From the NCBI GenBank assembly GCA_963169045.1, contig CAUJDF010000040.1, positions 1-61,559 of the forward strand: a stretch of DNA of 61,559 bases, written 5' to 3'. The stretch is from Myxococcota bacterium. GTDB taxonomy: Bacteria > Myxococcota_A > Bradymonadia > UBA7976 > UBA1532. Shown piece by piece: positions 1-61,559 of this stretch; position 1 is the stretch's first letter, and every line of letters starts with the position of its first letter. The position numbers and the translations under genes are program-made. The notes under the pieces are model-generated. The model was not told the DNA's origin. It did not search any database and was given only the letters and a program-made list of their open reading frames with translations.

Positions 1-324
1 GCCGCCGCCGGGGCCGCCGCCGCCGGGGCCGCCGCCGCCCCCGTTCTCGGCCACGCACTGCTGCACGCAGTCGGGCATGCAGTTCGGATCCCCGCCGCAG
101 AGCTGGCCGCACGCCTGGGCGCACTCCTCCTCGGTCAGCGCGCTCCGCGCCACCGACAGCCCGGCGCTGCCCTGGCCCAGGTCGCAATACTGGCCGTTGT
201 TGCAGTCGGCGTCCGAGCTGCACGACGCGCTGTCGCCGCCGCTCGATCCGCCGCAGCCCGCCATCCCCGCCAGCGCCACCGCCAGCACCAGCCCGTCCCA
301 GCCCCTGCGCGTTCCCGTGCTCAT
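1..324 (-). CDS. Lipoprotein with Cys motifs and a Gly/Pro-rich tail (3' end off window)
   Basis: The minus-strand frame starts at an ATG (322-324) with a clear GGAGGG ribosome site about 6 bases upstream and stays open to the window edge, so the C-terminus is missing. The N-terminus is a type II signal peptide: basic start, hydrophobic run, and a lipobox ending AGMAGC, followed by Gly/Ser. Paired-Cys motifs of the kind seen in predatory and myxobacterial surface lipoproteins follow (CSSDADCNNGQYCD, then CxxxCGxxC). The last visible part is a (GGGGP)n low-complexity run. The first visible Cys unit resembles the four-Cys units of the secreted protein at 34622-36070. Function is unknown; outer-membrane or surface anchoring is inferred from the lipobox. 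It lies downstream of the STAND regulator on the same strand, 133 bases away. Confidence 0.75.
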   Translation of the reverse strand, partial: MSTGTRRGWDGLVLAVALAGMAGCGGSSGGDSASCSSDADCNNGQYCDLGQGSAGLSVARSALTEEECAQACGQLCGGDPNCMPDCVQQCVAENGGGGGPGGGGPGGG

Positions 325-457
325 GTCGACCCTCCGCTTGCGTCCGTCTCGGCGGGACGTCGTCGCGTCCCGAACCCGAGCGTGAGCCTAGGCAAAGGCA
401 CGGGCCCGCGAGAGCGATGCCTCCTGAAACGCGCTGAAACGAGTTTCGCGAATGAAT
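325..457. other. Intergenic region with a GC hairpin in a 5' leader
   Basis: This 133-base gap separates the STAND regulator's stop from the lipoprotein's start, both on the minus strand. It holds a perfect 7-bp inverted repeat (CGGGACG at 353-359, CGTCCCG at 366-372) in the lipoprotein leader. It also has a relatively AT-rich stretch at about 420-457 with two TGAAACG copies and an inverted GTTTC. No convincing -35/-10 pair is visible; a promoter here is inferred only from the gap size. Confidence 0.35.
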
Positions 458-3349
458 TCAAACGTATCGGAGCGGTGTGGCGAGGCGGTAGCCGTCCGCG
501 GTGGTGAGGACGCGCGCGGGCGGATCGCCGTCGGCGAGCGCGAGGCGCAGGTTGCGGACGGCGGCGTGCAGGCGGTTGTCGTGGCGCAGCGGGTGGTACT
601 CGCCCTCGTCCCAGACGGCCTGCACGAGCGCCTCCTTGCTCGCCTCGCCGCCGGCGTCGAGCAGCGCGCGCAGCAGCTTCCACAGCTGCGGGCGCGAGGC
701 CAGGTCGACCCAGGCGCCGTCGGGGAGCCACGCCCGCTGCGCGGCGACGTCGACGCCCCAGCCCGGCTGCCACGCCGTCGTCGGGCCGTTCGGACAGGCC
801 CACGCCGGTCGCGTCCGCAGCGCCGCGAGCACCGCCCGGTCGACCGCGTCCAGCGGCGCCTCGGCGTCGCCGAGCAGCGCCCGCGCCCGCCGCGCCGCCG
901 GCCCGCGGCCCGCGCCCGCCAGCCGCTCGAACGCCGCCCAGTCCGGGCGCTCGGCGCAGGCCACTCGCCGCCACTCGGCCTCCTGCGCGAACCGCGGCGA
1001 CCCCGCGCGCGCCGCCAGCGCGTCCAGCGCCTCGGCGTGCGGCGCCGCCCGGGACGTCGCGCCCGCGCTCAGCCACGCGTCGACGAGCACCTCGAGCGCG
1101 TCCGCCTCGCGGATGCCCAGCAGCTGCTCGCGCGCGATCACCACCGCCGCCTCCGCCGCCTCCACCGCCCGCGCCGCGTCGCCCGCCGCCAGCGCCTCGT
1201 CCGCCGCCAGGAGTCGCGCCCCGATGGCGCAGTCGGCGTGGTCCATCGCCGGCAGCGCGCCCGCCGATCGACCGGCGCGCACGTCGCGCCGCGCCCGCTG
1301 CAACGCCTCGAGCGCCGCGTAGTACGGCGCCTCAGGCGCCGCGGACGCGCCGGCCGGGGGCGCGTCCTCGCCGATCAGCCGCGCCCGCTCCTCGAGCAGC
1401 GACCGCGCGTAGCTCGCCAGCGCCGGCCGGCCCCGCGCCACGGCCCGCTCGACGAGCCGCGCGAGGTCGACGTCCAGGCCCTCGAGCTCGCCGCGCGCCA
1501 GCCGCACCGACGCGTCGCCCAGCGCCAGCGGCAGCCCCCACAGCGACTCGCCGCCCATCAGCGGCCGCAGCCGGTCGAGCGTGCGCGCCGCCTCCTCGAG
1601 GTGCCCGAGGCCGAGGCGCACCGCGAAGTGGACGTAGCTCGTCTCCGGTCGCCGCAACGACAGCGGCGACGCCGCCTCGTCGCGGAGGAGCGCGTCGAAC
1701 GCCTCCGCCGACTCGCGCAGGCGGCCCGTCCGGTAGAAGAGCAGGGCGATGGACAGGCGCGTGCCCGGGGCCTCCGGCGCGGCGGACGCGAGCGCGCGTT
1801 CGAGGAGCGCGCGCGCCTCCTCCAGCGCGTGGGGCCGCCCGAGCACCGCGCGGCACGTCACGCGCAACGCCGCGAGGCCCAGGTCGTCGTCGTCGGTGGC
1901 CTCGAGCCGCGCCAGCGCAAGGTCGAGCCGCCCCAGGTTCATCGCGCAGCGCGCCGCGAGCGACAGCGCCGCGCGCGCGAGCGACGGATCCGCGGCGCGC
2001 GCGCGGTCCGCCTCCTCGGCGGCCGCCGCGAGCTCGCCGCGCAGGTGCAGCGCCCGCGCCCACTCGAGGCGCGTCGCCGGGGCGGGATCGACGGGCGGCG
2101 GGACGTGCCGGAGGGCCTCCGCCGCGCCCGCCTCGACCGCCGCCCGCAGCCGCCAGCGCTCGAGGCACGGCGCCGCGTGCGGCTCGAGCAGCGCCCACAG
2201 CCGCGCCGCGTAGCCCGCCGCCAAGAGCGCGTCGCCCGTCGCGTCGAGCCACGTTGCCGCCGCCTCGGGCCGCTGCGCCGCGAGCCACAGCCGCGCGGCC
2301 TCGAGCACCAGCGCCGGCGCGCGCTCGCCCTGCAGCGTCGCCGCCGTCCGCGCGCACGCGGCGCGCCAGTCGTCGGGCCGCGCCACCGCCGCCACCTGCG
2401 CGCGCAGCACGGGCGTCACCGACCAGGAGCCCGCGGACCCGGGCTCGAGCCAGCCCAACGCCAGCAGGCGCGCCCGCCCCGCCTCGGACAGCGCGGGCAT
2501 CGCCGCCTCGGGCAGCGGGACGGCGGCCACGGCGAGCGCCCGCAGCGCGTCGTGGTCCGCCGGCGACGTGGCCGCCATCCACGACGCGTGGAGCCACTCC
2601 GCGAGCTGCGCGGCGTCGCCGGCGGCCGCGCGATCGAGCGCCAGCGCCTGTCGCAGCCACCCCGGCGAGCCGCCCGCCGCGCCGAGCGCCCACGCCAGCC
2701 AGGCGGCGTCCGCGTCCGGCGCCGTCCGGCGCGCCAGGGCCTCCATCTCGTCGGCGGGCAGGCCGCCGAGCGTCAGCGTCTGCTCGCGCAGATACTCGTC
2801 GTCGGGCGTCGCCGCGCGCGTCGTCACGATCCAGCGGCTGCGGCGCGCGAACCGGGCCAGCAGCGACACCCAGTGCGCCACCGCTCCGGCGTCGGCGGCA
2901 TCGTCGGCGTCGAGGACCACCCACGCCTCGCGCGCCTCGGCGAGGTCCAGCGCCATCGCCTGCGCCGCCTCGGCGTCGCCCAGGAGGCCGGACCAGTCGT
3001 CGCCGCGCAGCGCGTCGCCCGTGGTCAGCGCCTGCAGGACCGCCTCGGCCGGCGTCGCCGGCCCGACGCGCACCCAGCGCATGTCCTCGATTCGCCTCGC
3101 GAAATGCTTGTGCAGCCCGTGCAGGGCGAGCGCCGTCTTGCCCACGCCCGGCGGCCCGCGCACGACCGTGACCGGACCGCGCCGCGCCGCGGCCGCGAAC
3201 GCCGCGAGCGCCTCGTGACGTCCGACGAAGAACGCCGGCGCGTTGGGCACGCGCAACGCGAGCGGCACACGCAGCGCGAGCGGGTTGGGGGACGGCTGCC
3301 GCACGACGCGACGATAGATCGAGGCGGGCGCCGGCGTCACCGCATCCAC
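458..3349 (-). CDS. STAND-type ATPase transcriptional regulator with C-terminal winged helix
   Basis: A roughly 960-residue cytosolic regulator. Residues 41-45 (FVGRH) open the NTPase domain. Walker A is GPPGVGKT at 65-72, Walker B is VVLDADD around 144-150, and an R-type sensor (VTTR) lies near 175-178; together these fit signal-transduction ATPases of the MalT/AfsR/NB-ARC class. A long Ala-rich helical region of TPR-like repeats follows. The last 100 residues read as an OmpR/SARP-like winged helix (QLWKLLRALLDAGG, then HxxxRLHAAVRNLR and a TADGYRL hairpin). The effector domain is therefore C-terminal. The GTG start is only the longest option; starts within the first 40 residues are equally possible. 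It is divergent from a hybrid histidine kinase whose start lies within about 20 bases, which suggests a shared control region or a functional pairing. The ligand is unknown. Confidence 0.85.
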   Translation of the reverse strand: MDAVTPAPASIYRRVVRQPSPNPLALRVPLALRVPNAPAFFVGRHEALAAFAAAARRGPVTVVRGPPGVGKTALALHGLHKHFARRIEDMRWVRVGPATPAEAVLQALTTGDALRGDDWSGLLGDAEAAQAMALDLAEAREAWVVLDADDAADAGAVAHWVSLLARFARRSRWIVTTRAATPDDEYLREQTLTLGGLPADEMEALARRTAPDADAAWLAWALGAAGGSPGWLRQALALDRAAAGDAAQLAEWLHASWMAATSPADHDALRALAVAAVPLPEAAMPALSEAGRARLLALGWLEPGSAGSWSVTPVLRAQVAAVARPDDWRAACARTAATLQGERAPALVLEAARLWLAAQRPEAAATWLDATGDALLAAGYAARLWALLEPHAAPCLERWRLRAAVEAGAAEALRHVPPPVDPAPATRLEWARALHLRGELAAAAEEADRARAADPSLARAALSLAARCAMNLGRLDLALARLEATDDDDLGLAALRVTCRAVLGRPHALEEARALLERALASAAPEAPGTRLSIALLFYRTGRLRESAEAFDALLRDEAASPLSLRRPETSYVHFAVRLGLGHLEEAARTLDRLRPLMGGESLWGLPLALGDASVRLARGELEGLDVDLARLVERAVARGRPALASYARSLLEERARLIGEDAPPAGASAAPEAPYYAALEALQRARRDVRAGRSAGALPAMDHADCAIGARLLAADEALAAGDAARAVEAAEAAVVIAREQLLGIREADALEVLVDAWLSAGATSRAAPHAEALDALAARAGSPRFAQEAEWRRVACAERPDWAAFERLAGAGRGPAARRARALLGDAEAPLDAVDRAVLAALRTRPAWACPNGPTTAWQPGWGVDVAAQRAWLPDGAWVDLASRPQLWKLLRALLDAGGEASKEALVQAVWDEGEYHPLRHDNRLHAAVRNLRLALADGDPPARVLTTADGYRLATPLRYV

Positions 3350-3353
3350 GTAC

Positions 3354-3358
3354 GGAGG
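3354..3358 (+). promoter_or_regulatory. Shine-Dalgarno site that selects the TTG start of the hybrid kinase
   Basis: GGAGG lies 8 bases before an in-frame TTG (3367-3369). The upstream in-frame GTG (3358-3360) overlaps the same GGAGG and cannot use it, so TTG is the supported start. Confidence 0.6.
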
Positions 3359-3366
3359 TGGCGACC

Positions 3367-6084
3367 TTGAGGTTCCGGCTCGCCCTGGCCACCGCGCTGC
3401 CGTTCATCGCCTTCGCGCTCCAGTCGGCCTTCTGGGCGTGGATCCAGCCGTTCGCCTGGTTCCTCTTCTTCCCGGCGGCCTTCTTCAGCGCCCGGCTCGC
3501 GGGGCTCGTGGGGAGCGCCATCTCCACGCTCGTCGGCGCCGGCCTCGTCACCTACTACTTCCTGCCGCCGCAGGGCTCCTTCCGCTTGGACGAGCCGTTC
3601 CAGTACGTGTCGATCTTCGTGTTCCTGGTGATGGGCCTGCTCTTCGGCCTCGTCCACGAGCGCATCCGCACGGCGACGCGCGCGACGTCCGAGGCGCTGG
3701 CGCAGGCGCGCGAGGCCAACGAGCGGCTCGCGGCGGCCAACGCGCGCGTCACGGAGCTGTACGAGAAGACGCGCGAGCTCGACGAGCTCAAGACGCGCTT
3801 CTTCGCCAACGTGAGCCACGAGCTGCGTACGCCGCTGACGCTCATCCTCGGCCCCGTCGCGCGGCGGCTCGCCGATCCCCGCCTCGACGAAGTGGCGCGC
3901 AGCGACCTGATCGTCGTGGAGCGCAACGCGCGCCTCCTGCACCGGCACGTGAGCGACCTGCTCGACGTGGCCCGCCTCGAGGCCGGGCGCATGGAGATGC
4001 GCTACGCGCGGACGGACCTCGGCGGCCTCGTGCGCCTGATGGCGTCGCACTTCGAGGTGCTGGCCGCCGAGAAGGGCCTCCGCTTCGCGGTCGAGACGCC
4101 CGACGCGCTGCCCGGCGAGATCGACGCCGCCAAGTGCCGCCGCATCGTCATCAACCTGCTGTCGAACGCCTTCAAGTTCACGCCCGAGGGCGGGGCGGTG
4201 ACCGTGACGCTGCGCGCCGCCGGCGACCGGGCCGTCCTCGACGTGCGCGACACCGGGGTGGGCGTCCCCGTCGCGATGCGCGAGGCGGTGTTCGAGCGCT
4301 TCCGCCAGGTGGAGGGGGGCGCCGACCGGCGGTTCGGCGGCACCGGGCTCGGGCTCGCCATCGTCCACGACTTCGTGGCGCTGCACCAAGGCACGGTCGA
4401 GGTGACCGACGCGCCCGGCGGCGGCGCGCTGTTCACCGTCACGCTGCCGCTGAAAGCGCCGCCCGGGGTCGTCGTCGAGCCCGCCGCCGACGAGACGGAC
4501 GCGCTGCACGAGCGGCAGGCGGTCGACGAGCTGCGCGGCCCCGCCGCGCCCGCGGAGGACGCCGCCGGCGCCGCGGACGCGCCGCTCGTCCTGGTGGTCG
4601 AGGACAACGCGGACATGAACGACTTCCTGACGGAGACGCTGAGCCGCCACTACCGCGTGGCCCGCGCCTTCGACGGCGAGCAGGGCCTCGAGCGGGCGAT
4701 CGCGCTGCGACCGGACGTCATCCTCTCGGACGTGATAATGCCGCGCCTCAGCGGCGACGAGATGGTCGCGGCGCTGCGGCGCCGGCCGGAGATGCGCGAC
4801 GTCCCGATCGTGATGCTCACGGCCAAGGCCGACGACGACTTGCGCGTGAGGCTGCTCGAGGCGCACGTGCAGGACTACCTCTACAAGCCGTTCTCGGTCG
4901 ACGAGCTGCTGGCGCGCGTGGGCGGCCTCGTGAAGCGCCGCCGCGAGTCGATCGAGGCGCTGCGCGAGGTCGTCCGCGCGGTCGGCGCCGGTTACATCGA
5001 GCACACCGCCGACTTCTCCCATGCCTACGTGAGCGACCGCTTCGCCGAGATCCTCGGGGAGCGGCCCGAGGACGTGCCCGAGCCGCGCCGCATCCTGGCC
5101 TGGTACACGGCGCACCTCGACGAGAGTCAGCAGGGGGCGTGGTCGGCGGCGATGGACGGCTTCCTCGCCGGGCGAGTGCCCGCGCTCGACGCCGAGTTCC
5201 AGATCCGCCTCCGGGACGGCACGCCCCGGTGGCTGCGGGGGGTGACGGCGTCCGTCCGCCGCGACGAGGAGGGGCGACCGAGGTTCGTCGCCAGCCTGAT
5301 CTTCGACGTCACCGAGCGCCGGCGGGCCGAAGCGGAGGTCCGCGCGCTCAACGCCGACCTCGACCGGCGCGTCCAGGACCGTACGCGCGCGCTCGAGGCG
5401 GCCTACCGCGAGCTCGACACCTTCGTCGACGCCGTCTCCCACGACCTGCGGGCGCCCCTGCGCGCCATGAGCGGCTTCAGCAGCGCGGTGCTCGAGGACT
5501 GCGGCGAGGCGCTGACGGCGTGCGCCCGTGAGGACCTCGAGCAGATCGACCGGGCGGTCGCGAAGATGTCCGACCTCATCGACGCCCTCCTCGCGCTCTC
5601 GCGCACCACCCGCGGTGAGCTGCGGCGCGAGGCGGTCGACGTGTCGGCGCTCGCCGGGGAGCTCCTCGGCGAGCTGGCCCGCCTCGAGCCCGAGCGCCGG
5701 GTCGAGCGCCACGTCGAGCCCGGCCTCGCGGTGAACGGCGACCGGCGCATGATCGAGGCCGTGCTGCGCAACCTGCTCGGCAACGCCTGGAAGTACACGG
5801 GCAGGACGGCCGCCGCCGTCATCCGCGTGCACGCCGACGGCGACTGGATCTGCGTGAGCGACAACGGCGCCGGCTTCGACCCGGGCCAGTCCGGCGAGCT
5901 CTTCCAGCCGTTCCGGCGCCTGCACCGCCAGGAGGAATTCCCCGGCATCGGCGTCGGCCTCGCCACGGTGCAGCGCATCGTGCAGCGGCACGGCGGCGCG
6001 CTCCGGGCCACCGGCGTGCCGGGCCGGGGCGCCACGTTCTGCTTCCGCATCCCTCCGCCCGGCGAGACGCCGCCGTCGGAGTGA
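3367..6084 (+). CDS. Membrane hybrid sensor kinase with two kinase cores around a receiver and PAS domain
   Basis: About 905 residues. The N-terminus (about 1-100) has three to four hydrophobic segments resembling the DUF4118 membrane domain of KdpD-like kinases. A coiled coil follows, then a first HisKA with SHELRTP (phospho-His near residue 151), and an HATPase with NLLSNAFKF, DTGVG and GGTGLGL. A receiver domain comes next (VVEDN, phospho-acceptor Asp near 455 in LSDVIMP, conserved Lys near 507). A PAS domain spans about 530-650. A second complete transmitter follows: HisKA with SHDLRAP (His near 692), HATPase with NLLGNAWKY, DNGAGF and a GVGLA box. There is no output domain, so phosphate must pass to another regulator. 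It ends 33 bases before the next plus-strand gene. The TTG start is chosen from the ribosome site. Confidence 0.9.
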   Translation: MRFRLALATALPFIAFALQSAFWAWIQPFAWFLFFPAAFFSARLAGLVGSAISTLVGAGLVTYYFLPPQGSFRLDEPFQYVSIFVFLVMGLLFGLVHERIRTATRATSEALAQAREANERLAAANARVTELYEKTRELDELKTRFFANVSHELRTPLTLILGPVARRLADPRLDEVARSDLIVVERNARLLHRHVSDLLDVARLEAGRMEMRYARTDLGGLVRLMASHFEVLAAEKGLRFAVETPDALPGEIDAAKCRRIVINLLSNAFKFTPEGGAVTVTLRAAGDRAVLDVRDTGVGVPVAMREAVFERFRQVEGGADRRFGGTGLGLAIVHDFVALHQGTVEVTDAPGGGALFTVTLPLKAPPGVVVEPAADETDALHERQAVDELRGPAAPAEDAAGAADAPLVLVVEDNADMNDFLTETLSRHYRVARAFDGEQGLERAIALRPDVILSDVIMPRLSGDEMVAALRRRPEMRDVPIVMLTAKADDDLRVRLLEAHVQDYLYKPFSVDELLARVGGLVKRRRESIEALREVVRAVGAGYIEHTADFSHAYVSDRFAEILGERPEDVPEPRRILAWYTAHLDESQQGAWSAAMDGFLAGRVPALDAEFQIRLRDGTPRWLRGVTASVRRDEEGRPRFVASLIFDVTERRRAEAEVRALNADLDRRVQDRTRALEAAYRELDTFVDAVSHDLRAPLRAMSGFSSAVLEDCGEALTACAREDLEQIDRAVAKMSDLIDALLALSRTTRGELRREAVDVSALAGELLGELARLEPERRVERHVEPGLAVNGDRRMIEAVLRNLLGNAWKYTGRTAAAVIRVHADGDWICVSDNGAGFDPGQSGELFQPFRRLHRQEEFPGIGVGLATVQRIVQRHGGALRATGVPGRGATFCFRIPPPGETPPSE

Positions 6085-6117
6085 CCGCCGCGCGTCGACG
6101 TGCTACGACGCCGTGGC

Positions 6118-8139
6118 ATGGCGCTCGTACACCCGCTGTCTCGCCGTCTGTTCCACCCCCCGGAGGGTGACCTCCTCGACCCCTGCGCGACGCTGGCCAA
6201 CACGGCCGACGCGGGCGCCGCCTTCGCCGACGGCACGCTGCGGCAGGTGAACCTCGCGCTCGGCTTCCACGGCGCCTGGCTCGTCGAGGAGGGCGTCGCC
6301 TTCGGCGAGGGGGGCTTCCGCGAGTACGCGCCGCTCGGCGCGCGGCAATTCCCGAGCTTCTTCGAGATGTTGCGCGACGGGATCGACGACGCGCAGCGCG
6401 CAGCGCTCGACCTCGGCCCCGACCGCTTCGCCGCGCTTGGCGCGCTCGACGCCCTGCGCGAGCGGATCGCGGCGGGCGACCTGGCCGGCGCGCGGCGCCG
6501 GGGCCAGGGGTGCCTCGCGGCGCTCGGAGCGGCCTTCGCGCCGGCGACGCCCGCCGGCGAGGGCCGCATCCGGCGGCCGGTGGTCCGGGACGCGGCGACG
6601 CTCGCGCGCCTGGCCGAGCGCGCGCTGGCGACCTTCCTCTACGACCCGGCGGAGGCGCTCGGGCGCGTCCGCCAGGTGCTCCGATCGGCCGCCGACCTCG
6701 ACGGCGGACCGCGCGCGCCGTGGGAGTCGCGCGACGACCGCGGACGGCGCGCCGCGTTCTTCACGCCGGGGGCCAGCCCCGCGGAAGTCATCGCGAGTAT
6801 TGAGGAATTCGCCGAGACGATCGCGCTGCCGCGCGGCCTCGTCCACCCGGCGATGCGGCCGGTCGAGGCGCCGGGTCCCGACGGGGCGGCAGCCCACGAA
6901 GCGGCGCGCGACGGCGCCGCCGACCGCGGGCCGCGGGCGATCGGCGAGGCGCACGTCGTCCGCGTCGTGCCGGTGGTGCCCGAGGACGAGCGCCCGGCGC
7001 TCTTCTTCCCGGCCCGCGACGAGCACGCCGGCGAGACGATCGTCGACGACCCGCTGACGGCGCTCTACGGCGCGCTGCGCCGCCGCGTCGAGCGCTACGG
7101 CCAGCTCGCGCACTACGGCGCGCCGGAGGTCCTGCTCGACACCGAGGCGCGCGCGATGCAGCGCGTCTTCGACGACCTCGTCGCGATGGCCCCGACGCCG
7201 CCCGACGCGGCAACGCTCGACGGCTGGGGCCCGCCGGGCGTGCGGCGCGAGCGGGTCGCGCTGACATACGGCGGCGGCGATCCCGAGGGCGACCCCGACA
7301 CCGACATGCCGCCGAGCCTGCTGTGGCTGACGGAAGACACCGCCGTGGTGGCGAAGGGCGACGTGGCCGCGGTGATCTCGCTGTCCGCGCAGCGGGTGGT
7401 GCGGCGGGTCGCGATCGGACCGGCGCGGCTGCAGGCGTGCGACGACGCGGGGCGCCTCGTGCTGGTGAGCACCGAGAGCATGAGCTTCGACGGCGACGCG
7501 CCCGACGGCTTCGGCTGCTTCGACGCGACGACCGGCGAGTGGCTGGACGCGCTGCCGGCGCACCTGCCCGCCGTCGCGTTCGGCAAGGACGATCCCGAGG
7601 ACGGCGTGCTGTACGAGCTTCGCCGCGGGCGGTCCGTGGCCGTCGGCGGCGACCGCCCCGCGGCGCTGGCGTGGTCGCGCGGCAACCGCGCCGTGCTGGT
7701 GGGCGGCGACGGCGCGTCGGTGGACGGCCTCCGCTCGGTCGCGACGGGCCTCGTCGAGGTCTCGGGCGCGGCGTTCGAGCGCCGGCGCCGCGACGCGCCG
7801 ATGCTGCTCGCCGACGGCACGGTCGTCGCGTCGCCCTCCGACGAGGACGCCGAGCGTCTCGACGACGCGATGGCCGAGCGCTGGGAGGACCGCCGCTACC
7901 GGCCCTGGCCGGCGGCGATCGGGGCCGGAGGGCGCCTGCTGCTGCCCGACCTGACCGTCGGCGACCTCGCCGGCGTCGCCTGCCGGCTCGGCTTCGCGGT
8001 CGACGCCGCCGCCTTCTCGCCGGACGGCGGACGCCTGCTCGTGCTCGGCGACGGCTTGTCGATCGTCGATCCGGCCGGACCCACGATCGCCTGGCGATGG
8101 CCGCGAAGGCGGCCCCGCCGGCGACATCTGTTCGCGTGA
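6118..8139 (+). CDS. Unknown cytosolic protein, helical N-half and propeller-like C-half
   Basis: About 673 residues, not recognised. There is no signal peptide or membrane segment. The N-terminal 400 residues are Ala/Arg/Glu-rich and mostly helical. The C-terminal 250 have short beta-like repeats (FDATTGEWLDALP, AFSPDGGRLLVLGDG) resembling a degenerate WD/propeller fold. An in-frame GTG at 6100 would add six residues; neither start has a good ribosome site. Spacing suggests co-transcription with the hybrid kinase just upstream. It is convergent with the protease gene, with 22 bases between stops. The C-terminus is strongly basic (RRRPRRRH). Function cannot be inferred. Confidence 0.7.
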   Translation: MALVHPLSRRLFHPPEGDLLDPCATLANTADAGAAFADGTLRQVNLALGFHGAWLVEEGVAFGEGGFREYAPLGARQFPSFFEMLRDGIDDAQRAALDLGPDRFAALGALDALRERIAAGDLAGARRRGQGCLAALGAAFAPATPAGEGRIRRPVVRDAATLARLAERALATFLYDPAEALGRVRQVLRSAADLDGGPRAPWESRDDRGRRAAFFTPGASPAEVIASIEEFAETIALPRGLVHPAMRPVEAPGPDGAAAHEAARDGAADRGPRAIGEAHVVRVVPVVPEDERPALFFPARDEHAGETIVDDPLTALYGALRRRVERYGQLAHYGAPEVLLDTEARAMQRVFDDLVAMAPTPPDAATLDGWGPPGVRRERVALTYGGGDPEGDPDTDMPPSLLWLTEDTAVVAKGDVAAVISLSAQRVVRRVAIGPARLQACDDAGRLVLVSTESMSFDGDAPDGFGCFDATTGEWLDALPAHLPAVAFGKDDPEDGVLYELRRGRSVAVGGDRPAALAWSRGNRAVLVGGDGASVDGLRSVATGLVEVSGAAFERRRRDAPMLLADGTVVASPSDEDAERLDDAMAERWEDRRYRPWPAAIGAGGRLLLPDLTVGDLAGVACRLGFAVDAAAFSPDGGRLLVLGDGLSIVDPAGPTIAWRWPRRRPRRRHLFA

Positions 8140-8161
8140 GGCCGTCCGCGGCGCCCGACGG

Positions 8162-10588
8162 TCAGCGCCGGAGCGCCTGCAGGTCGGTCTGCAGCTCGTC
8201 GTGCGCGGCGAGCAGCTCGACGCCGTCGCGGGCGCCGAGCAGCGCCTCGAGGTGGGTGTAATAGGTGGCGCCGTCGAGCTCGCCCGCCCGCGCCATGAGC
8301 GCCTGCCACTCGCGGCTCTCGACGCGCGCCGCCAGCATCTGCAGCGCGGCGACCTCGTCCTCGAAGCCGTCGGTGGCGAGGCCGTGCGTGTCGCGGGCGG
8401 CGTCGGGACCGCTGTAGCGCGCGATGCGGTCCGGCGCGAAGGTGCCCGCGGCGAAGCGGGCCCCGCCCGTCGACAGGTAGAGGTCCTGGCCGACGAGCTC
8501 GGCCAGCGCCACGCGGGCCTCCGGCCGGTTGACGAGGCGCAGCAGGCGGCCGTTGCGCGAGAGCGGCACGTCCGCGAACCCGATCGGCTGCATGATCTGC
8601 TCGCCGAGCGCCGCCGCCTCGACCAGCACCTCGCGGTCGTAACGCCCGTCGAGGCGCTCCCACGGATCGGGCAGCGGCGGGACGCGCCAGGCGGGCCGCC
8701 CGCCGGCGTTCATGCGCGCGATCTTGGCGTGCAGGGCGGCCAGCGATGCCTGCAGGGCGTCGCACTCCTGCTTCTGCATCGCGCACTCGCTGCGCAGCAG
8801 GCCCACGCCCTGGTCCGACACGACGTACCGGTTGGCGTCGATCGTGCCGACGGCGAGGCGGCGCCCGATCGCGAGCGGATCGCCGAGGTTCTGCACGCCC
8901 TCCGACCAGCACTCGCCCCCGGCGAGCTGCGCCTGCCACAGCGGCAGGTAGTTCTCGCGGATCCAGCACTCGTCGAAGACGCGGTCGCAGATGGGCGCCT
9001 CGGCCTCGAGCGCGTCGATGTTGCGGCCGAGCTCCGAGGCCCGACAGACCAGCGCGTTGAGGTACTCGAAGCTGTCGCGCCCCTTGCTGTCGGCGATGGC
9101 TTCCAGGTCGCCGCAGGCCAGCGGCATGCAGCCGGCCGGGTCGTCCCACTCGAAGCACGCGTCGAAGGCCTCGCCGTTCCACGCGTCGATCGGCTGCGTG
9201 CGGCAGAAGCGCGTCTGGCACCCGCGGATGGCTTCCTCGGCGTCGTAGCCGTAGCCGATGTTGTCGGCCAGCGGCCAGGCGTTCTCGATGTCGTCGACGT
9301 GGTCCGCGCCGATCATGACCTGGTCGCAGACGTGCGCGATGTATTGCTCGCTCACGCCGGGAATGCACGGACGCATCGTGTTCGCCGCCTGCGCCAGCAG
9401 GCTCGAGCGCTCGGCCGGCGTCACGCCCGCGTTCACCTGGGCGTTGAGGTCGCGACAGTGCTGGCGGTTGTCGGCGTTGACCTGCGCGTTGCCCGGCTGC
9501 CACTGCTCGTTGCAGGCGCGCGGGCCGCCCGTGCCGTTGGCGTTCCAGGTGAAGTCGGCCGTGTTGCACACCTTGCCGCACGGCCAGCGCGACTGGTTCG
9601 TCATGTCGATGCGGTATGCGGTGCCCGCCACGCCGTTGGGGCGCGCGACGATGTCGTAGATCGTGCCCGACACCTCGTCGATGAACGCGGCCGTCGGCCA
9701 CGCGCTCTGCGCCGGCGTGCTCTCGAAGCAGTTGTTCAGCTTGCTCTGCATCACGGCGACCTGCGCGAACCGCTGGCCGTCGGGCAGGAGCGGCAGGTAG
9801 CCGCAGACGTCGGCGCCGAAGTTGACGACCTTCAGCTCGCGGCTGCCCGCCTCGCGCTGGTAGGCGTCGACCGACTGCGCGTCGAAGAGGATCTGGAACG
9901 TCTGGGAGTTGGCGGCCATGAACGACGAGTCGCACGACGCGCCGTTCGAGCAGGCGTCGTCGTCGACGTGGCCCGAGAACTCATGGGTGGCCTCGTGCAC
10001 GACGGTGCTGGCCCGGTCCATGACCGTCTTGTTCCAGAACCACGGGAAGTAGAACGTGCACGCCGAGTTGGACGAGGGGTTCGACGCGAAGAGGAACCCG
10101 TCGGCGCCGCCCGGCTCGTCGTCGTCGCCGAGGCACTCCCAGTCGTAGCCCTCTTCGGAGATGTAGAAGTCGACGTACTGGGTGAGCCAGTGCGTCACCA
10201 CCTCGCCGCCCGGCAGGATGCCCGTGGCCGTGGCGAAGTGGGTGAATGTGTCGTTGTCGCGGTGGATGCCGACGTACTCGACGGCGTAGCCGCCGTTCAC
10301 CGTGCGCGCGGCCCAGGTGTTCGGGTCGCAGTCGGGGACGTCGGCGATGATGTCCTCCCAGTAGTCCCAGTTCTCGTCGAGGCCGAGGCGCTGGACCACC
10401 ATGTCGCGGATGGCGTTGCGCGTGGCGGGGCTGTCGCAGACGACCTCGGTCATCCAGTCGTCGCCGCTCTGGGTGCCCCTGAGCCATCCCCACGTGTTGA
10501 AGTCGTTGCTCGACGGCGGACAGGCGTCGGCGAGCGCGTCGGCCGCGAACAGGAGGACGAGCCCGGCGAGGGCGGTCTGTGTCTTCAT
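8162..10588 (-). CDS. Secreted HExxH zinc metalloprotease-like protein
   Basis: About 808 residues with a Sec signal peptide (cleavage likely after ADALA, residue 20). VVHEATHEFSGH at about 196-207 carries an HExxH zincin motif (His198, Glu199, His202), with His207 as a possible extra ligand; spacing does not match the metzincin HExxHxxGxxH. Many paired Cys (for example CNEQW, CRDLN, CQTRFC) suggest a disulphide-rich exported protein. The C-terminal third is helical without repeats. The ATG has a GAGGA site just upstream and lies 8 bases after the upstream lipoprotein's stop, so the two form an operon. Peptidase activity is inferred from the motif alone. No known family is recognised; it may act on cell-surface or prey proteins. 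Confidence 0.8.
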   Translation of the reverse strand: MKTQTALAGLVLLFAADALADACPPSSNDFNTWGWLRGTQSGDDWMTEVVCDSPATRNAIRDMVVQRLGLDENWDYWEDIIADVPDCDPNTWAARTVNGGYAVEYVGIHRDNDTFTHFATATGILPGGEVVTHWLTQYVDFYISEEGYDWECLGDDDEPGGADGFLFASNPSSNSACTFYFPWFWNKTVMDRASTVVHEATHEFSGHVDDDACSNGASCDSSFMAANSQTFQILFDAQSVDAYQREAGSRELKVVNFGADVCGYLPLLPDGQRFAQVAVMQSKLNNCFESTPAQSAWPTAAFIDEVSGTIYDIVARPNGVAGTAYRIDMTNQSRWPCGKVCNTADFTWNANGTGGPRACNEQWQPGNAQVNADNRQHCRDLNAQVNAGVTPAERSSLLAQAANTMRPCIPGVSEQYIAHVCDQVMIGADHVDDIENAWPLADNIGYGYDAEEAIRGCQTRFCRTQPIDAWNGEAFDACFEWDDPAGCMPLACGDLEAIADSKGRDSFEYLNALVCRASELGRNIDALEAEAPICDRVFDECWIRENYLPLWQAQLAGGECWSEGVQNLGDPLAIGRRLAVGTIDANRYVVSDQGVGLLRSECAMQKQECDALQASLAALHAKIARMNAGGRPAWRVPPLPDPWERLDGRYDREVLVEAAALGEQIMQPIGFADVPLSRNGRLLRLVNRPEARVALAELVGQDLYLSTGGARFAAGTFAPDRIARYSGPDAARDTHGLATDGFEDEVAALQMLAARVESREWQALMARAGELDGATYYTHLEALLGARDGVELLAAHDELQTDLQALRR

Positions 10589-10596
10589 GGTCGTCC

Positions 10597-11487
10597 TCAC
10601 CGGGTCTGATAGAGGCGGTAGTGTTCTTCGGGCGGCAGCGCGGCGCGCAGCCGGCGCTTCGCGATCGCCCGGGGCAGCGCCCGGAGCGTGGCCGCGACCG
10701 CGTCGCCGCGGTTCGGGTTCTCCGGATCGGCCGACAGACGCACCAACAGATCGGACGCGAGCGGCGTGCCGGCGCGGCTGCGGTCGACGAGGGCGCGCAG
10801 CGCCACCTGGGCGGCGAGCGCCTCGGGCGGCGGGTCGTGCGGATGCGCCCCGGTGGGGTACGGCGCGGCCTTCTCGCGGGCGCGGTCCGCCAGCAGGTCG
10901 AGGCTGCGCGGGCTGTCGACGATCGACAGCAGGCGCAGGCATTCCATCGTGGGCCCGACCGCGTGGACGGGCACGGCCGCGCAGACCTCGGCGATGCGGT
11001 CGGCGGCCTCGGCGCCGCCGGCGGCGATGGCCTCGAAGCCCTCGCGCAGCCGCTGCGCGTGGGCCTGCGCGCTCGCCTCGTCGGTGGGCAGCGTCTGCCA
11101 CGCCTCGAGGACCGACGCGATGGGGGCGTCGATCGGCGCCGCCCCCGGCGCGGCCGGGTCGAACAGCGGCGGGGCGGCCGACGCCGCGGGCGGCGCGAGC
11201 GGCCCCGCCGGCCCGGCGTCGGGCGCGGCGGCGTCGGGCGCGATCGCGTCGGCGGTGGCGGCGTCGGCGGTGGCGGCGTCGGGCGCGGCGGCGTCGGGCG
11301 CGGCGGCGTCGGGCCGGATCGCGGCGTCGGGTCGCGGCGCCGCGTCGGCGGGGACGGGCGCGGCGTCCGGCGCCGGCCCGATGCCGGCGTCGGCCGCGCC
11401 GTTCGACTTCCCGTCGCAGCCGGCCGCGAGCGCGAGGAGGAGACAGGCGACCGCCCGGGGGACCGGAGGTCGGGAGCGTATGTTCAT
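10597..11487 (-). CDS. Lipoprotein with PDAA linker and helical repeat domain
   Basis: About 296 residues. The signal peptide ends in a lipobox LALAAGC, followed by a linker of about 70 residues made of repeated PDAA/ADAA units, a spacer frequent in myxobacterial outer-membrane lipoproteins. The C-terminal 150 residues are Ala/Leu/Arg-rich helices with conserved-looking Cys pairs (AEVCAAV, MECLRLL) and a HEAT-like pattern (RSLDLLADRAREKA). In-frame sequence continues upstream, but the ATG at 11485-11487 is the one that yields a signal peptide. It is the first gene of a two-gene operon with the HExxH protein and could anchor, inhibit or deliver it; this is inference from adjacency. The promoter is expected in the region shared with the divergent outer-membrane protein gene. 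Confidence 0.8.
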   Translation of the reverse strand: MNIRSRPPVPRAVACLLLALAAGCDGKSNGAADAGIGPAPDAAPVPADAAPRPDAAIRPDAAAPDAAAPDAATADAATADAIAPDAAAPDAGPAGPLAPPAASAAPPLFDPAAPGAAPIDAPIASVLEAWQTLPTDEASAQAHAQRLREGFEAIAAGGAEAADRIAEVCAAVPVHAVGPTMECLRLLSIVDSPRSLDLLADRAREKAAPYPTGAHPHDPPPEALAAQVALRALVDRSRAGTPLASDLLVRLSADPENPNRGDAVAATLRALPRAIAKRRLRAALPPEEHYRLYQTR

Positions 11488-11520
11488 GAAGACGTCCAGG
11501 GTGATGGCGGGAGCGGCGCA

Positions 11521-11535
11521 ATCTGTATCACAGAT
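11521..11535. promoter_or_regulatory. AT-rich palindrome between divergent operons (candidate operator)
   Basis: ATCTGT-ATC-ACAGAT is a perfect 6-bp inverted repeat with a 3-base spacer, flanked by CGC(A) and GCG that extend it imperfectly. It lies in the 163-base region between two divergent start codons, 34 bases upstream of the lipoprotein ATG. It stands out against GC-rich surroundings, as expected of a dimeric regulator site. It does not match a CRP/FNR or LexA consensus. Confidence 0.4.
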
Positions 11536-11650
11536 GCGTCGCGCGCCGCTCGGGCGGCCGCGCGCTCGATGGCGCTCGCGCCCGCCCTCTGGTGGGGACA
11601 TCGGCTTTCGGCTTACCCTCGCGCGCACACGGTGACGGGGGTCGTTGCGG

Positions 11651-13207
11651 ATGACGTGCGCACGCTGGCTCGCGTGGACGCCTCTCTTGTGGGTCGGTGC
11701 GGCTGCGGCGGCCGAGCCCGCCGCCCGCTGGGCCGGCGAGTCCGACCACTACCGGCCGCTGCTCGGCGTGCGGCCGCTGGGCTTCCGCATCGCGGCGCCG
11801 CTCTCGGCGGCGCTCACCGCCGAGTCGGTGGGCGCGACGCGCATCGCCTCGCCGCTGGCCTTCTCCGACGCGCCGCCGCGCTCGGACGTCGAGTACGACC
11901 CCGACACCGCCATGAACGCGCAGCTCCGCGTCGGCTTCCTCTTCGACTCCGACCGGGCGTGGTCGCCGCTCTTCATCGCCGCCGAGTACGAGCACGACCT
12001 GTACACCGGCGTCTTCTCGGGCGGCCTGCCCGAGGACGACCCGCGCGTCGACCCGCCCATGCAGCGCGGCACCGACATGCAGCTCCGCAAGGCGTACGGC
12101 CGCGTCACCTTCGGCCCCATCGTCACCGTCGCCGGCGGGTTCATGACGAGCCACTGGGGCCTCGGCCTCGTCGCCAACGACGGCGACCACGGCTGGGCGC
12201 CCGGCAGCGCGTACTTCGGCGATCCGCGCGGCGGCGACCGCGTCCTGCGCGGCTACGTCATGACCGGCCCGTGGACGCACGCCGACCTCGTGCTGCTCGG
12301 CGGCTACGACGTGGTGCAGGACGACGACGTGGCGCTCGGCGGCGACGAGGCGCGGCAGATCGTCGCCTCGGCGCAGGTCGGCTTCCGCAAGCCGCGCACG
12401 CTCGGCCTCTACGCCGCGCGCCGCGAGCAGGAGGCCGCCGACGGCAAGCAGACGAAGGTCACCGCCGTCGACCTGTACGGCAAGTGGACGACCGCGCTCG
12501 GCGAGCGCCTCGTCGGGCAGGCGGAGCTCGAGTCGGCGTTCGTCTTCGGCACCACCGAGCTCGCGCCGACGCCGGAGCGCCAGCGGTTCGACGTGCGCCA
12601 GCTCGCGGTGGCGGCCCGCGTCGGCGTCGACACCGGCGACTTCGGGACGGTGCTCGACTTCCTCTACGCCTCGGGCGACCAGAACTTCGACGACGGCCAG
12701 CAGAACGGCTTCAAGGCCGACCCCAACTTCGAGATGGGCATGCTGCTCTTCCGCCACCTGCTCGCCGCCACCACCTCGCAGGCGCCGGTGACGGCCGCCG
12801 ACCCGCTCCTGAGCGGCGTGCCGAGCGAGGACCTCGACCGCATCCCGACCCGCGGCTCGATCACCAACACCTACGCGTTCTTCCCGCGCCTCTGGTACCG
12901 CCCCGTCGACGGCCTCGAGATCTACGGCGGCCCGCTGTTCGCGTTCGCGAACGTCTCGCTGGCCGATCCCGCGCGGAACAAGATGCACGGCGGCGACCCG
13001 CACAACGCGTTCGACGCCTCGCCCGGCGACTACCTCGGCACCGAGCTCGACGTGGGCGTGCGCTACCGCGCCCTCCTCGGCGGGAGCGAGCTGACGTTCG
13101 GCCTCGAGGGCGCGCTGTTGCAGCCCGGCGACGCCTTCGACGACGCCGCCGGACAGTCCCTCGACGCGCTGGCCGGCGGCCGCGCCACCATCCGTTACCG
13201 GCTGTGA
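11651..13207 (+). CDS. Predicted outer-membrane beta-barrel protein
   Basis: About 518 residues. It starts with a Sec signal peptide (cleavage after GAAAAAE or nearby), followed by alternating amphipathic strands with aromatic girdle residues throughout: LRVGFLFDSD, PLFIAAEYEHDLY, LVLLGGYDVV, LDFLYASGD, LEIYGGPLFAFANV. The last strand ends in an aromatic/Leu terminus (YRL) typical of outer-membrane barrels. Long Asp/Gly-rich loops between strands suit an extracellular face. No TonB box or plug domain is seen, so a porin or alginate-export-like barrel is more likely than a TonB-dependent receptor. ATG at 11651 is preferred over an in-frame TTG six bases earlier. The next gene starts 8 bases after the stop, so the barrel and the lipoprotein hydrolase are co-transcribed. 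Confidence 0.8.
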   Translation: MTCARWLAWTPLLWVGAAAAAEPAARWAGESDHYRPLLGVRPLGFRIAAPLSAALTAESVGATRIASPLAFSDAPPRSDVEYDPDTAMNAQLRVGFLFDSDRAWSPLFIAAEYEHDLYTGVFSGGLPEDDPRVDPPMQRGTDMQLRKAYGRVTFGPIVTVAGGFMTSHWGLGLVANDGDHGWAPGSAYFGDPRGGDRVLRGYVMTGPWTHADLVLLGGYDVVQDDDVALGGDEARQIVASAQVGFRKPRTLGLYAARREQEAADGKQTKVTAVDLYGKWTTALGERLVGQAELESAFVFGTTELAPTPERQRFDVRQLAVAARVGVDTGDFGTVLDFLYASGDQNFDDGQQNGFKADPNFEMGMLLFRHLLAATTSQAPVTAADPLLSGVPSEDLDRIPTRGSITNTYAFFPRLWYRPVDGLEIYGGPLFAFANVSLADPARNKMHGGDPHNAFDASPGDYLGTELDVGVRYRALLGGSELTFGLEGALLQPGDAFDDAAGQSLDALAGGRATIRYRL

Positions 13208-13215
13208 GGCGAACC

Positions 13216-16200
13216 ATGAAGCGTCTGTTGCTGACCGTGTGCCTCGCCGGCTGCCTGTCCGAGGCGCCGCAGGGCCTGTCGCGCATCGACCCCGCCGCCA
13301 CCACCGTCGGGTTCGATCTGTTGCACCGGCCGCTGCCGGAGATCCCGCTGCCCAACGACGTGGCCACGCGCTACGACCCGACCTCGGCCACCGGCCGGCG
13401 CATCAACGCGTCGATGGTCGCGCCGACGTCGATGGAGCGGCGCGTCCGCGAGCAGCTCGACCAGCTCGACGGCTGGGGCGTGCTGCAGCCGATCACCATC
13501 CCGTTCACCGGGCCGCTCGACGTCGGCAGCATCGTCGACCTGAAGGGCGGCCGCACGCTGCACAGCGATCCGAACTACGACTTCGCCGACGACGTCGTCT
13601 ACCTCGTCGACATCACCCCGTCGTCGCCCGACTACGGCAAGCCGGTCGCGCTCGACGTGGGCAACGGCAACTACCCGGTCCTGCTCGAGAAACTCGAGTA
13701 CTGGAAGAACGATCCGCGCGGCGACACGCTCTCGATCTTCTTCGAGGAGCACGACGAAGACACGAACGGCAACGGCAAGCTCGATCGCGACGAGGACACC
13801 GACGCCGACGGCGTGCTCGACAAGCCCAACTACCTGCCGGGGCGCAGGCCCGCCGCCGACGACCTCGCCGGGCGCGCCGACGCGCTCATGACGTTCTACG
13901 AGCGCGAGACGAACACGCTCATCCTCAACCCGATCGTGCCGCTCCGCGAGCGCACGACGTACGCGGTGGTGGTGACGCGGCGCCTGCGCGACGCCGCCGG
14001 CGAGCCCGTCGGGTCGCCGTTCCCGTTCGTCAACCACGAGTCGCAGACCGAGGCGCTGAAGCGCCTGCCGGACGTGCTGCCGGCGGGCCTGAAGATGAGC
14101 GACGTGGCCTTCGCGTTCGCCTACACGACGCAGTCGTTCTCGTCGCACTGGGTGGCGGTGCGCGAGGGTCTGTACGGCGAGGGCGTGCAGGCGCACCTCG
14201 GGCGCGACTTCCCCGCCGACGTGGCGGGCGTGGCGCGCGTGCTCGACCGCGACGTGCCCAACCCGCACATCGTGCCCGCCGAGGTCTGGAAGCGCCCGTT
14301 CGGCATCATCAACAGCCAGATCCGCGGCATCGACGCCAACTCCGACGCCATCCGCAACGTCAACGAGGCGCAGGACTACGTCGACTACCTCGCCGCCTGG
14401 ACGTTCGAGTCGCCGCAGCTCTTCGAGCGCACGGACGCCGACGGGAACCCGCTGCCGCTCGACGCGCAGTCGTGGCCGCCCGACCTCGACCGCGTGGCGG
14501 CGAAGGCGCGCCGCGAGACGGTCCACGTGCTCATGGCCGTGCCGCGCAAGGAGGTCTCGGCGCGCGGCGAGGGCAAGCCGGCGCCGGTGGTGCTGCTCGG
14601 CCACGGCTACACCGGCAACCGCTTCGACGCGGCGACGTTCGGCGGCTGGTTCGCGCGGCAGGGCCTCGCCACGCTCTCGATCGACTGCGTCTCCCACGGC
14701 CTCGAGCTCGACCCCGACGAGGAGATGCTCGCGCGCACGCTCCTCAAGGGCTTCGGCCTCGAGCAGTTCGGCAACGCGGTGCTCACCGGGCGCGCGTTCG
14801 ACCAGGACGCCGACGGGCGCGCCGACTCCGGCGCCGACTTCTGGACGGCGTACCTCTTCCACACCCGCGACGTGGTGCGGCAGTGCGCGCTCGACCACAT
14901 GCAGCTCGTGCGCATCCTGCGCAGCTTCGACGGGCAGCGGCGCTGGTCCTTCGATCTGAACGGCGACGGCCAGCCGGAGCTCGCGGGCGACTTCGACGCC
15001 GACGGCCAGGTCGACTTCGGCGGCGACGGCTTCATCGGCATGTCCGGCGGCTCGCTCGGCGGGATCATGTCGACGGTCGTCGGCGCGCTCGAGCCGAACG
15101 TGCAGGCCATCGCGCCCATCGCCGGCGGCGGCGGCCTCGGCCACATCGGCCTGCGCTCGCAGCAGGGCGGCGTGCGCGAGGCGGTGATCCTGCGCGTCAT
15201 GGGACCGCTGTACGTCGCCACCGTCGACGCGGCCACGGGCACGACCGCGGTCGAGACGATCGTGCCGAGCCTCAACAACACGGCGACGCGCCTCCTCGGC
15301 CACGTCGAGGGCGTGCGGCCCGGCGACACGATGATCGTCGAGAACCTCGTCAACGGCCGGCGCGGCTGCGGCTACGTCGACGCCGAGGGCCGCGCGCGCG
15401 CCGCCGTCGACAGCGATCGCGGCGACCGCACCGCGCTGCGCTTCTACCGCGGCCGGCAGCTCGTCCCCGGCTCGACCGAGTGCGAGCTCGTCGCCGGCGC
15501 GACGTCGGTCGTCACCGTCGACACCTTCCTCGAGCCCGTCGAGTTCGAGGGCGCGACGATCGAGAAGGGCACGCCGCTCGCGGCGCTGGCCGAAGGCCTC
15601 GGCGAGCGCCGCGCGTCGCCGGGCATGCGCCGCTTCCTCGCGCTCGGCCAGCTCGTGCTCGACGGCGGCGATCCGGCCACCTACGCGCGCCACCTGCTGC
15701 TCGAGCCGCTCGAGTACCCGCGCCTCGGCGAGAAGACGGGCGCGCACACGCTCGTGGTGACGACCGTCGGCGACATGAACGTGCCCGCGAGCAGCGGCCT
15801 CACCGTGGGCCGGGCCGCCGGCCTCATCGACTACACGAAGGACGACCCGCGCTACGGCGTGCCGCCCAACCAGGTGCTCCTCGACAACTACGTGGCCGAG
15901 GCGGTGCATACCTACGGCCGCTTCCGCGACGCCGCCGGCGAGCCGGTGCACATCGACGTCGAGAACTTCAGCGGCGGCGACGACCCCTGGGGCGACACCG
16001 TCCCGCGCCTCGACCCGCCGCTGCGCCTGAACTTCGCGGCGACCGACCGCCTGGGCGGGCGCTCCGCCGCCATCTTCCCCTACGCGGTGCCCACCGGGCA
16101 GCACGGCTTCGCGGCGCCCGGCGAGATGACCGACGCGCTGCGCGAGGCGTGCCGCGCCGCCTGCGCCGAAGGCGACGACTGCGGCTGCGACACGGCCCGC

Positions 16201-16335
16201 GGCTACGACGTCGGCGCGTTCATGTTCAACATGATCGGTCGCTTCCTCGCGACGGGCGGCGCCGAGCTGCGCGACGACGCGTGCCAGTCCGCCGACGCCT
16301 GCGCCTGGATCCCGCCCCCGCCGCCCGACCGCTGA
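13216..16335 (+). CDS. Large lipoprotein alpha/beta hydrolase (lipase/esterase-like) with Ca-binding-like inserts
   Basis: About 1039 residues. A short signal peptide ends in a lipobox (VCLAGC, Cys13). The N-terminal third (FDLLHRPLPEIPLPND, then VPLRERTTYAVVV) resembles the N-terminal domain of bacterial virulence-factor lipases. The hydrolase core has an oxyanion-type LLGHGYTG (His near 463) and a nucleophile elbow GMSGG (Ser near 610, GxSxG). Asp-rich loops like EF-hand or FG-GAP calcium sites occur at about 190-210 and again at 580-607, immediately before the nucleophile. A C-terminal Cys-rich stretch (CRAACAEGDDCGC) may form disulphides. Catalytic Asp and His were not located with certainty. 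It is co-transcribed with the barrel protein, so the pair may work at the outer membrane. Confidence 0.82.
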   Translation: MKRLLLTVCLAGCLSEAPQGLSRIDPAATTVGFDLLHRPLPEIPLPNDVATRYDPTSATGRRINASMVAPTSMERRVREQLDQLDGWGVLQPITIPFTGPLDVGSIVDLKGGRTLHSDPNYDFADDVVYLVDITPSSPDYGKPVALDVGNGNYPVLLEKLEYWKNDPRGDTLSIFFEEHDEDTNGNGKLDRDEDTDADGVLDKPNYLPGRRPAADDLAGRADALMTFYERETNTLILNPIVPLRERTTYAVVVTRRLRDAAGEPVGSPFPFVNHESQTEALKRLPDVLPAGLKMSDVAFAFAYTTQSFSSHWVAVREGLYGEGVQAHLGRDFPADVAGVARVLDRDVPNPHIVPAEVWKRPFGIINSQIRGIDANSDAIRNVNEAQDYVDYLAAWTFESPQLFERTDADGNPLPLDAQSWPPDLDRVAAKARRETVHVLMAVPRKEVSARGEGKPAPVVLLGHGYTGNRFDAATFGGWFARQGLATLSIDCVSHGLELDPDEEMLARTLLKGFGLEQFGNAVLTGRAFDQDADGRADSGADFWTAYLFHTRDVVRQCALDHMQLVRILRSFDGQRRWSFDLNGDGQPELAGDFDADGQVDFGGDGFIGMSGGSLGGIMSTVVGALEPNVQAIAPIAGGGGLGHIGLRSQQGGVREAVILRVMGPLYVATVDAATGTTAVETIVPSLNNTATRLLGHVEGVRPGDTMIVENLVNGRRGCGYVDAEGRARAAVDSDRGDRTALRFYRGRQLVPGSTECELVAGATSVVTVDTFLEPVEFEGATIEKGTPLAALAEGLGERRASPGMRRFLALGQLVLDGGDPATYARHLLLEPLEYPRLGEKTGAHTLVVTTVGDMNVPASSGLTVGRAAGLIDYTKDDPRYGVPPNQVLLDNYVAEAVHTYGRFRDAAGEPVHIDVENFSGGDDPWGDTVPRLDPPLRLNFAATDRLGGRSAAIFPYAVPTGQHGFAAPGEMTDALREACRAACAEGDDCGCDTARGYDVGAFMFNMIGRFLATGGAELRDDACQSADACAWIPPPPPDR

Positions 16336-16366
16336 CCCGCGGCGCCCTCAACGGACGCCGGCGCTG

Positions 16367-16837
16367 TCAGCGCGCGAAGTGCGCCGCCACGTCCTCGCGC
16401 GCGACGGGCCCGAAGTGCCCGGTGAAGAACGTCGTCGCGCCGGGTGCCAGCTCGTCGAGCAGCCGCGCGACGTCCCGGCGGTTGTCCTCGAGGTCGCACA
16501 CGTAGAAGTGGGTCTCGGCGCCGCCGCCCACGATGGCGCCGCGGAAGGTGTCGCCGACGAAGGCGACGTCGCCGGACACGACGACGAGCGAGCCGTCCGT
16601 GTGGCCGTGCACGACGACGACGCGGCCCTCGATGCCGGCGATCGACGCGAGCGGCAGCGCGTCCTCGACCCACACGTCGGCCGCGAGCGGCGGGAACGTG
16701 CCGCTCCGGTCGGTCGATGCCCGCACGCCGGCGATCGTCCCCACCGGACACATCGCCTGCACGTGCCGGCCCGCGGCGAGCATGGCCCGGTCGCCGGCGC
16801 CGGCGATCACCCGCGTGCCGTAGCGCGCCTGAAAGTG
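16367..16837 (-). pseudogene. Metallo-beta-lactamase-fold hydrolase remnant lacking its N-terminal metal motif
   Basis: The minus-strand frame reads as the second half of an MBL-fold enzyme: FQARYGTRV, then HGHTDGSL (middle His ligand), SGDVAFVGDTFRG (Asp ligand) and FFTGHFGP (last His ligand), ending with a normal stop. The first half, which should contain HxHxDH, is absent in all frames. Recognisable homology stops at the FQARYG segment, a few bases from a 28-bp palindrome. In-frame sequence continues upstream to 16924 but is Arg/Ser-rich and unlike the family. It is probably a truncated, non-functional gene. A short functional protein is possible but would lack two to three metal ligands. 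It is convergent with the lipoprotein hydrolase. Confidence 0.65.
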
Positions 16838-16844
16838 CCGCCTG

Positions 16845-16881
16845 CCGCCGACTGTCGATCGACGGTCGGCGGACCGTCGAT
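16845..16881. repeat. Two overlapping inverted repeats (mutually exclusive hairpins)
   Basis: Positions 16845-16872 form a 28-bp near-perfect palindrome centred on GTCGATCGAC, with a single T/G mismatch pair. Positions 16858-16881 form a second perfect inverted repeat: ATCGACGGTC, loop GGCG, GACCGTCGAT. They share the middle arm, so only one can form at a time. The element can also be read as three alternating ACCGTCGAT-like half-sites. It sits at the truncated end of the MBL remnant and upstream of the trypsin-like gene. Confidence 0.6.
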
Positions 16882-16918
16882 ACACCCCTCCGTCCCACGT
16901 CCCACGGGCCTCGAAGGA

Positions 16919-16934
16919 CGGCACGGCTCTTGAT
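16919..16934 (+). promoter_or_regulatory. Sigma-54-like promoter motif upstream of the trypsin-like lipoprotein
   Basis: CGGCACG-GCTC-TTGAT matches the -24 element of sigma-54 promoters at 6 of 7 positions and the -12 element (TTGCW) at 4 of 5, with the correct 4-base spacer. The mismatch is in the normally conserved GC of the -12 box. It ends 38 bases before the GTG start, and the same variant occurs at 33512-33527 and 52854-52869. Confidence 0.4.
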
Positions 16935-16960
16935 GAAGGGGGGTGTCAGACCCCCTCACC

Positions 16961-16965
16961 AGGAG
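16961..16965 (+). promoter_or_regulatory. Shine-Dalgarno site selecting GTG 16973
   Basis: AGGAG lies 7 bases before GTG 16973-16975, which begins a good lipoprotein signal peptide. An upstream in-frame GTG at 16943 has no ribosome site and lies in a small GGGGGT/ACCCCC hairpin (16939-16955). Confidence 0.65.
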
Positions 16966-16972
16966 ACATTCC

Positions 16973-19882
16973 GTGCGACGATCCCTTCTGCCACTCGCGC
17001 TCGCCGCCGCGCTGCCCGCGTGCGCGCCCGAAGCCGAGCCCGAGATCGATCCCGCCGCGCTCGAAGCGGCGGCGCAAGCCATCAGCCAGGGCGACGACGC
17101 CCTCGAGAAGCACGCGTTCGCCGTCTGGGTGGGCGGCCCGGGCGGCAGCTGCACCGGCGTGCTCGTCAGCCCGCGCTGGGTGCTGACCGCCAACCACTGC
17201 ATCACCGGCGCGACCGGCGGCAACGAGGTCGACGGCTTCGGCGTCGTCGCCGACCTCGAGGTGCGCATCCCCGTCGCGGCGGAGGATCCCTTCTCCGGGT
17301 CCTTCCCCGGCGATCGCATCTTCACCCACACCCACTCGCAGTCGGGTGACATCCTCGTGCGCAAGCAGGCGAAGATCGGGGGGCTCAGCGACCAGGACAC
17401 GTCGATCGACCTGGCGCTGTTCAAGCTCGACCAGCGCGTGCCGAGCACGATGGCGAAGCCGCCGCGCCTGCCCATCCTCGATGGCCCGGAGTGCCCGCAG
17501 AGCGGCAAGTTCCAGGGCACGATCATCGGCTTCGGCGGCAACCGGCTCTACAACGAGTCGGACCCCTCCAAGCGCCGCTACAAGAACGAGTTCGGCTGGG
17601 ACCGCAACTACGTCTGGTCCACGATCGGCGCCTACTACAGCCGCCACTGGATCATCCCCGGCATCTACACCGACGACTTCTATACCGGCTCCCTCCGCGG
17701 CGACTCCGGCGGCCCGCTCGCCATCCAGGACCCAACGAACGACCCCGACGACAGCCCCTACGTGCTGTGCGGCGTCGGCAGCCGCTACTACCCGAAGAAC
17801 GTGATCGACTGCGGCTGGATCGCCGTCCCCCCGTTCTACGTGTGCGGGCTCGTCCCGGCGATGGCCTGCGACTACGCGGCCGCCGATGCCCCGATGACGG
17901 TCGACTTCATCGAGGCGGCGATCGTGAAGTACGACGAGGACGGCGAGCCGTTCCTCGACGGCCAGTGTCCGCTGGCGACGAAGGCCACCCAGGACGACGA
18001 CGCCGACGGCGACGCCATCGTCGACGCCTGCGACAACTGCCCGAACGATCCCAACGAGTCGCAGACGGACTGCGACGGCGACGGCACCGGCGACGCCTGC
18101 GACCCCTGCCCCTGCTACACGGACGACACCGACGAGGATGGCTTCCAGGACTGCGCCGATCCCTGCCCGCTCGACCCCGGCTCGGCCGAGGGTGAGTACG
18201 GGGACGACGACGGCGACGGCGCCTGCAACTCGGTCGACAACTGCCCGGCGAAGCCCAATCCGGACCAGCGCAACACCAACGCGCTGTCGGAGACGTTCCG
18301 CGGCGCCGACGTCCGCGGCGACGCCTGCGAGCCCGTGCCGCAGCCCGTCCCCGAGGTGCTCGAGGACGCGGTGACCGTCTTCTCGGCGCAGGGCGACGAG
18401 TTCGCGACGAAGTTCGACCACGTGACCGCCGCCCGCATGCGGATCACGCCGATGGGATCCCGCGGGGCGGGCGGCGCGACGTGGAGCGCGGGCAACATCG
18501 CGACGCACTTCCGCTTCTGCCAGGCGGGAGCCGCCGCCCTGCCGCCGTTCTGCGACGACGCGGCGGCCATCGACGACGCGCAGCTGCACCTCGGCCTCGC
18601 GGGCGCCGGGGACGAGCAGCCATGGATGCCCTACCACCGCATCACCCTGCAGGGCGGCGGCCGCGGCGACACCGTCACGATGCACTACGCCTTCGGTGAC
18701 AACGTCGACGAGGTGGAGTGGGACTACGCCGCCGACGCCGCCTTCTGGCTCCAGCAAGGCTTCATGGATCTGTCGGACGAAGACATCGACGGCGAGGCCG
18801 GCAGCGCCCTCGAAGGCAAGATGTGGCTCCACGCCGCGACCCCGGTGGGATCGTCGCCGGCCCACGACATCGGCGCGGGGTGGCACGGCGCCGGCCTCGC
18901 CAACGCGCACTTCGACATCGATCCGCGCTTCGGCCGCGCCTGGAGCTGGACGAAGCCGCTCCTCGAGTACGACCTCGGCCTGATCTGGCAGACGCTGCCC
19001 GATCCCGCGCCGGACGACTGGCGCTTCGACTCGATCCTCGACGCGGTCTCGGTGGTGGTGCGCACGCCCGGCGGTCGTTTCGGCCTGCTGAACGGCGACG
19101 GCGGGGCGCAGGTGCTCGAGCGCCTCGACGCCGGGGCGGAGCGGCTGCTGACGACCGAGGGCGCGGTGTGGGCGAGCGCGGTGGAGCCGCAGGCGACGCC
19201 CGACGCGGCGCCGATGGCAGTGGCGCTCTCGAAGGACGGGACGCGTCTGCTCGGCGCGCTCGTCGCCGGCGCGGCGGGCGGCCTCCAGGGTCTCGAGACG
19301 GGGAGCGACGCCAGCCCGCCTCCGCCGCCCGGCGAGTTTGCGCCCGCCTACAGCCGCGCGCTGCGCAGCCTCTTCGTCGTGAAGGCCGGCGGCGTCTGGC
19401 GCGCCGCGGTCGGCGGCCGCGGCCCGGAGTGGTCGGCGCTGCGCGTCGACGTGGCGCCCGGCCGCCCGCTGGCGGCGACCGTGGCCGGCGGCGCGCTGTA
19501 CGTGCTCGACGAGGTCGGCGGCCGCGAGGGCGTCCGCGCGCGACTCGTGCGCTACGAGACGCGCGGCGGCGGCCGGGTGCTGGGGGAGTGGGCGCGCGGC
19601 GCGACCTGGGACCGCCACTGGCTGGTGGTCGACCGCGACGGCGACGTGCTCGTGGGCGCGTCCAGCGCCGCGCTCGGCCGCCACGCCGTGGCCCGACTGC
19701 GCGAAGGGCGCTTCGTGTCGATGTCCGAGGACGCCGGCGCGCTCGCCTGGGCGCCGCTGGCCATCGGCGGCGGCTACGTGACGTTCCCGGTCCGCGAGCG
19801 CGATGTCCGCCCCACGCCGCGGTCCGCCGACGGCGAGGCGCCGCTGCGCAGCCCCGAGGAAGTGGGAGCGATCTTCCAATGA
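16973..19882 (+). CDS. Trypsin-like serine protease lipoprotein with thrombospondin type 3 repeats
   Basis: About 969 residues. The signal peptide ends ALPAC (Cys17, lipobox). A chymotrypsin-fold protease domain carries the triad His75 (LTANHC), Asp146 (TSIDLAL) and Ser245 (GDSGGPLA). Residues about 330-440 hold Asp-rich DxDxDG...CDxC repeats of the thrombospondin type 3/calcium-binding kind. The remaining 500 residues are beta-rich, ending in a propeller-like part (RFGLLNGDGG, WLVVDRDGDVLVG). The mature enzyme is probably a cell-surface protease, possibly used in predation or prey digestion, which is inference. Its stop overlaps the next start in ATGA, indicating translational coupling. A sigma-54-like motif lies upstream. 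Confidence 0.88.
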   Translation: MRRSLLPLALAAALPACAPEAEPEIDPAALEAAAQAISQGDDALEKHAFAVWVGGPGGSCTGVLVSPRWVLTANHCITGATGGNEVDGFGVVADLEVRIPVAAEDPFSGSFPGDRIFTHTHSQSGDILVRKQAKIGGLSDQDTSIDLALFKLDQRVPSTMAKPPRLPILDGPECPQSGKFQGTIIGFGGNRLYNESDPSKRRYKNEFGWDRNYVWSTIGAYYSRHWIIPGIYTDDFYTGSLRGDSGGPLAIQDPTNDPDDSPYVLCGVGSRYYPKNVIDCGWIAVPPFYVCGLVPAMACDYAAADAPMTVDFIEAAIVKYDEDGEPFLDGQCPLATKATQDDDADGDAIVDACDNCPNDPNESQTDCDGDGTGDACDPCPCYTDDTDEDGFQDCADPCPLDPGSAEGEYGDDDGDGACNSVDNCPAKPNPDQRNTNALSETFRGADVRGDACEPVPQPVPEVLEDAVTVFSAQGDEFATKFDHVTAARMRITPMGSRGAGGATWSAGNIATHFRFCQAGAAALPPFCDDAAAIDDAQLHLGLAGAGDEQPWMPYHRITLQGGGRGDTVTMHYAFGDNVDEVEWDYAADAAFWLQQGFMDLSDEDIDGEAGSALEGKMWLHAATPVGSSPAHDIGAGWHGAGLANAHFDIDPRFGRAWSWTKPLLEYDLGLIWQTLPDPAPDDWRFDSILDAVSVVVRTPGGRFGLLNGDGGAQVLERLDAGAERLLTTEGAVWASAVEPQATPDAAPMAVALSKDGTRLLGALVAGAAGGLQGLETGSDASPPPPPGEFAPAYSRALRSLFVVKAGGVWRAAVGGRGPEWSALRVDVAPGRPLAATVAGGALYVLDEVGGREGVRARLVRYETRGGGRVLGEWARGATWDRHWLVVDRDGDVLVGASSAALGRHAVARLREGRFVSMSEDAGALAWAPLAIGGGYVTFPVRERDVRPTPRSADGEAPLRSPEEVGAIFQ

Positions 19883-21072
19883 TCCCGCTGATGTCGATCG
19901 TGTGGGCGGCGCTGCTCGCCGCCCCGGCCACCACGCGCTTCGACGGCTGGTCCGCCGCCTGCCCGCTCGACATCGTGACCGACCCCGCCGCGGTCCCGCC
20001 GCTCGCCTGGACGCCGTGTCCCGGCGGCGCGGCGGGCTGCCGCCTGCTGCCCCCGGGCCTCTCGCCGACGCCCCGCTTCAGCGGCGACGGCGCCCTGCTG
20101 ATGACCACGCGCGTCGCGCTCGACGGCCCCGACCCGCACAAGCTGTGGCTCGTCGCCCCGCTCGACGGCCCGGTCCGCTTCGCCATGCGTCAGTCGTGGG
20201 CGGGCGGCGCGCCCGGCTGCACCGTGTACGAGCAGGACGTCGCCGGCGACCGCTTCGTCTGGGGCGTGCGCGGCGACGGCCGCGGACCGTTGCGCGCGTC
20301 CGAGGCCGACGGCGCGCTGGTGGGACGCCTCGGCGTCGCCGGCCTGTCGATCGTCGGACGCGACGACGGCCCCGATGTCTCGTCGTGGTCGATCGGCGAG
20401 GGCGGGCTCGTCCGCGTCGTCGCGCCGTCGGGCGCCGTCTCGCTGTTGCGTCCCGGCGACGCCCGGCCCGTGCCGCTGCACCCATCGCCCGCCCTGCCCG
20501 CGCCGCTGCGGTCGGGGACGGTCGCGCCGCGTCCCATCGGCGACAGCGGTGTGTTCGAGGTGGGCGGCGGCGGACAGAGACACATCGCCGCCTGGGACGC
20601 GCGCGGCCGCGTGCGCGTCCTCGGATCGGATCGCGGCAACCTCGGCACCGACGGCGCCGACCTCGTCTGGACGGAGGACGGCGCGATCTTCACCGCCCCG
20701 CTCGACACCCTCGCGCCGCGCCGCCTCGCGCCGGACCGCACCACCGGCCTCGGCGCGAGCCCGTTCGCTGTGGGCTGCGGCGTCGCCGCCCACTGGGTGC
20801 CGCGGGCCTCGCTCCGCGTGGTGCGCCTGCGCGACGGCCGCGTCGCCGACCTCGACCCGCCGCCGGGCCTGGCGTTCGGTCCGGCCCTCGGCGTCACGTG
20901 CGACGAGGTCGTCGCGCTCGGCTGGACCGAGGCCGGCCCCACCATCGTCCGCCTCGCCCTGCCCTTCGACGCCGAAGCCCGCTGGCCCGCCCCTCGTCAG
21001 AACGCCCCGTCGAAGCGCTCGAGCTCCTCCACGTCGACCGTCGAGTCGCGGCCCGCCTGGGCGAACCACTGA
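19879..21072 (+). CDS. Secreted propeller-like protein coupled to the trypsin-like lipoprotein
   Basis: About 397 residues, starting inside the previous gene's stop codon (ATGA). The N-terminus is a short hydrophobic signal (IVWAALLAAPA). The body has repeated short strands (FSGDGALLMT, GLVRVVAPSGAVSLL, ADLVWTEDGAIFTAPLDTL), as in WD40/TolB-like propellers; paired Cys (CPLD, CPGGAAGC) suggest export. No known family is recognised. The last 25 residues are Ser/Arg-rich and are encoded opposite the 3' end of the convergent lipoprotein gene. Coupling suggests a partner of the protease, such as a substrate-recognition or inhibitory subunit, but only proximity supports this. Confidence 0.72.
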   Translation: MIPLMSIVWAALLAAPATTRFDGWSAACPLDIVTDPAAVPPLAWTPCPGGAAGCRLLPPGLSPTPRFSGDGALLMTTRVALDGPDPHKLWLVAPLDGPVRFAMRQSWAGGAPGCTVYEQDVAGDRFVWGVRGDGRGPLRASEADGALVGRLGVAGLSIVGRDDGPDVSSWSIGEGGLVRVVAPSGAVSLLRPGDARPVPLHPSPALPAPLRSGTVAPRPIGDSGVFEVGGGGQRHIAAWDARGRVRVLGSDRGNLGTDGADLVWTEDGAIFTAPLDTLAPRRLAPDRTTGLGASPFAVGCGVAAHWVPRASLRVVRLRDGRVADLDPPPGLAFGPALGVTCDEVVALGWTEAGPTIVRLALPFDAEARWPAPRQNAPSKRSSSSTSTVESRPAWANH

Positions 21073-21578
21073 ACGAAGCGCCGCCGCTCGGAGGGCGCGC
21101 CCTGCAGCGCTTGCAGCGCGAACGCCGCCGTCTCGCGCAGCCAGCGCCCCTCCCGCTTGTTCTCGCCGTAGCCGAAGAGCGCCCCCTGCAGGTCGGGGCG
21201 CTGCGGCGCCTTGAACACCGCCCACAGCAGCGCCTGCCGCACGAGCCGGATGTCGGCGCGCTCCCCCGCCCGTCCGGCGCCGCACGCCGCCAGCTCGAGA
21301 TCGTAGCTGCCGTCGATCGCGGTCAGCAGCTTGGGGAAGTGCTGACGCACCTGGTCGCCGTACCACGATCGCCCGATGCCGAGCAGCGCGTTGACCGTCC
21401 GGCGGCCCTCGGAGACGACCGCGTCGCGGCTGGGACAGGTGCCGCCGGGCGCCGGCGCCACGAGGTCCATCGCCAGGCGTTCGGGCAGGACCGGCGCCGG
21501 CTCCGGGGGCGTCCGCTCCGCCCCGCCGCACGCCGTGAGCACCAGAGCCACCGAGATCGCGCGCGCCACCGTCGACAT
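20997..21578 (-). CDS. Small helical lipoprotein of unknown function
   Basis: About 193 residues with a lipobox LVLTAC (Cys17), a Pro-rich spacer, then a compact helical domain with conserved-looking WYGDQVRQHFPK, RQALLWAVF and ERRRFVQWF segments. No family is recognised. It is monocistronic, and its 3' end overlaps the convergent propeller-like gene by 76 bases, so one gene's transcription may interfere with the other's. Upstream (21579-21671) no clear promoter is visible; a GGCACG sits about 15 bases from the ATG but lacks a -12 partner. Confidence 0.75.
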   Translation of the reverse strand: MSTVARAISVALVLTACGGAERTPPEPAPVLPERLAMDLVAPAPGGTCPSRDAVVSEGRRTVNALLGIGRSWYGDQVRQHFPKLLTAIDGSYDLELAACGAGRAGERADIRLVRQALLWAVFKAPQRPDLQGALFGYGENKREGRWLRETAAFALQALQGAPSERRRFVQWFAQAGRDSTVDVEELERFDGAF

Positions 21579-21671
21579 GCCGACGTCCTCCGTGCCGCCC
21601 CCCGGAATGGCCCCACCGTTCTTGCGATGAGGCGCGGACCGGGCGCGTCGCGCGAAGCGGAGCCGATGGGG

Positions 21672-23273
21672 TCAGCGGGTGCCTTCGTCGTCGGCGGCCA
21701 CGGAGGGGGGCGGCGTCTCGCCGAGGCGGCGGAACAGGTCGGCGGCCCGCGCCTGATCGCGGTGGAAGGCGCGGTGGTGGTTGCGGTTGCGCACGAGCTC
21801 GCCGCGGCCGACGAGCTCGAAGGCGGCCTCGCGGCTGCCGGCGACGCGCACCGCCTCGACGAGCAGGAGGCCGGCGAGGGCGCCGGCCACGTCCAGGTCG
21901 TCGAGGGCGATGGGCGGCCGCGCGGCGTTGAGGTGGGCGGCGAGCGCCTCGACCGCGGCGGTGAGCCGCTCGCCCGGGCGCGCGGCCGCGGACGGGCCGC
22001 GGCCGAGACCGAGCGCCGCCTCGACGTGGCGGCCCTCGATCGTCGCCCCGCCGTCGAGCGCCGCCAGCGTGTGGACGCGGCGCATCACGTTGTCGAGCTC
22101 GCGCAGGTTGCCGGGCCACGCCTGCGCTTCGAGCAACCGCACGGCGTCGGCCGCCAGCGTCACGCTGCCGGGACGGCCCTTCTCGGCGTGGCGCCGCTCG
22201 AGCATGAAGCGCGCCCAGCCGCCGATCTCGTCGCGCCGGGACCGCAGCGGCCGCAGCTCGAACGGCAGCACGTTGATGCGGTAGTACAGGTCCTCGCGGA
22301 AGCGCCCCTCGCGCACGGCCTCGAGCAGGTCGGCGTTGGTGCCCACGACGAAGCGCACGTCGGCCTGGCGCGCGCCCGAGGCGTCGCCGAGCACGCGGTA
22401 GCGGCGGTCCTCGAGCAGGTGCAGCAGGCCCGCCTGCGCCTTCAGCGACAACTTGTCGACCTCGTCGAGGAACAGCGTGCCGCCCTGCGCCCGGGCGACG
22501 AAGCCGGCGTGGTCGCGATCGGCGCCGGTGAAGGCGCCGCGCTTCCAGCCCACCAGCTCGCCCATCTGCATGTCCTCGGGCACGGTGAGCAGGTCGAGCA
22601 CCTCGAACGGCCCGGCCGACCGCGCCGAGCGCGCGTGGATCCAGCGCGCGAGCCGCGACTTGCCCACGCCGGTCTCGCCGCGCACGAGGATCGTCTCGTC
22701 CTCGGCGGCGAAGGCGCGCAACATCGGCAGCGCGGCGGCCATGGCGGCGCCCACCACCGGCAGCAGCGCGTCGGCGGGGGCGGCCTCGGCGGCGCGCGGC
22801 GGCAGGGCGGCGAGGTACGGCCCGCTGGCGTCGGCGACGGCGGCGAGCGCGCCCGCGTTCCAGGCGCCCGGCCCTCGGGCCTCGAGCGTGGCCGCGCCGA
22901 TCAGGCGGCCGCCCGGCGCGCACAGCGGCACGGCGTACAGGTGCGTCGCCTCGCGCCGCGACAGCCGGAGCTGCGTCCCGGTGGTGAGCCCGTCGCCGGA
23001 CGACACGTCGACCGCGACCGCCTCGCCGCGCGCCGCGATCCGGTGCCACACCGACGCCGACGGCACGACGTCGGCGCCGGCGTCGGGCGGGTGCAGCCCG
23101 GCGCCGTCGAGCACCCAGAGGCCGGCGTAGCCGTCGTCCGGCCGCAGGTGGAGCAGCATCCGCAGCACGTCCGGGTGGCCGGACACGCCGCGCAGGGCGC
23201 GCAGGCACGCGAGGGCGGCCTGCTCGAAGGCGGTGGCCGCCGCCAGCTCGCGGAGGAGCGCGTTCATGGGCAT
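21672..23273 (-). CDS. Sigma-54-dependent transcriptional activator (GAF-like + AAA+)
   Basis: About 533 residues. Residues 15-155 look like a GAF-type sensor. The AAA+ domain has Walker A GETGVGKS (199-206), the sigma-54 contact loop GAFTGA (246-251), Walker B GGTLFLDE (264-271), then TNADLLEAVREGRFREDLYYR and WPGNLREL. The GAFTGA loop shows it can act with RpoN. The C-terminus (GSREAAFELVGRGELVRNRNHHR) is not a textbook Fis helix-turn-helix but plausibly binds DNA. ATG 23273 is chosen because GAGGTG lies 7 bases upstream; ATG 23267 would give an exact ATGA overlap with the giant lipoprotein's stop. It is the last gene of an operon that seems to begin with a sigma-54 promoter, suggesting self-activation. 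Confidence 0.9.
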   Translation of the reverse strand: MPMNALLRELAAATAFEQAALACLRALRGVSGHPDVLRMLLHLRPDDGYAGLWVLDGAGLHPPDAGADVVPSASVWHRIAARGEAVAVDVSSGDGLTTGTQLRLSRREATHLYAVPLCAPGGRLIGAATLEARGPGAWNAGALAAVADASGPYLAALPPRAAEAAPADALLPVVGAAMAAALPMLRAFAAEDETILVRGETGVGKSRLARWIHARSARSAGPFEVLDLLTVPEDMQMGELVGWKRGAFTGADRDHAGFVARAQGGTLFLDEVDKLSLKAQAGLLHLLEDRRYRVLGDASGARQADVRFVVGTNADLLEAVREGRFREDLYYRINVLPFELRPLRSRRDEIGGWARFMLERRHAEKGRPGSVTLAADAVRLLEAQAWPGNLRELDNVMRRVHTLAALDGGATIEGRHVEAALGLGRGPSAAARPGERLTAAVEALAAHLNAARPPIALDDLDVAGALAGLLLVEAVRVAGSREAAFELVGRGELVRNRNHHRAFHRDQARAADLFRRLGETPPPSVAADDEGTR

Positions 23274-26200
23274 GTCGGCACCTCGCCGCCGGAGGCGGGC
23301 GTCGACTGCGCGGTGCCGCCGTAGGCGCCGATGTCGCGGCGGCACCCGTTGGGCGCCGTCTCGGCGGCGAAGGACGATGCGGGATCGCCGGCGTCGATGA
23401 GCGGCGACGTGGGCAGCAGGTGCAGGTCGCCGACGTCGGGGTCCGCGAAGCCCGGCGAGACGTCGAGGATGGGGCCGTCGTCGGTGGCCGGGCCGGAGAG
23501 CGCGCCGCCGGCGCACTCGTCGCCGTTCAGGTAGGCGCGACGGAGCGCCGCCGCCGCGGCCTGGTTCTGGATGCACGCGCCGCTCGTGCGGCTGATCGTG
23601 CCGTTGCGGGCCACGACCGGGCTCACCTGGTTCGCGGCGAGGTGGAGGCCCCGCCCGGAGGCGCCCGTCAGGCCGATCCGGTCGATGGAGAAGCCGTCGA
23701 GGACGGCACCGACCGCCGCGTTGAATTGCACGCCGAGGGCGCTGCCGGCCGTGGCGCCGGGGGCCGGCCCGCCTTCGACGTCGCTCACCGCGAGGCCCGT
23801 CGCGCCGACCTGCGACGTGGCGTTGAGCTGCACGCCCATCCCATGCCCGCCGTTGCCGTTGCGGCCATCCTGCCGGTTCAGGCCGCCACGTCCGCCGCGC
23901 ACCGTCGTGACCGCGACGCGCGCGAGGTCCACGTTCGTGGCGTTGTCGCAGCGCACGCCCGTCCCGCCGTTGCCGTTGCTGCCGGGACCCTCCGCCGCGT
24001 TCAGGGCGTCGCCGCCCCGGCCGCCGGAGACGACCTGGACGAAGAGGTCGGCGAGGTCGACGCCGTTGTTGCCGTTCGTGATCCAGACGCCGATGCCGGC
24101 GCCGCCCGCCGATGGCGACGCGGCCCCCTCGGCCACGTCGCGGCCGCGCTGCCCCTGAATGCCGATGACCTCGACGTGCTCGACGCGCACCGCGCCGGAC
24201 GTGTCGACGCGGATGCCCGCGGCGGTGCCGCCGTTGCCGCCGGCCACGCCTCCGGCGCCGTGTCCGAGGCCGCCCGTGATCTGGCTGACCGAGACGCCCT
24301 CGATGCGCACGGCGCCGGCGTTGCTCACGCGAATGCCGTTCGCCTCGCCGCCGGCGCGGCCCGCGCCGTTGCCGGTGCCGCCCGTCACCGAGGCCACGTC
24401 GCTGGCGGTCACCACGAGCCCGCTCCCGAGGCCGTAGTAGAGACCGGCGGCGTGCAGGCCCGTCTGGTTGGCGCCTGCCACCGGCGCCGTCTGGCCGGTG
24501 ATCCGCACGCCATGCACGCGGAGGCGGCCGGGGCGCACGCCGTCGTGATCCGCGTTGTAGACGCGGATGCCGTAGCGCCCGCCGACGATGCTGACACCGC
24601 TGATGGTGAAGTCGGTGTAGTTGTCGAGGGCCATGCCGTCGCCGCCCGCCGGCGGCGCGATCGTCACCAGGTCCGCGCCGGCGCCCTGCAGGACCTTGCC
24701 GGGCAGCGCTCCGTAGACCAGCGCGGGGGACTCGACGTACCGGCCGGGAGCGATCCGGATGAAGGCGTTCGCCCCGGCACTGTCGAGGGCGGAGGAGATG
24801 GTCCGGTAGACGCCGGGTTCCCCGAACCGGGCCGGATCCACGTGGACGACGGACCCGGCGTGCTGCACCTCGCAGCCGTTGGCGCCGTCGGCGTCGTCGT
24901 CGCGGAAGCGGAGCGCGCAGAGCTCGACCTGACAGACGCCCGAACGGCAGGCGGCGCGCGCCGTGTTCGGCAGGTTGCCGCAGCGGACGCCGCAGCCGCC
25001 GCAGTTGTCCGGGTCGTTCAGCAGGTCGATCCCCTCGTCGAGCTGACCGTCACAGTCGTCGTCGCGGCGGTTGCACACCTCGGGTCCGCCGCCGGGGCAC
25101 GCGTACTCGCAGCCGTTGGTGTTGTCGAGGTCGAGGTTGCGCGTGTCCGGGTCGCACGCGTCGCAGTCGGGTGCGTCGCCCACGCGGTCGCGGCACTCGA
25201 AGTCGACGGCGAGACCGCAGCCGTTGCGCCCATCGAGCGGCGCGCACTCGTCGAGGTCGGTGCAGAGCGGCGGGCCGCGGTCCTGGTCGACGCACTCCCA
25301 GTGGGGCGCGAGGCCGCAGCCGTTGAAGCCATCGGCGTCGGCGAGACAGACGTCGAGGTCGACGCAGCCCGGCTCGAGGCCGCCCGCGTTGTTCTGGCAG
25401 CGCACGTAGCGCGGGTCGCCGCAGTCGCCGTTGTTCCGGGCGCACTCGTCGACGTCGACGCAGCGCGGGGCGGCGCCAGCCAGGTTGACGCAGCGCGTGA
25501 AGCGCGGATCGCCGCAGCCGCCGTTGTCGTCCAGGCATTCGTCGCGGTCCGCGCAGTCGGGCGGGCCGCCCTCGACGTTGGTGCACACCCAGCGGGCGGC
25601 GATGCCGCAGCCGTTGTTGCCCGCGGGGTCGGGCGCGCACTCGTCGACGTCGACACAGACCGGCGCCTGACCGTCGCGCGGCACGCACACCCAGAAGTCC
25701 GGCAGGCCGCAGAAGTTCTCGCCGTCGAGGGCCGGCTCGCACGGGTCGCGCGCCTCGCACGTCGGCGGGGCCGCCTCGTTGTCGGTGCACGTCGCCAGGT
25801 GGGGGTCGCCGCAGCCGCCGTTGTCGTCGAGACACTCGTCGTGGTCGGTGCAGACCGGGGGCAGGCCCTCGCGGTCGAGGCAGTCCCAGAAGCGCGCCTC
25901 GCCGCACGCGTTGCGGCCGGCGCCGTCGGGCCGGCACTCGTCGCGGTCGACGCAGGTCGGCGGCCCGCCCGCGCGGTTGGTGCACGTCCAGCGGGCCGCC
26001 AGGCCGCAGCCGTTCACGCCGTCGCCGTCGGCGGCGCACTCGTCGCGGTCGGTGCAGATCGGCTCGGCCCCCGGGCGCACGACGCAGTCCCAGTAGCGCG
26101 CCTCGCCGCAGAAGTTGCGGCCCAGCGCGTCGGGCGTGCACGCGTCGCGCTCGGCGCACGTCGGTGGCCCGCCGGGCCGGTTCGTACAGGCGAAGCGCAG

Positions 26201-28726
26201 CGGATCTCCGCAGCCGCCGTTGTTGACCAGGCACTCGTCGACGTCGGTGCAGCGCGGCGGCGCCCCCTCGCGGTCCTCGCACGTCCAGAAGCGCGCCGCG
26301 CCGCAGCCGTTCTCTTCGCCGACGCACTCGTCGCGGTCCTCGCAGAGCGCGGGGGCGCCGTGCCTGTTGACGCAGTCCCAGTGGGCGGCGAGGCCGCAGG
26401 CGTTCACGCCGTCGGCGTCGGGCGCGCACTCGTCGACGTCGGTGCAGAGCGGGTCGGCGCCGGGGCGTCGCGTGCACGTCCACAGCCGCGCCTCCCCGCA
26501 GAAGTTGCGGCCCCCGGCGTCGGGCCGGCAGAGGTCGCGCTCGCTGCAGAGCGGCGGCTCGCCGGCGCGGTTGGCGCACGTGAAGCGCGCCGGATCGCCG
26601 CAGCCGCCGTTGCCTGTGGCGCACTCGTCGACGTCGGCGCAGCGGGGCGCGGCGCCCTCGCGGTTCTCGCAGGTCCAGGCGCGCGCCACGCCGCACGCGT
26701 TGTTGCCCTCGACGTCGACGGCGCACTCGTCGAGGTCCTCGCACACCGCGTCGGCGCCCGGCCGGTCGATGCACGTCCAGCGGGCGGCGGTCCCGCAGGC
26801 GTTCAGGCCGGCGTCGTCGGCGGCGCACTCGTCGACGTCCTCGCACGCCGGCGGCCCGCCGGGCTGGTCCGTGCACCGCCAGAAGCGCGCGACGCCGCAG
26901 CCGTTGCGCCCGTCGGCGCCGACGGCGCACTCGTCGACGTCCTCGCACGCCGGCGGCCCGCCGCGCACGTTCACGCAGCGCACGAAGCGGCGGTCGCCGC
27001 AGCCGCCGTTGTCGCGCGCGCACTCGTCGACGTCCTCGCACACCGGGGCGGCGCCGATCTGGTCGAGACAGCGCCAGAACCGCGCGATTCCACAAGTGTT
27101 TTCGCCCTCGGCGTCCGGCGCGCAGTCGTCGACGTCCTCGCAGATCGGCGGCGCGCCCTCCTGCTCGAGGCAGCGCGTGAAGCGCGGGTTGCCGCAGCCG
27201 CCGTTGGCCATGCCGCACTCGGCGACGTCCTCGCAGCGCGTGCCGCCGTCCTCGGTGACCTCGCAGCGCCAGTAGCGCGCGTCGCCGCAGGGCGTGCGGC
27301 CGGCCGCGTCGACCTGGCACGGCTGGAAGGCCTCGCAGCGCGGCGGGCCGCCGAACGCGCCCGAGCAGCGGACGCGCCGTGGATCGCCGCAGCCGCCGTT
27401 GTCCGTCGCGCACGGATCGAGCGCGGTGCACGTGGGCGGGCCGCCCTCGCGATTCGCGCAGCGGTTGTACGCCGGATCGCCGCAGCCCCCGTTCTCGGCG
27501 GCGCACTCGTCGACGTCGGCGCACACCGGCGGGGCGCCGTCGCGGTCCTCGCACGTCCAGAAGCGCACGTCGCCGCACGCGTTGCGCCCGGCGCGGACGG
27601 CGCACTCGTCGATGTCGGCGCAGCTCACGTCGAGCGGGCCCTCGCCCTCGACGCACGTCCAGAACGCGGCGGCGCCGCAGACGTTGTCGCCCTTCGAGTC
27701 GGCGGCGCACGGGTTGGCCTGGGCCACGCGCAGGACGAGCTCGACGGGCCGCGCGCCGGGCTCGGACGGGAGCGAGAAGGCGACGCGCCACGTGCCCTGC
27801 ACGAGGCCCTGCACCTCGAAGCGCACGCGGCCCTCGGCGTCGGTGGGCCGGCGCGTCGCGGCAGGCGCGAGCGCCAGGGCCGCCGCCTCCCCGTCGGGCC
27901 GCGCTTCGACCACCGCGCCCACGAGCGGCCGTTCACCGAAGCGACCCACGAGGCCGATCGTCACGCTCGTGCCGGCGCGGAACGTGACCTCGGCCGGTCC
28001 CTCGATCGCGAGCGAGAACAGCTCGGGCGCGGCGGGGACGGCCACCACCTGCACGAGCTGGCGCCGGTCGATGGCGTCGGTGACCTCGATGACGCCGCGC
28101 AGCGACGCCCCGGCCTCGAGCTCGGCGACGGCGGCGCGGAAGGTGTCCGGCTCGAGGCGGAAGGCGATGGGCCGGCGCTCGCCCGCCCCGAGCGGCCGGG
28201 CCGGCGCCGCGAGGACCAGCCAGGGCGGCGGCGCGAACGTCAGCGACAGCTCGGCGTCGGACTCGTTCGTCTCGGTGAGCGCCGCCTCGTGCACTTCGCC
28301 CGTGAACACGAGCACCGGCGGCTCGAAGCGGACCGGCGCCGCCCGGTCCCGCGGGATGAGCGGCAGGTTGACGTCGGCGGTGCGGCCGCGCCCGGTGGTC
28401 ACGGGGAGCACGGCGCGCGCGTAGCCGTCGGCCTCGGCCTTCACCTCGTAGAGGCGGCCGGGGATCACGTCGCGGGTGACGATGTACTCGCCGTCGCCGT
28501 TGCTGCGCACGAGCTCGGTGGGCGGGAACGTCGAGACGAAGGTGTCCCGAAGCGGATCGCCGGTGAGGAAGTCGTACGTGCGGCCGGTGATGGCCGGCGC
28601 GCTCTCGGGCACGTCTTCGGGATTCGGGGAGACGACGACCACGGCCTCGTCGCCGCCCCCCGAGCCGCCGCCCGAGCAGGCGGCGAGCATGACGCCGAAC
28701 AGCCATGCTGCGCGTCGAAGAGCCAT
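23264..28726 (-). CDS. Giant lipoprotein: 26 EGF-like Cys repeats plus right-handed beta-helix
   Basis: About 1820 residues. The lipobox is VMLAAC (Cys17), followed by a Gly/Ser linker. Residues about 45-335 contain beta-sandwich/Ig-like parts (a carboxypeptidase-regulatory-like TYDFLTGDPLRDTF segment). From about 338 to 1190 there are 26 four-Cys units opening D(V/R)DEC, of two kinds: a long one with CGxARFWTC and a short one with NGGCGDPRF(T/V)RC. A MopE-like Cys region (NGCEYACPGG, CDGQLDEG, CGGCGVRC) follows at about 1200-1290. The C-terminal 500 residues form a pectin-lyase-like beta-helix with NGxGxxG turns and ending IDAGD/DIGAYGG. It is probably a long surface fibre or adhesin. The ATG has an AGGGGG ribosome site. 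It lies 70 bases after a secreted-protein gene and overlaps the sigma-54 activator. Confidence 0.88.
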   Translation of the reverse strand: MALRRAAWLFGVMLAACSGGGSGGGDEAVVVVSPNPEDVPESAPAITGRTYDFLTGDPLRDTFVSTFPPTELVRSNGDGEYIVTRDVIPGRLYEVKAEADGYARAVLPVTTGRGRTADVNLPLIPRDRAAPVRFEPPVLVFTGEVHEAALTETNESDAELSLTFAPPPWLVLAAPARPLGAGERRPIAFRLEPDTFRAAVAELEAGASLRGVIEVTDAIDRRQLVQVVAVPAAPELFSLAIEGPAEVTFRAGTSVTIGLVGRFGERPLVGAVVEARPDGEAAALALAPAATRRPTDAEGRVRFEVQGLVQGTWRVAFSLPSEPGARPVELVLRVAQANPCAADSKGDNVCGAAAFWTCVEGEGPLDVSCADIDECAVRAGRNACGDVRFWTCEDRDGAPPVCADVDECAAENGGCGDPAYNRCANREGGPPTCTALDPCATDNGGCGDPRRVRCSGAFGGPPRCEAFQPCQVDAAGRTPCGDARYWRCEVTEDGGTRCEDVAECGMANGGCGNPRFTRCLEQEGAPPICEDVDDCAPDAEGENTCGIARFWRCLDQIGAAPVCEDVDECARDNGGCGDRRFVRCVNVRGGPPACEDVDECAVGADGRNGCGVARFWRCTDQPGGPPACEDVDECAADDAGLNACGTAARWTCIDRPGADAVCEDLDECAVDVEGNNACGVARAWTCENREGAAPRCADVDECATGNGGCGDPARFTCANRAGEPPLCSERDLCRPDAGGRNFCGEARLWTCTRRPGADPLCTDVDECAPDADGVNACGLAAHWDCVNRHGAPALCEDRDECVGEENGCGAARFWTCEDREGAPPRCTDVDECLVNNGGCGDPLRFACTNRPGGPPTCAERDACTPDALGRNFCGEARYWDCVVRPGAEPICTDRDECAADGDGVNGCGLAARWTCTNRAGGPPTCVDRDECRPDGAGRNACGEARFWDCLDREGLPPVCTDHDECLDDNGGCGDPHLATCTDNEAAPPTCEARDPCEPALDGENFCGLPDFWVCVPRDGQAPVCVDVDECAPDPAGNNGCGIAARWVCTNVEGGPPDCADRDECLDDNGGCGDPRFTRCVNLAGAAPRCVDVDECARNNGDCGDPRYVRCQNNAGGLEPGCVDLDVCLADADGFNGCGLAPHWECVDQDRGPPLCTDLDECAPLDGRNGCGLAVDFECRDRVGDAPDCDACDPDTRNLDLDNTNGCEYACPGGGPEVCNRRDDDCDGQLDEGIDLLNDPDNCGGCGVRCGNLPNTARAACRSGVCQVELCALRFRDDDADGANGCEVQHAGSVVHVDPARFGEPGVYRTISSALDSAGANAFIRIAPGRYVESPALVYGALPGKVLQGAGADLVTIAPPAGGDGMALDNYTDFTISGVSIVGGRYGIRVYNADHDGVRPGRLRVHGVRITGQTAPVAGANQTGLHAAGLYYGLGSGLVVTASDVASVTGGTGNGAGRAGGEANGIRVSNAGAVRIEGVSVSQITGGLGHGAGGVAGGNGGTAAGIRVDTSGAVRVEHVEVIGIQGQRGRDVAEGAASPSAGGAGIGVWITNGNNGVDLADLFVQVVSGGRGGDALNAAEGPGSNGNGGTGVRCDNATNVDLARVAVTTVRGGRGGLNRQDGRNGNGGHGMGVQLNATSQVGATGLAVSDVEGGPAPGATAGSALGVQFNAAVGAVLDGFSIDRIGLTGASGRGLHLAANQVSPVVARNGTISRTSGACIQNQAAAAALRRAYLNGDECAGGALSGPATDDGPILDVSPGFADPDVGDLHLLPTSPLIDAGDPASSFAAETAPNGCRRDIGAYGGTAQSTPASGGEVPTCP
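25143..27715 (-). repeat. Array of 26 EGF-like coding repeats (about 34-36 codons each)
   Basis: Degenerate tandem repeat inside the giant lipoprotein gene. Each unit keeps the Cys spacing and the DxDEC opening, while the intervening DNA has diverged. Long (CGxARFWTC) and short (NGGCGDPRF) units are interspersed without a strict alternation. Confidence 0.8.
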
Positions 28727-28796
28727 CGGATATCCCCCTGTGACGCTCGCATCATGGCAGACCGCGGGCCGGCGGCGAAATGCCGAAGGGAGGGGT

Positions 28797-29846
28797 TCAG
28801 CGCAGCTCGAGGTGCTGCGCCGCGGCGTCGAGGCCGGCCCGAGTGAGGGTGGACAGGAGCGACCGGCGGCCGATGTGGAGGTCCTCGGCCAGGCGAGAGA
28901 GGAACCAGAGCCCGTCCAGGTCCCAGCGCGCCCGGAACACATCGACCTGGAGCTCGCGCCACTCGTCCCGACGGTAGCTGACGAAGGGCCGCGTCTCGAC
29001 CGTCGCCTCGCCGCGCTTGCCGCTCCGACAGAACATCTGCCGGTCGCGGACCTCAACGTCGAACCAGGCGGAGAGGTCGACGACGTCGCGCGAATGCACG
29101 AGCACGGCGTACAGATCCTGGTCGCCACCGGGGAGGGCCACGGTCCTGCTGTCGCGCTCGCCCAAGCCCTGCCAACCCTCGCCGGTGGCGACGACGTGCG
29201 ACTGCGGCGTGCCGACGGGCTGACCGGCCGCGTCGGAACCGGAGAGCGTCAGCACGAAGTCCGAGGCATCGGCGGTCGGCAGGAACCAGGGCGTCGTCAG
29301 CCGCAGCGACGCGCCCACGGGCAGGCCGAGATCGCCGCGCTTGAACCAGAGCACGTCGACGACGGCGCGCGAGGCGACACGCTCGTGCTGGTACAACAGC
29401 CGGGCGGTATAGGGCGACGCCCCGTTCGGCGCCCACGGCGTCGCGAGCCACCAGCAGACGTCGCCGTCGGGGCCCTCCGCGGGGCCTTCGTAGGTCGCGT
29501 CGGGGTGGCGGTACAGGTCGTCGAGCGGCGCGGTGCGCGACGCGACGTCGTCCTGCAACTTCCGGATGTCGTCCTCCGCGTCCGCCAGCGCAGCCTGGAA
29601 GTCCGCGAGCGTGCCGAACGGGTTCTGCGCGGCCACCACGTCCGCCTCGAACTTGTCGAGGAAGGCGGCGGACTGGGACTGGCACTGCGCGGCGCCCTGG
29701 CCGGAGAACGGCTCGCAGAGGCTCGGCGGCTCGGCGGCGAAGCGATCGGCGGTGGCGGTCGGCGCCTCGCGGGTGGAGACCACCCGCTGGGCGGCGGCGG
29801 GACCGGCGAGCATGGCGAAGGCGAGCAGGACGGTAGCGATACGCAT
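28797..29846 (-). CDS. Secreted protein of unknown function, first gene of the sigma-54 operon
   Basis: About 349 residues with a Sec signal peptide (cleavage after GPAAA) and a strong GGGAGG site 7 bases before the ATG. After cleavage comes a helical coiled-coil-like part (about 50-110, KFEADVV to DDVASRT). A beta-rich domain follows with conserved-looking Trp/Tyr (DVCWWLATPW, LLYQHERVASRAVVDVLWFKRG, LYAVLVHSRDVVDLSAWFDVEVRDR). The C-terminus is helical (LSRLAEDLHIGRRSLLSTL). Periplasmic or extracellular location is inferred. It is followed by the giant lipoprotein (70-base gap) and preceded by a near-consensus sigma-54 promoter. The partner relationship rests on operon position only. Confidence 0.8.
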   Translation of the reverse strand: MRIATVLLAFAMLAGPAAAQRVVSTREAPTATADRFAAEPPSLCEPFSGQGAAQCQSQSAAFLDKFEADVVAAQNPFGTLADFQAALADAEDDIRKLQDDVASRTAPLDDLYRHPDATYEGPAEGPDGDVCWWLATPWAPNGASPYTARLLYQHERVASRAVVDVLWFKRGDLGLPVGASLRLTTPWFLPTADASDFVLTLSGSDAAGQPVGTPQSHVVATGEGWQGLGERDSRTVALPGGDQDLYAVLVHSRDVVDLSAWFDVEVRDRQMFCRSGKRGEATVETRPFVSYRRDEWRELQVDVFRARWDLDGLWFLSRLAEDLHIGRRSLLSTLTRAGLDAAAQHLELR

Positions 29847-29889
29847 GTCTGGACCTCCCGATCGTGTTGCGGCGACGCCGGCGGCATAG

Positions 29890-29905
29890 AGCAGCGACCG
29901 TGCCA
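29890..29905 (-). promoter_or_regulatory. Sigma-54 (-24/-12) promoter
   Basis: On the minus strand TGGCACG-GTCG-CTGCT matches the sigma-54 consensus TGGCACG-N4-TTGCW at 7 of 7 and 4 of 5 positions, with GG and GC exactly 10 bases apart. It lies 44 bases upstream of the ATG at 29846, leaving a leader of about 30 bases. The operon it would control ends with a sigma-54 activator. Confidence 0.65.
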
Positions 29906-29943
29906 ACGCCGCGAAGCCCCGCCGTCGCGGCCTCGTGGCATTC

Positions 29944-29983
29944 GGCGCGTCCCGGACGGACGCGGCGCGTCCCGGACGGACGC
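29944..29983. repeat. 20-bp tandem repeat (2 copies) sharing a 14-mer core with 33425-33484
   Basis: Two identical 20-base units (GGCGCGTCCCGGACGGACGC) lie head to tail between divergent genes. The junction creates GGACGCGGCGCGTC (29958-29971), found in inverse orientation in another 20-bp-period intergenic repeat at 33425. Confidence 0.6.
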
Positions 29984-30033
29984 CGCGCGAGACGCATGGC
30001 TCGGGACGCGCGGACTGCTATGCTCCCGCCGGC

Positions 30034-30525
30034 ATGCGTCCTCCCGGCATGAGCAGATGGGTGGTGGGGCTCGCGCTCGCGACGGGCGGCTGCTTCGACG
30101 CGCTGCGCGACCGCGACTGCGCGAGCAACGACGACTGCTTCGTCGACGAGACGTGCACCGTCGGCCACCGCTGCGTGACGGTGGCGAGCATCGGCGAGCG
30201 CGACGCGGGCGCCGACGCCCTCACCGTCACGGTGGAGGCGTTCGGCCGCGACGACCCCGACCGGGCGCTGGCCGCGACCATCAACTCGAGCCGTCCCGAC
30301 GACGGCTGCAACCACTGCGTGGGCGCGGACGAGTGTCGGCTCGCCGTGCCCGCGGGCACGTCGCACCGCGTCTGCGCCCACGCGCGCGGTCACCGGCCGT
30401 GCGCCGTCGAGGCCACCGGGCTGTTGCGCGTCGAGCTGTTCCTCGACGCGTGCGCCGAGGGCGAACCGTGCCCCGAGGCGCCGCGGGACTGCGACTGCCG
30501 CGACCTCCCCGAGTGCGGAGGCTGA
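30034..30525 (+). CDS. Small Cys-rich lipoprotein upstream of the Ser/Thr kinase
   Basis: About 163 residues from ATG 30034 (158 from ATG 30049). The lipobox is LATGGC. The mature part has many Cys (CASNDDCFVDETC, CNHCVGADEC, CDCRDLPEC) arranged in pairs, suggesting a disulphide-stabilised surface or periplasmic domain. Neither ATG has a ribosome site, but TATGCT at 30019-30024 could be a -10 box placing the transcript start at the ATG, so the mRNA may be leaderless. It ends one base before the kinase GTG and is surely co-transcribed. It could be an extracytoplasmic ligand or sensor partner of the kinase, which is inference from position. Confidence 0.75.
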   Translation: MRPPGMSRWVVGLALATGGCFDALRDRDCASNDDCFVDETCTVGHRCVTVASIGERDAGADALTVTVEAFGRDDPDRALAATINSSRPDDGCNHCVGADECRLAVPAGTSHRVCAHARGHRPCAVEATGLLRVELFLDACAEGEPCPEAPRDCDCRDLPECGG

Positions 30526-30526
30526 C

Positions 30527-32565
<2,039 letters not shown>

Positions 32566-32569
<4 letters not shown>

Positions 32570-33426
32570 GGTGCCTCGCGCCCGCCGTGCTCGCGGCGCT
32601 CGCCCCCGCGGCCTCGGCCCAGCCCGCCGACGATCGCGCCGCGCTGCTCGAGGCGCTCCGCGCCGCCAACGCCGCCTTCGACGCCGGTCGTTTCGCCGAC
32701 GCGCTCGCCGCCTACGACGCGATCGCCGCGCGGTGGCCCCTCCCCGAGGTGCACTTCCGGCGCGGCGCCTGCCTCGAGCGCCTGGGCCGCCCGCTCGACG
32801 CCGCCGCCGCCTACCGCCGCTATCTCGAGCTCGCCCCGGACGCCGGGGACGCCGGCCGCGTGCGCGCCGACGTGGACCGTCTCGAGGCTGCCGGCCGCGC
32901 GCGCCCGGCCCGCCTCGTCGTCGTCTCGCGACCCGCCGGGGCCGAGGTCCTGCTCGGCGAGCGCGCGCTCGGGCGCAGCCCCGTCGACGTCGAGCTGCCG
33001 CCGGGCGAGGTCATCGTCACCCTGCGCGCCGACGGCCGCGAGCCGGTCAGCCGCGAGGTGCTCCTCGTCGCCGGCGAGCGCAAGAGCCTGGACGTCGACC
33101 TCCCGCCGCTCGCGCCGCCGCCCGCGGACCACGGCACGCTCGGCTGGACGCTCGCCGGCGTCGGCGCCGCGTCCCTCGTGGCCAGCGGCGTCCTCTACGC
33201 GCTCACCGCGTCGGCCATCGAGGACGCGAACGCCTACGACCGTCGCGACCCCGACCACAGCCGGGCGGCGCTCGACCGCATGCAGGACGACGCGGGCCGC
33301 CTCGAGGCCGGCTTCTGGGTCACGGGCGGGATCGGCCTCGCCGCCCTCGGCGCGGCCTCCTGGTTCCTGCTCACCGCCGACGACGCGCCGGCGCCCGCGG
33401 CATCGGGCCTGCGCTTCCGCTTCTGA
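32566..33426 (+). CDS. TPR and PEGA-domain membrane protein, kinase operon partner
   Basis: About 286 residues. A signal peptide (AALAPAASA) is followed by TPR-like helices (AANAAFDAGRFADALAAYDAI, then FRRGACLERLGRPLDAAAAYRRYLELAPDA). A PEGA domain spans about 110-180 (SRPAGAEVLLGERALGRSP, then PPGEVIVTLRADGRE). Two hydrophobic segments with a short loop follow and the C-terminus is aromatic. TPR-PEGA proteins next to Ser/Thr kinases are common in myxobacteria and are thought to link kinases to the envelope. The ATG overlaps the kinase stop (ATGA), so the two are translationally coupled. Confidence 0.88.
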
Positions 33427-33484
33427 CGCGCCGCGTCCCCGCGAGACGCGCCGCGTCCACGCGAGACGCGCCGCGGACGCCCGG
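33425..33484. repeat. 20-bp-period repeat (2 full copies and 1 partial)
   Basis: Units at 33425-33444 and 33445-33464 (GACGCGCCGCGTCC, one variable base, CGCGA) and a partial third from 33465. The core is the reverse complement of the 14-mer at 29958-29971. The first unit overlaps the stop codon of the TPR-PEGA gene. Confidence 0.6.
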
Positions 33485-33511
33485 CCCCCTGGTTTCCTGC
33501 GGTCCACGGGT

Positions 33512-33527
33512 TGGCACGCCCGTTGAA
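33512..33527 (+). promoter_or_regulatory. Sigma-54-like promoter motif upstream of a secreted protein
   Basis: TGGCACG-CCCG-TTGAA matches the sigma-54 -24 element fully and the -12 element at 4 of 5 positions, with the correct spacer. It ends 40 bases before ATG 33568. Confidence 0.5.
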
Positions 33528-33567
33528 ATTCCCCGGTCGCGTCCCACGAAACACACCGGAGGAGACC

Positions 33568-34512
33568 ATGCTGCGCACGTTGCTGACCGCTTGCCTCGCC
33601 CTGCTGCCGACGCTCGCCCAGGCGGCCCCCGACTTCGAGAGCGACGCCTACATCGGCTGGAGCTTCGTCCCCGTCGAGAAGGACAGCGAGTTCATCGAGG
33701 TCCGCGGATACACCCATCGCCAGTCGTGGCTCCGGGTGCCCTTCTGGAACCGCTTCGACGTCGTCCGGACGTGGCGCAAGGACGTCCGTCAGGCCACGGA
33801 CGGGCAGATGTGCTGGTGGGAGCAGGAGTACTCGGACGCGACCTACGAGTACCTCGCCAGCCTGCGCCTGCGCCTCACGCACGTCTGGCACCTGGACACG
33901 ACGCTCGCCGACTACTACCAGGCCGTCGGCCAGGTCGTCCCCAACGGGGCGCAGGCCGGCGGTCTCGCCGCCGGCGCCTTCGGCGCGGTCGCCTGGGCCG
34001 GCCGCACCGCCGCCTCGAACGCGGTCACCGGCTCGTTCGCCATCGGTCCCGCCGCGGCCGGCGCGGGCGCCGCCAGCGCCGGCGCCACCCTCGCGCTCGG
34101 CACCGGCGCGATCGTGGCCGCCTACGGTCTCACCACCGCGCTCGTCCGGCAACTCGGCGCCTCCGAGTACGTCTGGCAGAAGGAGCAGTGGGTGGTCGAC
34201 GACATCCAGTTCGACCAGATCCGCGCCGCCTACGACGACTGGTGGATGATGACCTACGAGCTCGACGGCCGGCTGAAGTCGCCGCTGCAGTGGGCGTCGA
34301 GCGGCACGCTCCGCGCCAGCACCTCCGGCTGGGCGCAAGTCGGCGACGCGTATCCCTGCGACGCGCCGACGCGCTTCGTGCGCGAGGCCGGGTCGATCGA
34401 GGTGGAGACCTGGTTCTCGCACGAGGTGGCGCCGGCGAAGACCGTGACGAGGGTTCACGAGGACGCCGAGCGCCAGCTGGCGTCGACGAACGTCGCCGCC
34501 ATCGGGGAGTAG
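33568..34512 (+). CDS. Secreted protein with a Gly/Ala-rich hydrophobic centre
   Basis: About 314 residues. A strong GGAGGAG ribosome site precedes the ATG; the Sec signal peptide cleaves after LAQAA. The first 130 residues are rich in Trp/Tyr/Arg (WLRVPFWNRFD, MCWWEQEY). A segment of about 65 Gly/Ala-rich hydrophobic residues (roughly 128-190) resembles a glycine-zipper membrane insert. The last 120 residues are again soluble (YDDWWMMTYELDG, then EVETWFSHEVAP). The layout recalls a pore-forming or membrane-inserting secreted protein, but no family is recognised and this is only a structural impression. It is apparently alone under a sigma-54-like promoter. Confidence 0.75.
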   Translation: MLRTLLTACLALLPTLAQAAPDFESDAYIGWSFVPVEKDSEFIEVRGYTHRQSWLRVPFWNRFDVVRTWRKDVRQATDGQMCWWEQEYSDATYEYLASLRLRLTHVWHLDTTLADYYQAVGQVVPNGAQAGGLAAGAFGAVAWAGRTAASNAVTGSFAIGPAAAGAGAASAGATLALGTGAIVAAYGLTTALVRQLGASEYVWQKEQWVVDDIQFDQIRAAYDDWWMMTYELDGRLKSPLQWASSGTLRASTSGWAQVGDAYPCDAPTRFVREAGSIEVETWFSHEVAPAKTVTRVHEDAERQLASTNVAAIGE

Positions 34513-34621
34513 CGGCGCCGCCGGACGACCGGCGTGGACATGCGCGCGGCCGCCGGGCGATTCTCCCCCGATGCTCGAGGCCCCTGCGCGACGCGCGGCG
34601 CCGCTCGCCGTGAAGGATTCG

Positions 34622-36070
34622 ATGACCGCCCGCTTGCCGCCTGCCCCAGGCGACGTGGGGCTCCGCGCCGCGTCGCGCGCGCTCTTCGGGCTCTGCCTCG
34701 CGCTGCTCGCGTCGCCGCCGGCCCACGCCGGACCGCCCGCCGTGAAGGCGGCCACGGACGCCAGCTGCCGGGCCACGCTCCCGTGTCTGCGGGACGGCCT
34801 GTGCACCGCGGTCGCCGGCCGCTGTGTCGCCGCGCGGAACGACGACTGTCGCGGCGCCTACTGGTGCGTGGCGGCGGGCCTCTGTACCGCGCGCGACGGG
34901 GCGTGCGTCCTGGCGGCGTCGTCGCGCGCGGCGTGCGACGCCCCCCACGGCAGCGACCGCGAAGCGCCGTGCGCGACGATGGGGTTGTGCACGTTCCGGG
35001 ACGGGCGGTGCATGGCCGCCACCGACGAGGACTGCGCGTCCGCGTCGTGGTGCCGGAACGTCGGCGAGTGCTCCGCCCGAAGCGGCCGCTGCGTCATCGC
35101 GCGCGACGAGGACTGCCGGCGCGGCGGCCAGTGTCAGGCGGGCGGCGCCTGCTCCGCGGTCGGCGGGCGTTGCGTCGCGACGCGCGACGAGGACTGCAAG
35201 GCGTCCGAGGCGTGCGCCGCCGCCGGGCTGTGCGTCGCGCGGAACGGGACCTGCGTCGCCGCCGCCGAGACCGACGCCGCCTGCCGCGAGGCCCGCGGCG
35301 ACCGGCGCAGCCCGTGCGCCGACCTCGGGCGGTGCAAGGCGGTGAACGGCGCGTGCTCGGCGGCGAGCGACGAGGACTGCGCCGGCGCCGCCGCGTGCCG
35401 CGCGAGCGGGTCGTGCACGGCGCGCGACGGCGCGTGCGTGGTCGCGAGCGACGCGGATTGCCGACGCTCCGAGGGCTGCGCCTCGAACGGCGCCTGCACG
35501 GCGCTGGACGGCGAGTGCGTGTCGAAGCGCGACGCCGACTGCGCCGCGTCGAGCCTGTGCCGGGAGTTCGGTGCCTGCAGCGCGAGAGCCGGCGTCTGCG
35601 TCGCCACGCGCGACGAGGACTGCAAACGCTCCGCGCGCTGCAAGTCCGAGGGCGCCTGCGCCGCGGTCGCCGGCGACTGCGGCCTGCCGCCCGAGCCCGC
35701 AGCCGCGCCCGAAGCGCCGCCGTCGCGCGAGGACGCCGAGCGCGAGGCGGTGGCCGACTTCGTCGCCTCGGTGCGCGCCCAGGGCTGGGACCTCGTCCAA
35801 TACATCGTCATCGTGCAGATGAACGCCCGCGAGCCCTGCACGCGCCGATACACGAACCGCGCCGGCAACGAGGCGGAGCGGCGAGCCCTCTGCGCCACCT
35901 GGAAATCGGCCCTGCGCGGTCGGAGCGCCGGGTTCCGCCGGGCTGCCATCCGCGGCTACTGCGAGGAGCGTTTCCCCGAGAGCTTCTACAACCGGCCGTG
36001 CGACGTCACCGGCTTCGAGGTGACCGTGGACCAGTGCGTCGCCACCGTCGCCGGCATGTGCGCCTGGTAG
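34622..36070 (+). CDS. Secreted protein with 11 four-Cys repeats
   Basis: About 482 residues from ATG 34622, which has an AAGGA site 5 bases upstream; an in-frame ATG at 34571 would add 17 residues. The signal peptide ends SPPAHAG. Residues about 45-365 form 11 units of about 27 residues, each D(E/D)DC-x6-C-x4-G-x-C-x6-C. Units 3 and 7 carry a longer insert with GDR/SDR before the second Cys. The C-terminal 110 residues are a different domain with its own Cys (EPCTRRYTNR, ALCATWKSAL, RGYCEERFPESFYNRPC). The regular four-Cys pattern suggests a disulphide-rich rod or ligand array on the cell surface. No family name can be given with confidence. Confidence 0.78.
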   Translation: MTARLPPAPGDVGLRAASRALFGLCLALLASPPAHAGPPAVKAATDASCRATLPCLRDGLCTAVAGRCVAARNDDCRGAYWCVAAGLCTARDGACVLAASSRAACDAPHGSDREAPCATMGLCTFRDGRCMAATDEDCASASWCRNVGECSARSGRCVIARDEDCRRGGQCQAGGACSAVGGRCVATRDEDCKASEACAAAGLCVARNGTCVAAAETDAACREARGDRRSPCADLGRCKAVNGACSAASDEDCAGAAACRASGSCTARDGACVVASDADCRRSEGCASNGACTALDGECVSKRDADCAASSLCREFGACSARAGVCVATRDEDCKRSARCKSEGACAAVAGDCGLPPEPAAAPEAPPSREDAEREAVADFVASVRAQGWDLVQYIVIVQMNAREPCTRRYTNRAGNEAERRALCATWKSALRGRSAGFRRAAIRGYCEERFPESFYNRPCDVTGFEVTVDQCVATVAGMCAW

Positions 36071-36145
36071 GACCGCGCAGTCAATCCGCGGCCGGCGGCC
36101 GAAAGGATCTTGCGGCTCCGGCGTCGACGGCCGAAGCTCGCCCCC

Positions 36146-37345
36146 GTGAAGCTTCCGAGGCACTTCGTCGCCCACGCCGATGCGGACGCGACCGCGGCGA
36201 CGGGCGCGCCCCGCCACGCGGTCGACGCCTTCCGCCTCGGCGGGCCGCACCTCGCCGAGCGCGAGTGGTGCATCTTCGTCGACGACGACAACGGGCTCGG
36301 CGCGGTGCCCGACGACCGATGGCAGTCGCTCGCCGCCGACGTCCGCACGGAGCTGAGCCACGCCGAGCTGACCCGCGGCGGCCGACCGCGGCGGGTGACC
36401 GCCTCCGAGATCTACCTCTTCGATCTCCAGCTGCTCGAGCAGCCGCTGCAGACCCCCGGCGTCAACGACCCCGTCTATCTGTACGGCACGCTGTACGGGC
36501 CGCTGCCCGGGGACCGGGGCGTGCGCGGCCAGCTCACCGTCACGCGGGCCGACGTGCTCGCGGGCATCGTGCACGGGGTCGAGCACGCCTTCCGGTACGG
36601 CGCGGCGCGATGCTTCCACCTCGTCCTGCCCGGCGAGCGCGCGGAGGACCTTCTGCGCGGCTGCGGTCCGATCGTCGCGTACCCGCTGATGCCGGCGGAG
36701 CTGGCGCTGGCCGACGCGAGCAACGAGGCGGTCGTCGCCCAGCTCGCCTACGACCTGTTGAGCGCGTTGCAGGCCGACGTCCGGAAGGAGGGCGCAGCGT
36801 CGCCGCTGGCCTCGATGACGTTGCCGGTCCCCAGTCGATACGCCTTCGAGCAGGCGCTCGAGCTGCAGGGCTACGAGATCGACGGCGAAGTCGCCCGCAA
36901 GCGGGCGAACGGCGGCGTGATCGGCTCGCTGTTCGGGCGCCTCCTCGGGGACCGGGTCGAGCTGCCGCCCGAGGCCGACGTGCCCGGCTACGCCGAGCTC
37001 ATCCGCGAGGTGCTCGCGACGGTCCCCGGCTGGCCCGACGCTCGCGCCCGCGCGCTCGCGACATGCCTTGCCGGCAACGTCGCCCCGGCGCCCCTGCGGC
37101 CCGCCGCCACGCCGGCGCCGCGGCCCGCGCCTGCGCGTCCCGCGGCGCCCCCGCGCCCCGCGCCGCCCCCGTCGCGGGCGCAGGACTGGATGCAGGACTT
37201 TCTGCAGTCCCACCCGGGACCGACGCGCCTCACCTCGGCGCGCCGCCGCCCGGCGTGGATGGAAGACTTCGCGGCGCCGTCGTCGTCGTCGCGACCGGTC
37301 GAGGCCCAGGCCTCGAGACCCGATTGGATGAAAGACTTCGAGTAA
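36146..37345 (+). CDS. Cytosolic protein of unknown function with three WMxDF motifs in a disordered tail
   Basis: About 399 residues from GTG 36146. TTG 36110 would add an Arg-rich leader and has its AGGA too close, so the start is uncertain. There is no signal peptide. Residues 1-300 form an unrecognised alpha/beta domain (EWCIFVDDDNGLG, FDLQLLEQPLQTPGVND, VLAGIVHGVEHAFRYGAARCFHLVLPGE). A Pro/Ala-rich linker follows. The tail carries WMQDF, WMEDF and WMKDF with Trp at 348, 371 and 394, exactly 23 residues apart, the last at the very C-terminus. The next gene's ribosome site overlaps this stop (TAAGGAG). The repeated short acidic-aromatic motif looks like a multivalent docking site, possibly for the adjacent vWA proteins; this is a hypothesis. 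Confidence 0.75.
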   Translation: MKLPRHFVAHADADATAATGAPRHAVDAFRLGGPHLAEREWCIFVDDDNGLGAVPDDRWQSLAADVRTELSHAELTRGGRPRRVTASEIYLFDLQLLEQPLQTPGVNDPVYLYGTLYGPLPGDRGVRGQLTVTRADVLAGIVHGVEHAFRYGAARCFHLVLPGERAEDLLRGCGPIVAYPLMPAELALADASNEAVVAQLAYDLLSALQADVRKEGAASPLASMTLPVPSRYAFEQALELQGYEIDGEVARKRANGGVIGSLFGRLLGDRVELPPEADVPGYAELIREVLATVPGWPDARARALATCLAGNVAPAPLRPAATPAPRPAPARPAAPPRPAPPPSRAQDWMQDFLQSHPGPTRLTSARRRPAWMEDFAAPSSSSRPVEAQASRPDWMKDFE

Positions 37346-37356
37346 GGAGCGCACCG

Positions 37357-38325
37357 ATGTCGCACGAGCACGAGAGACCCGTCGAACCTTTCGCCGACCT
37401 GCACGTCGAGCACGGCCACGTGCGGGCGACCCTACTGCACGATCCCACGGTGGAGGGCCTCGACATGGCCATCTACATGGATGGCTCCGGCAGCATGAAG
37501 GACGAGTTCACCAATGAGGTGAAGGTGACGGGCGGCGGCTTCCTGGGCTGGCTGCTCGGCCGCGAGCGCAAGGAGGAGGTCCAGCCGAACCTGGTGGAGC
37601 CGCAGGTCCGCTGGATGCTCGAGTACCTGGCCACGAAGGACCGCAACGGCCTGCTGCGCGTGGCGTACTGGGCGTGCGGATCGGGCGGCGCCGGCGTCGA
37701 GGTCGTCGGTGAGCTGAAGGGCGTCGACGTCCAGTCCTACCGCTTCCCCGGGCCGAAGGAGTTCGGGAACAGCACGAACCTCAGGCCCGCGATGGAGGAC
37801 TACGTCCGCTACATCCGCCAGCAGGCCGCGAACGGCGCCCGGCAGGGGTGCGCCGTGTTCGTGACCGACGGGGCGCTGCACGACGCCGAGCAGGTGAAGG
37901 ACTACTCGCGCAAGATCGCGCGCGAGATCGCCGCCGGCACGCTGCCGCGCCTCAACTTCATCCTGGTGGGCGTCGGCGAAGGCGTGCAGGAGGAGCAGCT
38001 CGAGGAGATCTGCCACGAGGAGTATCCCGGCATCGGCCACCTGTGGTGCCATCGCATCGCCGAGGAGATCCGGCAGGTCAGCGAGCTCGTGGCGGTGCTC
38101 GTCGACGAGACGATGACCGTCGCCGCCGGCGGCACGATCTACGACGACCGCGGCAACGTCCTGAAGCGGTACGAGGCGCGGCTCCCCGCGGTGCTCGAGT
38201 TCGAGGTGCCCGAAGGGGCGCGCAGCTTCACGCTCGAGGTCAACGGCCAGCGCTACACGCAGCCGCTGCCCGAGGGCGAGGACCACGACGAAGACGAAGA
38301 CCACGAAGACGAAGACCACAACTGA
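37357..38325 (+). CDS. vWA-domain protein 1 with Asp/Glu/His tail
   Basis: About 322 residues, cytosolic; ATG with AAGGAG upstream. The vWA domain has a complete MIDAS: Asp42-x-Ser44-x-Ser46 in MDGSGSM, Thr140 in GNSTN, Asp171 in VTDGAL. A Cys/His cluster CHEEYPGIGHLWCH (219-232) is conserved in the next gene. The C-terminal part (TMTVAAGGTIYDDRG, then FTLEVNGQRY) is a small beta-sandwich. The tail alternates Asp, Glu and His (EDHDEDEDHEDEDHN). The N-terminal HEHE adds further His. The protein somewhat resembles vWA proteins of the TerF/TerY stress systems, but I cannot assign it there. It is 12 bases downstream of the WMxDF protein and 7 bases upstream of its paralogue. Confidence 0.85.
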   Translation: MSHEHERPVEPFADLHVEHGHVRATLLHDPTVEGLDMAIYMDGSGSMKDEFTNEVKVTGGGFLGWLLGRERKEEVQPNLVEPQVRWMLEYLATKDRNGLLRVAYWACGSGGAGVEVVGELKGVDVQSYRFPGPKEFGNSTNLRPAMEDYVRYIRQQAANGARQGCAVFVTDGALHDAEQVKDYSRKIAREIAAGTLPRLNFILVGVGEGVQEEQLEEICHEEYPGIGHLWCHRIAEEIRQVSELVAVLVDETMTVAAGGTIYDDRGNVLKRYEARLPAVLEFEVPEGARSFTLEVNGQRYTQPLPEGEDHDEDEDHEDEDHN

Positions 38326-38332
38326 GGCGCCG

Positions 38333-39307
38333 ATGTCCCACTCACACGAAGTCGTCGTGAAGCCCTTCTCGGACGTCCACGTCCGAGGCGGCCGCGTGCG
38401 GGCCACCCTCCTCCACGATCCGACGGTGGAGGGGCTCGACGTGGCCCTCTACATGGACGGGTCCGCCAGCATGGAGCCGGAGTACGGCCCGCGCGGCGTC
38501 CTCGCGAAGCTCGGCGGCGTGCGCAACAACGTCGAGCCGCAGATGCTGTGGATGCTCGAGTACCTCGCGACCAAGGATCGCAACGGGGTGCTGCGCGTGG
38601 CCTACTGGGCCACGGGCGACGGGGCGCAGATCGAGGTCGTGGGCGATCTCACGGGCGAGGACGCGAAGCGGTACAAGTTCCCCGGGCCGAAGTTCTACGG
38701 CAAGGGGACGATCATGCTGCCCGTCCTCCGCGACTTCGTGGCCTACATCCGCGACGCCGCGGCGCGCGGCGCCCGGCGCGGTCTCGCCGTCGTGATCACC
38801 GACAGCCAGCTGTACGACGGCGAGGATGTGCGCGCCTACTCGGCCCAGGTGGCGAAGGAGATCGCCGCCGGGCGCCTGCCGCCGATCAACTTCGTCTTCG
38901 TCGGCGTCGGCAGCCAGGTCGACGAGGAGCAGATGGAGGCCATCTGTCACGACGAGTATCCCGGCGTCGGACATCTGTGGTGCCATCGCGTCGCGGAGCG
39001 CATGGAAGAGATGGCGGAGCTCGTGGCGGTGCTGGTCGACGAGACCATGACCGTCGCGGCGGGCGGGACGATCTACGACGACCGCGGGGCGGTGCTGAAG
39101 CGGTACGAGGCGCGGCTGCCGGCGGTGCTCGAGTTCGACGTGCCGGCCGGGTGCACGTCGTTCACGCTCGAGGTCGCCGGTGAGCGGTACGTGCAGCCCC
39201 TGCCGAGCGAGGACGATCACGACGACGACGACGACGACCACGACGAACGGGCCGCCGCGCCGGTGGAGCCGGCGCCGACGGGTGGTCGTCACCGGCATCG
39301 GCACTGA
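38333..39307 (+). CDS. vWA-domain protein 2 with Asp-rich and His/Arg tail
   Basis: About 324 residues, clearly a paralogue of the previous gene product: the same opening (RATLLHDPTVEGLD), MIDAS (MDGSASM, GKGTIM, ITDSQL), Cys/His cluster CHDEYPGVGHLWCH, and TVAAGGTIYDDRG. It lacks the paralogue's insert around residues 52-72. The tail differs: an Asp run with His (EDDHDDDDDDHDE), a Pro/Ala linker, then a terminal HRHRH. The two genes arose by tandem duplication, and conservation is highest around the MIDAS and the Cys/His cluster. The stop is 2 bases before the metal ATPase start, so translation is probably coupled. A metal-binding or metal-sensing adaptor role is inferred from the tails and the neighbours. 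Confidence 0.85.
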   Translation: MSHSHEVVVKPFSDVHVRGGRVRATLLHDPTVEGLDVALYMDGSASMEPEYGPRGVLAKLGGVRNNVEPQMLWMLEYLATKDRNGVLRVAYWATGDGAQIEVVGDLTGEDAKRYKFPGPKFYGKGTIMLPVLRDFVAYIRDAAARGARRGLAVVITDSQLYDGEDVRAYSAQVAKEIAAGRLPPINFVFVGVGSQVDEEQMEAICHDEYPGVGHLWCHRVAERMEEMAELVAVLVDETMTVAAGGTIYDDRGAVLKRYEARLPAVLEFDVPAGCTSFTLEVAGERYVQPLPSEDDHDDDDDDHDERAAAPVEPAPTGGRHRHRH

Positions 39308-39309
39308 CC

Positions 39310-41913
39310 GTGGCGGATCAGGACGAAAAGGCGCCGGTGTTTCGGCCGGTGGTCGGTGGGGGCGGATTGTTGCGGCCGGTGCATGTGCATGGGCCGGGGT
39401 GCGGGCACGACCACGGGCACGACCACGACCACGGGCCCGAGCACGACCACGCCCACGGGCCCGGGTGCGACCACGACCACGACCACGGCTCGCACGCGGA
39501 GGCGCGGCCGCCGGGCCGACGGGCGGCCGAGGAAGGGGGCGCGGCGGTCCAGCTCGAGGTGCGCGCGCTGCTGCCGGGCGAGACGGACGAAGTCGGGCGG
39601 TTCGAGCGGCTGAAGCGCGAGCTCGAGCACGTGCCGGGCGTGGTGAAGGCGCATCTGCGGCGCGACGACGGCGTGCTCGAGGTGTGCATCCACCACGACG
39701 CGACCGCGATCGGGTTCGACGCGCTGGTCGCGGCGGCGCGCACGGCGGGGGCACGCGTCGCGAAGCGGTATCTGACGAAGACGTGGTTCGTGCGCGGCAT
39801 GGACACGCCGCGCTGCGCCGAGGTGATCGAGCACTCGTTGATGCGCTTGAAGGGCGTGCTGTCCGCCGACATCGCTTACGCCGCCGAGCGGCTCGTGGTC
39901 GAGTGGGATCGCGAGGCCACGGGCGAGCGCGAGATCGATCGGCGGCTGCGCGCCCTCGGCTACGAGCTCGAGGACACCGAGCCGGGGCACGCGTGCTCGC
40001 ACCACCACCACGCCGGCGGTCTGGCGCCGCTGCTGGCGATGCCGCTCTCGGTCGTGTCCGGTCTGCTGCTGGTCGCCGGGTTCGTCCTCGAGAAGGTGGG
40101 CGTCGGCGGCGTGGTGCCGACGGTGTGTTACGCGGCCTCGCTCGTCACGGGCGGGTTCTTCGCGACGCGCGACGCCATCGGCGCGGTCCGGCAGTTCCGC
40201 TTCGACATCGAGACGCTGATGGTGCTGGCGGCGGTCGGGGCCGCCGCGCTCGGGAACTGGTTCGAGGGCGCGTTCCTCCTCTTCCTGTTCAGCCTCGGCC
40301 ACGCGCTCGAGCACCGGGCGATGGACCGCGCCCGCCGCGCGGTGGAGGCGCTCGGCAAGCTGCGGCCGTCGAACGCGCGCGTCCGCCGCGGCAACGAGGT
40401 CGTCGAGGTCCCGGTCGGGCAGGTGCGGCGCGGCGACGTCATCGTCGTGCGGCCGGGCGATCGGCTCCCGCTCGACGGCACCGTGCGCGACGGGCGTTCG
40501 ACCATCGACCAGGCGGCGATCACGGGCGAGTCGGTGCCGGTCGCGCGCGGCCCCGGCGAAGAGGTCTACGCGGGCACGATCAACGTCGACGGCGCCCTCG
40601 AGATCGAGGTGACGCGGCTGGCGAACGAGTCGACGCTCGCCCGCGTCGTCGACCTCGTCGCGAGCGCCGAGGCCCGCAAGAGCCGCACACAGCTGTTCGC
40701 GCGCCGCGTCGAGCGCACGTTCGTGCCGATCATCCTCGTCGGCGCCCCGGTCGTGGCCGGGGTCCTGCTGCTCCTCGGCTCCACGGTCGACGAGGCGGTG
40801 CTCCGGGCGCTGTCGCTCCTCGTCGCCGCGTCGCCGTGCGCCCTCGCCATCTCCACGCCGTCCGCCGTGCTCTCGGCCGTCGCTCGCGCGGCGCGCGGCG
40901 GCGTGCTGATGAAGGGTGGCGCCCACCTCGAGGCCCTCGGCCAGGCCCGCGTCATCGCCTTCGACAAGACGGGGACGCTCACGGTCGGCAAGCCGCGCGT
41001 CGTCACCGTCTCGCCCGCGCCGGGGGTCGCCGAGGAGCGCATCCTGGCGGTCGCCGCCGGCGCCGAGACGCTCAGCGCGCACCCGATCGCCGCGGCCGTC
41101 GTGGAGGCGGCGAAGGGGCGCGGCGTCGACCCGCTCCCGGCGAGCGACATGGAGGCGGTGCACGGCAAGGGCCTGCGCGCGGTCGTCGGCGGCGAGCCCG
41201 TCGCCATCGGGAGCCTCGACCTCTTCGAGGGCGACGTGCCCGAGGGGCTGCGCGCCGACGTCGCGCGCCTGCAGGCCGCGGGGCAGACGACGATGCTCGT
41301 GCGGCACGGCGCGGCCTTCCTCGGCGTGCTCGGGGTGGCCGACACGGCGCGCCCGGAGGCGCCCACGGCGATGCGTGCCCTGCGCGGCCTGGGCATCGAG
41401 AAGACGCTCATGCTCTCCGGCGACAACGCCATCGTCGCGCGCGCGGTGGCCGGTCAGCTCGGCATCGACGACGTGCGCGCGCCGCTGATGCCCGAGGGCA
41501 AGGTGCACGAGCTGCGGACGCTCGCGCGCGACGCGGGGGTGGCGATGGTCGGCGACGGCGTGAACGACGCCCCGGCGCTGGCCGCGGCGAGCGTCGGCGT
41601 CGCCATGGGCGGCGCCGGCTCCGACGTGGCCCTCGAGACGGCGGATGTCGTCCTGATGGGCGACGACCTGCGCTCGCTGCCGTTCGCGGTGTCGCTCGCG
41701 CGCGCCTCGAACGCCGTGGTCCGGCAGAACCTGATGATCGCGCTCGGCGTGAGCGGCGTGCTCATCGTGGCCTCGCTCTTCGGCTGGGTGCGCATCGCCG
41801 AGGCGGTCGTGCTCCACGAGGGCAGCACGCTGCTCGTCGTGTTCAACGGCCTTCGGCTGCTGGCGTTCCGGGCGCCCGACCTCGGCGGCGCGTCGCCGGT
41901 GCGCGGAGATTGA
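39310..41913 (+). CDS. P1B-type heavy-metal-transporting ATPase with His/Asp-rich N-terminus
   Basis: About 867 residues. Residues 25-62 are a His/Asp/Gly tract (HDHGHDHDH and similar). Two HMA-like modules follow but both are degenerate: the first has no Cys pair, and the second has GMDTPRC instead of GMDCxxC. HHHH occurs near 231. The pump core is intact: ITGES (actuator), SPC at 508-510 in the membrane ion site, DKTGT with phosphorylated Asp552, GDGVNDAPAL, and HEGST in the last membrane helices. SPC plus an HEGxT helix points to the P1B-4 subgroup (Co, Zn or Fe) rather than CPC-type Cu or Zn/Cd pumps. It should export metal across the inner membrane. GTG start without a ribosome site, two bases after vWA protein 2. 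Confidence 0.92.
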   Translation: MADQDEKAPVFRPVVGGGGLLRPVHVHGPGCGHDHGHDHDHGPEHDHAHGPGCDHDHDHGSHAEARPPGRRAAEEGGAAVQLEVRALLPGETDEVGRFERLKRELEHVPGVVKAHLRRDDGVLEVCIHHDATAIGFDALVAAARTAGARVAKRYLTKTWFVRGMDTPRCAEVIEHSLMRLKGVLSADIAYAAERLVVEWDREATGEREIDRRLRALGYELEDTEPGHACSHHHHAGGLAPLLAMPLSVVSGLLLVAGFVLEKVGVGGVVPTVCYAASLVTGGFFATRDAIGAVRQFRFDIETLMVLAAVGAAALGNWFEGAFLLFLFSLGHALEHRAMDRARRAVEALGKLRPSNARVRRGNEVVEVPVGQVRRGDVIVVRPGDRLPLDGTVRDGRSTIDQAAITGESVPVARGPGEEVYAGTINVDGALEIEVTRLANESTLARVVDLVASAEARKSRTQLFARRVERTFVPIILVGAPVVAGVLLLLGSTVDEAVLRALSLLVAASPCALAISTPSAVLSAVARAARGGVLMKGGAHLEALGQARVIAFDKTGTLTVGKPRVVTVSPAPGVAEERILAVAAGAETLSAHPIAAAVVEAAKGRGVDPLPASDMEAVHGKGLRAVVGGEPVAIGSLDLFEGDVPEGLRADVARLQAAGQTTMLVRHGAAFLGVLGVADTARPEAPTAMRALRGLGIEKTLMLSGDNAIVARAVAGQLGIDDVRAPLMPEGKVHELRTLARDAGVAMVGDGVNDAPALAAASVGVAMGGAGSDVALETADVVLMGDDLRSLPFAVSLARASNAVVRQNLMIALGVSGVLIVASLFGWVRIAEAVVLHEGSTLLVVFNGLRLLAFRAPDLGGASPVRGD

Positions 41914-41938
41914 CTCCACCGGCGGACGGTCCTATAGC
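41910..41938 (+). promoter_or_regulatory. Sigma-70-type promoter for the metal-uptake operon
   Basis: TTGACT (41910-41915, overlapping the ATPase stop codon), a 17-base spacer and TATAGC (41933-41938) form a good -35/-10 pair, rare in this GC-rich window. The predicted start is about 25 bases before ATG 41970. No clear Zur- or Fur-type AT-rich palindrome is visible around it. Confidence 0.6.
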
Positions 41939-41969
41939 GCCTCTGTTCTCCAACGAGCACGGACGTCCC

Positions 41970-43262
41970 ATGCGAGTCGTCGCCGGAGTCGCGATCCTGG
42001 TCCTCACGAGCTTCGCTCCGGCAGGCGCCCAGGTGCCCGCGGCCGGGTCCGAGCCCGAGGCGTCGACGCCCACGCCGGCCGAGGCCGAGGCGCCGGCCGG
42101 CGCCGAGACACCGACCGCCGCGTCCCCTTCGGACGCGGCGACCCCGCCGGCGGAGACGCCCGCCGGCTCGGACACCCTGGACGCGCTCGACGACGTGCTG
42201 ACCGAGCCGCTCGTCGAGAACCAGCCGGCCACCTCGGCGGCGGCCACCTCCAGCGCGCTCAACCCGCGCATCAGCCTCGTGGGCACCTTCGCCGGGGCCT
42301 ATGTGGACGGGACGCCGACCGGCGCCGGCGGCCACGAGCCGGTGGAGTCGGGGCTCCTGCAGCAAGAGGCCGAGCTGGCGATCCAGGCGCCGGTGGATCC
42401 GTACTTCAACGCCGAGGCCTACCTCGCCTTCCACCAGGACGGCGTCGAGATCGAGGAGGCCTTCGTCCGCACCACGGCGCTCCCGGTCGTGTCGCTGCAG
42501 GGCGGCATCTTCCGCAGCCAGTTCGGGCGCCACAACCGCCGGCACCTCGACAGCTGGCGTTTCGTCGACCAGCCGATCATCGCCCGACAGGTGCTCGGCG
42601 CCGAGGGCCTCTCCGTGCCCGGCGCCGCGCTCGACTTCCTGGCGCCGTTCGGGCCCTCGCTGCGCCTCCGGCTCGAGGTGCTCGACGTCGGCGAGGCGCA
42701 CGCCCACGGCGCCGAAGAGGAAGTAGAGGAGGCCGGGGACGATCACGACGCCGAAGCCGGCGCCGACCACGGCTTCGAAGATCGCATGACGGTCATGTTC
42801 CGCCCCGAGCTCGGGTTCGGACTGGGTCCGGCGACCTCGCTCCTGATCGGGGCGAGCGGGCTCGTCCGGCCGCTGGCCGACGAAGAGGTCTACGTCGTCG
42901 GCGGAGACGTCTATCTGCGCTACCTGCCCGCCGAGTCCGGCTACTTCGCGATCGCCTGGCAGACGGAGTACATGGCGCAGATCGACGAGGACGCGACGTC
43001 GGGCGGGCTCTACTCGGAGCTGGCCTTCCGGCTCACCCAGCGGTTCGAGCTCGCGGGGCGCTTCGACCTGGTCGGCCTGCCCGAGGGGGAGCTGCCCAAG
43101 GAGATCGGCGGCGCGCTGGCCCCGGCGTTCCTGCCGACGGAGTTCTCCCGCATCCGGCTGCAGGCCGGGGCCGCGAAGCGTGAGGACAGCGACGATCCGG
43201 TCCTGACCGCGATGCTCCAGGTCCAGTTCAACATCGGGCCCCACGGCGGCCACCAGTTCTAG
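41970..43262 (+). CDS. Outer-membrane protein of a zinc-uptake locus
   Basis: About 430 residues. The signal peptide (cleavage after PAGAQ) is followed by a Pro/Ala/Thr/Glu-rich extension to about residue 90, which contains DALDDVLTEPL. A beta-barrel then starts with NPRISLVGTFAGAY and includes EEAFVRTTALP, GGIFRSQFGRHNRRHL and WRFVDQP. These segments resemble outer-membrane proteins found beside ZnuABC loci in proteobacteria. A loop near 245-270 is His/Glu/Asp-rich (HAHGAEEEVEEAGDDHD). The C-terminus ends in His and Phe. No TonB box is obvious. It probably lets metal or metal chelates across the outer membrane. It is the first gene after a dedicated promoter, 16 bases before the znuA-like gene. 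Confidence 0.8.
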   Translation: MRVVAGVAILVLTSFAPAGAQVPAAGSEPEASTPTPAEAEAPAGAETPTAASPSDAATPPAETPAGSDTLDALDDVLTEPLVENQPATSAAATSSALNPRISLVGTFAGAYVDGTPTGAGGHEPVESGLLQQEAELAIQAPVDPYFNAEAYLAFHQDGVEIEEAFVRTTALPVVSLQGGIFRSQFGRHNRRHLDSWRFVDQPIIARQVLGAEGLSVPGAALDFLAPFGPSLRLRLEVLDVGEAHAHGAEEEVEEAGDDHDAEAGADHGFEDRMTVMFRPELGFGLGPATSLLIGASGLVRPLADEEVYVVGGDVYLRYLPAESGYFAIAWQTEYMAQIDEDATSGGLYSELAFRLTQRFELAGRFDLVGLPEGELPKEIGGALAPAFLPTEFSRIRLQAGAAKREDSDDPVLTAMLQVQFNIGPHGGHQF

Positions 43263-43278
43263 TCTCGAAGGAGCTCCC

Positions 43279-44181
43279 ATGCCGCGCGCACTGCTCTTGT
43301 CGCTGCTCCTGGCCGCGCTGGTCGCGCCGGCGGCCCAGGCGAAGCTGAGGGTCGTCTCGACGACGGAGACGATGGGCGCGCTCGCCAAGGAGGTCGGCGG
43401 CGATCGCGTCGACGTCCTGTCGCTGACGCGGGGCACCCAGGATCCGCACCGGCTGGAGCCGCGGCCCGAGCTCCTCGTCGAGCTGGCGCGGGCCGACGCG
43501 CTGGTCTCCGTGGGCCTCGAGCTCGAGATCGGCTGGCTCCCCCGCCTGATCGAGGGCGCCAACAATCCGGCCATCCGGCCCGGCGCGCCCGGCAACATCG
43601 ACACCTCGAGCTTCGTGGTCATCAAGGAGAAGCCGACGGGCCCGGTCGACCGCTCGCAGGGCGACGTGCACCCGCTCGGCAACCCGCACCACTGGCTCGA
43701 TCCGGTGAACGCGGCGCGCATCGCCAAGGGGCTCGCGGCGCGGCTGGCGGCGCTCGACCCCGAGGGCAAGGCCACCTACGAGGCCGGCTTCAAGGCCTTC
43801 GCCGGCCGTCTCAAGGCCCGCATCCCGGTCTGGGAGGCCGCGGCGGCCCCGATGAAGGGCAAGCCGGTCGTCGGTTATCACCGCTCCTGGACGTATCTGT
43901 TCGAGTGGCTGGGCCTCGTCCCGATGGGCTACGTCGAGCCCAAGCCGGGCGTGCCGCCGTCCCCGTCCCACATCGCGGGGCTGATCAACGAGATGAAGAA
44001 CCGCGGCTGCACGCTGGTGCTGGTCGAGCCGTACTTCGAGGGCAGCACGGTCCGCGAGGTCGCCAGCGGCGCCGGCGCCCGGCTGGCGGCGGTACCGCAG
44101 TCGGTGGGCGGAGCGCCCGGCGCGACCGGCTACATCGAGCTGATGGACGTCGTCATCGGCATCGTCGCGGGGACCCGGTGA
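43279..44181 (+). CDS. znuA: Metal ABC transporter substrate-binding protein (ZnuA-like)
   Basis: About 300 residues; AAGGAG lies just before the ATG; the signal peptide cleaves after PAAQA. It is a cluster-9 metal-binding protein: VVSTTETMGALAKEVGG, TQDPHRLEP (ligand His57), GDVHPLGNPHHWLDP (His137/138), VVGYHRSWTYLFEWLGL (third His) and LVEPYFEG. The long His-rich loop typical of enterobacterial ZnuA is absent; only DRSQGDVHP stands in its place. Zn or Mn specificity cannot be decided from sequence, though the locus suggests Zn or a similar divalent metal. It overlaps the ATPase-subunit gene by GTGA, so it is tightly coupled. Confidence 0.9.
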   Translation: MPRALLLSLLLAALVAPAAQAKLRVVSTTETMGALAKEVGGDRVDVLSLTRGTQDPHRLEPRPELLVELARADALVSVGLELEIGWLPRLIEGANNPAIRPGAPGNIDTSSFVVIKEKPTGPVDRSQGDVHPLGNPHHWLDPVNAARIAKGLAARLAALDPEGKATYEAGFKAFAGRLKARIPVWEAAAAPMKGKPVVGYHRSWTYLFEWLGLVPMGYVEPKPGVPPSPSHIAGLINEMKNRGCTLVLVEPYFEGSTVREVASGAGARLAAVPQSVGGAPGATGYIELMDVVIGIVAGTR

Positions 44182-44900
44182 GCGCCCTCGTCGAGGCGGT
44201 CGGCCTCACCATCGGCTACGCGGGCCACTGGCGCCTGGACGGCGTCGAACTGCGCGTCGAGCCGGGGCAGCTCTGGACGTTGCTCGGGCCGAACGGCTCG
44301 GGCAAGTCGACGCTCGTCAAGACGCTCCTTGGCACGGAGCCCGCGCTCGGGGGCCAGATCCGCCGCGGGGCGCGGGGCTGCGGCTACGTGCCGCAGCGGC
44401 AGTGGCTCGACGACGCCTACCCGCTCACCGCCGGCGAGGTCGTCGCGCTGGCCGAGAAGCGCACCACCCCGGAGGCCGTCCGCAAGGCGCTGGCGGCGGT
44501 GTCGCTCGAGCGGTTCGAGTCGAGCGCCTACCGCAATTTGTCGGGCGGCCAGAAGCAGCGCGTGCTGTTGGCGCGGGCGCTGATCTCCGACCCCGACCTG
44601 GTCGTGCTCGACGAGCCCAAGAGCGGCCTCGATCCGATCGCGCAGGGCGAGGTCATGGACCTCGTCGCCCGCCTCATGGTCGAGCGAAAGCTGGGAGTGC
44701 TCCTCGTCACGCACGACATCTCCGCGGCGGCGGCGTACGCGACCCACTTCGCGGTGATCTCCCGGGAGCGCGGCTTCTTCGCGGGCGGCCCCGCCGAGGA
44801 CATGCTGAACTCCGACGCCTTCGTGAAGGCCTTCGGACGCCCGTTCCACGTCCATCAACACGACGAAGAGCGTTTCGTCTATCTGCCGCGGGCACGCTGA
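44178..44900 (+). CDS. znuC: Metal ABC transporter ATP-binding protein (ZnuC-like)
   Basis: About 240 residues. Walker A GPNGSGKST, Q-loop VPQRQWLDDAYPLT, signature LSGGQKQR, Walker B LVVLDEP with catalytic Glu, and H-loop THDIS are all present; the length is normal for the family. The C-terminus contains HVHQHDEE, a further His cluster. GTG start inside the previous stop. It powers import by the adjacent permease. Confidence 0.92.
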   Translation: MSALVEAVGLTIGYAGHWRLDGVELRVEPGQLWTLLGPNGSGKSTLVKTLLGTEPALGGQIRRGARGCGYVPQRQWLDDAYPLTAGEVVALAEKRTTPEAVRKALAAVSLERFESSAYRNLSGGQKQRVLLARALISDPDLVVLDEPKSGLDPIAQGEVMDLVARLMVERKLGVLLVTHDISAAAAYATHFAVISRERGFFAGGPAEDMLNSDAFVKAFGRPFHVHQHDEERFVYLPRAR

Positions 44901-45886
44901 TGGAGGCCGGTTTCTTCGCTCCCGGGAGCGTCGACATCTGGTGGCCGGCGCTGCTGAGCAGCGTGCTCGCCGCGGTGACGCTGGGGTACGTCGGCGTCTT
45001 CGTCCTGCTCGAGCGCGCGGTCTTCGTCGGCGCCGCGCTCAGCCAGGCCTCGATGCTGGGCTTCGCGGTGTTCCTGCTGCTGTCGTCGGACGAGGCGCCC
45101 TCGGCGCCGCCGCCCCCGCCCGCCGTCGAGGCGGAGGCGCCGAAGGCCGCCACGGAGGCGCTCGACGACCTGCTCGAGGCCCCGCTCGAGACGCCCACCG
45201 CGCCCCCGACGGTTCCGGCGGCGAGCGCGCCCGAGGCCGAGGACGACCACGGCCAGCATTGGGGCCTCCTCAGCGCGCTGCTGGCCTCGCTGGGCCTGGC
45301 GACGCTGCTGGCGATGGCCGGCACGCCCAAGCGCATCACCAGCGAGTCGCTCATCGGCGTGGGTTACGTGCTGGCGTCCGCCGGCGTCGTGCTCATCCGC
45401 GACTTCGCCCCCGGCGACGCGGCCCACATCGACCAGGTGATCTTCGGGACGGCCGCCACCGTCCCCAAGATCCACGTGCTGTACCTCACGTTGTCCGCGC
45501 TCGTCGTGCTCGGCGTCCACGTCGTCTTCCGGCGCCCATTGCTGATCTGCGCGTTCGATCCCGAGCACGCCCGCGTCCTCGGCTACGACCCGGTGCGCTG
45601 GAACGTGGTGCTCTTCCTCACCTTCGCCGTCGCGATCTCGGTGGCCACCCAGGCCATCGGCGGGCTGCCGGTCTTCGGCCTGCTCCTCCTGCCCGCCGCG
45701 GCCTCGCTGCTGGTGACGCGCCGGATGGCCCCCGCGCTCATCGTCGCGCCCCTGCTGGGCGCGGTGGCCGCCGTCGCGGGCTACGTCATCTCCTGGGAGG
45801 GCGACCTCCCGACCGGCGCCACGCAGGTGGCGTGCGCCGGCCTGTTGCTCGGCGCCTGCGCCGTCGCCGGCCGCTTCCGACCGTAG
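44900..45886 (+). CDS. znuB: Metal ABC transporter permease (ZnuB-like) with an unusual loop insert
   Basis: About 328 residues with 8 to 9 membrane segments. Family landmarks are visible: ERAVFVGAALSQASMLG, ESLIGVGYVLAS, FDPEHARVLGYDP and GGLPVFGLLLLPAAASLL. An insert of about 57 residues (64-120) rich in Pro, Ala and Glu lies between the second and third membrane segments. It contains EALDDLLEAPL, very similar to DALDDVLTEPL in the outer-membrane protein of the same operon, and ends EDDHGQHW. Without the insert the length would be normal for the family. The start overlaps the ZnuC-like stop by one base. Confidence 0.9.
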   Translation: MEAGFFAPGSVDIWWPALLSSVLAAVTLGYVGVFVLLERAVFVGAALSQASMLGFAVFLLLSSDEAPSAPPPPPAVEAEAPKAATEALDDLLEAPLETPTAPPTVPAASAPEAEDDHGQHWGLLSALLASLGLATLLAMAGTPKRITSESLIGVGYVLASAGVVLIRDFAPGDAAHIDQVIFGTAATVPKIHVLYLTLSALVVLGVHVVFRRPLLICAFDPEHARVLGYDPVRWNVVLFLTFAVAISVATQAIGGLPVFGLLLLPAAASLLVTRRMAPALIVAPLLGAVAAVAGYVISWEGDLPTGATQVACAGLLLGACAVAGRFRP

Positions 45887-45906
45887 TCGGCGGCAAACGG
45901 CCAGGC

Positions 45907-47409
45907 ATGGGCGGCGCGCGAACCCTTCACATCGAACGCAAGGCGCCGGCGTCCCGGCGGTGGCTCGACGAGCTGAGGCGGGCGATCGCGCAGCGCGGGG
46001 CGACCGAGGTGACGGCGGCCGACGCCGCGGCGATGACCGGCCTGCCGCTCGACGAGGCCGAGCGCGGGCTGCTCCGGCTCGCCGCGGAGGCGCCCTGCAG
46101 GCTGAGCGTCTCGGCCGACGGCGTCCTGCTCTTCGGCTTCGGCGCCATCCGGCGCGACCGTCTCGGCGCGCTGCGACGCCTCTGGCGGCGCTGCCGGCCG
46201 TCCCTCGTCACGCTGGCGGACCGCGCGCTCGCCGCGGTCCTGATGCTCGCGGGCCCGCTCCTCCTCGCGGCGCTCGCGGGCAACCTCTCGGCGCTCGTCG
46301 CCACCGCCGCCGAGCACGACCAGAAGTGGCTCTGGCCGCTCGTCCCGCCCGCGTTCCTCCTCGCGCTGTTCGTCGGCCTCTTTGCCGTCATCGGCGTCGC
46401 CGCGCAGGCGGCGGCGGTCGGTGGAGTGACCCTGGTCGTCGCCGGTTTCGTGATGGCCTGGCAGTTCGCGCGCGAGTCCACCGGGGTGTCGATCGCGCTC
46501 GGCCTGCTGCTCGGCGCCGCCTTCAGCGCCTTCGGCGTGTGGCTCGGCCGCCAGATTTGGCACCTCGCCGGCGAGTACCTCGTCGACGCGGCGTGGGCGC
46601 GCAGGCTGCTCGGCAACGTGCGCGGCCTCCTGTTCGGGCCGTCCGCGCCCGACGTCGACGCGCTGGCCGACGAGCGCCGACTCGTCGCCGCGATCCGGGC
46701 GCAGCGCGGCGTCGTGGCGCCGCTCGACCTGATGCTGCTGTTCGGCTGGTCGCGGGCGCAGGCCGACGCCCACGTCGCGCGGTTGTTGGTCGACTACGGC
46801 GGCGACATCGTCCTCGACGAGGGGGGCGCCATCGCCTACGCCTTCGATCCGCTGCTCGAGACCGCCGGCGAGCCCCCCGAGGCGCCGCCGCCCGAAGCCG
46901 CCGTCGACGTCCCCTGCCCTGCGCCGGGCTTCTTCGGTGGCGACCGCGAGTTCGTCTGGCTGACGCTGACCGTGCTCGTCCTCGGCCTCGTCGGGCTCGC
47001 CGCACACCCCGAGCTCGTCGTCCTGCCCGACGGCGAGGACCTGCGGCATGCGAACCGGGATCAGGAGAATCCGCGCGGCCTGCTGCAGGGGCTCGGCGGC
47101 TGGCTGCACGTCGCGGTGCTTTTGTGTCTGGGCGTCCGTTCGATGGTGTTTCCGCGGCGGCGGCGCGCGTGGCGGCGCCTGCAGGCGCGCTTCGAGCTGC
47201 TTCGCGCCGCCCGCGCCGCCGAGACGCGCCCGGTCGACCGGGCGCCGCCCGCCTGGCTGCGGATCGAGGTCGGCGCCGACCTCGCCATCGGCGGAGACGG
47301 GCGGCCGCTCCTCGAGTTTCACGGGCACGCCCGCGACCGCGCCCTTGCAGAGCGCCTGCGGGCGACGCGCGGGCCGCGGCGGGTCGGCGCCGTGGTCTTC
47401 TCGGCCTGA
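45907..47409 (+). CDS. Membrane protein with two winged-helix-like cytosolic domains
   Basis: About 500 residues, not recognised. Residues 1-75 look like a winged-helix module (WLDELRRAIAQRG, TAADAAAMTGLPLDEAERGLLRL). Four to five membrane segments follow at about 100-220, then a second winged-helix-like module (LVAAIRAQRGVVAPLDLMLLFGWSRAQADAHVARLL). A further membrane pair, an Arg-rich juxtamembrane stretch (FPRRRRAWRRL) and a soluble C-terminus complete it. It lies 20 bases after the permease and may belong to the metal operon, though its topology suggests general envelope regulation. Membrane-tethered DNA binding is possible but unproven; the modules may instead mediate protein contacts. 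Confidence 0.75.
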   Translation: MGGARTLHIERKAPASRRWLDELRRAIAQRGATEVTAADAAAMTGLPLDEAERGLLRLAAEAPCRLSVSADGVLLFGFGAIRRDRLGALRRLWRRCRPSLVTLADRALAAVLMLAGPLLLAALAGNLSALVATAAEHDQKWLWPLVPPAFLLALFVGLFAVIGVAAQAAAVGGVTLVVAGFVMAWQFARESTGVSIALGLLLGAAFSAFGVWLGRQIWHLAGEYLVDAAWARRLLGNVRGLLFGPSAPDVDALADERRLVAAIRAQRGVVAPLDLMLLFGWSRAQADAHVARLLVDYGGDIVLDEGGAIAYAFDPLLETAGEPPEAPPPEAAVDVPCPAPGFFGGDREFVWLTLTVLVLGLVGLAAHPELVVLPDGEDLRHANRDQENPRGLLQGLGGWLHVAVLLCLGVRSMVFPRRRRAWRRLQARFELLRAARAAETRPVDRAPPAWLRIEVGADLAIGGDGRPLLEFHGHARDRALAERLRATRGPRRVGAVVFSA

Positions 47410-47413
47410 CGCG

Positions 47414-47452
47414 GCGCGCCGCCGCCGGCGCGCGGGACGCCCGCGGCGGGCG
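47414..47452. terminator. Two consecutive GC hairpins after the metal operon
   Basis: GCGCGCC, loop GCCGCC, GGCGCGC (47414-47433) is directly followed by CGCCCG, loop CGG, CGGGCG (47438-47452). They lie 5 to 43 bases after the stop of the membrane-protein gene. No T-run follows, so factor-dependent or hairpin-stabilised 3' end formation is more likely than a classic intrinsic terminator. Confidence 0.35.
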
Positions 47453-47558
47453 ACCCGAGGAAACCCCGGCACGCCTTCACACGCGCCGATCCGGCGCCCG
47501 GTTGCGCCGCCGAAACGAGATGTGGGATACGTTCGCGCCCGAATTCGGAGTGCCCCGG

Positions 47559-48158
47559 ATGGCCGACCGCGCCTTCGCGCCGTTCCTTCGTGACCTCAAG
47601 CGCCTCCCGAACCTCGTCAGCCTCACGCGCATCGCGCTCATCTGCGTCGCCGCGGGCCTCACCTACGCCGGCTACCCCGGGCCCGGCCTCGCGCTCGGCA
47701 TCCCCGCCGGCCTGTCGGACTACCTCGACGGCTACCTCGCGAGGAAGCGCAACGAATCCACGGAGTTGGGCGCGCTCCTCGACGCGCTCGCCGACATCCT
47801 CTTCAACCTCGTGTGCCTCGTGCTCGCGGCGAAGTACGGCGTGTGGGGCTTCTACCTGCTGCTGCTGTGGGGCTTCCGCGACATGACGGTGATGGCGCTG
47901 CGCGCGAGCGCCGGGCAGCAGGGCTTCACCATCCCCTCGAGCCTGCTCGCGAAGGTCGCCGTCAACTTCAACTACTACTCGTACGTGCTGCTCGGGCTCG
48001 TGATCATGGAGCCCTTCGGCCCCGACCACGTGATGACCACGGGCATCCGCTGGCTGGGCCTGTTCGGCATCCACGCCGGCATCACGATGCAGTGGATCTC
48101 CGGCTTCATCTACCTGCGCAGTTACGCGCGCCAGTATCGCGGCCTCGATCCGAACTGA
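47559..48158 (+). CDS. CDP-alcohol phosphatidyltransferase family protein
   Basis: About 199 residues from ATG 47559, which has GGAG 8 bases upstream; an in-frame ATG at 47520 has none. The family signature DxxDGxxARx8GxxxDxxxD is exact (SDYLDGYLARKRNESTELG then LLDALAD, Asp54 to Asp79), embedded in multiple membrane helices. Such enzymes join a CDP-activated lipid to an alcohol at the inner membrane, for example in phosphatidylglycerophosphate or phosphatidylinositol synthesis. The acceptor cannot be told from sequence, so no symbol is assigned. It appears monocistronic between the metal operon and the DUF1549-like operon. Confidence 0.9.
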   Translation: MADRAFAPFLRDLKRLPNLVSLTRIALICVAAGLTYAGYPGPGLALGIPAGLSDYLDGYLARKRNESTELGALLDALADILFNLVCLVLAAKYGVWGFYLLLLWGFRDMTVMALRASAGQQGFTIPSSLLAKVAVNFNYYSYVLLGLVIMEPFGPDHVMTTGIRWLGLFGIHAGITMQWISGFIYLRSYARQYRGLDPN

Positions 48159-48261
48159 CGCCACGCGCACCTCGCCCCGCCGCCCGGAAACTTCTACACT
48201 CCGTCAAACGGCGGCCGTATTCCCGATGCAGGAGCCGCGGCTCCCGGGCGAGGAGGTGCAC

Positions 48262-49842
48262 ATGTTCGTGCGTTCGTTCGTCGCGCTCGCGTGCCTCGCA
48301 TGCCTGGCCCTCCCGGCCCGGGCGCAGGACGCGACGTGCGACGACACCGTCGACGTCGACGAGTATCGCTACCTGCGCCAGCTCACGCTGGACCTGAAGG
48401 GCCGCGTCCCCACCGAGGAGGAGCTGAAGGCGCTGGACGCGGGCGAGATCGACGACGCGCTCGTCGATGGCATGCTCGGCTCGCCCGACTTCTCGAACTT
48501 CGTCCGGCGGCACCACCTCGACCTGCTCTGGCCGAACATCGACGGCCTGTCGATCGTCGATCCGGGCATCGCCCTGCTGCTGCCGGCGCAATTCTACGAG
48601 CAGGGCGGCGACCAGGACCGCCTGTTCATCTTGATCGTCGGCCTCATCGCCCGCGGGGGCCTCGTGCCCTGCAAGGACGAGCCGGCAGAGTTCGACGACG
48701 CCGGCAACCTCGTGTTCGAGAGCTACCCCGACGGCACCCGGCGCGAGGGCTGGGTGATGGTCGAGCCGTACTGGGCGCCGGGCACCGAGGTGAAGGTGTG
48801 CGGGCTCGAGGCGCGCAGCAACGCGATCGCCGACAACGGCGCCGCCTGCAACACCGCCACCGGCATGTACAGCGGCTCGTGCGGCTGCGGTCCCAACCTC
48901 GAGCACTGCCTCGGCCTCGACGCGGCGTACCTGCTCATCCCGCAGTTCCGCGAGCAGATGGTGCGCACCATCGACCGTGTCATCCGCGAGGGACGCCCCT
49001 ACACCGACATCTTCCTCGACAACCGCGAGCCGCTGAACGGGCCGCTCATCCACTACTACAAGCACCTCGCGCCGCTGGCGACCGATCCCATCGTGCAGGT
49101 GCCGCCGGTGGCGGTGGCCGATCTGCCGGACCGTCCCTTCACCGACATGACATGGACGGACCACGAACGCACCCACGCGGAGCACGCCGGCGTGCTGACG
49201 AGCATGTCCTACCTGCTGCGGTTCCAGACGGCGCGGTCGCGGGCGAACCGCTTCTATACGTCTTTTCTGTGCTCGCCGTTCGTGGCGCCGCCGGGCGGTC
49301 TGCCGAGCCCCAACGACGAGTGCAGCCAGGAGCCGAACCTGCGCATGCGCTGCGGGTGCGCCGCGTGCCACACGACGCTCGAGCCGGCGGCCGCCTACTG
49401 GGGCCGCTTCGCCGAGGCGGGCACGATGTACCTCGACCCGGCGCAGTACCCCGTGTATTCGCAACGTTGCGCCGAGTGCGCCCGCGAGGGCCGCCAGTGC
49501 GACTTCATCTGCAATCGCTTCTATGTGTCCGAGATCGGACACCCGAAGGAGGCGCCGTTCGCCGGCGTGCTGAAGTCGTACGAGTGGCGCGACCAAGCCG
49601 ACATCGCGAACCTCGAGGCGGGCCCGAAGGCGCTCGTGCAACAGACGCTGCAGGACGGCCGTCTGTCGAGCTGCGTGACGCAGCGGGTGTTCGAGCGTCT
49701 GTACCGGCGCCCGATGACCGAGCAGGAGCTGTCCCAGGAGCTGCCGAGGCTGGCGCGCGAGTTCCGCGACGGCGGCCATGACTTCCGCGCGCTGGTGAAG
49801 AAGCTGGTCACGGCGCCCGGCTACCGGAGGATGGTGCGATGA
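48262..49842 (+). CDS. Exported DUF1549/DUF1588-like protein with one CxxCH haem motif
   Basis: About 526 residues; a GAGGAGG site lies 6 bases before the ATG; the signal peptide cleaves after ARAQ. The start of the mature protein (RYLRQLTLDLKGRVPTEEEL) is typical of DUF1549-type proteins of planctomycetes and myxobacteria. A single CAACH (366-370, in CGCAACHTTLEP) is a c-type haem or DUF1588-like site. Other Cys clusters (CNTATGMYSGSCGCG, CAECAREGRQCDFIC) are unusual. The C-terminus (FERLYRRPMTEQELSQEL) is again DUF-like. The protein is expected in the periplasm. It is the first of three coupled genes ending with a Tat-exported DUF1501 protein; the pair's biochemical role is not known to me. 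Confidence 0.82.
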   Translation: MFVRSFVALACLACLALPARAQDATCDDTVDVDEYRYLRQLTLDLKGRVPTEEELKALDAGEIDDALVDGMLGSPDFSNFVRRHHLDLLWPNIDGLSIVDPGIALLLPAQFYEQGGDQDRLFILIVGLIARGGLVPCKDEPAEFDDAGNLVFESYPDGTRREGWVMVEPYWAPGTEVKVCGLEARSNAIADNGAACNTATGMYSGSCGCGPNLEHCLGLDAAYLLIPQFREQMVRTIDRVIREGRPYTDIFLDNREPLNGPLIHYYKHLAPLATDPIVQVPPVAVADLPDRPFTDMTWTDHERTHAEHAGVLTSMSYLLRFQTARSRANRFYTSFLCSPFVAPPGGLPSPNDECSQEPNLRMRCGCAACHTTLEPAAAYWGRFAEAGTMYLDPAQYPVYSQRCAECAREGRQCDFICNRFYVSEIGHPKEAPFAGVLKSYEWRDQADIANLEAGPKALVQQTLQDGRLSSCVTQRVFERLYRRPMTEQELSQELPRLAREFRDGGHDFRALVKKLVTAPGYRRMVR

Positions 49843-50543
49843 GCGCTCTGTCGAAGATCGTGCTCGCGCTCGCCGTCGTGTCCCTCGGCGCGGGCTGCGA
49901 CGACGGCGGCGGTCCCGGCGGCAACGGCGACACGCCCCCCACGCCCGACGCGGCGGCGGGCGGCGCCGGCGGCGCCGGTGGCATGGGCGGCGGCGAGCCG
50001 CCCCACCCCGACATGGGTGTCGCCGAGCAGGGCCTGAGTCGCACCGCCGGGCGCATGACCATCGAGCAGCTCGCGCGCTCGATTCCCGTGGTGACCGGCG
50101 GCCTGCGCTGGACCGAAGACTTCGGCCAGGGCCCCGTCGACATGCTCGAGGTGCTCGCGCCGACGCTCGGCGCGCCCGATTACCTGCTCGTCACCGAAGA
50201 GAACCTCGAGCCGAGCATCATCGTCGCCAAGTTCCTGCAGGATGCCTCCCATCGCATCTGCGTCCGCTGGATCGCCGAAGACCGGCAGAAGCCGCAAGGG
50301 GAGCGCACGTTCGTCCGCCACGCCGACTGGGAGTCGCGCGACCCGGCCGACGTGGACGCGACGCTGCGGGCGCTGAAGCTGCGGTTCTTCGCGCGCAAGG
50401 TGACCGACGACGAGTCGATCCGGCCGCTGCGCGAGCTGTTCGTGAACGCGTCGAGCACGGCCGCGCCGGGCAACGGGGCCCGGGACGGCTGGCTGGCGGT
50501 CTGCATCGCGCTCATGACCGACCCCGAGTTCATTCTGTATTAG
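49839..50543 (+). CDS. Lipoprotein between DUF1549-like and DUF1501 genes
   Basis: About 234 residues, starting inside the previous stop (ATGA). Lipobox VSLGAGC (Cys20), then a Gly/Ala/Pro linker of about 45 residues. The body continues the DUF1549-like theme (MTIEQLARSIPVVTGGLRW, ICVRWIAEDRQ, LRALKLRFFARKVTDDE, LREL) and ends WLAVCIALMTDPEFILY, a phrase typical of the C-terminal end of such proteins. It may be a second, lipid-anchored half of the upstream protein. It is 9 bases from the Tat-protein start. Confidence 0.8.
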   Translation: MSALSKIVLALAVVSLGAGCDDGGGPGGNGDTPPTPDAAAGGAGGAGGMGGGEPPHPDMGVAEQGLSRTAGRMTIEQLARSIPVVTGGLRWTEDFGQGPVDMLEVLAPTLGAPDYLLVTEENLEPSIIVAKFLQDASHRICVRWIAEDRQKPQGERTFVRHADWESRDPADVDATLRALKLRFFARKVTDDESIRPLRELFVNASSTAAPGNGARDGWLAVCIALMTDPEFILY

Positions 50544-50552
50544 GAGGCGGCC

Positions 50553-51890
50553 GTGAACCGACGCGAATTCCTGTTCCGGACGGGGCTCTTCGCCGGTGCC
50601 ATGACGCTCGGCGGCGGTCTCGCGGGCCGCGTCGCGCGCGCCGCCGGCGAGCGCGACCACTACTTCGTCTTCGGCTACTTCGAGGGCGGCTGGGACCACC
50701 TGCTCGGCCTCGACCCGCGCGACCCGCAGGTGTTCACCGAGGCGACCGTGCGCGAGACGGGCATCCAGCCGGGCTACGACCGGCTGCCGCCCCAGTACTC
50801 GCGGCGGCCCATCGACGCGGGGCCGTTCCAGCTCGGGCCGTGCGTCGGCGAGCTCGCGGGGCTGTCCGAGCACTTCAGCGTGGTCCGCGGCATCAACATG
50901 GCCACGCTCACCCACGAGGTCGGGCGCCGCTACTTCCTGACCGGCCGCCAGCCGCAGGGCATCAACGCGCGCGGCTCGTCGGTGGCGACGCTGGCGACGG
51001 CGCAGCTCGGGGCGGACCGCCCGGTGCCGCACCTCGCGCACCGCGTCGAGACGTACAACGTCGACCAGCCCGCGTTCGCCGGCGCGCTCGGCGTCGCCGC
51101 CGTCGACCACGTGCAGTACATCCTGCGCGAGGACCTCGGCCTGCCGACCGACATCCCGCCGAACGTGAAGGGCGCGCTCGGGGCCTACTGGCAGGAGGCG
51201 CGCGCCTGCGAGCACGACCACGGTCCCGCGACGACGTCGCTCGGTCGCTTGTACGAGGAGAGCCGGGCGCGCGCGCGGCAGGTCGTCACCTCGAACCTGC
51301 ACCGCCACTTCCAGTTCAACGCCAACGAGCTGCGCGCGGTGCGCGCCCACTACGGCATCGACGGCAACCTCGAGTCGCCGATGGGACGGGCGGCGCTGGC
51401 CTCGCAGGCGCTGAAGTCGGGGCTGTCGCGGGTGGTGAGCGTCGCCTTCGCCACCGGCCTCGACACGCACGACGGCCAGTGGGCCAACGACCACTCGACC
51501 GGCCTCGAGATGGGCTTCAACGCCCTGGCCCGCCTCATCGCCGACCTGCGCGACAGCGAGGCGCCCGGCGGCGGCTCGATGCTCTCGAAGACGACGATCC
51601 TCGTGTACAGCGAATTCGGGCGCACGCCGCGCCTCAACGAGCGCAACGGCCGCGACCACCACCTCGGCAACTGCGCGCTCCTCGCGGGCGCCGGCATCCG
51701 CGGCGGTCGGGTCGTCGGCAAGAGCAGCGACAACGCGATGGGCCCCGAGCTCGTCGACCTCGCCACCGGCCGCCCCTCGGAGCAGGGCGTCTCGCTGACG
51801 CCGGAGCACGTGGCGACGACCGCGCTGCGCGCCGCCGGCCTCGACGCCGCCGATCTGCGCAGCGAGCCGCTCCCCTCCCTGCTCGCCTGA
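50553..51890 (+). CDS. Tat-exported DUF1501 family protein
   Basis: About 445 residues; GTG start with AGGAGG 5 bases upstream. A twin-arginine signal (RREFLFRTGLFAGA) points to export of a folded, probably metal-containing protein. Family landmarks: GYFEGGWDHLLG, GINMATLTHEVG, ATGLDTHDGQW, YSEFGRTPRLNERNGRDHH and LAGAGIRGGRVVG. DUF1501 proteins share the alkaline phosphatase/sulfatase fold, and the conserved Asp/His could bind metal. It is regularly found beside DUF1549/DUF1588-type proteins, as here. Activity is unknown. Confidence 0.9.
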   Translation: MNRREFLFRTGLFAGAMTLGGGLAGRVARAAGERDHYFVFGYFEGGWDHLLGLDPRDPQVFTEATVRETGIQPGYDRLPPQYSRRPIDAGPFQLGPCVGELAGLSEHFSVVRGINMATLTHEVGRRYFLTGRQPQGINARGSSVATLATAQLGADRPVPHLAHRVETYNVDQPAFAGALGVAAVDHVQYILREDLGLPTDIPPNVKGALGAYWQEARACEHDHGPATTSLGRLYEESRARARQVVTSNLHRHFQFNANELRAVRAHYGIDGNLESPMGRAALASQALKSGLSRVVSVAFATGLDTHDGQWANDHSTGLEMGFNALARLIADLRDSEAPGGGSMLSKTTILVYSEFGRTPRLNERNGRDHHLGNCALLAGAGIRGGRVVGKSSDNAMGPELVDLATGRPSEQGVSLTPEHVATTALRAAGLDAADLRSEPLPSLLA

Positions 51891-51919
51891 AGGCCTGCGA
51901 AGCGGCTAGCATGGGGCGC

Positions 51920-52768
51920 ATGTCCGCCTCCCGCCCCCTCGACGCGCTGCGGCAGCGCATGCACAAGGACCCGACGAACTCCGCGGCGTTCGACGCGGTG
52001 CTCGAGGCCGCCCTGTGGAGCGTGCCCGCGGTCTTCCTGGCCCACGGGCTCTCGACGGGCGCGTGGGGCTGGGCGGCGCTCCTCGCCGTCGGCGTGCTGC
52101 CGGCGGCGCTCGTCGCGATGGTGGTGCTGTACGCGCTCATCGGGCTGTCGGCGCCCGAGCGCGTGGCCGAGGTCGGCAGCTGGCTGGTGACGGCGGGCGT
52201 CGGGCTCGCGTGGGGGCACACGACGTGGGGCGCGTGGTCGGCGCTGCCGCTCGCGACGTGCGGTCCGCTGTTCGCGCTGCTGTGGTGGTCGAAGGCGCGC
52301 GCCCGGCCGGCGACGGAGGCCCACGCGCTGCCCGAGGCGGTCGCCCTCGCGCTGGCGCGCCTGCCGGACGCGCTGGCACCGGCCCTCCGCGATCCGATCG
52401 ACCGGGCGCTCGCCGACTTCGAGCGACTCGACCGCCTGTTGGGCGCCGACTTCCCCGTCGACGAGGCGACGCTGCGCGCCGACGCGCACGCGCTGCTCGC
52501 CGGGATGGCCGAGCGCGCGCGGCTCGCCCACGACGTCGCCGAGGCGCGCAGCGACGCGCCCTCGACCACGCTCGACGAGGCCTTCGCCGCCGCCGTCGCC
52601 GGCCTCGACGCGCAGGCCGCGCAGATGCGCGAGGTGCTCGAGGCCGTGCTCGTTTTCCGCGCGCTGCGCGCGCCCGAGCACACGAGCCGCCTGCGCGAGA
52701 AGGCCGAGGCGCTGCGCCTGACCGCGGCCGGCCTGGCCGAGATCCGCGACGACGTCGAGGCGCGCTGA
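51920..52768 (+). CDS. Inner-membrane protein with coiled-coil C-terminus
   Basis: About 282 residues from ATG 51920; ATG 51911 in frame would add three. Three to four hydrophobic segments (about 25-120) are followed by a soluble helical, Ala/Glu/Arg-rich domain of about 150 residues with heptad-like spacing. No family is recognised. There is no ribosome site, but TAGCAT at 51907-51912 would place a transcript start at about 51919, so a leaderless mRNA is possible. It stands alone between the Tat-protein operon and the hibernation factor. Confidence 0.65.
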   Translation: MSASRPLDALRQRMHKDPTNSAAFDAVLEAALWSVPAVFLAHGLSTGAWGWAALLAVGVLPAALVAMVVLYALIGLSAPERVAEVGSWLVTAGVGLAWGHTTWGAWSALPLATCGPLFALLWWSKARARPATEAHALPEAVALALARLPDALAPALRDPIDRALADFERLDRLLGADFPVDEATLRADAHALLAGMAERARLAHDVAEARSDAPSTTLDEAFAAAVAGLDAQAAQMREVLEAVLVFRALRAPEHTSRLREKAEALRLTAAGLAEIRDDVEAR

Positions 52769-52853
52769 CCGACGTCACCGCGCCGGCGTCGGCACGTCAC
52801 CGAACCCGGACATCCACCACGACGAGAGGCCCGCCGGCGCCGGTTCCACCGCG

Positions 52854-52869
52854 CGGCACGGCACTTGAA
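52854..52869 (+). promoter_or_regulatory. Sigma-54-like (or heat-shock-like) promoter element before the hibernation factor
   Basis: CGGCACG-GCAC-TTGAA has the same architecture as the motifs at 16919 and 33512. The overlapping CTTGAAA (52864-52870) equals the E. coli sigma-32 -35 box, but no matching -10 box follows. It lies 64 bases before the ATG. The assignment is uncertain. Confidence 0.35.
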
Positions 52870-52933
52870 ACCTTGTCGGAGCGAGGGCCGCCACGGAATG
52901 TCGGGGCGGTCGTTGCCGGAGAGAGAGCGAACA

Positions 52934-53332
52934 ATGGAGTCCCGCGTCCAGGTCAGCTTCCAGGGCATCGAGCCGTCCGACTTCGTGCGGGCGGCAGTGT
53001 TCGAGCACGTCGAGCGCGTGGAGCGCCATCACCGGCTGCAGCGTTGTCGGATCGTGATCGCCGCGCCGCACCACCACTCGCGGCACGGCAACCTCTACAG
53101 CGTGCGCATCGAGGCGGTCGTGCCGGGCGCGGAGCTCTTCGTGAACCGCGACCACCACGACGAGCAGGCCCACGAGGACGCCTACGTCGCGCTGCGCGAC
53201 GCCTTCGACGCCCTCGAGCGCCAGCTCGAGCGGCGCGCCGAGCGTCAGGCCCGCCACCGTCACGAGCGAGGGGAGATCAGCGAGGAGGACTTCGAACGCG
53301 TCGCCCCGCCCGAGGACGAGCCCGCCTCCTGA
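52934..53332 (+). CDS. hpf: Ribosome hibernation factor (HPF/RaiA family)
   Basis: About 132 residues. The HPF/RaiA domain fits: VQVSFQGIEPSDFVRAAVFEHVERVERHHR, then CRIVIAAPHHHSRHGNLYSVRIEAVVPG and HEDAYVALRDAFDALERQLER. The C-terminus is a short charged tail without the long-form dimerisation domain, so this is a short-form factor. Such proteins bind the small subunit's decoding region and silence ribosomes in starvation. His is enriched compared with usual members (HHHSRH, DHHDE). It is monocistronic, with a stress-type promoter element upstream. Confidence 0.88.
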   Translation: MESRVQVSFQGIEPSDFVRAAVFEHVERVERHHRLQRCRIVIAAPHHHSRHGNLYSVRIEAVVPGAELFVNRDHHDEQAHEDAYVALRDAFDALERQLERRAERQARHRHERGEISEEDFERVAPPEDEPAS

Positions 53333-53395
53333 ACCCGCCGCGGCCCGCCCGATCGCCGTTGCGCGCCGGGGCCGGGCCATGACAGCTTGCGGCGC

Positions 53396-55519
53396 GTGAG
53401 CGCAACAGCCGAAGCACCAGCCCCCGAGCAGGTCGACCTCGACTCGCTCCTCGACCGCTACCTCGAGGAGGCGGAGGTCGAGGCCGAGGCCGAAGAGCGC
53501 GAGAAGATCCGCCTGCGCGCCGCCTTCGAGGCCGGCGCGCCGCTCGTCCTGCTGCAGCCCACCGAGCTGTGGGACCCGATCGATCGCCGGACGGTGCGCG
53601 TCGGCGGCGGCACCGTGGTCACCGTCGCCGAGCACGAGGGCGACATCCTCATCGGCAAGCTCGCCGACAACAGCCACAGCCTCGGCGTCGTCTACGAAGA
53701 GCCGGAGCGCTGGTACCCCCGCAAGTACTTCCTGCCGCTGGCGATCCTCGTCGACCGGCTGCGCGTGCGCACCGACGACCCCGAGGGCCGCGCGAAGGCG
53801 CAGCAGCACGGCCTGCCGGTGCGCGGCATGGAGCAGCGCGGCGTCGACGAGCACACCTCCGTCGCCGTGCGGCGCATCGAGGAGCTCGCGCTGCGCGACG
53901 AGTACGCCACCCTGCCGCGCGGCACGGTGATCCACCTGCGTCGCGGCGGCACGGCGAAGGATGCGGCGACGGGCGCCGAGGTGCCGCTGCCCCCCGGCAC
54001 GCGCTGCGAGGTGACCGAAGCCGTCGGCGACTTCTCCAACCCCGACGACGCGGTCGCGCCCGACATCCCCATCCTCGTCGAGGGTCGCCCGCTGCGGCTC
54101 GGCTTCGACCAACTCATGCTGCTCGACTTCCAGCAGGACGTGCTCTCGCCGCGCGCCCAGGAGGCGCTGCGCGACAAGGAGATGGCCCGCCGCGAGGCGC
54201 TGCGCCGCCTCGTCGGCATCGGCCTCGGCGTCGCATTCGTCGCGGGTGGCGGCGCCTGGTACCTGACATCCGACCCGTACGAGAAGCCCGCCGTGCGCCG
54301 CCGCGCGATGTCGCTGCTGATCCCCGAGATCGCCTTTCTGCACGGGTACTTCCGCGCCGGCGGCAAGTACTGGTTCGACCTGAAGGGCATCGTGATGGAC
54401 CTCAAGGCGAAGAACGCGCTCGAACCGGCGCGCCGCCTGCGGGAGCTCTTCCGGGAGATGGCCGCGGTCTCGGGGCGACTCAACGAGGTCTACCGCGACA
54501 CGTACTACCGCAGCGTGCACGTGGGCTGGTCCGAGACGAAGCACTACCGCACCGACAAGGACGGCAAGCGGCACTACACGCACTCCACCTGGTCGAAGGT
54601 CCACCGCACGATGTGGCTCGAGCCGGGGGGCCTCGAGGGCCGCCACCCGCGCGTCGCCGAGTGGGCGCACGGCGACGAGCACCGCCACCGGCGCGCGGTG
54701 CGCCTCACCGACGAGCGCATCTTCAACCTGCTCGAGGCCGACGCGGACGACCCGGAGAAGGACTTCTCGCTGCAGAAGCAGCAGGTGGGCTTCGGCCGCG
54801 ACGCGGCCATGTCGGCGCTCGCCGCCGCGCTGATCGCCGCGCCGCCGGCCTTCTACGACACGTTCGCCGAGTGGGCCTCGAGCCCGGCGACGTCGCCCGT
54901 GCGGCCCGCGAAGGGCCTCTTCGGGCTGCAGAAGGAGACGCTGATGCTGGCGGGCGTGATCAGCGGCGCCGTGCTCGCGCACCGGCACGCCGGCAAGCTG
55001 AACGCGCAGCTGCACCAGAACAAGTACGACCTCGGCCAGGAGCTCGAGCGGCAGATCAAGCGTGTGCCCGGGCTCAACCTCGAGCAGGCCTGGATCGGCT
55101 TCTTCGGCACGCCCGCCCCCGACGCGCTGCCGGGCGAGGTGCGCGAGCGCGGTGGCGAGTGCCGCCACATCGCCGATCACGCCATCGACTTCACGTACGT
55201 CTACGGCAGCGGCTGGGACCACGGCCGCCCGCTCGACCCCGAGCGCGTCGACTCCTCGCGCGTCCGACAGCTCTTCGCCGAGGCGGCGCCCGTCTGGCCG
55301 CGCTTCGCCGATCGTCTCCGGGCCTTCCTCGGCGAGGCCGGCGTGCGCGACGCGCTGTTGCCGCTGCTCCGCAACGCGGTCGGCACCGAGATCCTCGACG
55401 CGCAGATGAAAGAGGACCGCGCCGAGGCCCACGGCGGCGCGCTGCGCAACGCGGCGTGGTTCGCCCTGCCGCTGTGGGGCACCGCGGTGCTCGACGGCCT
55501 CGTGAAGGCGATGCGGTAG
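53396..55519 (+). CDS. Large membrane protein of unknown function
   Basis: About 707 residues; GTG 53396 or TTG 53387, neither with a ribosome site. The N-terminus is acidic and helical (LLDRYLEEAEVEAEAEER), then soluble beta-rich domains. One hydrophobic segment lies at about 280-300 (LVGIGLGVAFVAGGGAWYL), and further hydrophobic stretches occur near 485, 525 and the C-terminus. His/Tyr-rich parts (HYRTDKDGKRHYTHSTW) occur in the middle. No family is recognised. It overlaps the MFS gene by one base, which suggests a shared function, for instance a partner of the transporter. Confidence 0.72.
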   Translation: MSATAEAPAPEQVDLDSLLDRYLEEAEVEAEAEEREKIRLRAAFEAGAPLVLLQPTELWDPIDRRTVRVGGGTVVTVAEHEGDILIGKLADNSHSLGVVYEEPERWYPRKYFLPLAILVDRLRVRTDDPEGRAKAQQHGLPVRGMEQRGVDEHTSVAVRRIEELALRDEYATLPRGTVIHLRRGGTAKDAATGAEVPLPPGTRCEVTEAVGDFSNPDDAVAPDIPILVEGRPLRLGFDQLMLLDFQQDVLSPRAQEALRDKEMARREALRRLVGIGLGVAFVAGGGAWYLTSDPYEKPAVRRRAMSLLIPEIAFLHGYFRAGGKYWFDLKGIVMDLKAKNALEPARRLRELFREMAAVSGRLNEVYRDTYYRSVHVGWSETKHYRTDKDGKRHYTHSTWSKVHRTMWLEPGGLEGRHPRVAEWAHGDEHRHRRAVRLTDERIFNLLEADADDPEKDFSLQKQQVGFGRDAAMSALAAALIAAPPAFYDTFAEWASSPATSPVRPAKGLFGLQKETLMLAGVISGAVLAHRHAGKLNAQLHQNKYDLGQELERQIKRVPGLNLEQAWIGFFGTPAPDALPGEVRERGGECRHIADHAIDFTYVYGSGWDHGRPLDPERVDSSRVRQLFAEAAPVWPRFADRLRAFLGEAGVRDALLPLLRNAVGTEILDAQMKEDRAEAHGGALRNAAWFALPLWGTAVLDGLVKAMR

Positions 55520-56715
55520 TGCGGGACATCGTCCGGGGCAACGTGCTCTGGCTCGGCGTCGTGTCGATGCTCAACGACGCGGCGAGCGACATGATCTTCC
55601 CGCTGCTGCCGGTGTTCATCGTGTCGGTGCTCGGCGCGAGCCCCGCCTGGCTCGGGGTGATCGAGGGGGTCGCCGAGGCCACGTCGAGCATCACGAAGCT
55701 CGCGGGCGGCTGGCTGTCGGACCGCAGCGGGCGCCGCAAGGGCCTGGCGGTCGTCGGTTATCTGCTGGCGGTCGTCGCGCGCCCGTTCATCTCGGTCACG
55801 GCGGCGGCGTGGCAGATCGTGGGCATCCGCTTCGTCGACCGCCTGGGCAAGGGCATCCGCACCGCGCCACGCGACGCCCTGCTCGCCGAGTCGGTGCCCG
55901 CCGGGAACCGCGGGGCCGCGTTCGGCTTCCACCGCGCCGCGGACCACGCCGGCGCGGTGATCGGGCCGCTGATCGCCACGGCGTTCCTGCTGTGGCGCCC
56001 CGGCGACTACCGCACGCTGTTCGCGCTCTCGGCCATCCCCGGCGCCATCGTGCTGATCGTGCTGTTCACGCGCGTGCGGGAGGAGCCGCGCGACGCGGCC
56101 CCGACGCTCCCGGCGCCCGGCCAGGTCGCCGCGGCGGCGGCCGGCAACGTGGAGCTCGGCGGCGTCTTCCGCCGCTTCCTCGCCGTCGTCGCCCTCTTCA
56201 CGCTCGGCAACGCCACCGACGCCTTCCTGCTGCTGCGCGCCGAGAGCCTGGGCGTCGACGCGGCCCTGCTGCCCCTCCTGTGGTCCGTGTTCCACGTGAG
56301 CAAGGTGACGTGGAGCGTGCCCGGGGGCCGGTTCGGCGACCGCATGGGGCCGCGCCGCGCCATCGTCGGCGGCTGGCTCGTCTACGCGGCGGTGTACGCC
56401 GGCTTCGCGCTCGCCACCGAGGCGTGGCAGGCGTGGGCGCTGTTCGTCGCCTACGGGCTGTTCTACGGCCTGACCGAGGCGCCGGAGAAGGCGCTCGTCG
56501 CCAACGTGGCCCCGCCGGAGCGCCGCGGGCTCGCCTTCGGCGCGTACCACCTCGTCGTCGGCGTCGCCGTGCTGCCCGCCAGCCTGCTGTTCGGGCTGCT
56601 GTGGAACGAGTACGGTGCGCCGGTGGCGTTCTTCACCGGCGCCGGCCTGGCCCTCGCCGCGGCCGCCGCCCTGCCCCTCGCCATCCCCGCCGGCCACGGC
56701 CGCGCGGTCACCTGA
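55519..56715 (+). CDS. Major facilitator superfamily transporter
   Basis: About 398 residues with 11 to 12 membrane segments. The MFS loop motif between helices 2 and 3 is GWLSDRSGRRKG, with a second copy GGRFGDRMGPRRA in the other half. The early segment LNDAASDMIFPLLPVF and GIRTAPRDALLAES resemble a widespread uncharacterised MFS subgroup. The substrate is unknown. The GTG start overlaps the previous stop by one base, and the PHA-system protein follows 11 bases later. Confidence 0.9.
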   Translation: MRDIVRGNVLWLGVVSMLNDAASDMIFPLLPVFIVSVLGASPAWLGVIEGVAEATSSITKLAGGWLSDRSGRRKGLAVVGYLLAVVARPFISVTAAAWQIVGIRFVDRLGKGIRTAPRDALLAESVPAGNRGAAFGFHRAADHAGAVIGPLIATAFLLWRPGDYRTLFALSAIPGAIVLIVLFTRVREEPRDAAPTLPAPGQVAAAAAGNVELGGVFRRFLAVVALFTLGNATDAFLLLRAESLGVDAALLPLLWSVFHVSKVTWSVPGGRFGDRMGPRRAIVGGWLVYAAVYAGFALATEAWQAWALFVAYGLFYGLTEAPEKALVANVAPPERRGLAFGAYHLVVGVAVLPASLLFGLLWNEYGAPVAFFTGAGLALAAAAALPLAIPAGHGRAVT

Positions 56716-56726
56716 AGGAGACGACC

Positions 56727-57023
56727 ATGGCCGACATCAAGGTCACCGAGCCGCACAACCTGTCGCCCGCCGACGCGATCAAGCGCATCGCCGGCTTCGA
56801 AGAGATGATGAGCAAGTACGGCGTCAAGGCGAAGTGGACGGGCAACTCCGCCGAGCTGAAGGGCCCCCCGGGCGTCGGCGGCACCATCGACGTCACGTCG
56901 AAGGACGCGACGGTCGTCGTGAAGCTCGGCCTGATCGCCAAGGCCCTCGGCATCGACAGCGCGAAGCTCGAGGGCTCCATCCGCAAGCGCCTGCGCGCTG
57001 CGTTCGACGGGACGACGACCTGA
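56727..57023 (+). CDS. Polyhydroxyalkanoic acid system family protein
   Basis: About 98 residues; GAAGGAG precedes the ATG. The sequence IKVTEPHNLSPADAIKRI, GVGGTIDV and VVVKLGLIAKALG fits the small PHA granule-region family (PF09650-like). Members are found with PHA synthesis genes in some bacteria, but no PHA synthase is seen here. It ends immediately before the convergent gene's stop, with no bases between. Confidence 0.8.
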   Translation: MADIKVTEPHNLSPADAIKRIAGFEEMMSKYGVKAKWTGNSAELKGPPGVGGTIDVTSKDATVVVKLGLIAKALGIDSAKLEGSIRKRLRAAFDGTTT

Positions 57024-57506
57024 TCAGGCGGCGAGCGCCCGCCGCGCCGCCTCGAGCTTGAGCGGCTCGATGCGGTCGCGCTGCTCCCCGGCGCGCCGCA
57101 GCAGCAGCGCGTAGTCGGGCCCGCGCAGCGCGTCCGTTCCCTCCGCCGCCGCCTGCAGGTTCCGCCACAGCGACGCCTTCCCTTCGATGCCGAGCGAGAT
57201 CGCCTCGAGTGCCTCGAGCGCGTGCAGCGCGCCGCCGCCGGGGTCGTCCATCCGCAGCTTGAGGCGCGCGAGCTTCTCCATCAGCCAGCTCGACGCCTTG
57301 CGCACCGCGCTCTCGGCGGCGCCCGCGCGCGCGACGAGCCCCTCGAGCACGCGGCGATCGGCGGAGATGTCGGCGTGGAGCCCCTCGGCGAGCCGGGCGA
57401 TCTCGCTGCCGGCATACGCCTGAGCGAGGTGCGTCAGCAGCTCGAGGGCCGCGGTGGAACCGGCGAGGTGGTCGTTCAGGTAGGTCCCGAGGTGCGTGTT
57501 TGCCAT
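57024..57506 (-). CDS. Small all-helical protein (ferritin-like bundle?)
   Basis: About 160 residues, predicted as four long helices: LGTYLNDHLAGSTAALELLTHL, EIARLAEGLHADISADRRVLEGLV, SSWLMEKLARLKLRMDD and ALEALEAISLGIEGKASLWRNL. This resembles a four-helix bundle seen in small uncharacterised bacterial proteins. No di-iron ExxH motif is evident. It is convergent and directly adjacent to the PHA-family gene. No clear promoter is visible upstream (57507-57628). Confidence 0.75.
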   Translation of the reverse strand: MANTHLGTYLNDHLAGSTAALELLTHLAQAYAGSEIARLAEGLHADISADRRVLEGLVARAGAAESAVRKASSWLMEKLARLKLRMDDPGGGALHALEALEAISLGIEGKASLWRNLQAAAEGTDALRGPDYALLLRRAGEQRDRIEPLKLEAARRALAA

Positions 57507-57628
57507 GACGATCGGAAGCCCCGCCCGCCGCTCGGTTTCGTCGATCCGAGCGACCCCTTCGTGCCCGGTGGCATCGAGTGCAGTTGCGGGCGATGGGCCG
57601 CTCGCGGCGGGGAATCGGGGTGCATGCC

Positions 57629-60600
57629 ATGCGATGGGTGTGTCTGGCGATGTGTTGTCTCGCAGCGGCCACCGTGCGCGGGCAGACCGTGCCGACGAAC
57701 TTCACTGTCGAGGACGTGGCGGTCGGCTTCACGAACCCGGTCGACCTGGAGCTCGGGCCCGACGGGCGCCTCTGGGTCGCCGAGCAGGCCGGGCGGGTCT
57801 GGCTCGAGCGGGACGGTGCGCGGCGGCTGTTCCTCGACCTGCGCGCCGCCGTCAACGGCGCCGGCGACCGCGGCCTGCTCGGCTTCGCCGCGCACCCGGA
57901 CTACGCGGCGAACGGCTTCGTCTACGCGCTCTTCACGGTCGATCCGGACGAGCGCGAGCCCAACGAGAATTCCGAGACGCACACCTACTCGCGCCTCGAG
58001 CGCTGGACCGCGGATCCGGCGACCGACGTCGTCGTGCCCGGCAGCCGCGTCGTGCTCGTCGGCGCGGTGCCTGCGGCGGGCTTCCCGGCGTGCCACTCGT
58101 CACACACCATCGGCACCCTCCGCTTCGGCGAGGATGGCATGCTCTACGCCGGCAGCGGCGACGGCGCGCACTTCGACTTCGTCGACGTCGGCGGCCGCGA
58201 CGCCGACTGCTTCGCCACCGGCAACAACCGCCCCGGTTTCCCCGCCGCGCAGGACGTCGGCGCGCTGCGTGCCCAGCAGCTCGACTCGCTGAGCGGGAAG
58301 ATCATCCGCATCGATCCGCTGACCGGGCGCGGCGTGCCCTCGAACCCGTACTGGAATGGCAACCCCGACGCCGTCCGCTCGAAGGTGTGGGCGCTCGGCC
58401 TGCGCAACCCCTACCGCTTCACGGTGCGGCCCGGCGACGGCCGCCTCTACATCGGCGACGTCGGCCTCGGCGTCTGGGAGGAGCTGAACGTCGCCGCCGG
58501 CGGCGAGAACTTCGGCTGGCCGTGTTACGAGGGCGACGCCGTCCAGGCCTCGTACCGCGCGGCGGCGCCCGGTCGCTGCGACCGCCTGATCGTCGACCGG
58601 CAGAACCCGTTCGACGCGAGCGTGCCCGGCAACTACCGGCGCCCGTCGGTGTCGATGCGGCACCCCGACTCGAACGCGGTCTCCGGCACGGCCTTCTACG
58701 TCGGCGGCGACTACCCGCGCCAGTACATGGGGCGGCTGTTCCAGGCGGACGTCATCCACAGCTGGATCCGCATGTTCCAGATCGGCGCCGACGGGCAGCC
58801 GAACGCCCAGTTCGCGCCCTTCCTCACGAACGGCGCCGAGCCCGTCGACGTGGAAGCGCACCCGGAGACGGGCGACCTCTGGTTCCTCTCGATGCACCGC
58901 GGCAGCCCCGATGTGGGGCGCGTGCGGCGCATCGGCTACCGCTTCGCCAACGAGCCGCCGGTCGCCGATCTCCAGGTGTCGCCCTCCGAAGGCACGGCGC
59001 CGCTCCGCGTCGCCTTCGACGCGGGCGCCTCGTGGGACCCCGAGGGCGATCCCCTCTCGTTCTTCTGGGACTTCGGCGACGGCGGGACGTCCACCCTGCC
59101 CGCGCCCGAGCACACTTACGTCGTCGGCGGGTCGTTCCTGGCGACGGTGATCGTCTCCGACGACCGCAACGGCCGCAGCAGCGCCGACGTGCTCGTCGAG
59201 GTGGAGGCGCCGCCGCACGACGAGCCGTTCTTCGCCCCGGGGACGCAGCCGCGCGCGCTGCAGACGGCGTTCGAGCCCGCCGCCGGCTGTCAGACGTGCC
59301 ACGCCGGATACGAGGCCACGCCGCTGGCGGCGCCGGGCGACACATGGGCCGGCTCGATGATGGCCAACTCGGCGCGCGACCCGCTCTTCCTGGCGGCGCT
59401 CTCGCTGGCGAATCAGACCGTCGAGGACGGCGGGAGCCTGTGCCTGCGCTGCCATGCGCCCGTGGGATGGCTCGGCGGACGCTCGCTGCCGGCCGATGGC
59501 TCGGGCCTGTTGCCCGAGGACCGCCAGGGCGTGACCTGCGCGTTCTGCCACCGCCTCGATCCCGGCCTCGGCCGCGATCCGCCCGGGCCGCTCGTCGGCA
59601 ACGGCCAGTTCTACGTCCACGACGACCTCGTCTACCGCGGGCCGCGCGGCGACGCGCGGAGCCGCCACCTGAGCGCGCAGTCCGACTTCTTCGAGGACTC
59701 GGCGCTGTGCGGGACGTGCCATAGCGTCTCGAGCCCGGTGCACGACCTGCTCGACGCCGAAGGCGAGCCCCTCGGCGGCGCGATGCCCGAGCAGCGCACC
59801 TACGAGGAGTGGGAGGCAAGCGCCTTCCCCGCGGATGGCATCTCGTGCCAGGACTGCCACATGCCGCCGGTGCAGGGGCGCGCCGCCGGCGACGCCGTGG
59901 CGCCGGTGCGCCCGGACGTGGCGCGTCACGACTTCGCGGGTGGCAACGCGTGGGGGCCGCTGCTGCTCGACGCGGCTTACCCCGGCGAGCGGCCCGCGGC
60001 CTACGCCCACTCCCGGCAGCGCGCGCTCGAGATGCTACAGGACGCCGCCTCGCTCACCCTCCCCGGACTGTCTTCGGGCGTGGCCCGGGGCGCGCCCTTC
60101 CCGCTGACGGTGCGCGTCACCAACCTCTCCGGGCACAAGCTGCCCACCGGCTATCCGGACGGACGCCGCATGTGGCTCGAGGTGACGGCGCGCGTCGGCG
60201 CGCAGGCGCCGTACTTCGTGTCGGGCGCCTACGACCCCGCGCAGGCGCGCCTCGTCGAGGACGCGCAGCTCCGCCAGTACCGCGCGGTGCTCGGCGTCGC
60301 CGGCGGCGGACCGACGTTCGACTTCCTCGCCAACGACACGGTGATCGAGGACACGCGCATCCCGCCCCGCGGCTTCGAGCCCGACTCCGCGGCGCTGCTC
60401 CCCGTGGGCCGCGCCTACGCCGGCCACTGGGACGACGCGCCCTTCGTCGTCCCGGCGCCGCCCGCGGGCGCCGACGAGGTGACCGTCACCGCGCGGCTGC
60501 TGTACCAATCGACGACCCGCGAGTTCATCGAGTATCTGCGCGACGAGAACGTCACCGACGAGGCCGGCGAGCGCCTGTACGACCTGTGGGTGCAGACGGG

Positions 60601-61559
60601 GCGCGCCGCGCCGGTCGAGATGGCGACGGTCAGCGCGACCCTGCCGGTCGAGGGCACCGAGCGCACGGTGACGCTGCCCGCCACCGCGGACGCGACGGTG
60701 AGCGGCATCTCGTGGACGTGGGTACCCGAGTCGCGCGGCAACTTCGGCGGCGCGCCCACGTTGCTCCTCTACGACGTCGGCGAACGCCAGGCGCTCGTGC
60801 GCTTCGACACGTCGGCGCTGCCCGCCGACGCGCGCGTGCAGTCGGCCACGTTGCGGCTGTATGTGCAGGCGATCAACTTCCCGAGCGCGCCCGCCGTCGA
60901 CGTCTTCCCGCTCGCCGAGACGTGGATCGAGGGCACCTGCACGTCGCAGTACGGCTGCGCGGCGGACGGCGTCACGTGGACCGCGCGCGGCCCCGGCCTG
61001 CCGGGCTGGACGCGTCCCGGCGGCACGTTCGGCGCGCGCGCCGGCGGCGCGGCGCTGGCGGCGGGCCGTTTCGTGGACGTCGACGTCACGTCCGCGATCG
61101 GCGACGCCGGCGTCGGATTCGTGTTGCGCGGGCGCACGCCCTACGCCAACGAGGTGACGTTCGCGTCGTCCGAGGCCGCCGATCCCGCGCGGCGCCCCAC
61201 CCTCGTCGTGCGCTACATCACCGGCGGCGGGGCGTGCGCCGCCGAGGTGTGCGACGGCGCCGACAACGACTGCGACGCCCGCACCGACGAGGGCTTCGGC
61301 CTCGGCCAGGCTTGCGCCGCCGGCGTCGGCGCCTGCCGCCGGAGCGGCACGACGACCTGCGCCGGCTGCGACGCCGTCCCCGGCGCGCCCACCGCGGAGG
61401 TGTGCGACGGCGCGGACAACGACTGCGACGCCCGCACCGACGAGGGCTTCGGCCTCGGCCAGGCTTGCGCCGCCGGCGTCGGCGCCTGCCGCCGGAGCGG
61501 CACGACGACCAGCGCCGGCTGCGACGCCGTCCCCGGCGCGCCCACCGCGGAGGTCGCCA
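57629..61559 (+). CDS. Giant secreted fusion: PQQ-type sugar dehydrogenase, PKD, five-haem cytochrome, DNRLRE, MopE repeats (3' end off window)
   Basis: At least 1310 residues, open to the right edge. The start is ATG 57629, giving a signal peptide ending VRGQ. Residues about 25-430 are a soluble PQQ glucose-dehydrogenase-type propeller (HSSHTIGTLRFGEDGMLYAGSGD, LGLRNPYRF, GGENFGWPCYEG). A PKD domain spans about 434-528 (WDFGDGGTS). Five CxxCH haem motifs follow at 554 (CQTCH), 605 (CLRCH), 637 (CAFCH), 694 (CGTCH) and 740 (CQDCH). A beta-rich part then leads to a DNRLRE-like domain (about 1014-1197: TADATVSG, then LYDVGERQALVRFDTSALP). MopE-type repeats (EVCDGADNDCDARTDEG) fill the end. The layout suggests sugar oxidation with electrons passed intramolecularly to haems at the cell surface. 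Confidence 0.85.
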   Translation, partial: MRWVCLAMCCLAAATVRGQTVPTNFTVEDVAVGFTNPVDLELGPDGRLWVAEQAGRVWLERDGARRLFLDLRAAVNGAGDRGLLGFAAHPDYAANGFVYALFTVDPDEREPNENSETHTYSRLERWTADPATDVVVPGSRVVLVGAVPAAGFPACHSSHTIGTLRFGEDGMLYAGSGDGAHFDFVDVGGRDADCFATGNNRPGFPAAQDVGALRAQQLDSLSGKIIRIDPLTGRGVPSNPYWNGNPDAVRSKVWALGLRNPYRFTVRPGDGRLYIGDVGLGVWEELNVAAGGENFGWPCYEGDAVQASYRAAAPGRCDRLIVDRQNPFDASVPGNYRRPSVSMRHPDSNAVSGTAFYVGGDYPRQYMGRLFQADVIHSWIRMFQIGADGQPNAQFAPFLTNGAEPVDVEAHPETGDLWFLSMHRGSPDVGRVRRIGYRFANEPPVADLQVSPSEGTAPLRVAFDAGASWDPEGDPLSFFWDFGDGGTSTLPAPEHTYVVGGSFLATVIVSDDRNGRSSADVLVEVEAPPHDEPFFAPGTQPRALQTAFEPAAGCQTCHAGYEATPLAAPGDTWAGSMMANSARDPLFLAALSLANQTVEDGGSLCLRCHAPVGWLGGRSLPADGSGLLPEDRQGVTCAFCHRLDPGLGRDPPGPLVGNGQFYVHDDLVYRGPRGDARSRHLSAQSDFFEDSALCGTCHSVSSPVHDLLDAEGEPLGGAMPEQRTYEEWEASAFPADGISCQDCHMPPVQGRAAGDAVAPVRPDVARHDFAGGNAWGPLLLDAAYPGERPAAYAHSRQRALEMLQDAASLTLPGLSSGVARGAPFPLTVRVTNLSGHKLPTGYPDGRRMWLEVTARVGAQAPYFVSGAYDPAQARLVEDAQLRQYRAVLGVAGGGPTFDFLANDTVIEDTRIPPRGFEPDSAALLPVGRAYAGHWDDAPFVVPAPPAGADEVTVTARLLYQSTTREFIEYLRDENVTDEAGERLYDLWVQTGRAAPVEMATVSATLPVEGTERTVTLPATADATVSGISWTWVPESRGNFGGAPTLLLYDVGERQALVRFDTSALPADARVQSATLRLYVQAINFPSAPAVDVFPLAETWIEGTCTSQYGCAADGVTWTARGPGLPGWTRPGGTFGARAGGAALAAGRFVDVDVTSAIGDAGVGFVLRGRTPYANEVTFASSEAADPARRPTLVVRYITGGGACAAEVCDGADNDCDARTDEGFGLGQACAAGVGACRRSGTTTCAGCDAVPGAPTAEVCDGADNDCDARTDEGFGLGQACAAGVGACRRSGTTTSAGCDAVPGAPTAEVA
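61244..61559 (+). repeat. 153-bp MopE-type tandem repeats at the window edge
   Basis: Units at 61244-61396 and 61397-61549 differ at only two bases; one change converts a conserved Cys to Ser (TGC to AGC, in ACCAGCGCC). A third unit begins at 61550 and is cut off after about 6 bases. Each unit encodes 51 residues with the EVCDGADNDCDARTDEG motif. Confidence 0.85.

Follow-up and report, generated by a model that had tools for sequence, protein, structure and literature searches.

Does an operon that encodes a giant surface lipoprotein under a sigma-54 promoter also encode the activator that switches it on? This question is raised by a locus in a Myxococcota bacterium whose genome (9.0 Mb, GC about 75%) contained one copy of rpoN and about 50 genes for sigma-54 activators (bEBPs); Lujinxingia is among the genomes of the same class. 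The window, the stretch of 61,559 nucleotides analyzed here, is one whole contig (C40) of this genome. On its minus strand, genes for a secreted protein, an 1820-aa lipoprotein, and a bEBP follow one another in this order (Table 1).

Table 1. Genes and predicted regulatory elements of the locus, with positions in the window
Feature	Positions	Strand	Remarks
Sigma-54 activator (bEBP), 531 aa	21672-23267	-	GAF-like, AAA+ with GAFTGA, helical C-terminal domain (model)
Giant lipoprotein, 1820 aa	23264-28726	-	Lipobox, CarboxypepD_reg domain, 26 four-Cys repeats, predicted C-terminal beta-helix
Secreted protein, 349 aa	28797-29846	-	No relative found
Sigma-54 -24/-12 box TGGCACGGTCGCTGCT	29890-29905	-	Predicted transcript start about 29879
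UAS, two perfect dyads GCGTCC-N5-GGACGC	29947-29983	.	20 bp apart, 41 bp before the 29905-29890 box
Small Cys-rich lipoprotein	30049-30525	+	Divergent from operon; member of conserved lipoprotein cluster
Ser/Thr protein kinase, 680 aa	30527-32569	+	
TPR-PEGA protein, 286 aa	32566-33426	+	
Second UAS, two dyads GCGTCC-N5-AGACGC	33433-33469	.	20 bp apart
Second sigma-54-like box TGGCACGCCCGTTGAA	33512-33527	+	42 bp after second UAS
Secreted protein, 314 aa, predicted second target	33568-34512	+	Downstream of second UAS and box

The original prediction rested on a near-consensus TGGCACG-N4-CTGCT before the secreted-protein gene, and we recovered this box at 29905-29890 as the only exact match in the window, where chance would give 0.02. 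A single position separates it from TGGCACG-N4-TTGCW, and GG-N10-GC is intact, with GG at -24 and GC at -12, 10 bp apart. The box ends 43 nt before the ATG at 29846, which is preceded by GGGAGGT. In the whole 9-Mb genome, TGGCACG-N4-YTGCW had 22 sites, 20 of them intergenic and 18 located no more than 120 nt 5' of a start codon on the same strand, whereas the reversed pattern, also with 22 sites, gave one intergenic site and one upstream of a start. Because 18/22 sites precede start codons compared with 1/22 for the reversed pattern, and because the genome has one RpoN, the 29905-29890 box is, by these positional counts, a member of a working sigma-54 promoter class. Three of the 22 sites (C14:198656, C42:218399, and C79:145111; loci L045, L053, and L060) are strong sigma-54 sites with a divergent bEBP gene no more than about 1 kb away, and are likely to represent further bEBP-target pairs.

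The predicted sigma-54 operon that includes its own activator is consistent with these counts and with the order of the genes. The activator gene was also found to overlap the lipoprotein stop codon as claimed, in an ATGA with the start at 23267; an alternative ATG at 23273 would give a 10-nt overlap. No relatives of the 349-aa secreted protein were found in the 56 other genomes of the class or in plasmids. Kinship between this protein and the one encoded at 33568-34512 was considered and is not claimed, with short colinear matches of which the best had an E value of 0.05. The motifs shared by the two proteins (DGxxCWW and LRLTxxW) are faint, colinear, and not significant, and the proteins may possibly be distant relatives.

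The giant lipoprotein has the 1820 residues first reported, and its signal peptide with the lipobox LAAC was read directly (MALRRAAWLFGVMLAAC). A CarboxypepD_reg domain scored over the Pfam cut-off, a MopE-like segment scored under its cut-off, and 26 repeat units, mostly of 31 or 34 residues, carry four cysteines each. Of the EGF/beta-helix structure initially proposed for this protein, the helix is supported and the EGF label is weak. EGF domains are defined by six cysteines and an EGF_CA score over the cut-off, and the repeats have four cysteines per unit and reached 18.6 bits (cut-off 27). Because EGF_CA matched 21 of 43 positions, under the cut-off, the term EGF-like would denote a resemblance only. 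The repeats had no match when their sequence was searched against the PDB. The model of the C-terminal region was strand-rich, with a mean pLDDT of 69 and low values after residue 400, and its top Foldseek matches were mostly polysaccharide lyases, epimerases, and tailspikes, with TM-scores of about 0.2-0.4. These groups are known as beta-helix proteins. A right-handed parallel beta-helix is supported by this moderate-confidence model and by weak but consistent fold matches.

The last gene of the operon encodes a bEBP with an AAA+ sigma-54 interaction domain (PF00158, E 3e-48), a Walker A sequence (GETGVGKS), and the GAFTGA loop. Its AlphaFold model had a mean pLDDT of 91, and a fold comparison that covered essentially the AAA+ domain matched solved sigma-54 activators, including FlrC (Z 30.6, rmsd 1.5, 247 aligned). 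The N-terminus appears to be GAF-like from the order of strands and helices in the model, and had no Pfam match. The C-terminal domain (about residues 430-531) is helical in the model and carries a conserved N-R-N-H-H-[KR] motif; searched as part of a longer sequence, it matched no HTH family in Pfam, and a comparison with 15 Fis-type tails in hhalign gave a probability of 0.3. The activator belongs to a subfamily that spans Myxococcota and is set apart from other bEBPs (at least 286 bits compared with at most 185), with relatives 39-58% identical to the window activator. Additionally, Myxococcus species (L134, L135, and L137) carry a second member of the subfamily that is shorter (called at 356 aa) and seems to lack the GAF-like N-terminus.

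Two identical dyads (29947-29963 and 29967-29983) are located upstream of the operon, in the space that separates the box from the divergent gene, and are likely to be the binding site of the operon's activator. A dyad with an N4 spacer had no match, the correct spacer being N5. In a search of the 9-Mb genome that allowed up to three mismatches, tandem dyads with zero mismatches occurred only here and at 33433-33469, and the reversed tandem dyad did not occur in the whole genome. The second UAS has a degenerate third copy beginning at 33413, and the box that follows it reads TTGAA at -12, lacking the C of GC. By arithmetic, the dyad centres lie near -76 and -96 in the first UAS and near -77 and -97 in the second. 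The original picture of the operon was incomplete in this respect, since both the UAS and the second promoter of the same type were missing from it. After the 33568-34512 gene, a gene at 34622-36070 encodes a secreted 482-aa protein with another Cys-rich repeat (D-E-D-C..C..C) and may share its transcript. Further downstream, two tandem paralogues at 37357-39307 have D-G-S-x-S near the N-terminus (YMDGSGSM and YMDGSASM) and are possibly vWA-like.

The same dyad pattern recurred beside subfamily genes of other Myxococcota. Tandem GYGTY-N7-RACRC clusters numbered 38 at 64 subfamily loci (1.2 Mb), compared with none for the reversed motif and one at other loci, where other bEBPs were sampled (0.55 Mb); because the counted loci also served to define the motif, independent checks on these numbers come solely from the controls and the genome-wide searches. 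Intergenic bases make up only 10% of the subfamily loci, and 35 of the 38 clusters were intergenic. Because many loci come from related species, these counts are not independent of each other; at the non-redundant loci, a tandem at 18/20 or better was present in 18 of 38 (reversed motif, 0) and absent from 20. A sigma-54 box (score 0.82 or more) followed the cluster on 31 of the 44 sides with a downstream gene, compared with 2 of the 26 sides without one, and the gaps between UAS and box clustered at 40-42, 50-53, and 63-64 bp, a spacing close to one turn of the helix. In the 57 genomes of the class, six strict tandems were found: four share a contig with a subfamily bEBP gene, and two are in genomes without this subfamily.

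The genes downstream of these sites differed among taxa. In Myxococcus and Corallococcus, the UAS and box lie directly 5' of the bEBP gene itself, and many of the boxes read CGC at -12. In Polyangium, they precede neighbouring genes for a lipoprotein and other exported proteins, and in G002 they precede a giant lipoprotein gene. Four strict tandem sites were found in the M. xanthus genome AM003, including one at its orthologue of the activator gene (L090, 9989-11713). Other tandem UAS in this genome lie before a phage tail collar gene (L192), inside a T6SS ImpA_N gene (L196), and before a gene for a peptidoglycan-binding domain, where a sigma-54-like box follows after a gap of 51 (L198). In addition, G002 has two tandem UAS copies of nearly identical sequence, separated by about 19 kb (L193 and L197; G002:C99:32084 and 51092), each before a gene whose protein shares the first 120 residues, and a 2535-aa lipoprotein-like gene adjoining the bEBP gene is among these.

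Taken together, we give a probability of about 0.75 to the reading that this is a sigma-54 operon whose last product binds the dyads and thereby activates its own promoter and a second one. Sigma-54 RNA polymerase would transcribe the operon (29846-21672) from the 29905-29890 box. The activator, with GAF-like, AAA+, and DNA-binding domains, would bind the tandem dyads near -76 and -96 and open the promoter through looping and ATP hydrolysis, raising its own expression together with that of the secreted protein and the giant surface lipoprotein. The same activator would also switch on the second promoter (33433-33527), which precedes the gene of another secreted protein. Among the readings considered, positive autoregulation fits best and is well supported, though unproven, because the operon starts from a sigma-54 promoter and has the activator gene as its last, and the dyad pattern of the activator's subfamily, its predicted site, lies upstream. 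The promoter class, the tandem dyads, the gene order, the complete activator, and the recurrence of dyads beside the subfamily are read from the DNA itself; from these we infer the protein-DNA contact and the sign and strength of the feedback.

One of the many other bEBPs of this genome might instead bind the dyads at a sigma-54-dependent promoter, with the operon's activator acting on other targets, so that the locus would form a cascade and not a feedback. Cascades of bEBPs are known in M. xanthus (PMC9765219, PMC12288465), but the restriction of zero-mismatch dyads to this cluster, and their recurrence across the phylum beside subfamily genes and not beside the other bEBPs sampled, make such a cascade unlikely. 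Less probable still is that the activator gene has its own promoter within the lipoprotein gene, in which case feedback would be weak or absent because the activator would be only incidentally in the operon. This would accord with most relatives, in which the bEBP gene stands apart from the lipoprotein gene; against it are the ATGA overlap, simple scans in which the operon region had no sigma-70-like or terminator-like site, and, in Myxococcus, the position of UAS and box immediately 5' of the bEBP gene. Finally, a chance origin of box and dyads, conceivable for GC-rich dyad words in a genome of this GC content, is very improbable in light of the reversed-pattern controls and the genome-wide positions.

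Of the 141 gene positions no more than two genes from the subfamily bEBP, 26 were Ser/Thr kinase genes, compared with 6 of 196 at a distance of five genes or more (p = 2e-6), and 28 of 37 non-redundant loci had a kinase within four genes. At L036, for example, the kinase is encoded next to the bEBP. A giant lipoprotein was near the bEBP at 2 of the 37. By gene neighbourhood, the subfamily is thus associated with Ser/Thr kinases and not with giant lipoproteins. The positive feedback originally proposed therefore keeps its promoter, its complete activator, and the subfamily's dyads upstream, but the tie to the giant lipoprotein is not a general one. A switch that serves, for example, development, adhesion, or predation was the role initially suggested for it. 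Input from the neighbouring Ser/Thr kinase might reach the activator through its GAF-like domain.

The giant lipoprotein has conserved neighbours of its own, namely a small Cys-rich lipoprotein, a TPR-PEGA protein, and usually a kinase. Its N-terminal domain was present in 10 of the 57 genomes of the class. The small lipoprotein and a kinase lie beside it in the window, G002, G009, G053, and G056; the TPR-PEGA gene was identified by sequence match in all of these except G002, which has an unannotated 299-aa gene in the same position. The cluster also occurs in genomes without this bEBP subfamily, and the G009 operon (L185:5189-10816) encodes an FHA-type bEBP, the small Cys-rich lipoprotein, the giant lipoprotein, a kinase, and the TPR-PEGA protein. 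Because G009 has an FHA-type bEBP instead of this subfamily, the cluster of lipoprotein and kinase genes is apparently retained even where a different type of bEBP, or none, accompanies it. No UAS or sigma-54 box was found before giant lipoprotein genes in the genomes without this bEBP, and the best sigma-54 box for the divergent kinase operon of the window was no better than shuffles.

Autoregulated bEBPs are already known, such as Nla28 of Myxococcus xanthus (PMC9765219), which activates its own sigma-54 operon via paired upstream sites and boxes of the form TGGCACG-N4-TTGC(T/A). The Nla28 half-site CT(C/G)CG(C/G)AG forms a direct repeat, whereas the sites described here are tandem inverted repeats, GCGTC-N7-GACGC; moreover, the C-terminal domain of the window activator had no similarity to Fis-type tails in profile comparison. 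In NCBIfam, the AAA+ region scored highest against RtcR (NF038308), with 226.6 bits. The window activator was rejected as RtcR, the score being far under the 650-bit equivalog cut-off with the AAA+ part alone aligned. FHA-domain sigma-54 activators are thought to be linked to Ser/Thr kinases. Activators of this type are attributed to M. xanthus (Jelsbak 2005, as cited in PMC12288465), and one stands in the G009 lipoprotein operon, whereas the window activator has a GAF-like N-terminus in place of an FHA domain. Sigma-54 control of the bacterial exterior, lipoproteins included, is a recognised theme (PMC3162934), and the available portion of that source ties sigma-54 and its activators to surface molecules but makes no mention of this subfamily, its site, or a giant lipoprotein cluster. 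Our literature search found nothing specific on this bEBP subfamily, its site, or such giant lipoproteins. As far as searched, the subfamily, its predicted site, its C-terminal domain, and the cluster setting with kinase and giant lipoprotein are new.

Myxococcota have many Ser/Thr kinases and many sigma-54 activators, and their partners are mostly unknown. Tentatively, and at somewhat less than even odds, the subfamily might represent Myxococcota-wide sigma-54 activators that recognize tandem GCGTC-N7-GACGC through an undescribed DNA-binding domain. Lacking an FHA domain or two-component receiver, they would be controlled by a partner kinase via the GAF-like domain, and would govern small self-activating regulons for surface or secreted proteins, here the giant lipoprotein with its own kinase. 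Throughout the phylum, M. xanthus included, members of the bEBP subfamily are repeatedly accompanied by a nearby kinase and by the predicted DNA site, and therefore both the link from kinase to sigma-54 and the function of the C-terminal domain are testable in a laboratory strain. In addition, the predicted dyad site provides a sequence handle for locating the regulon in each species.
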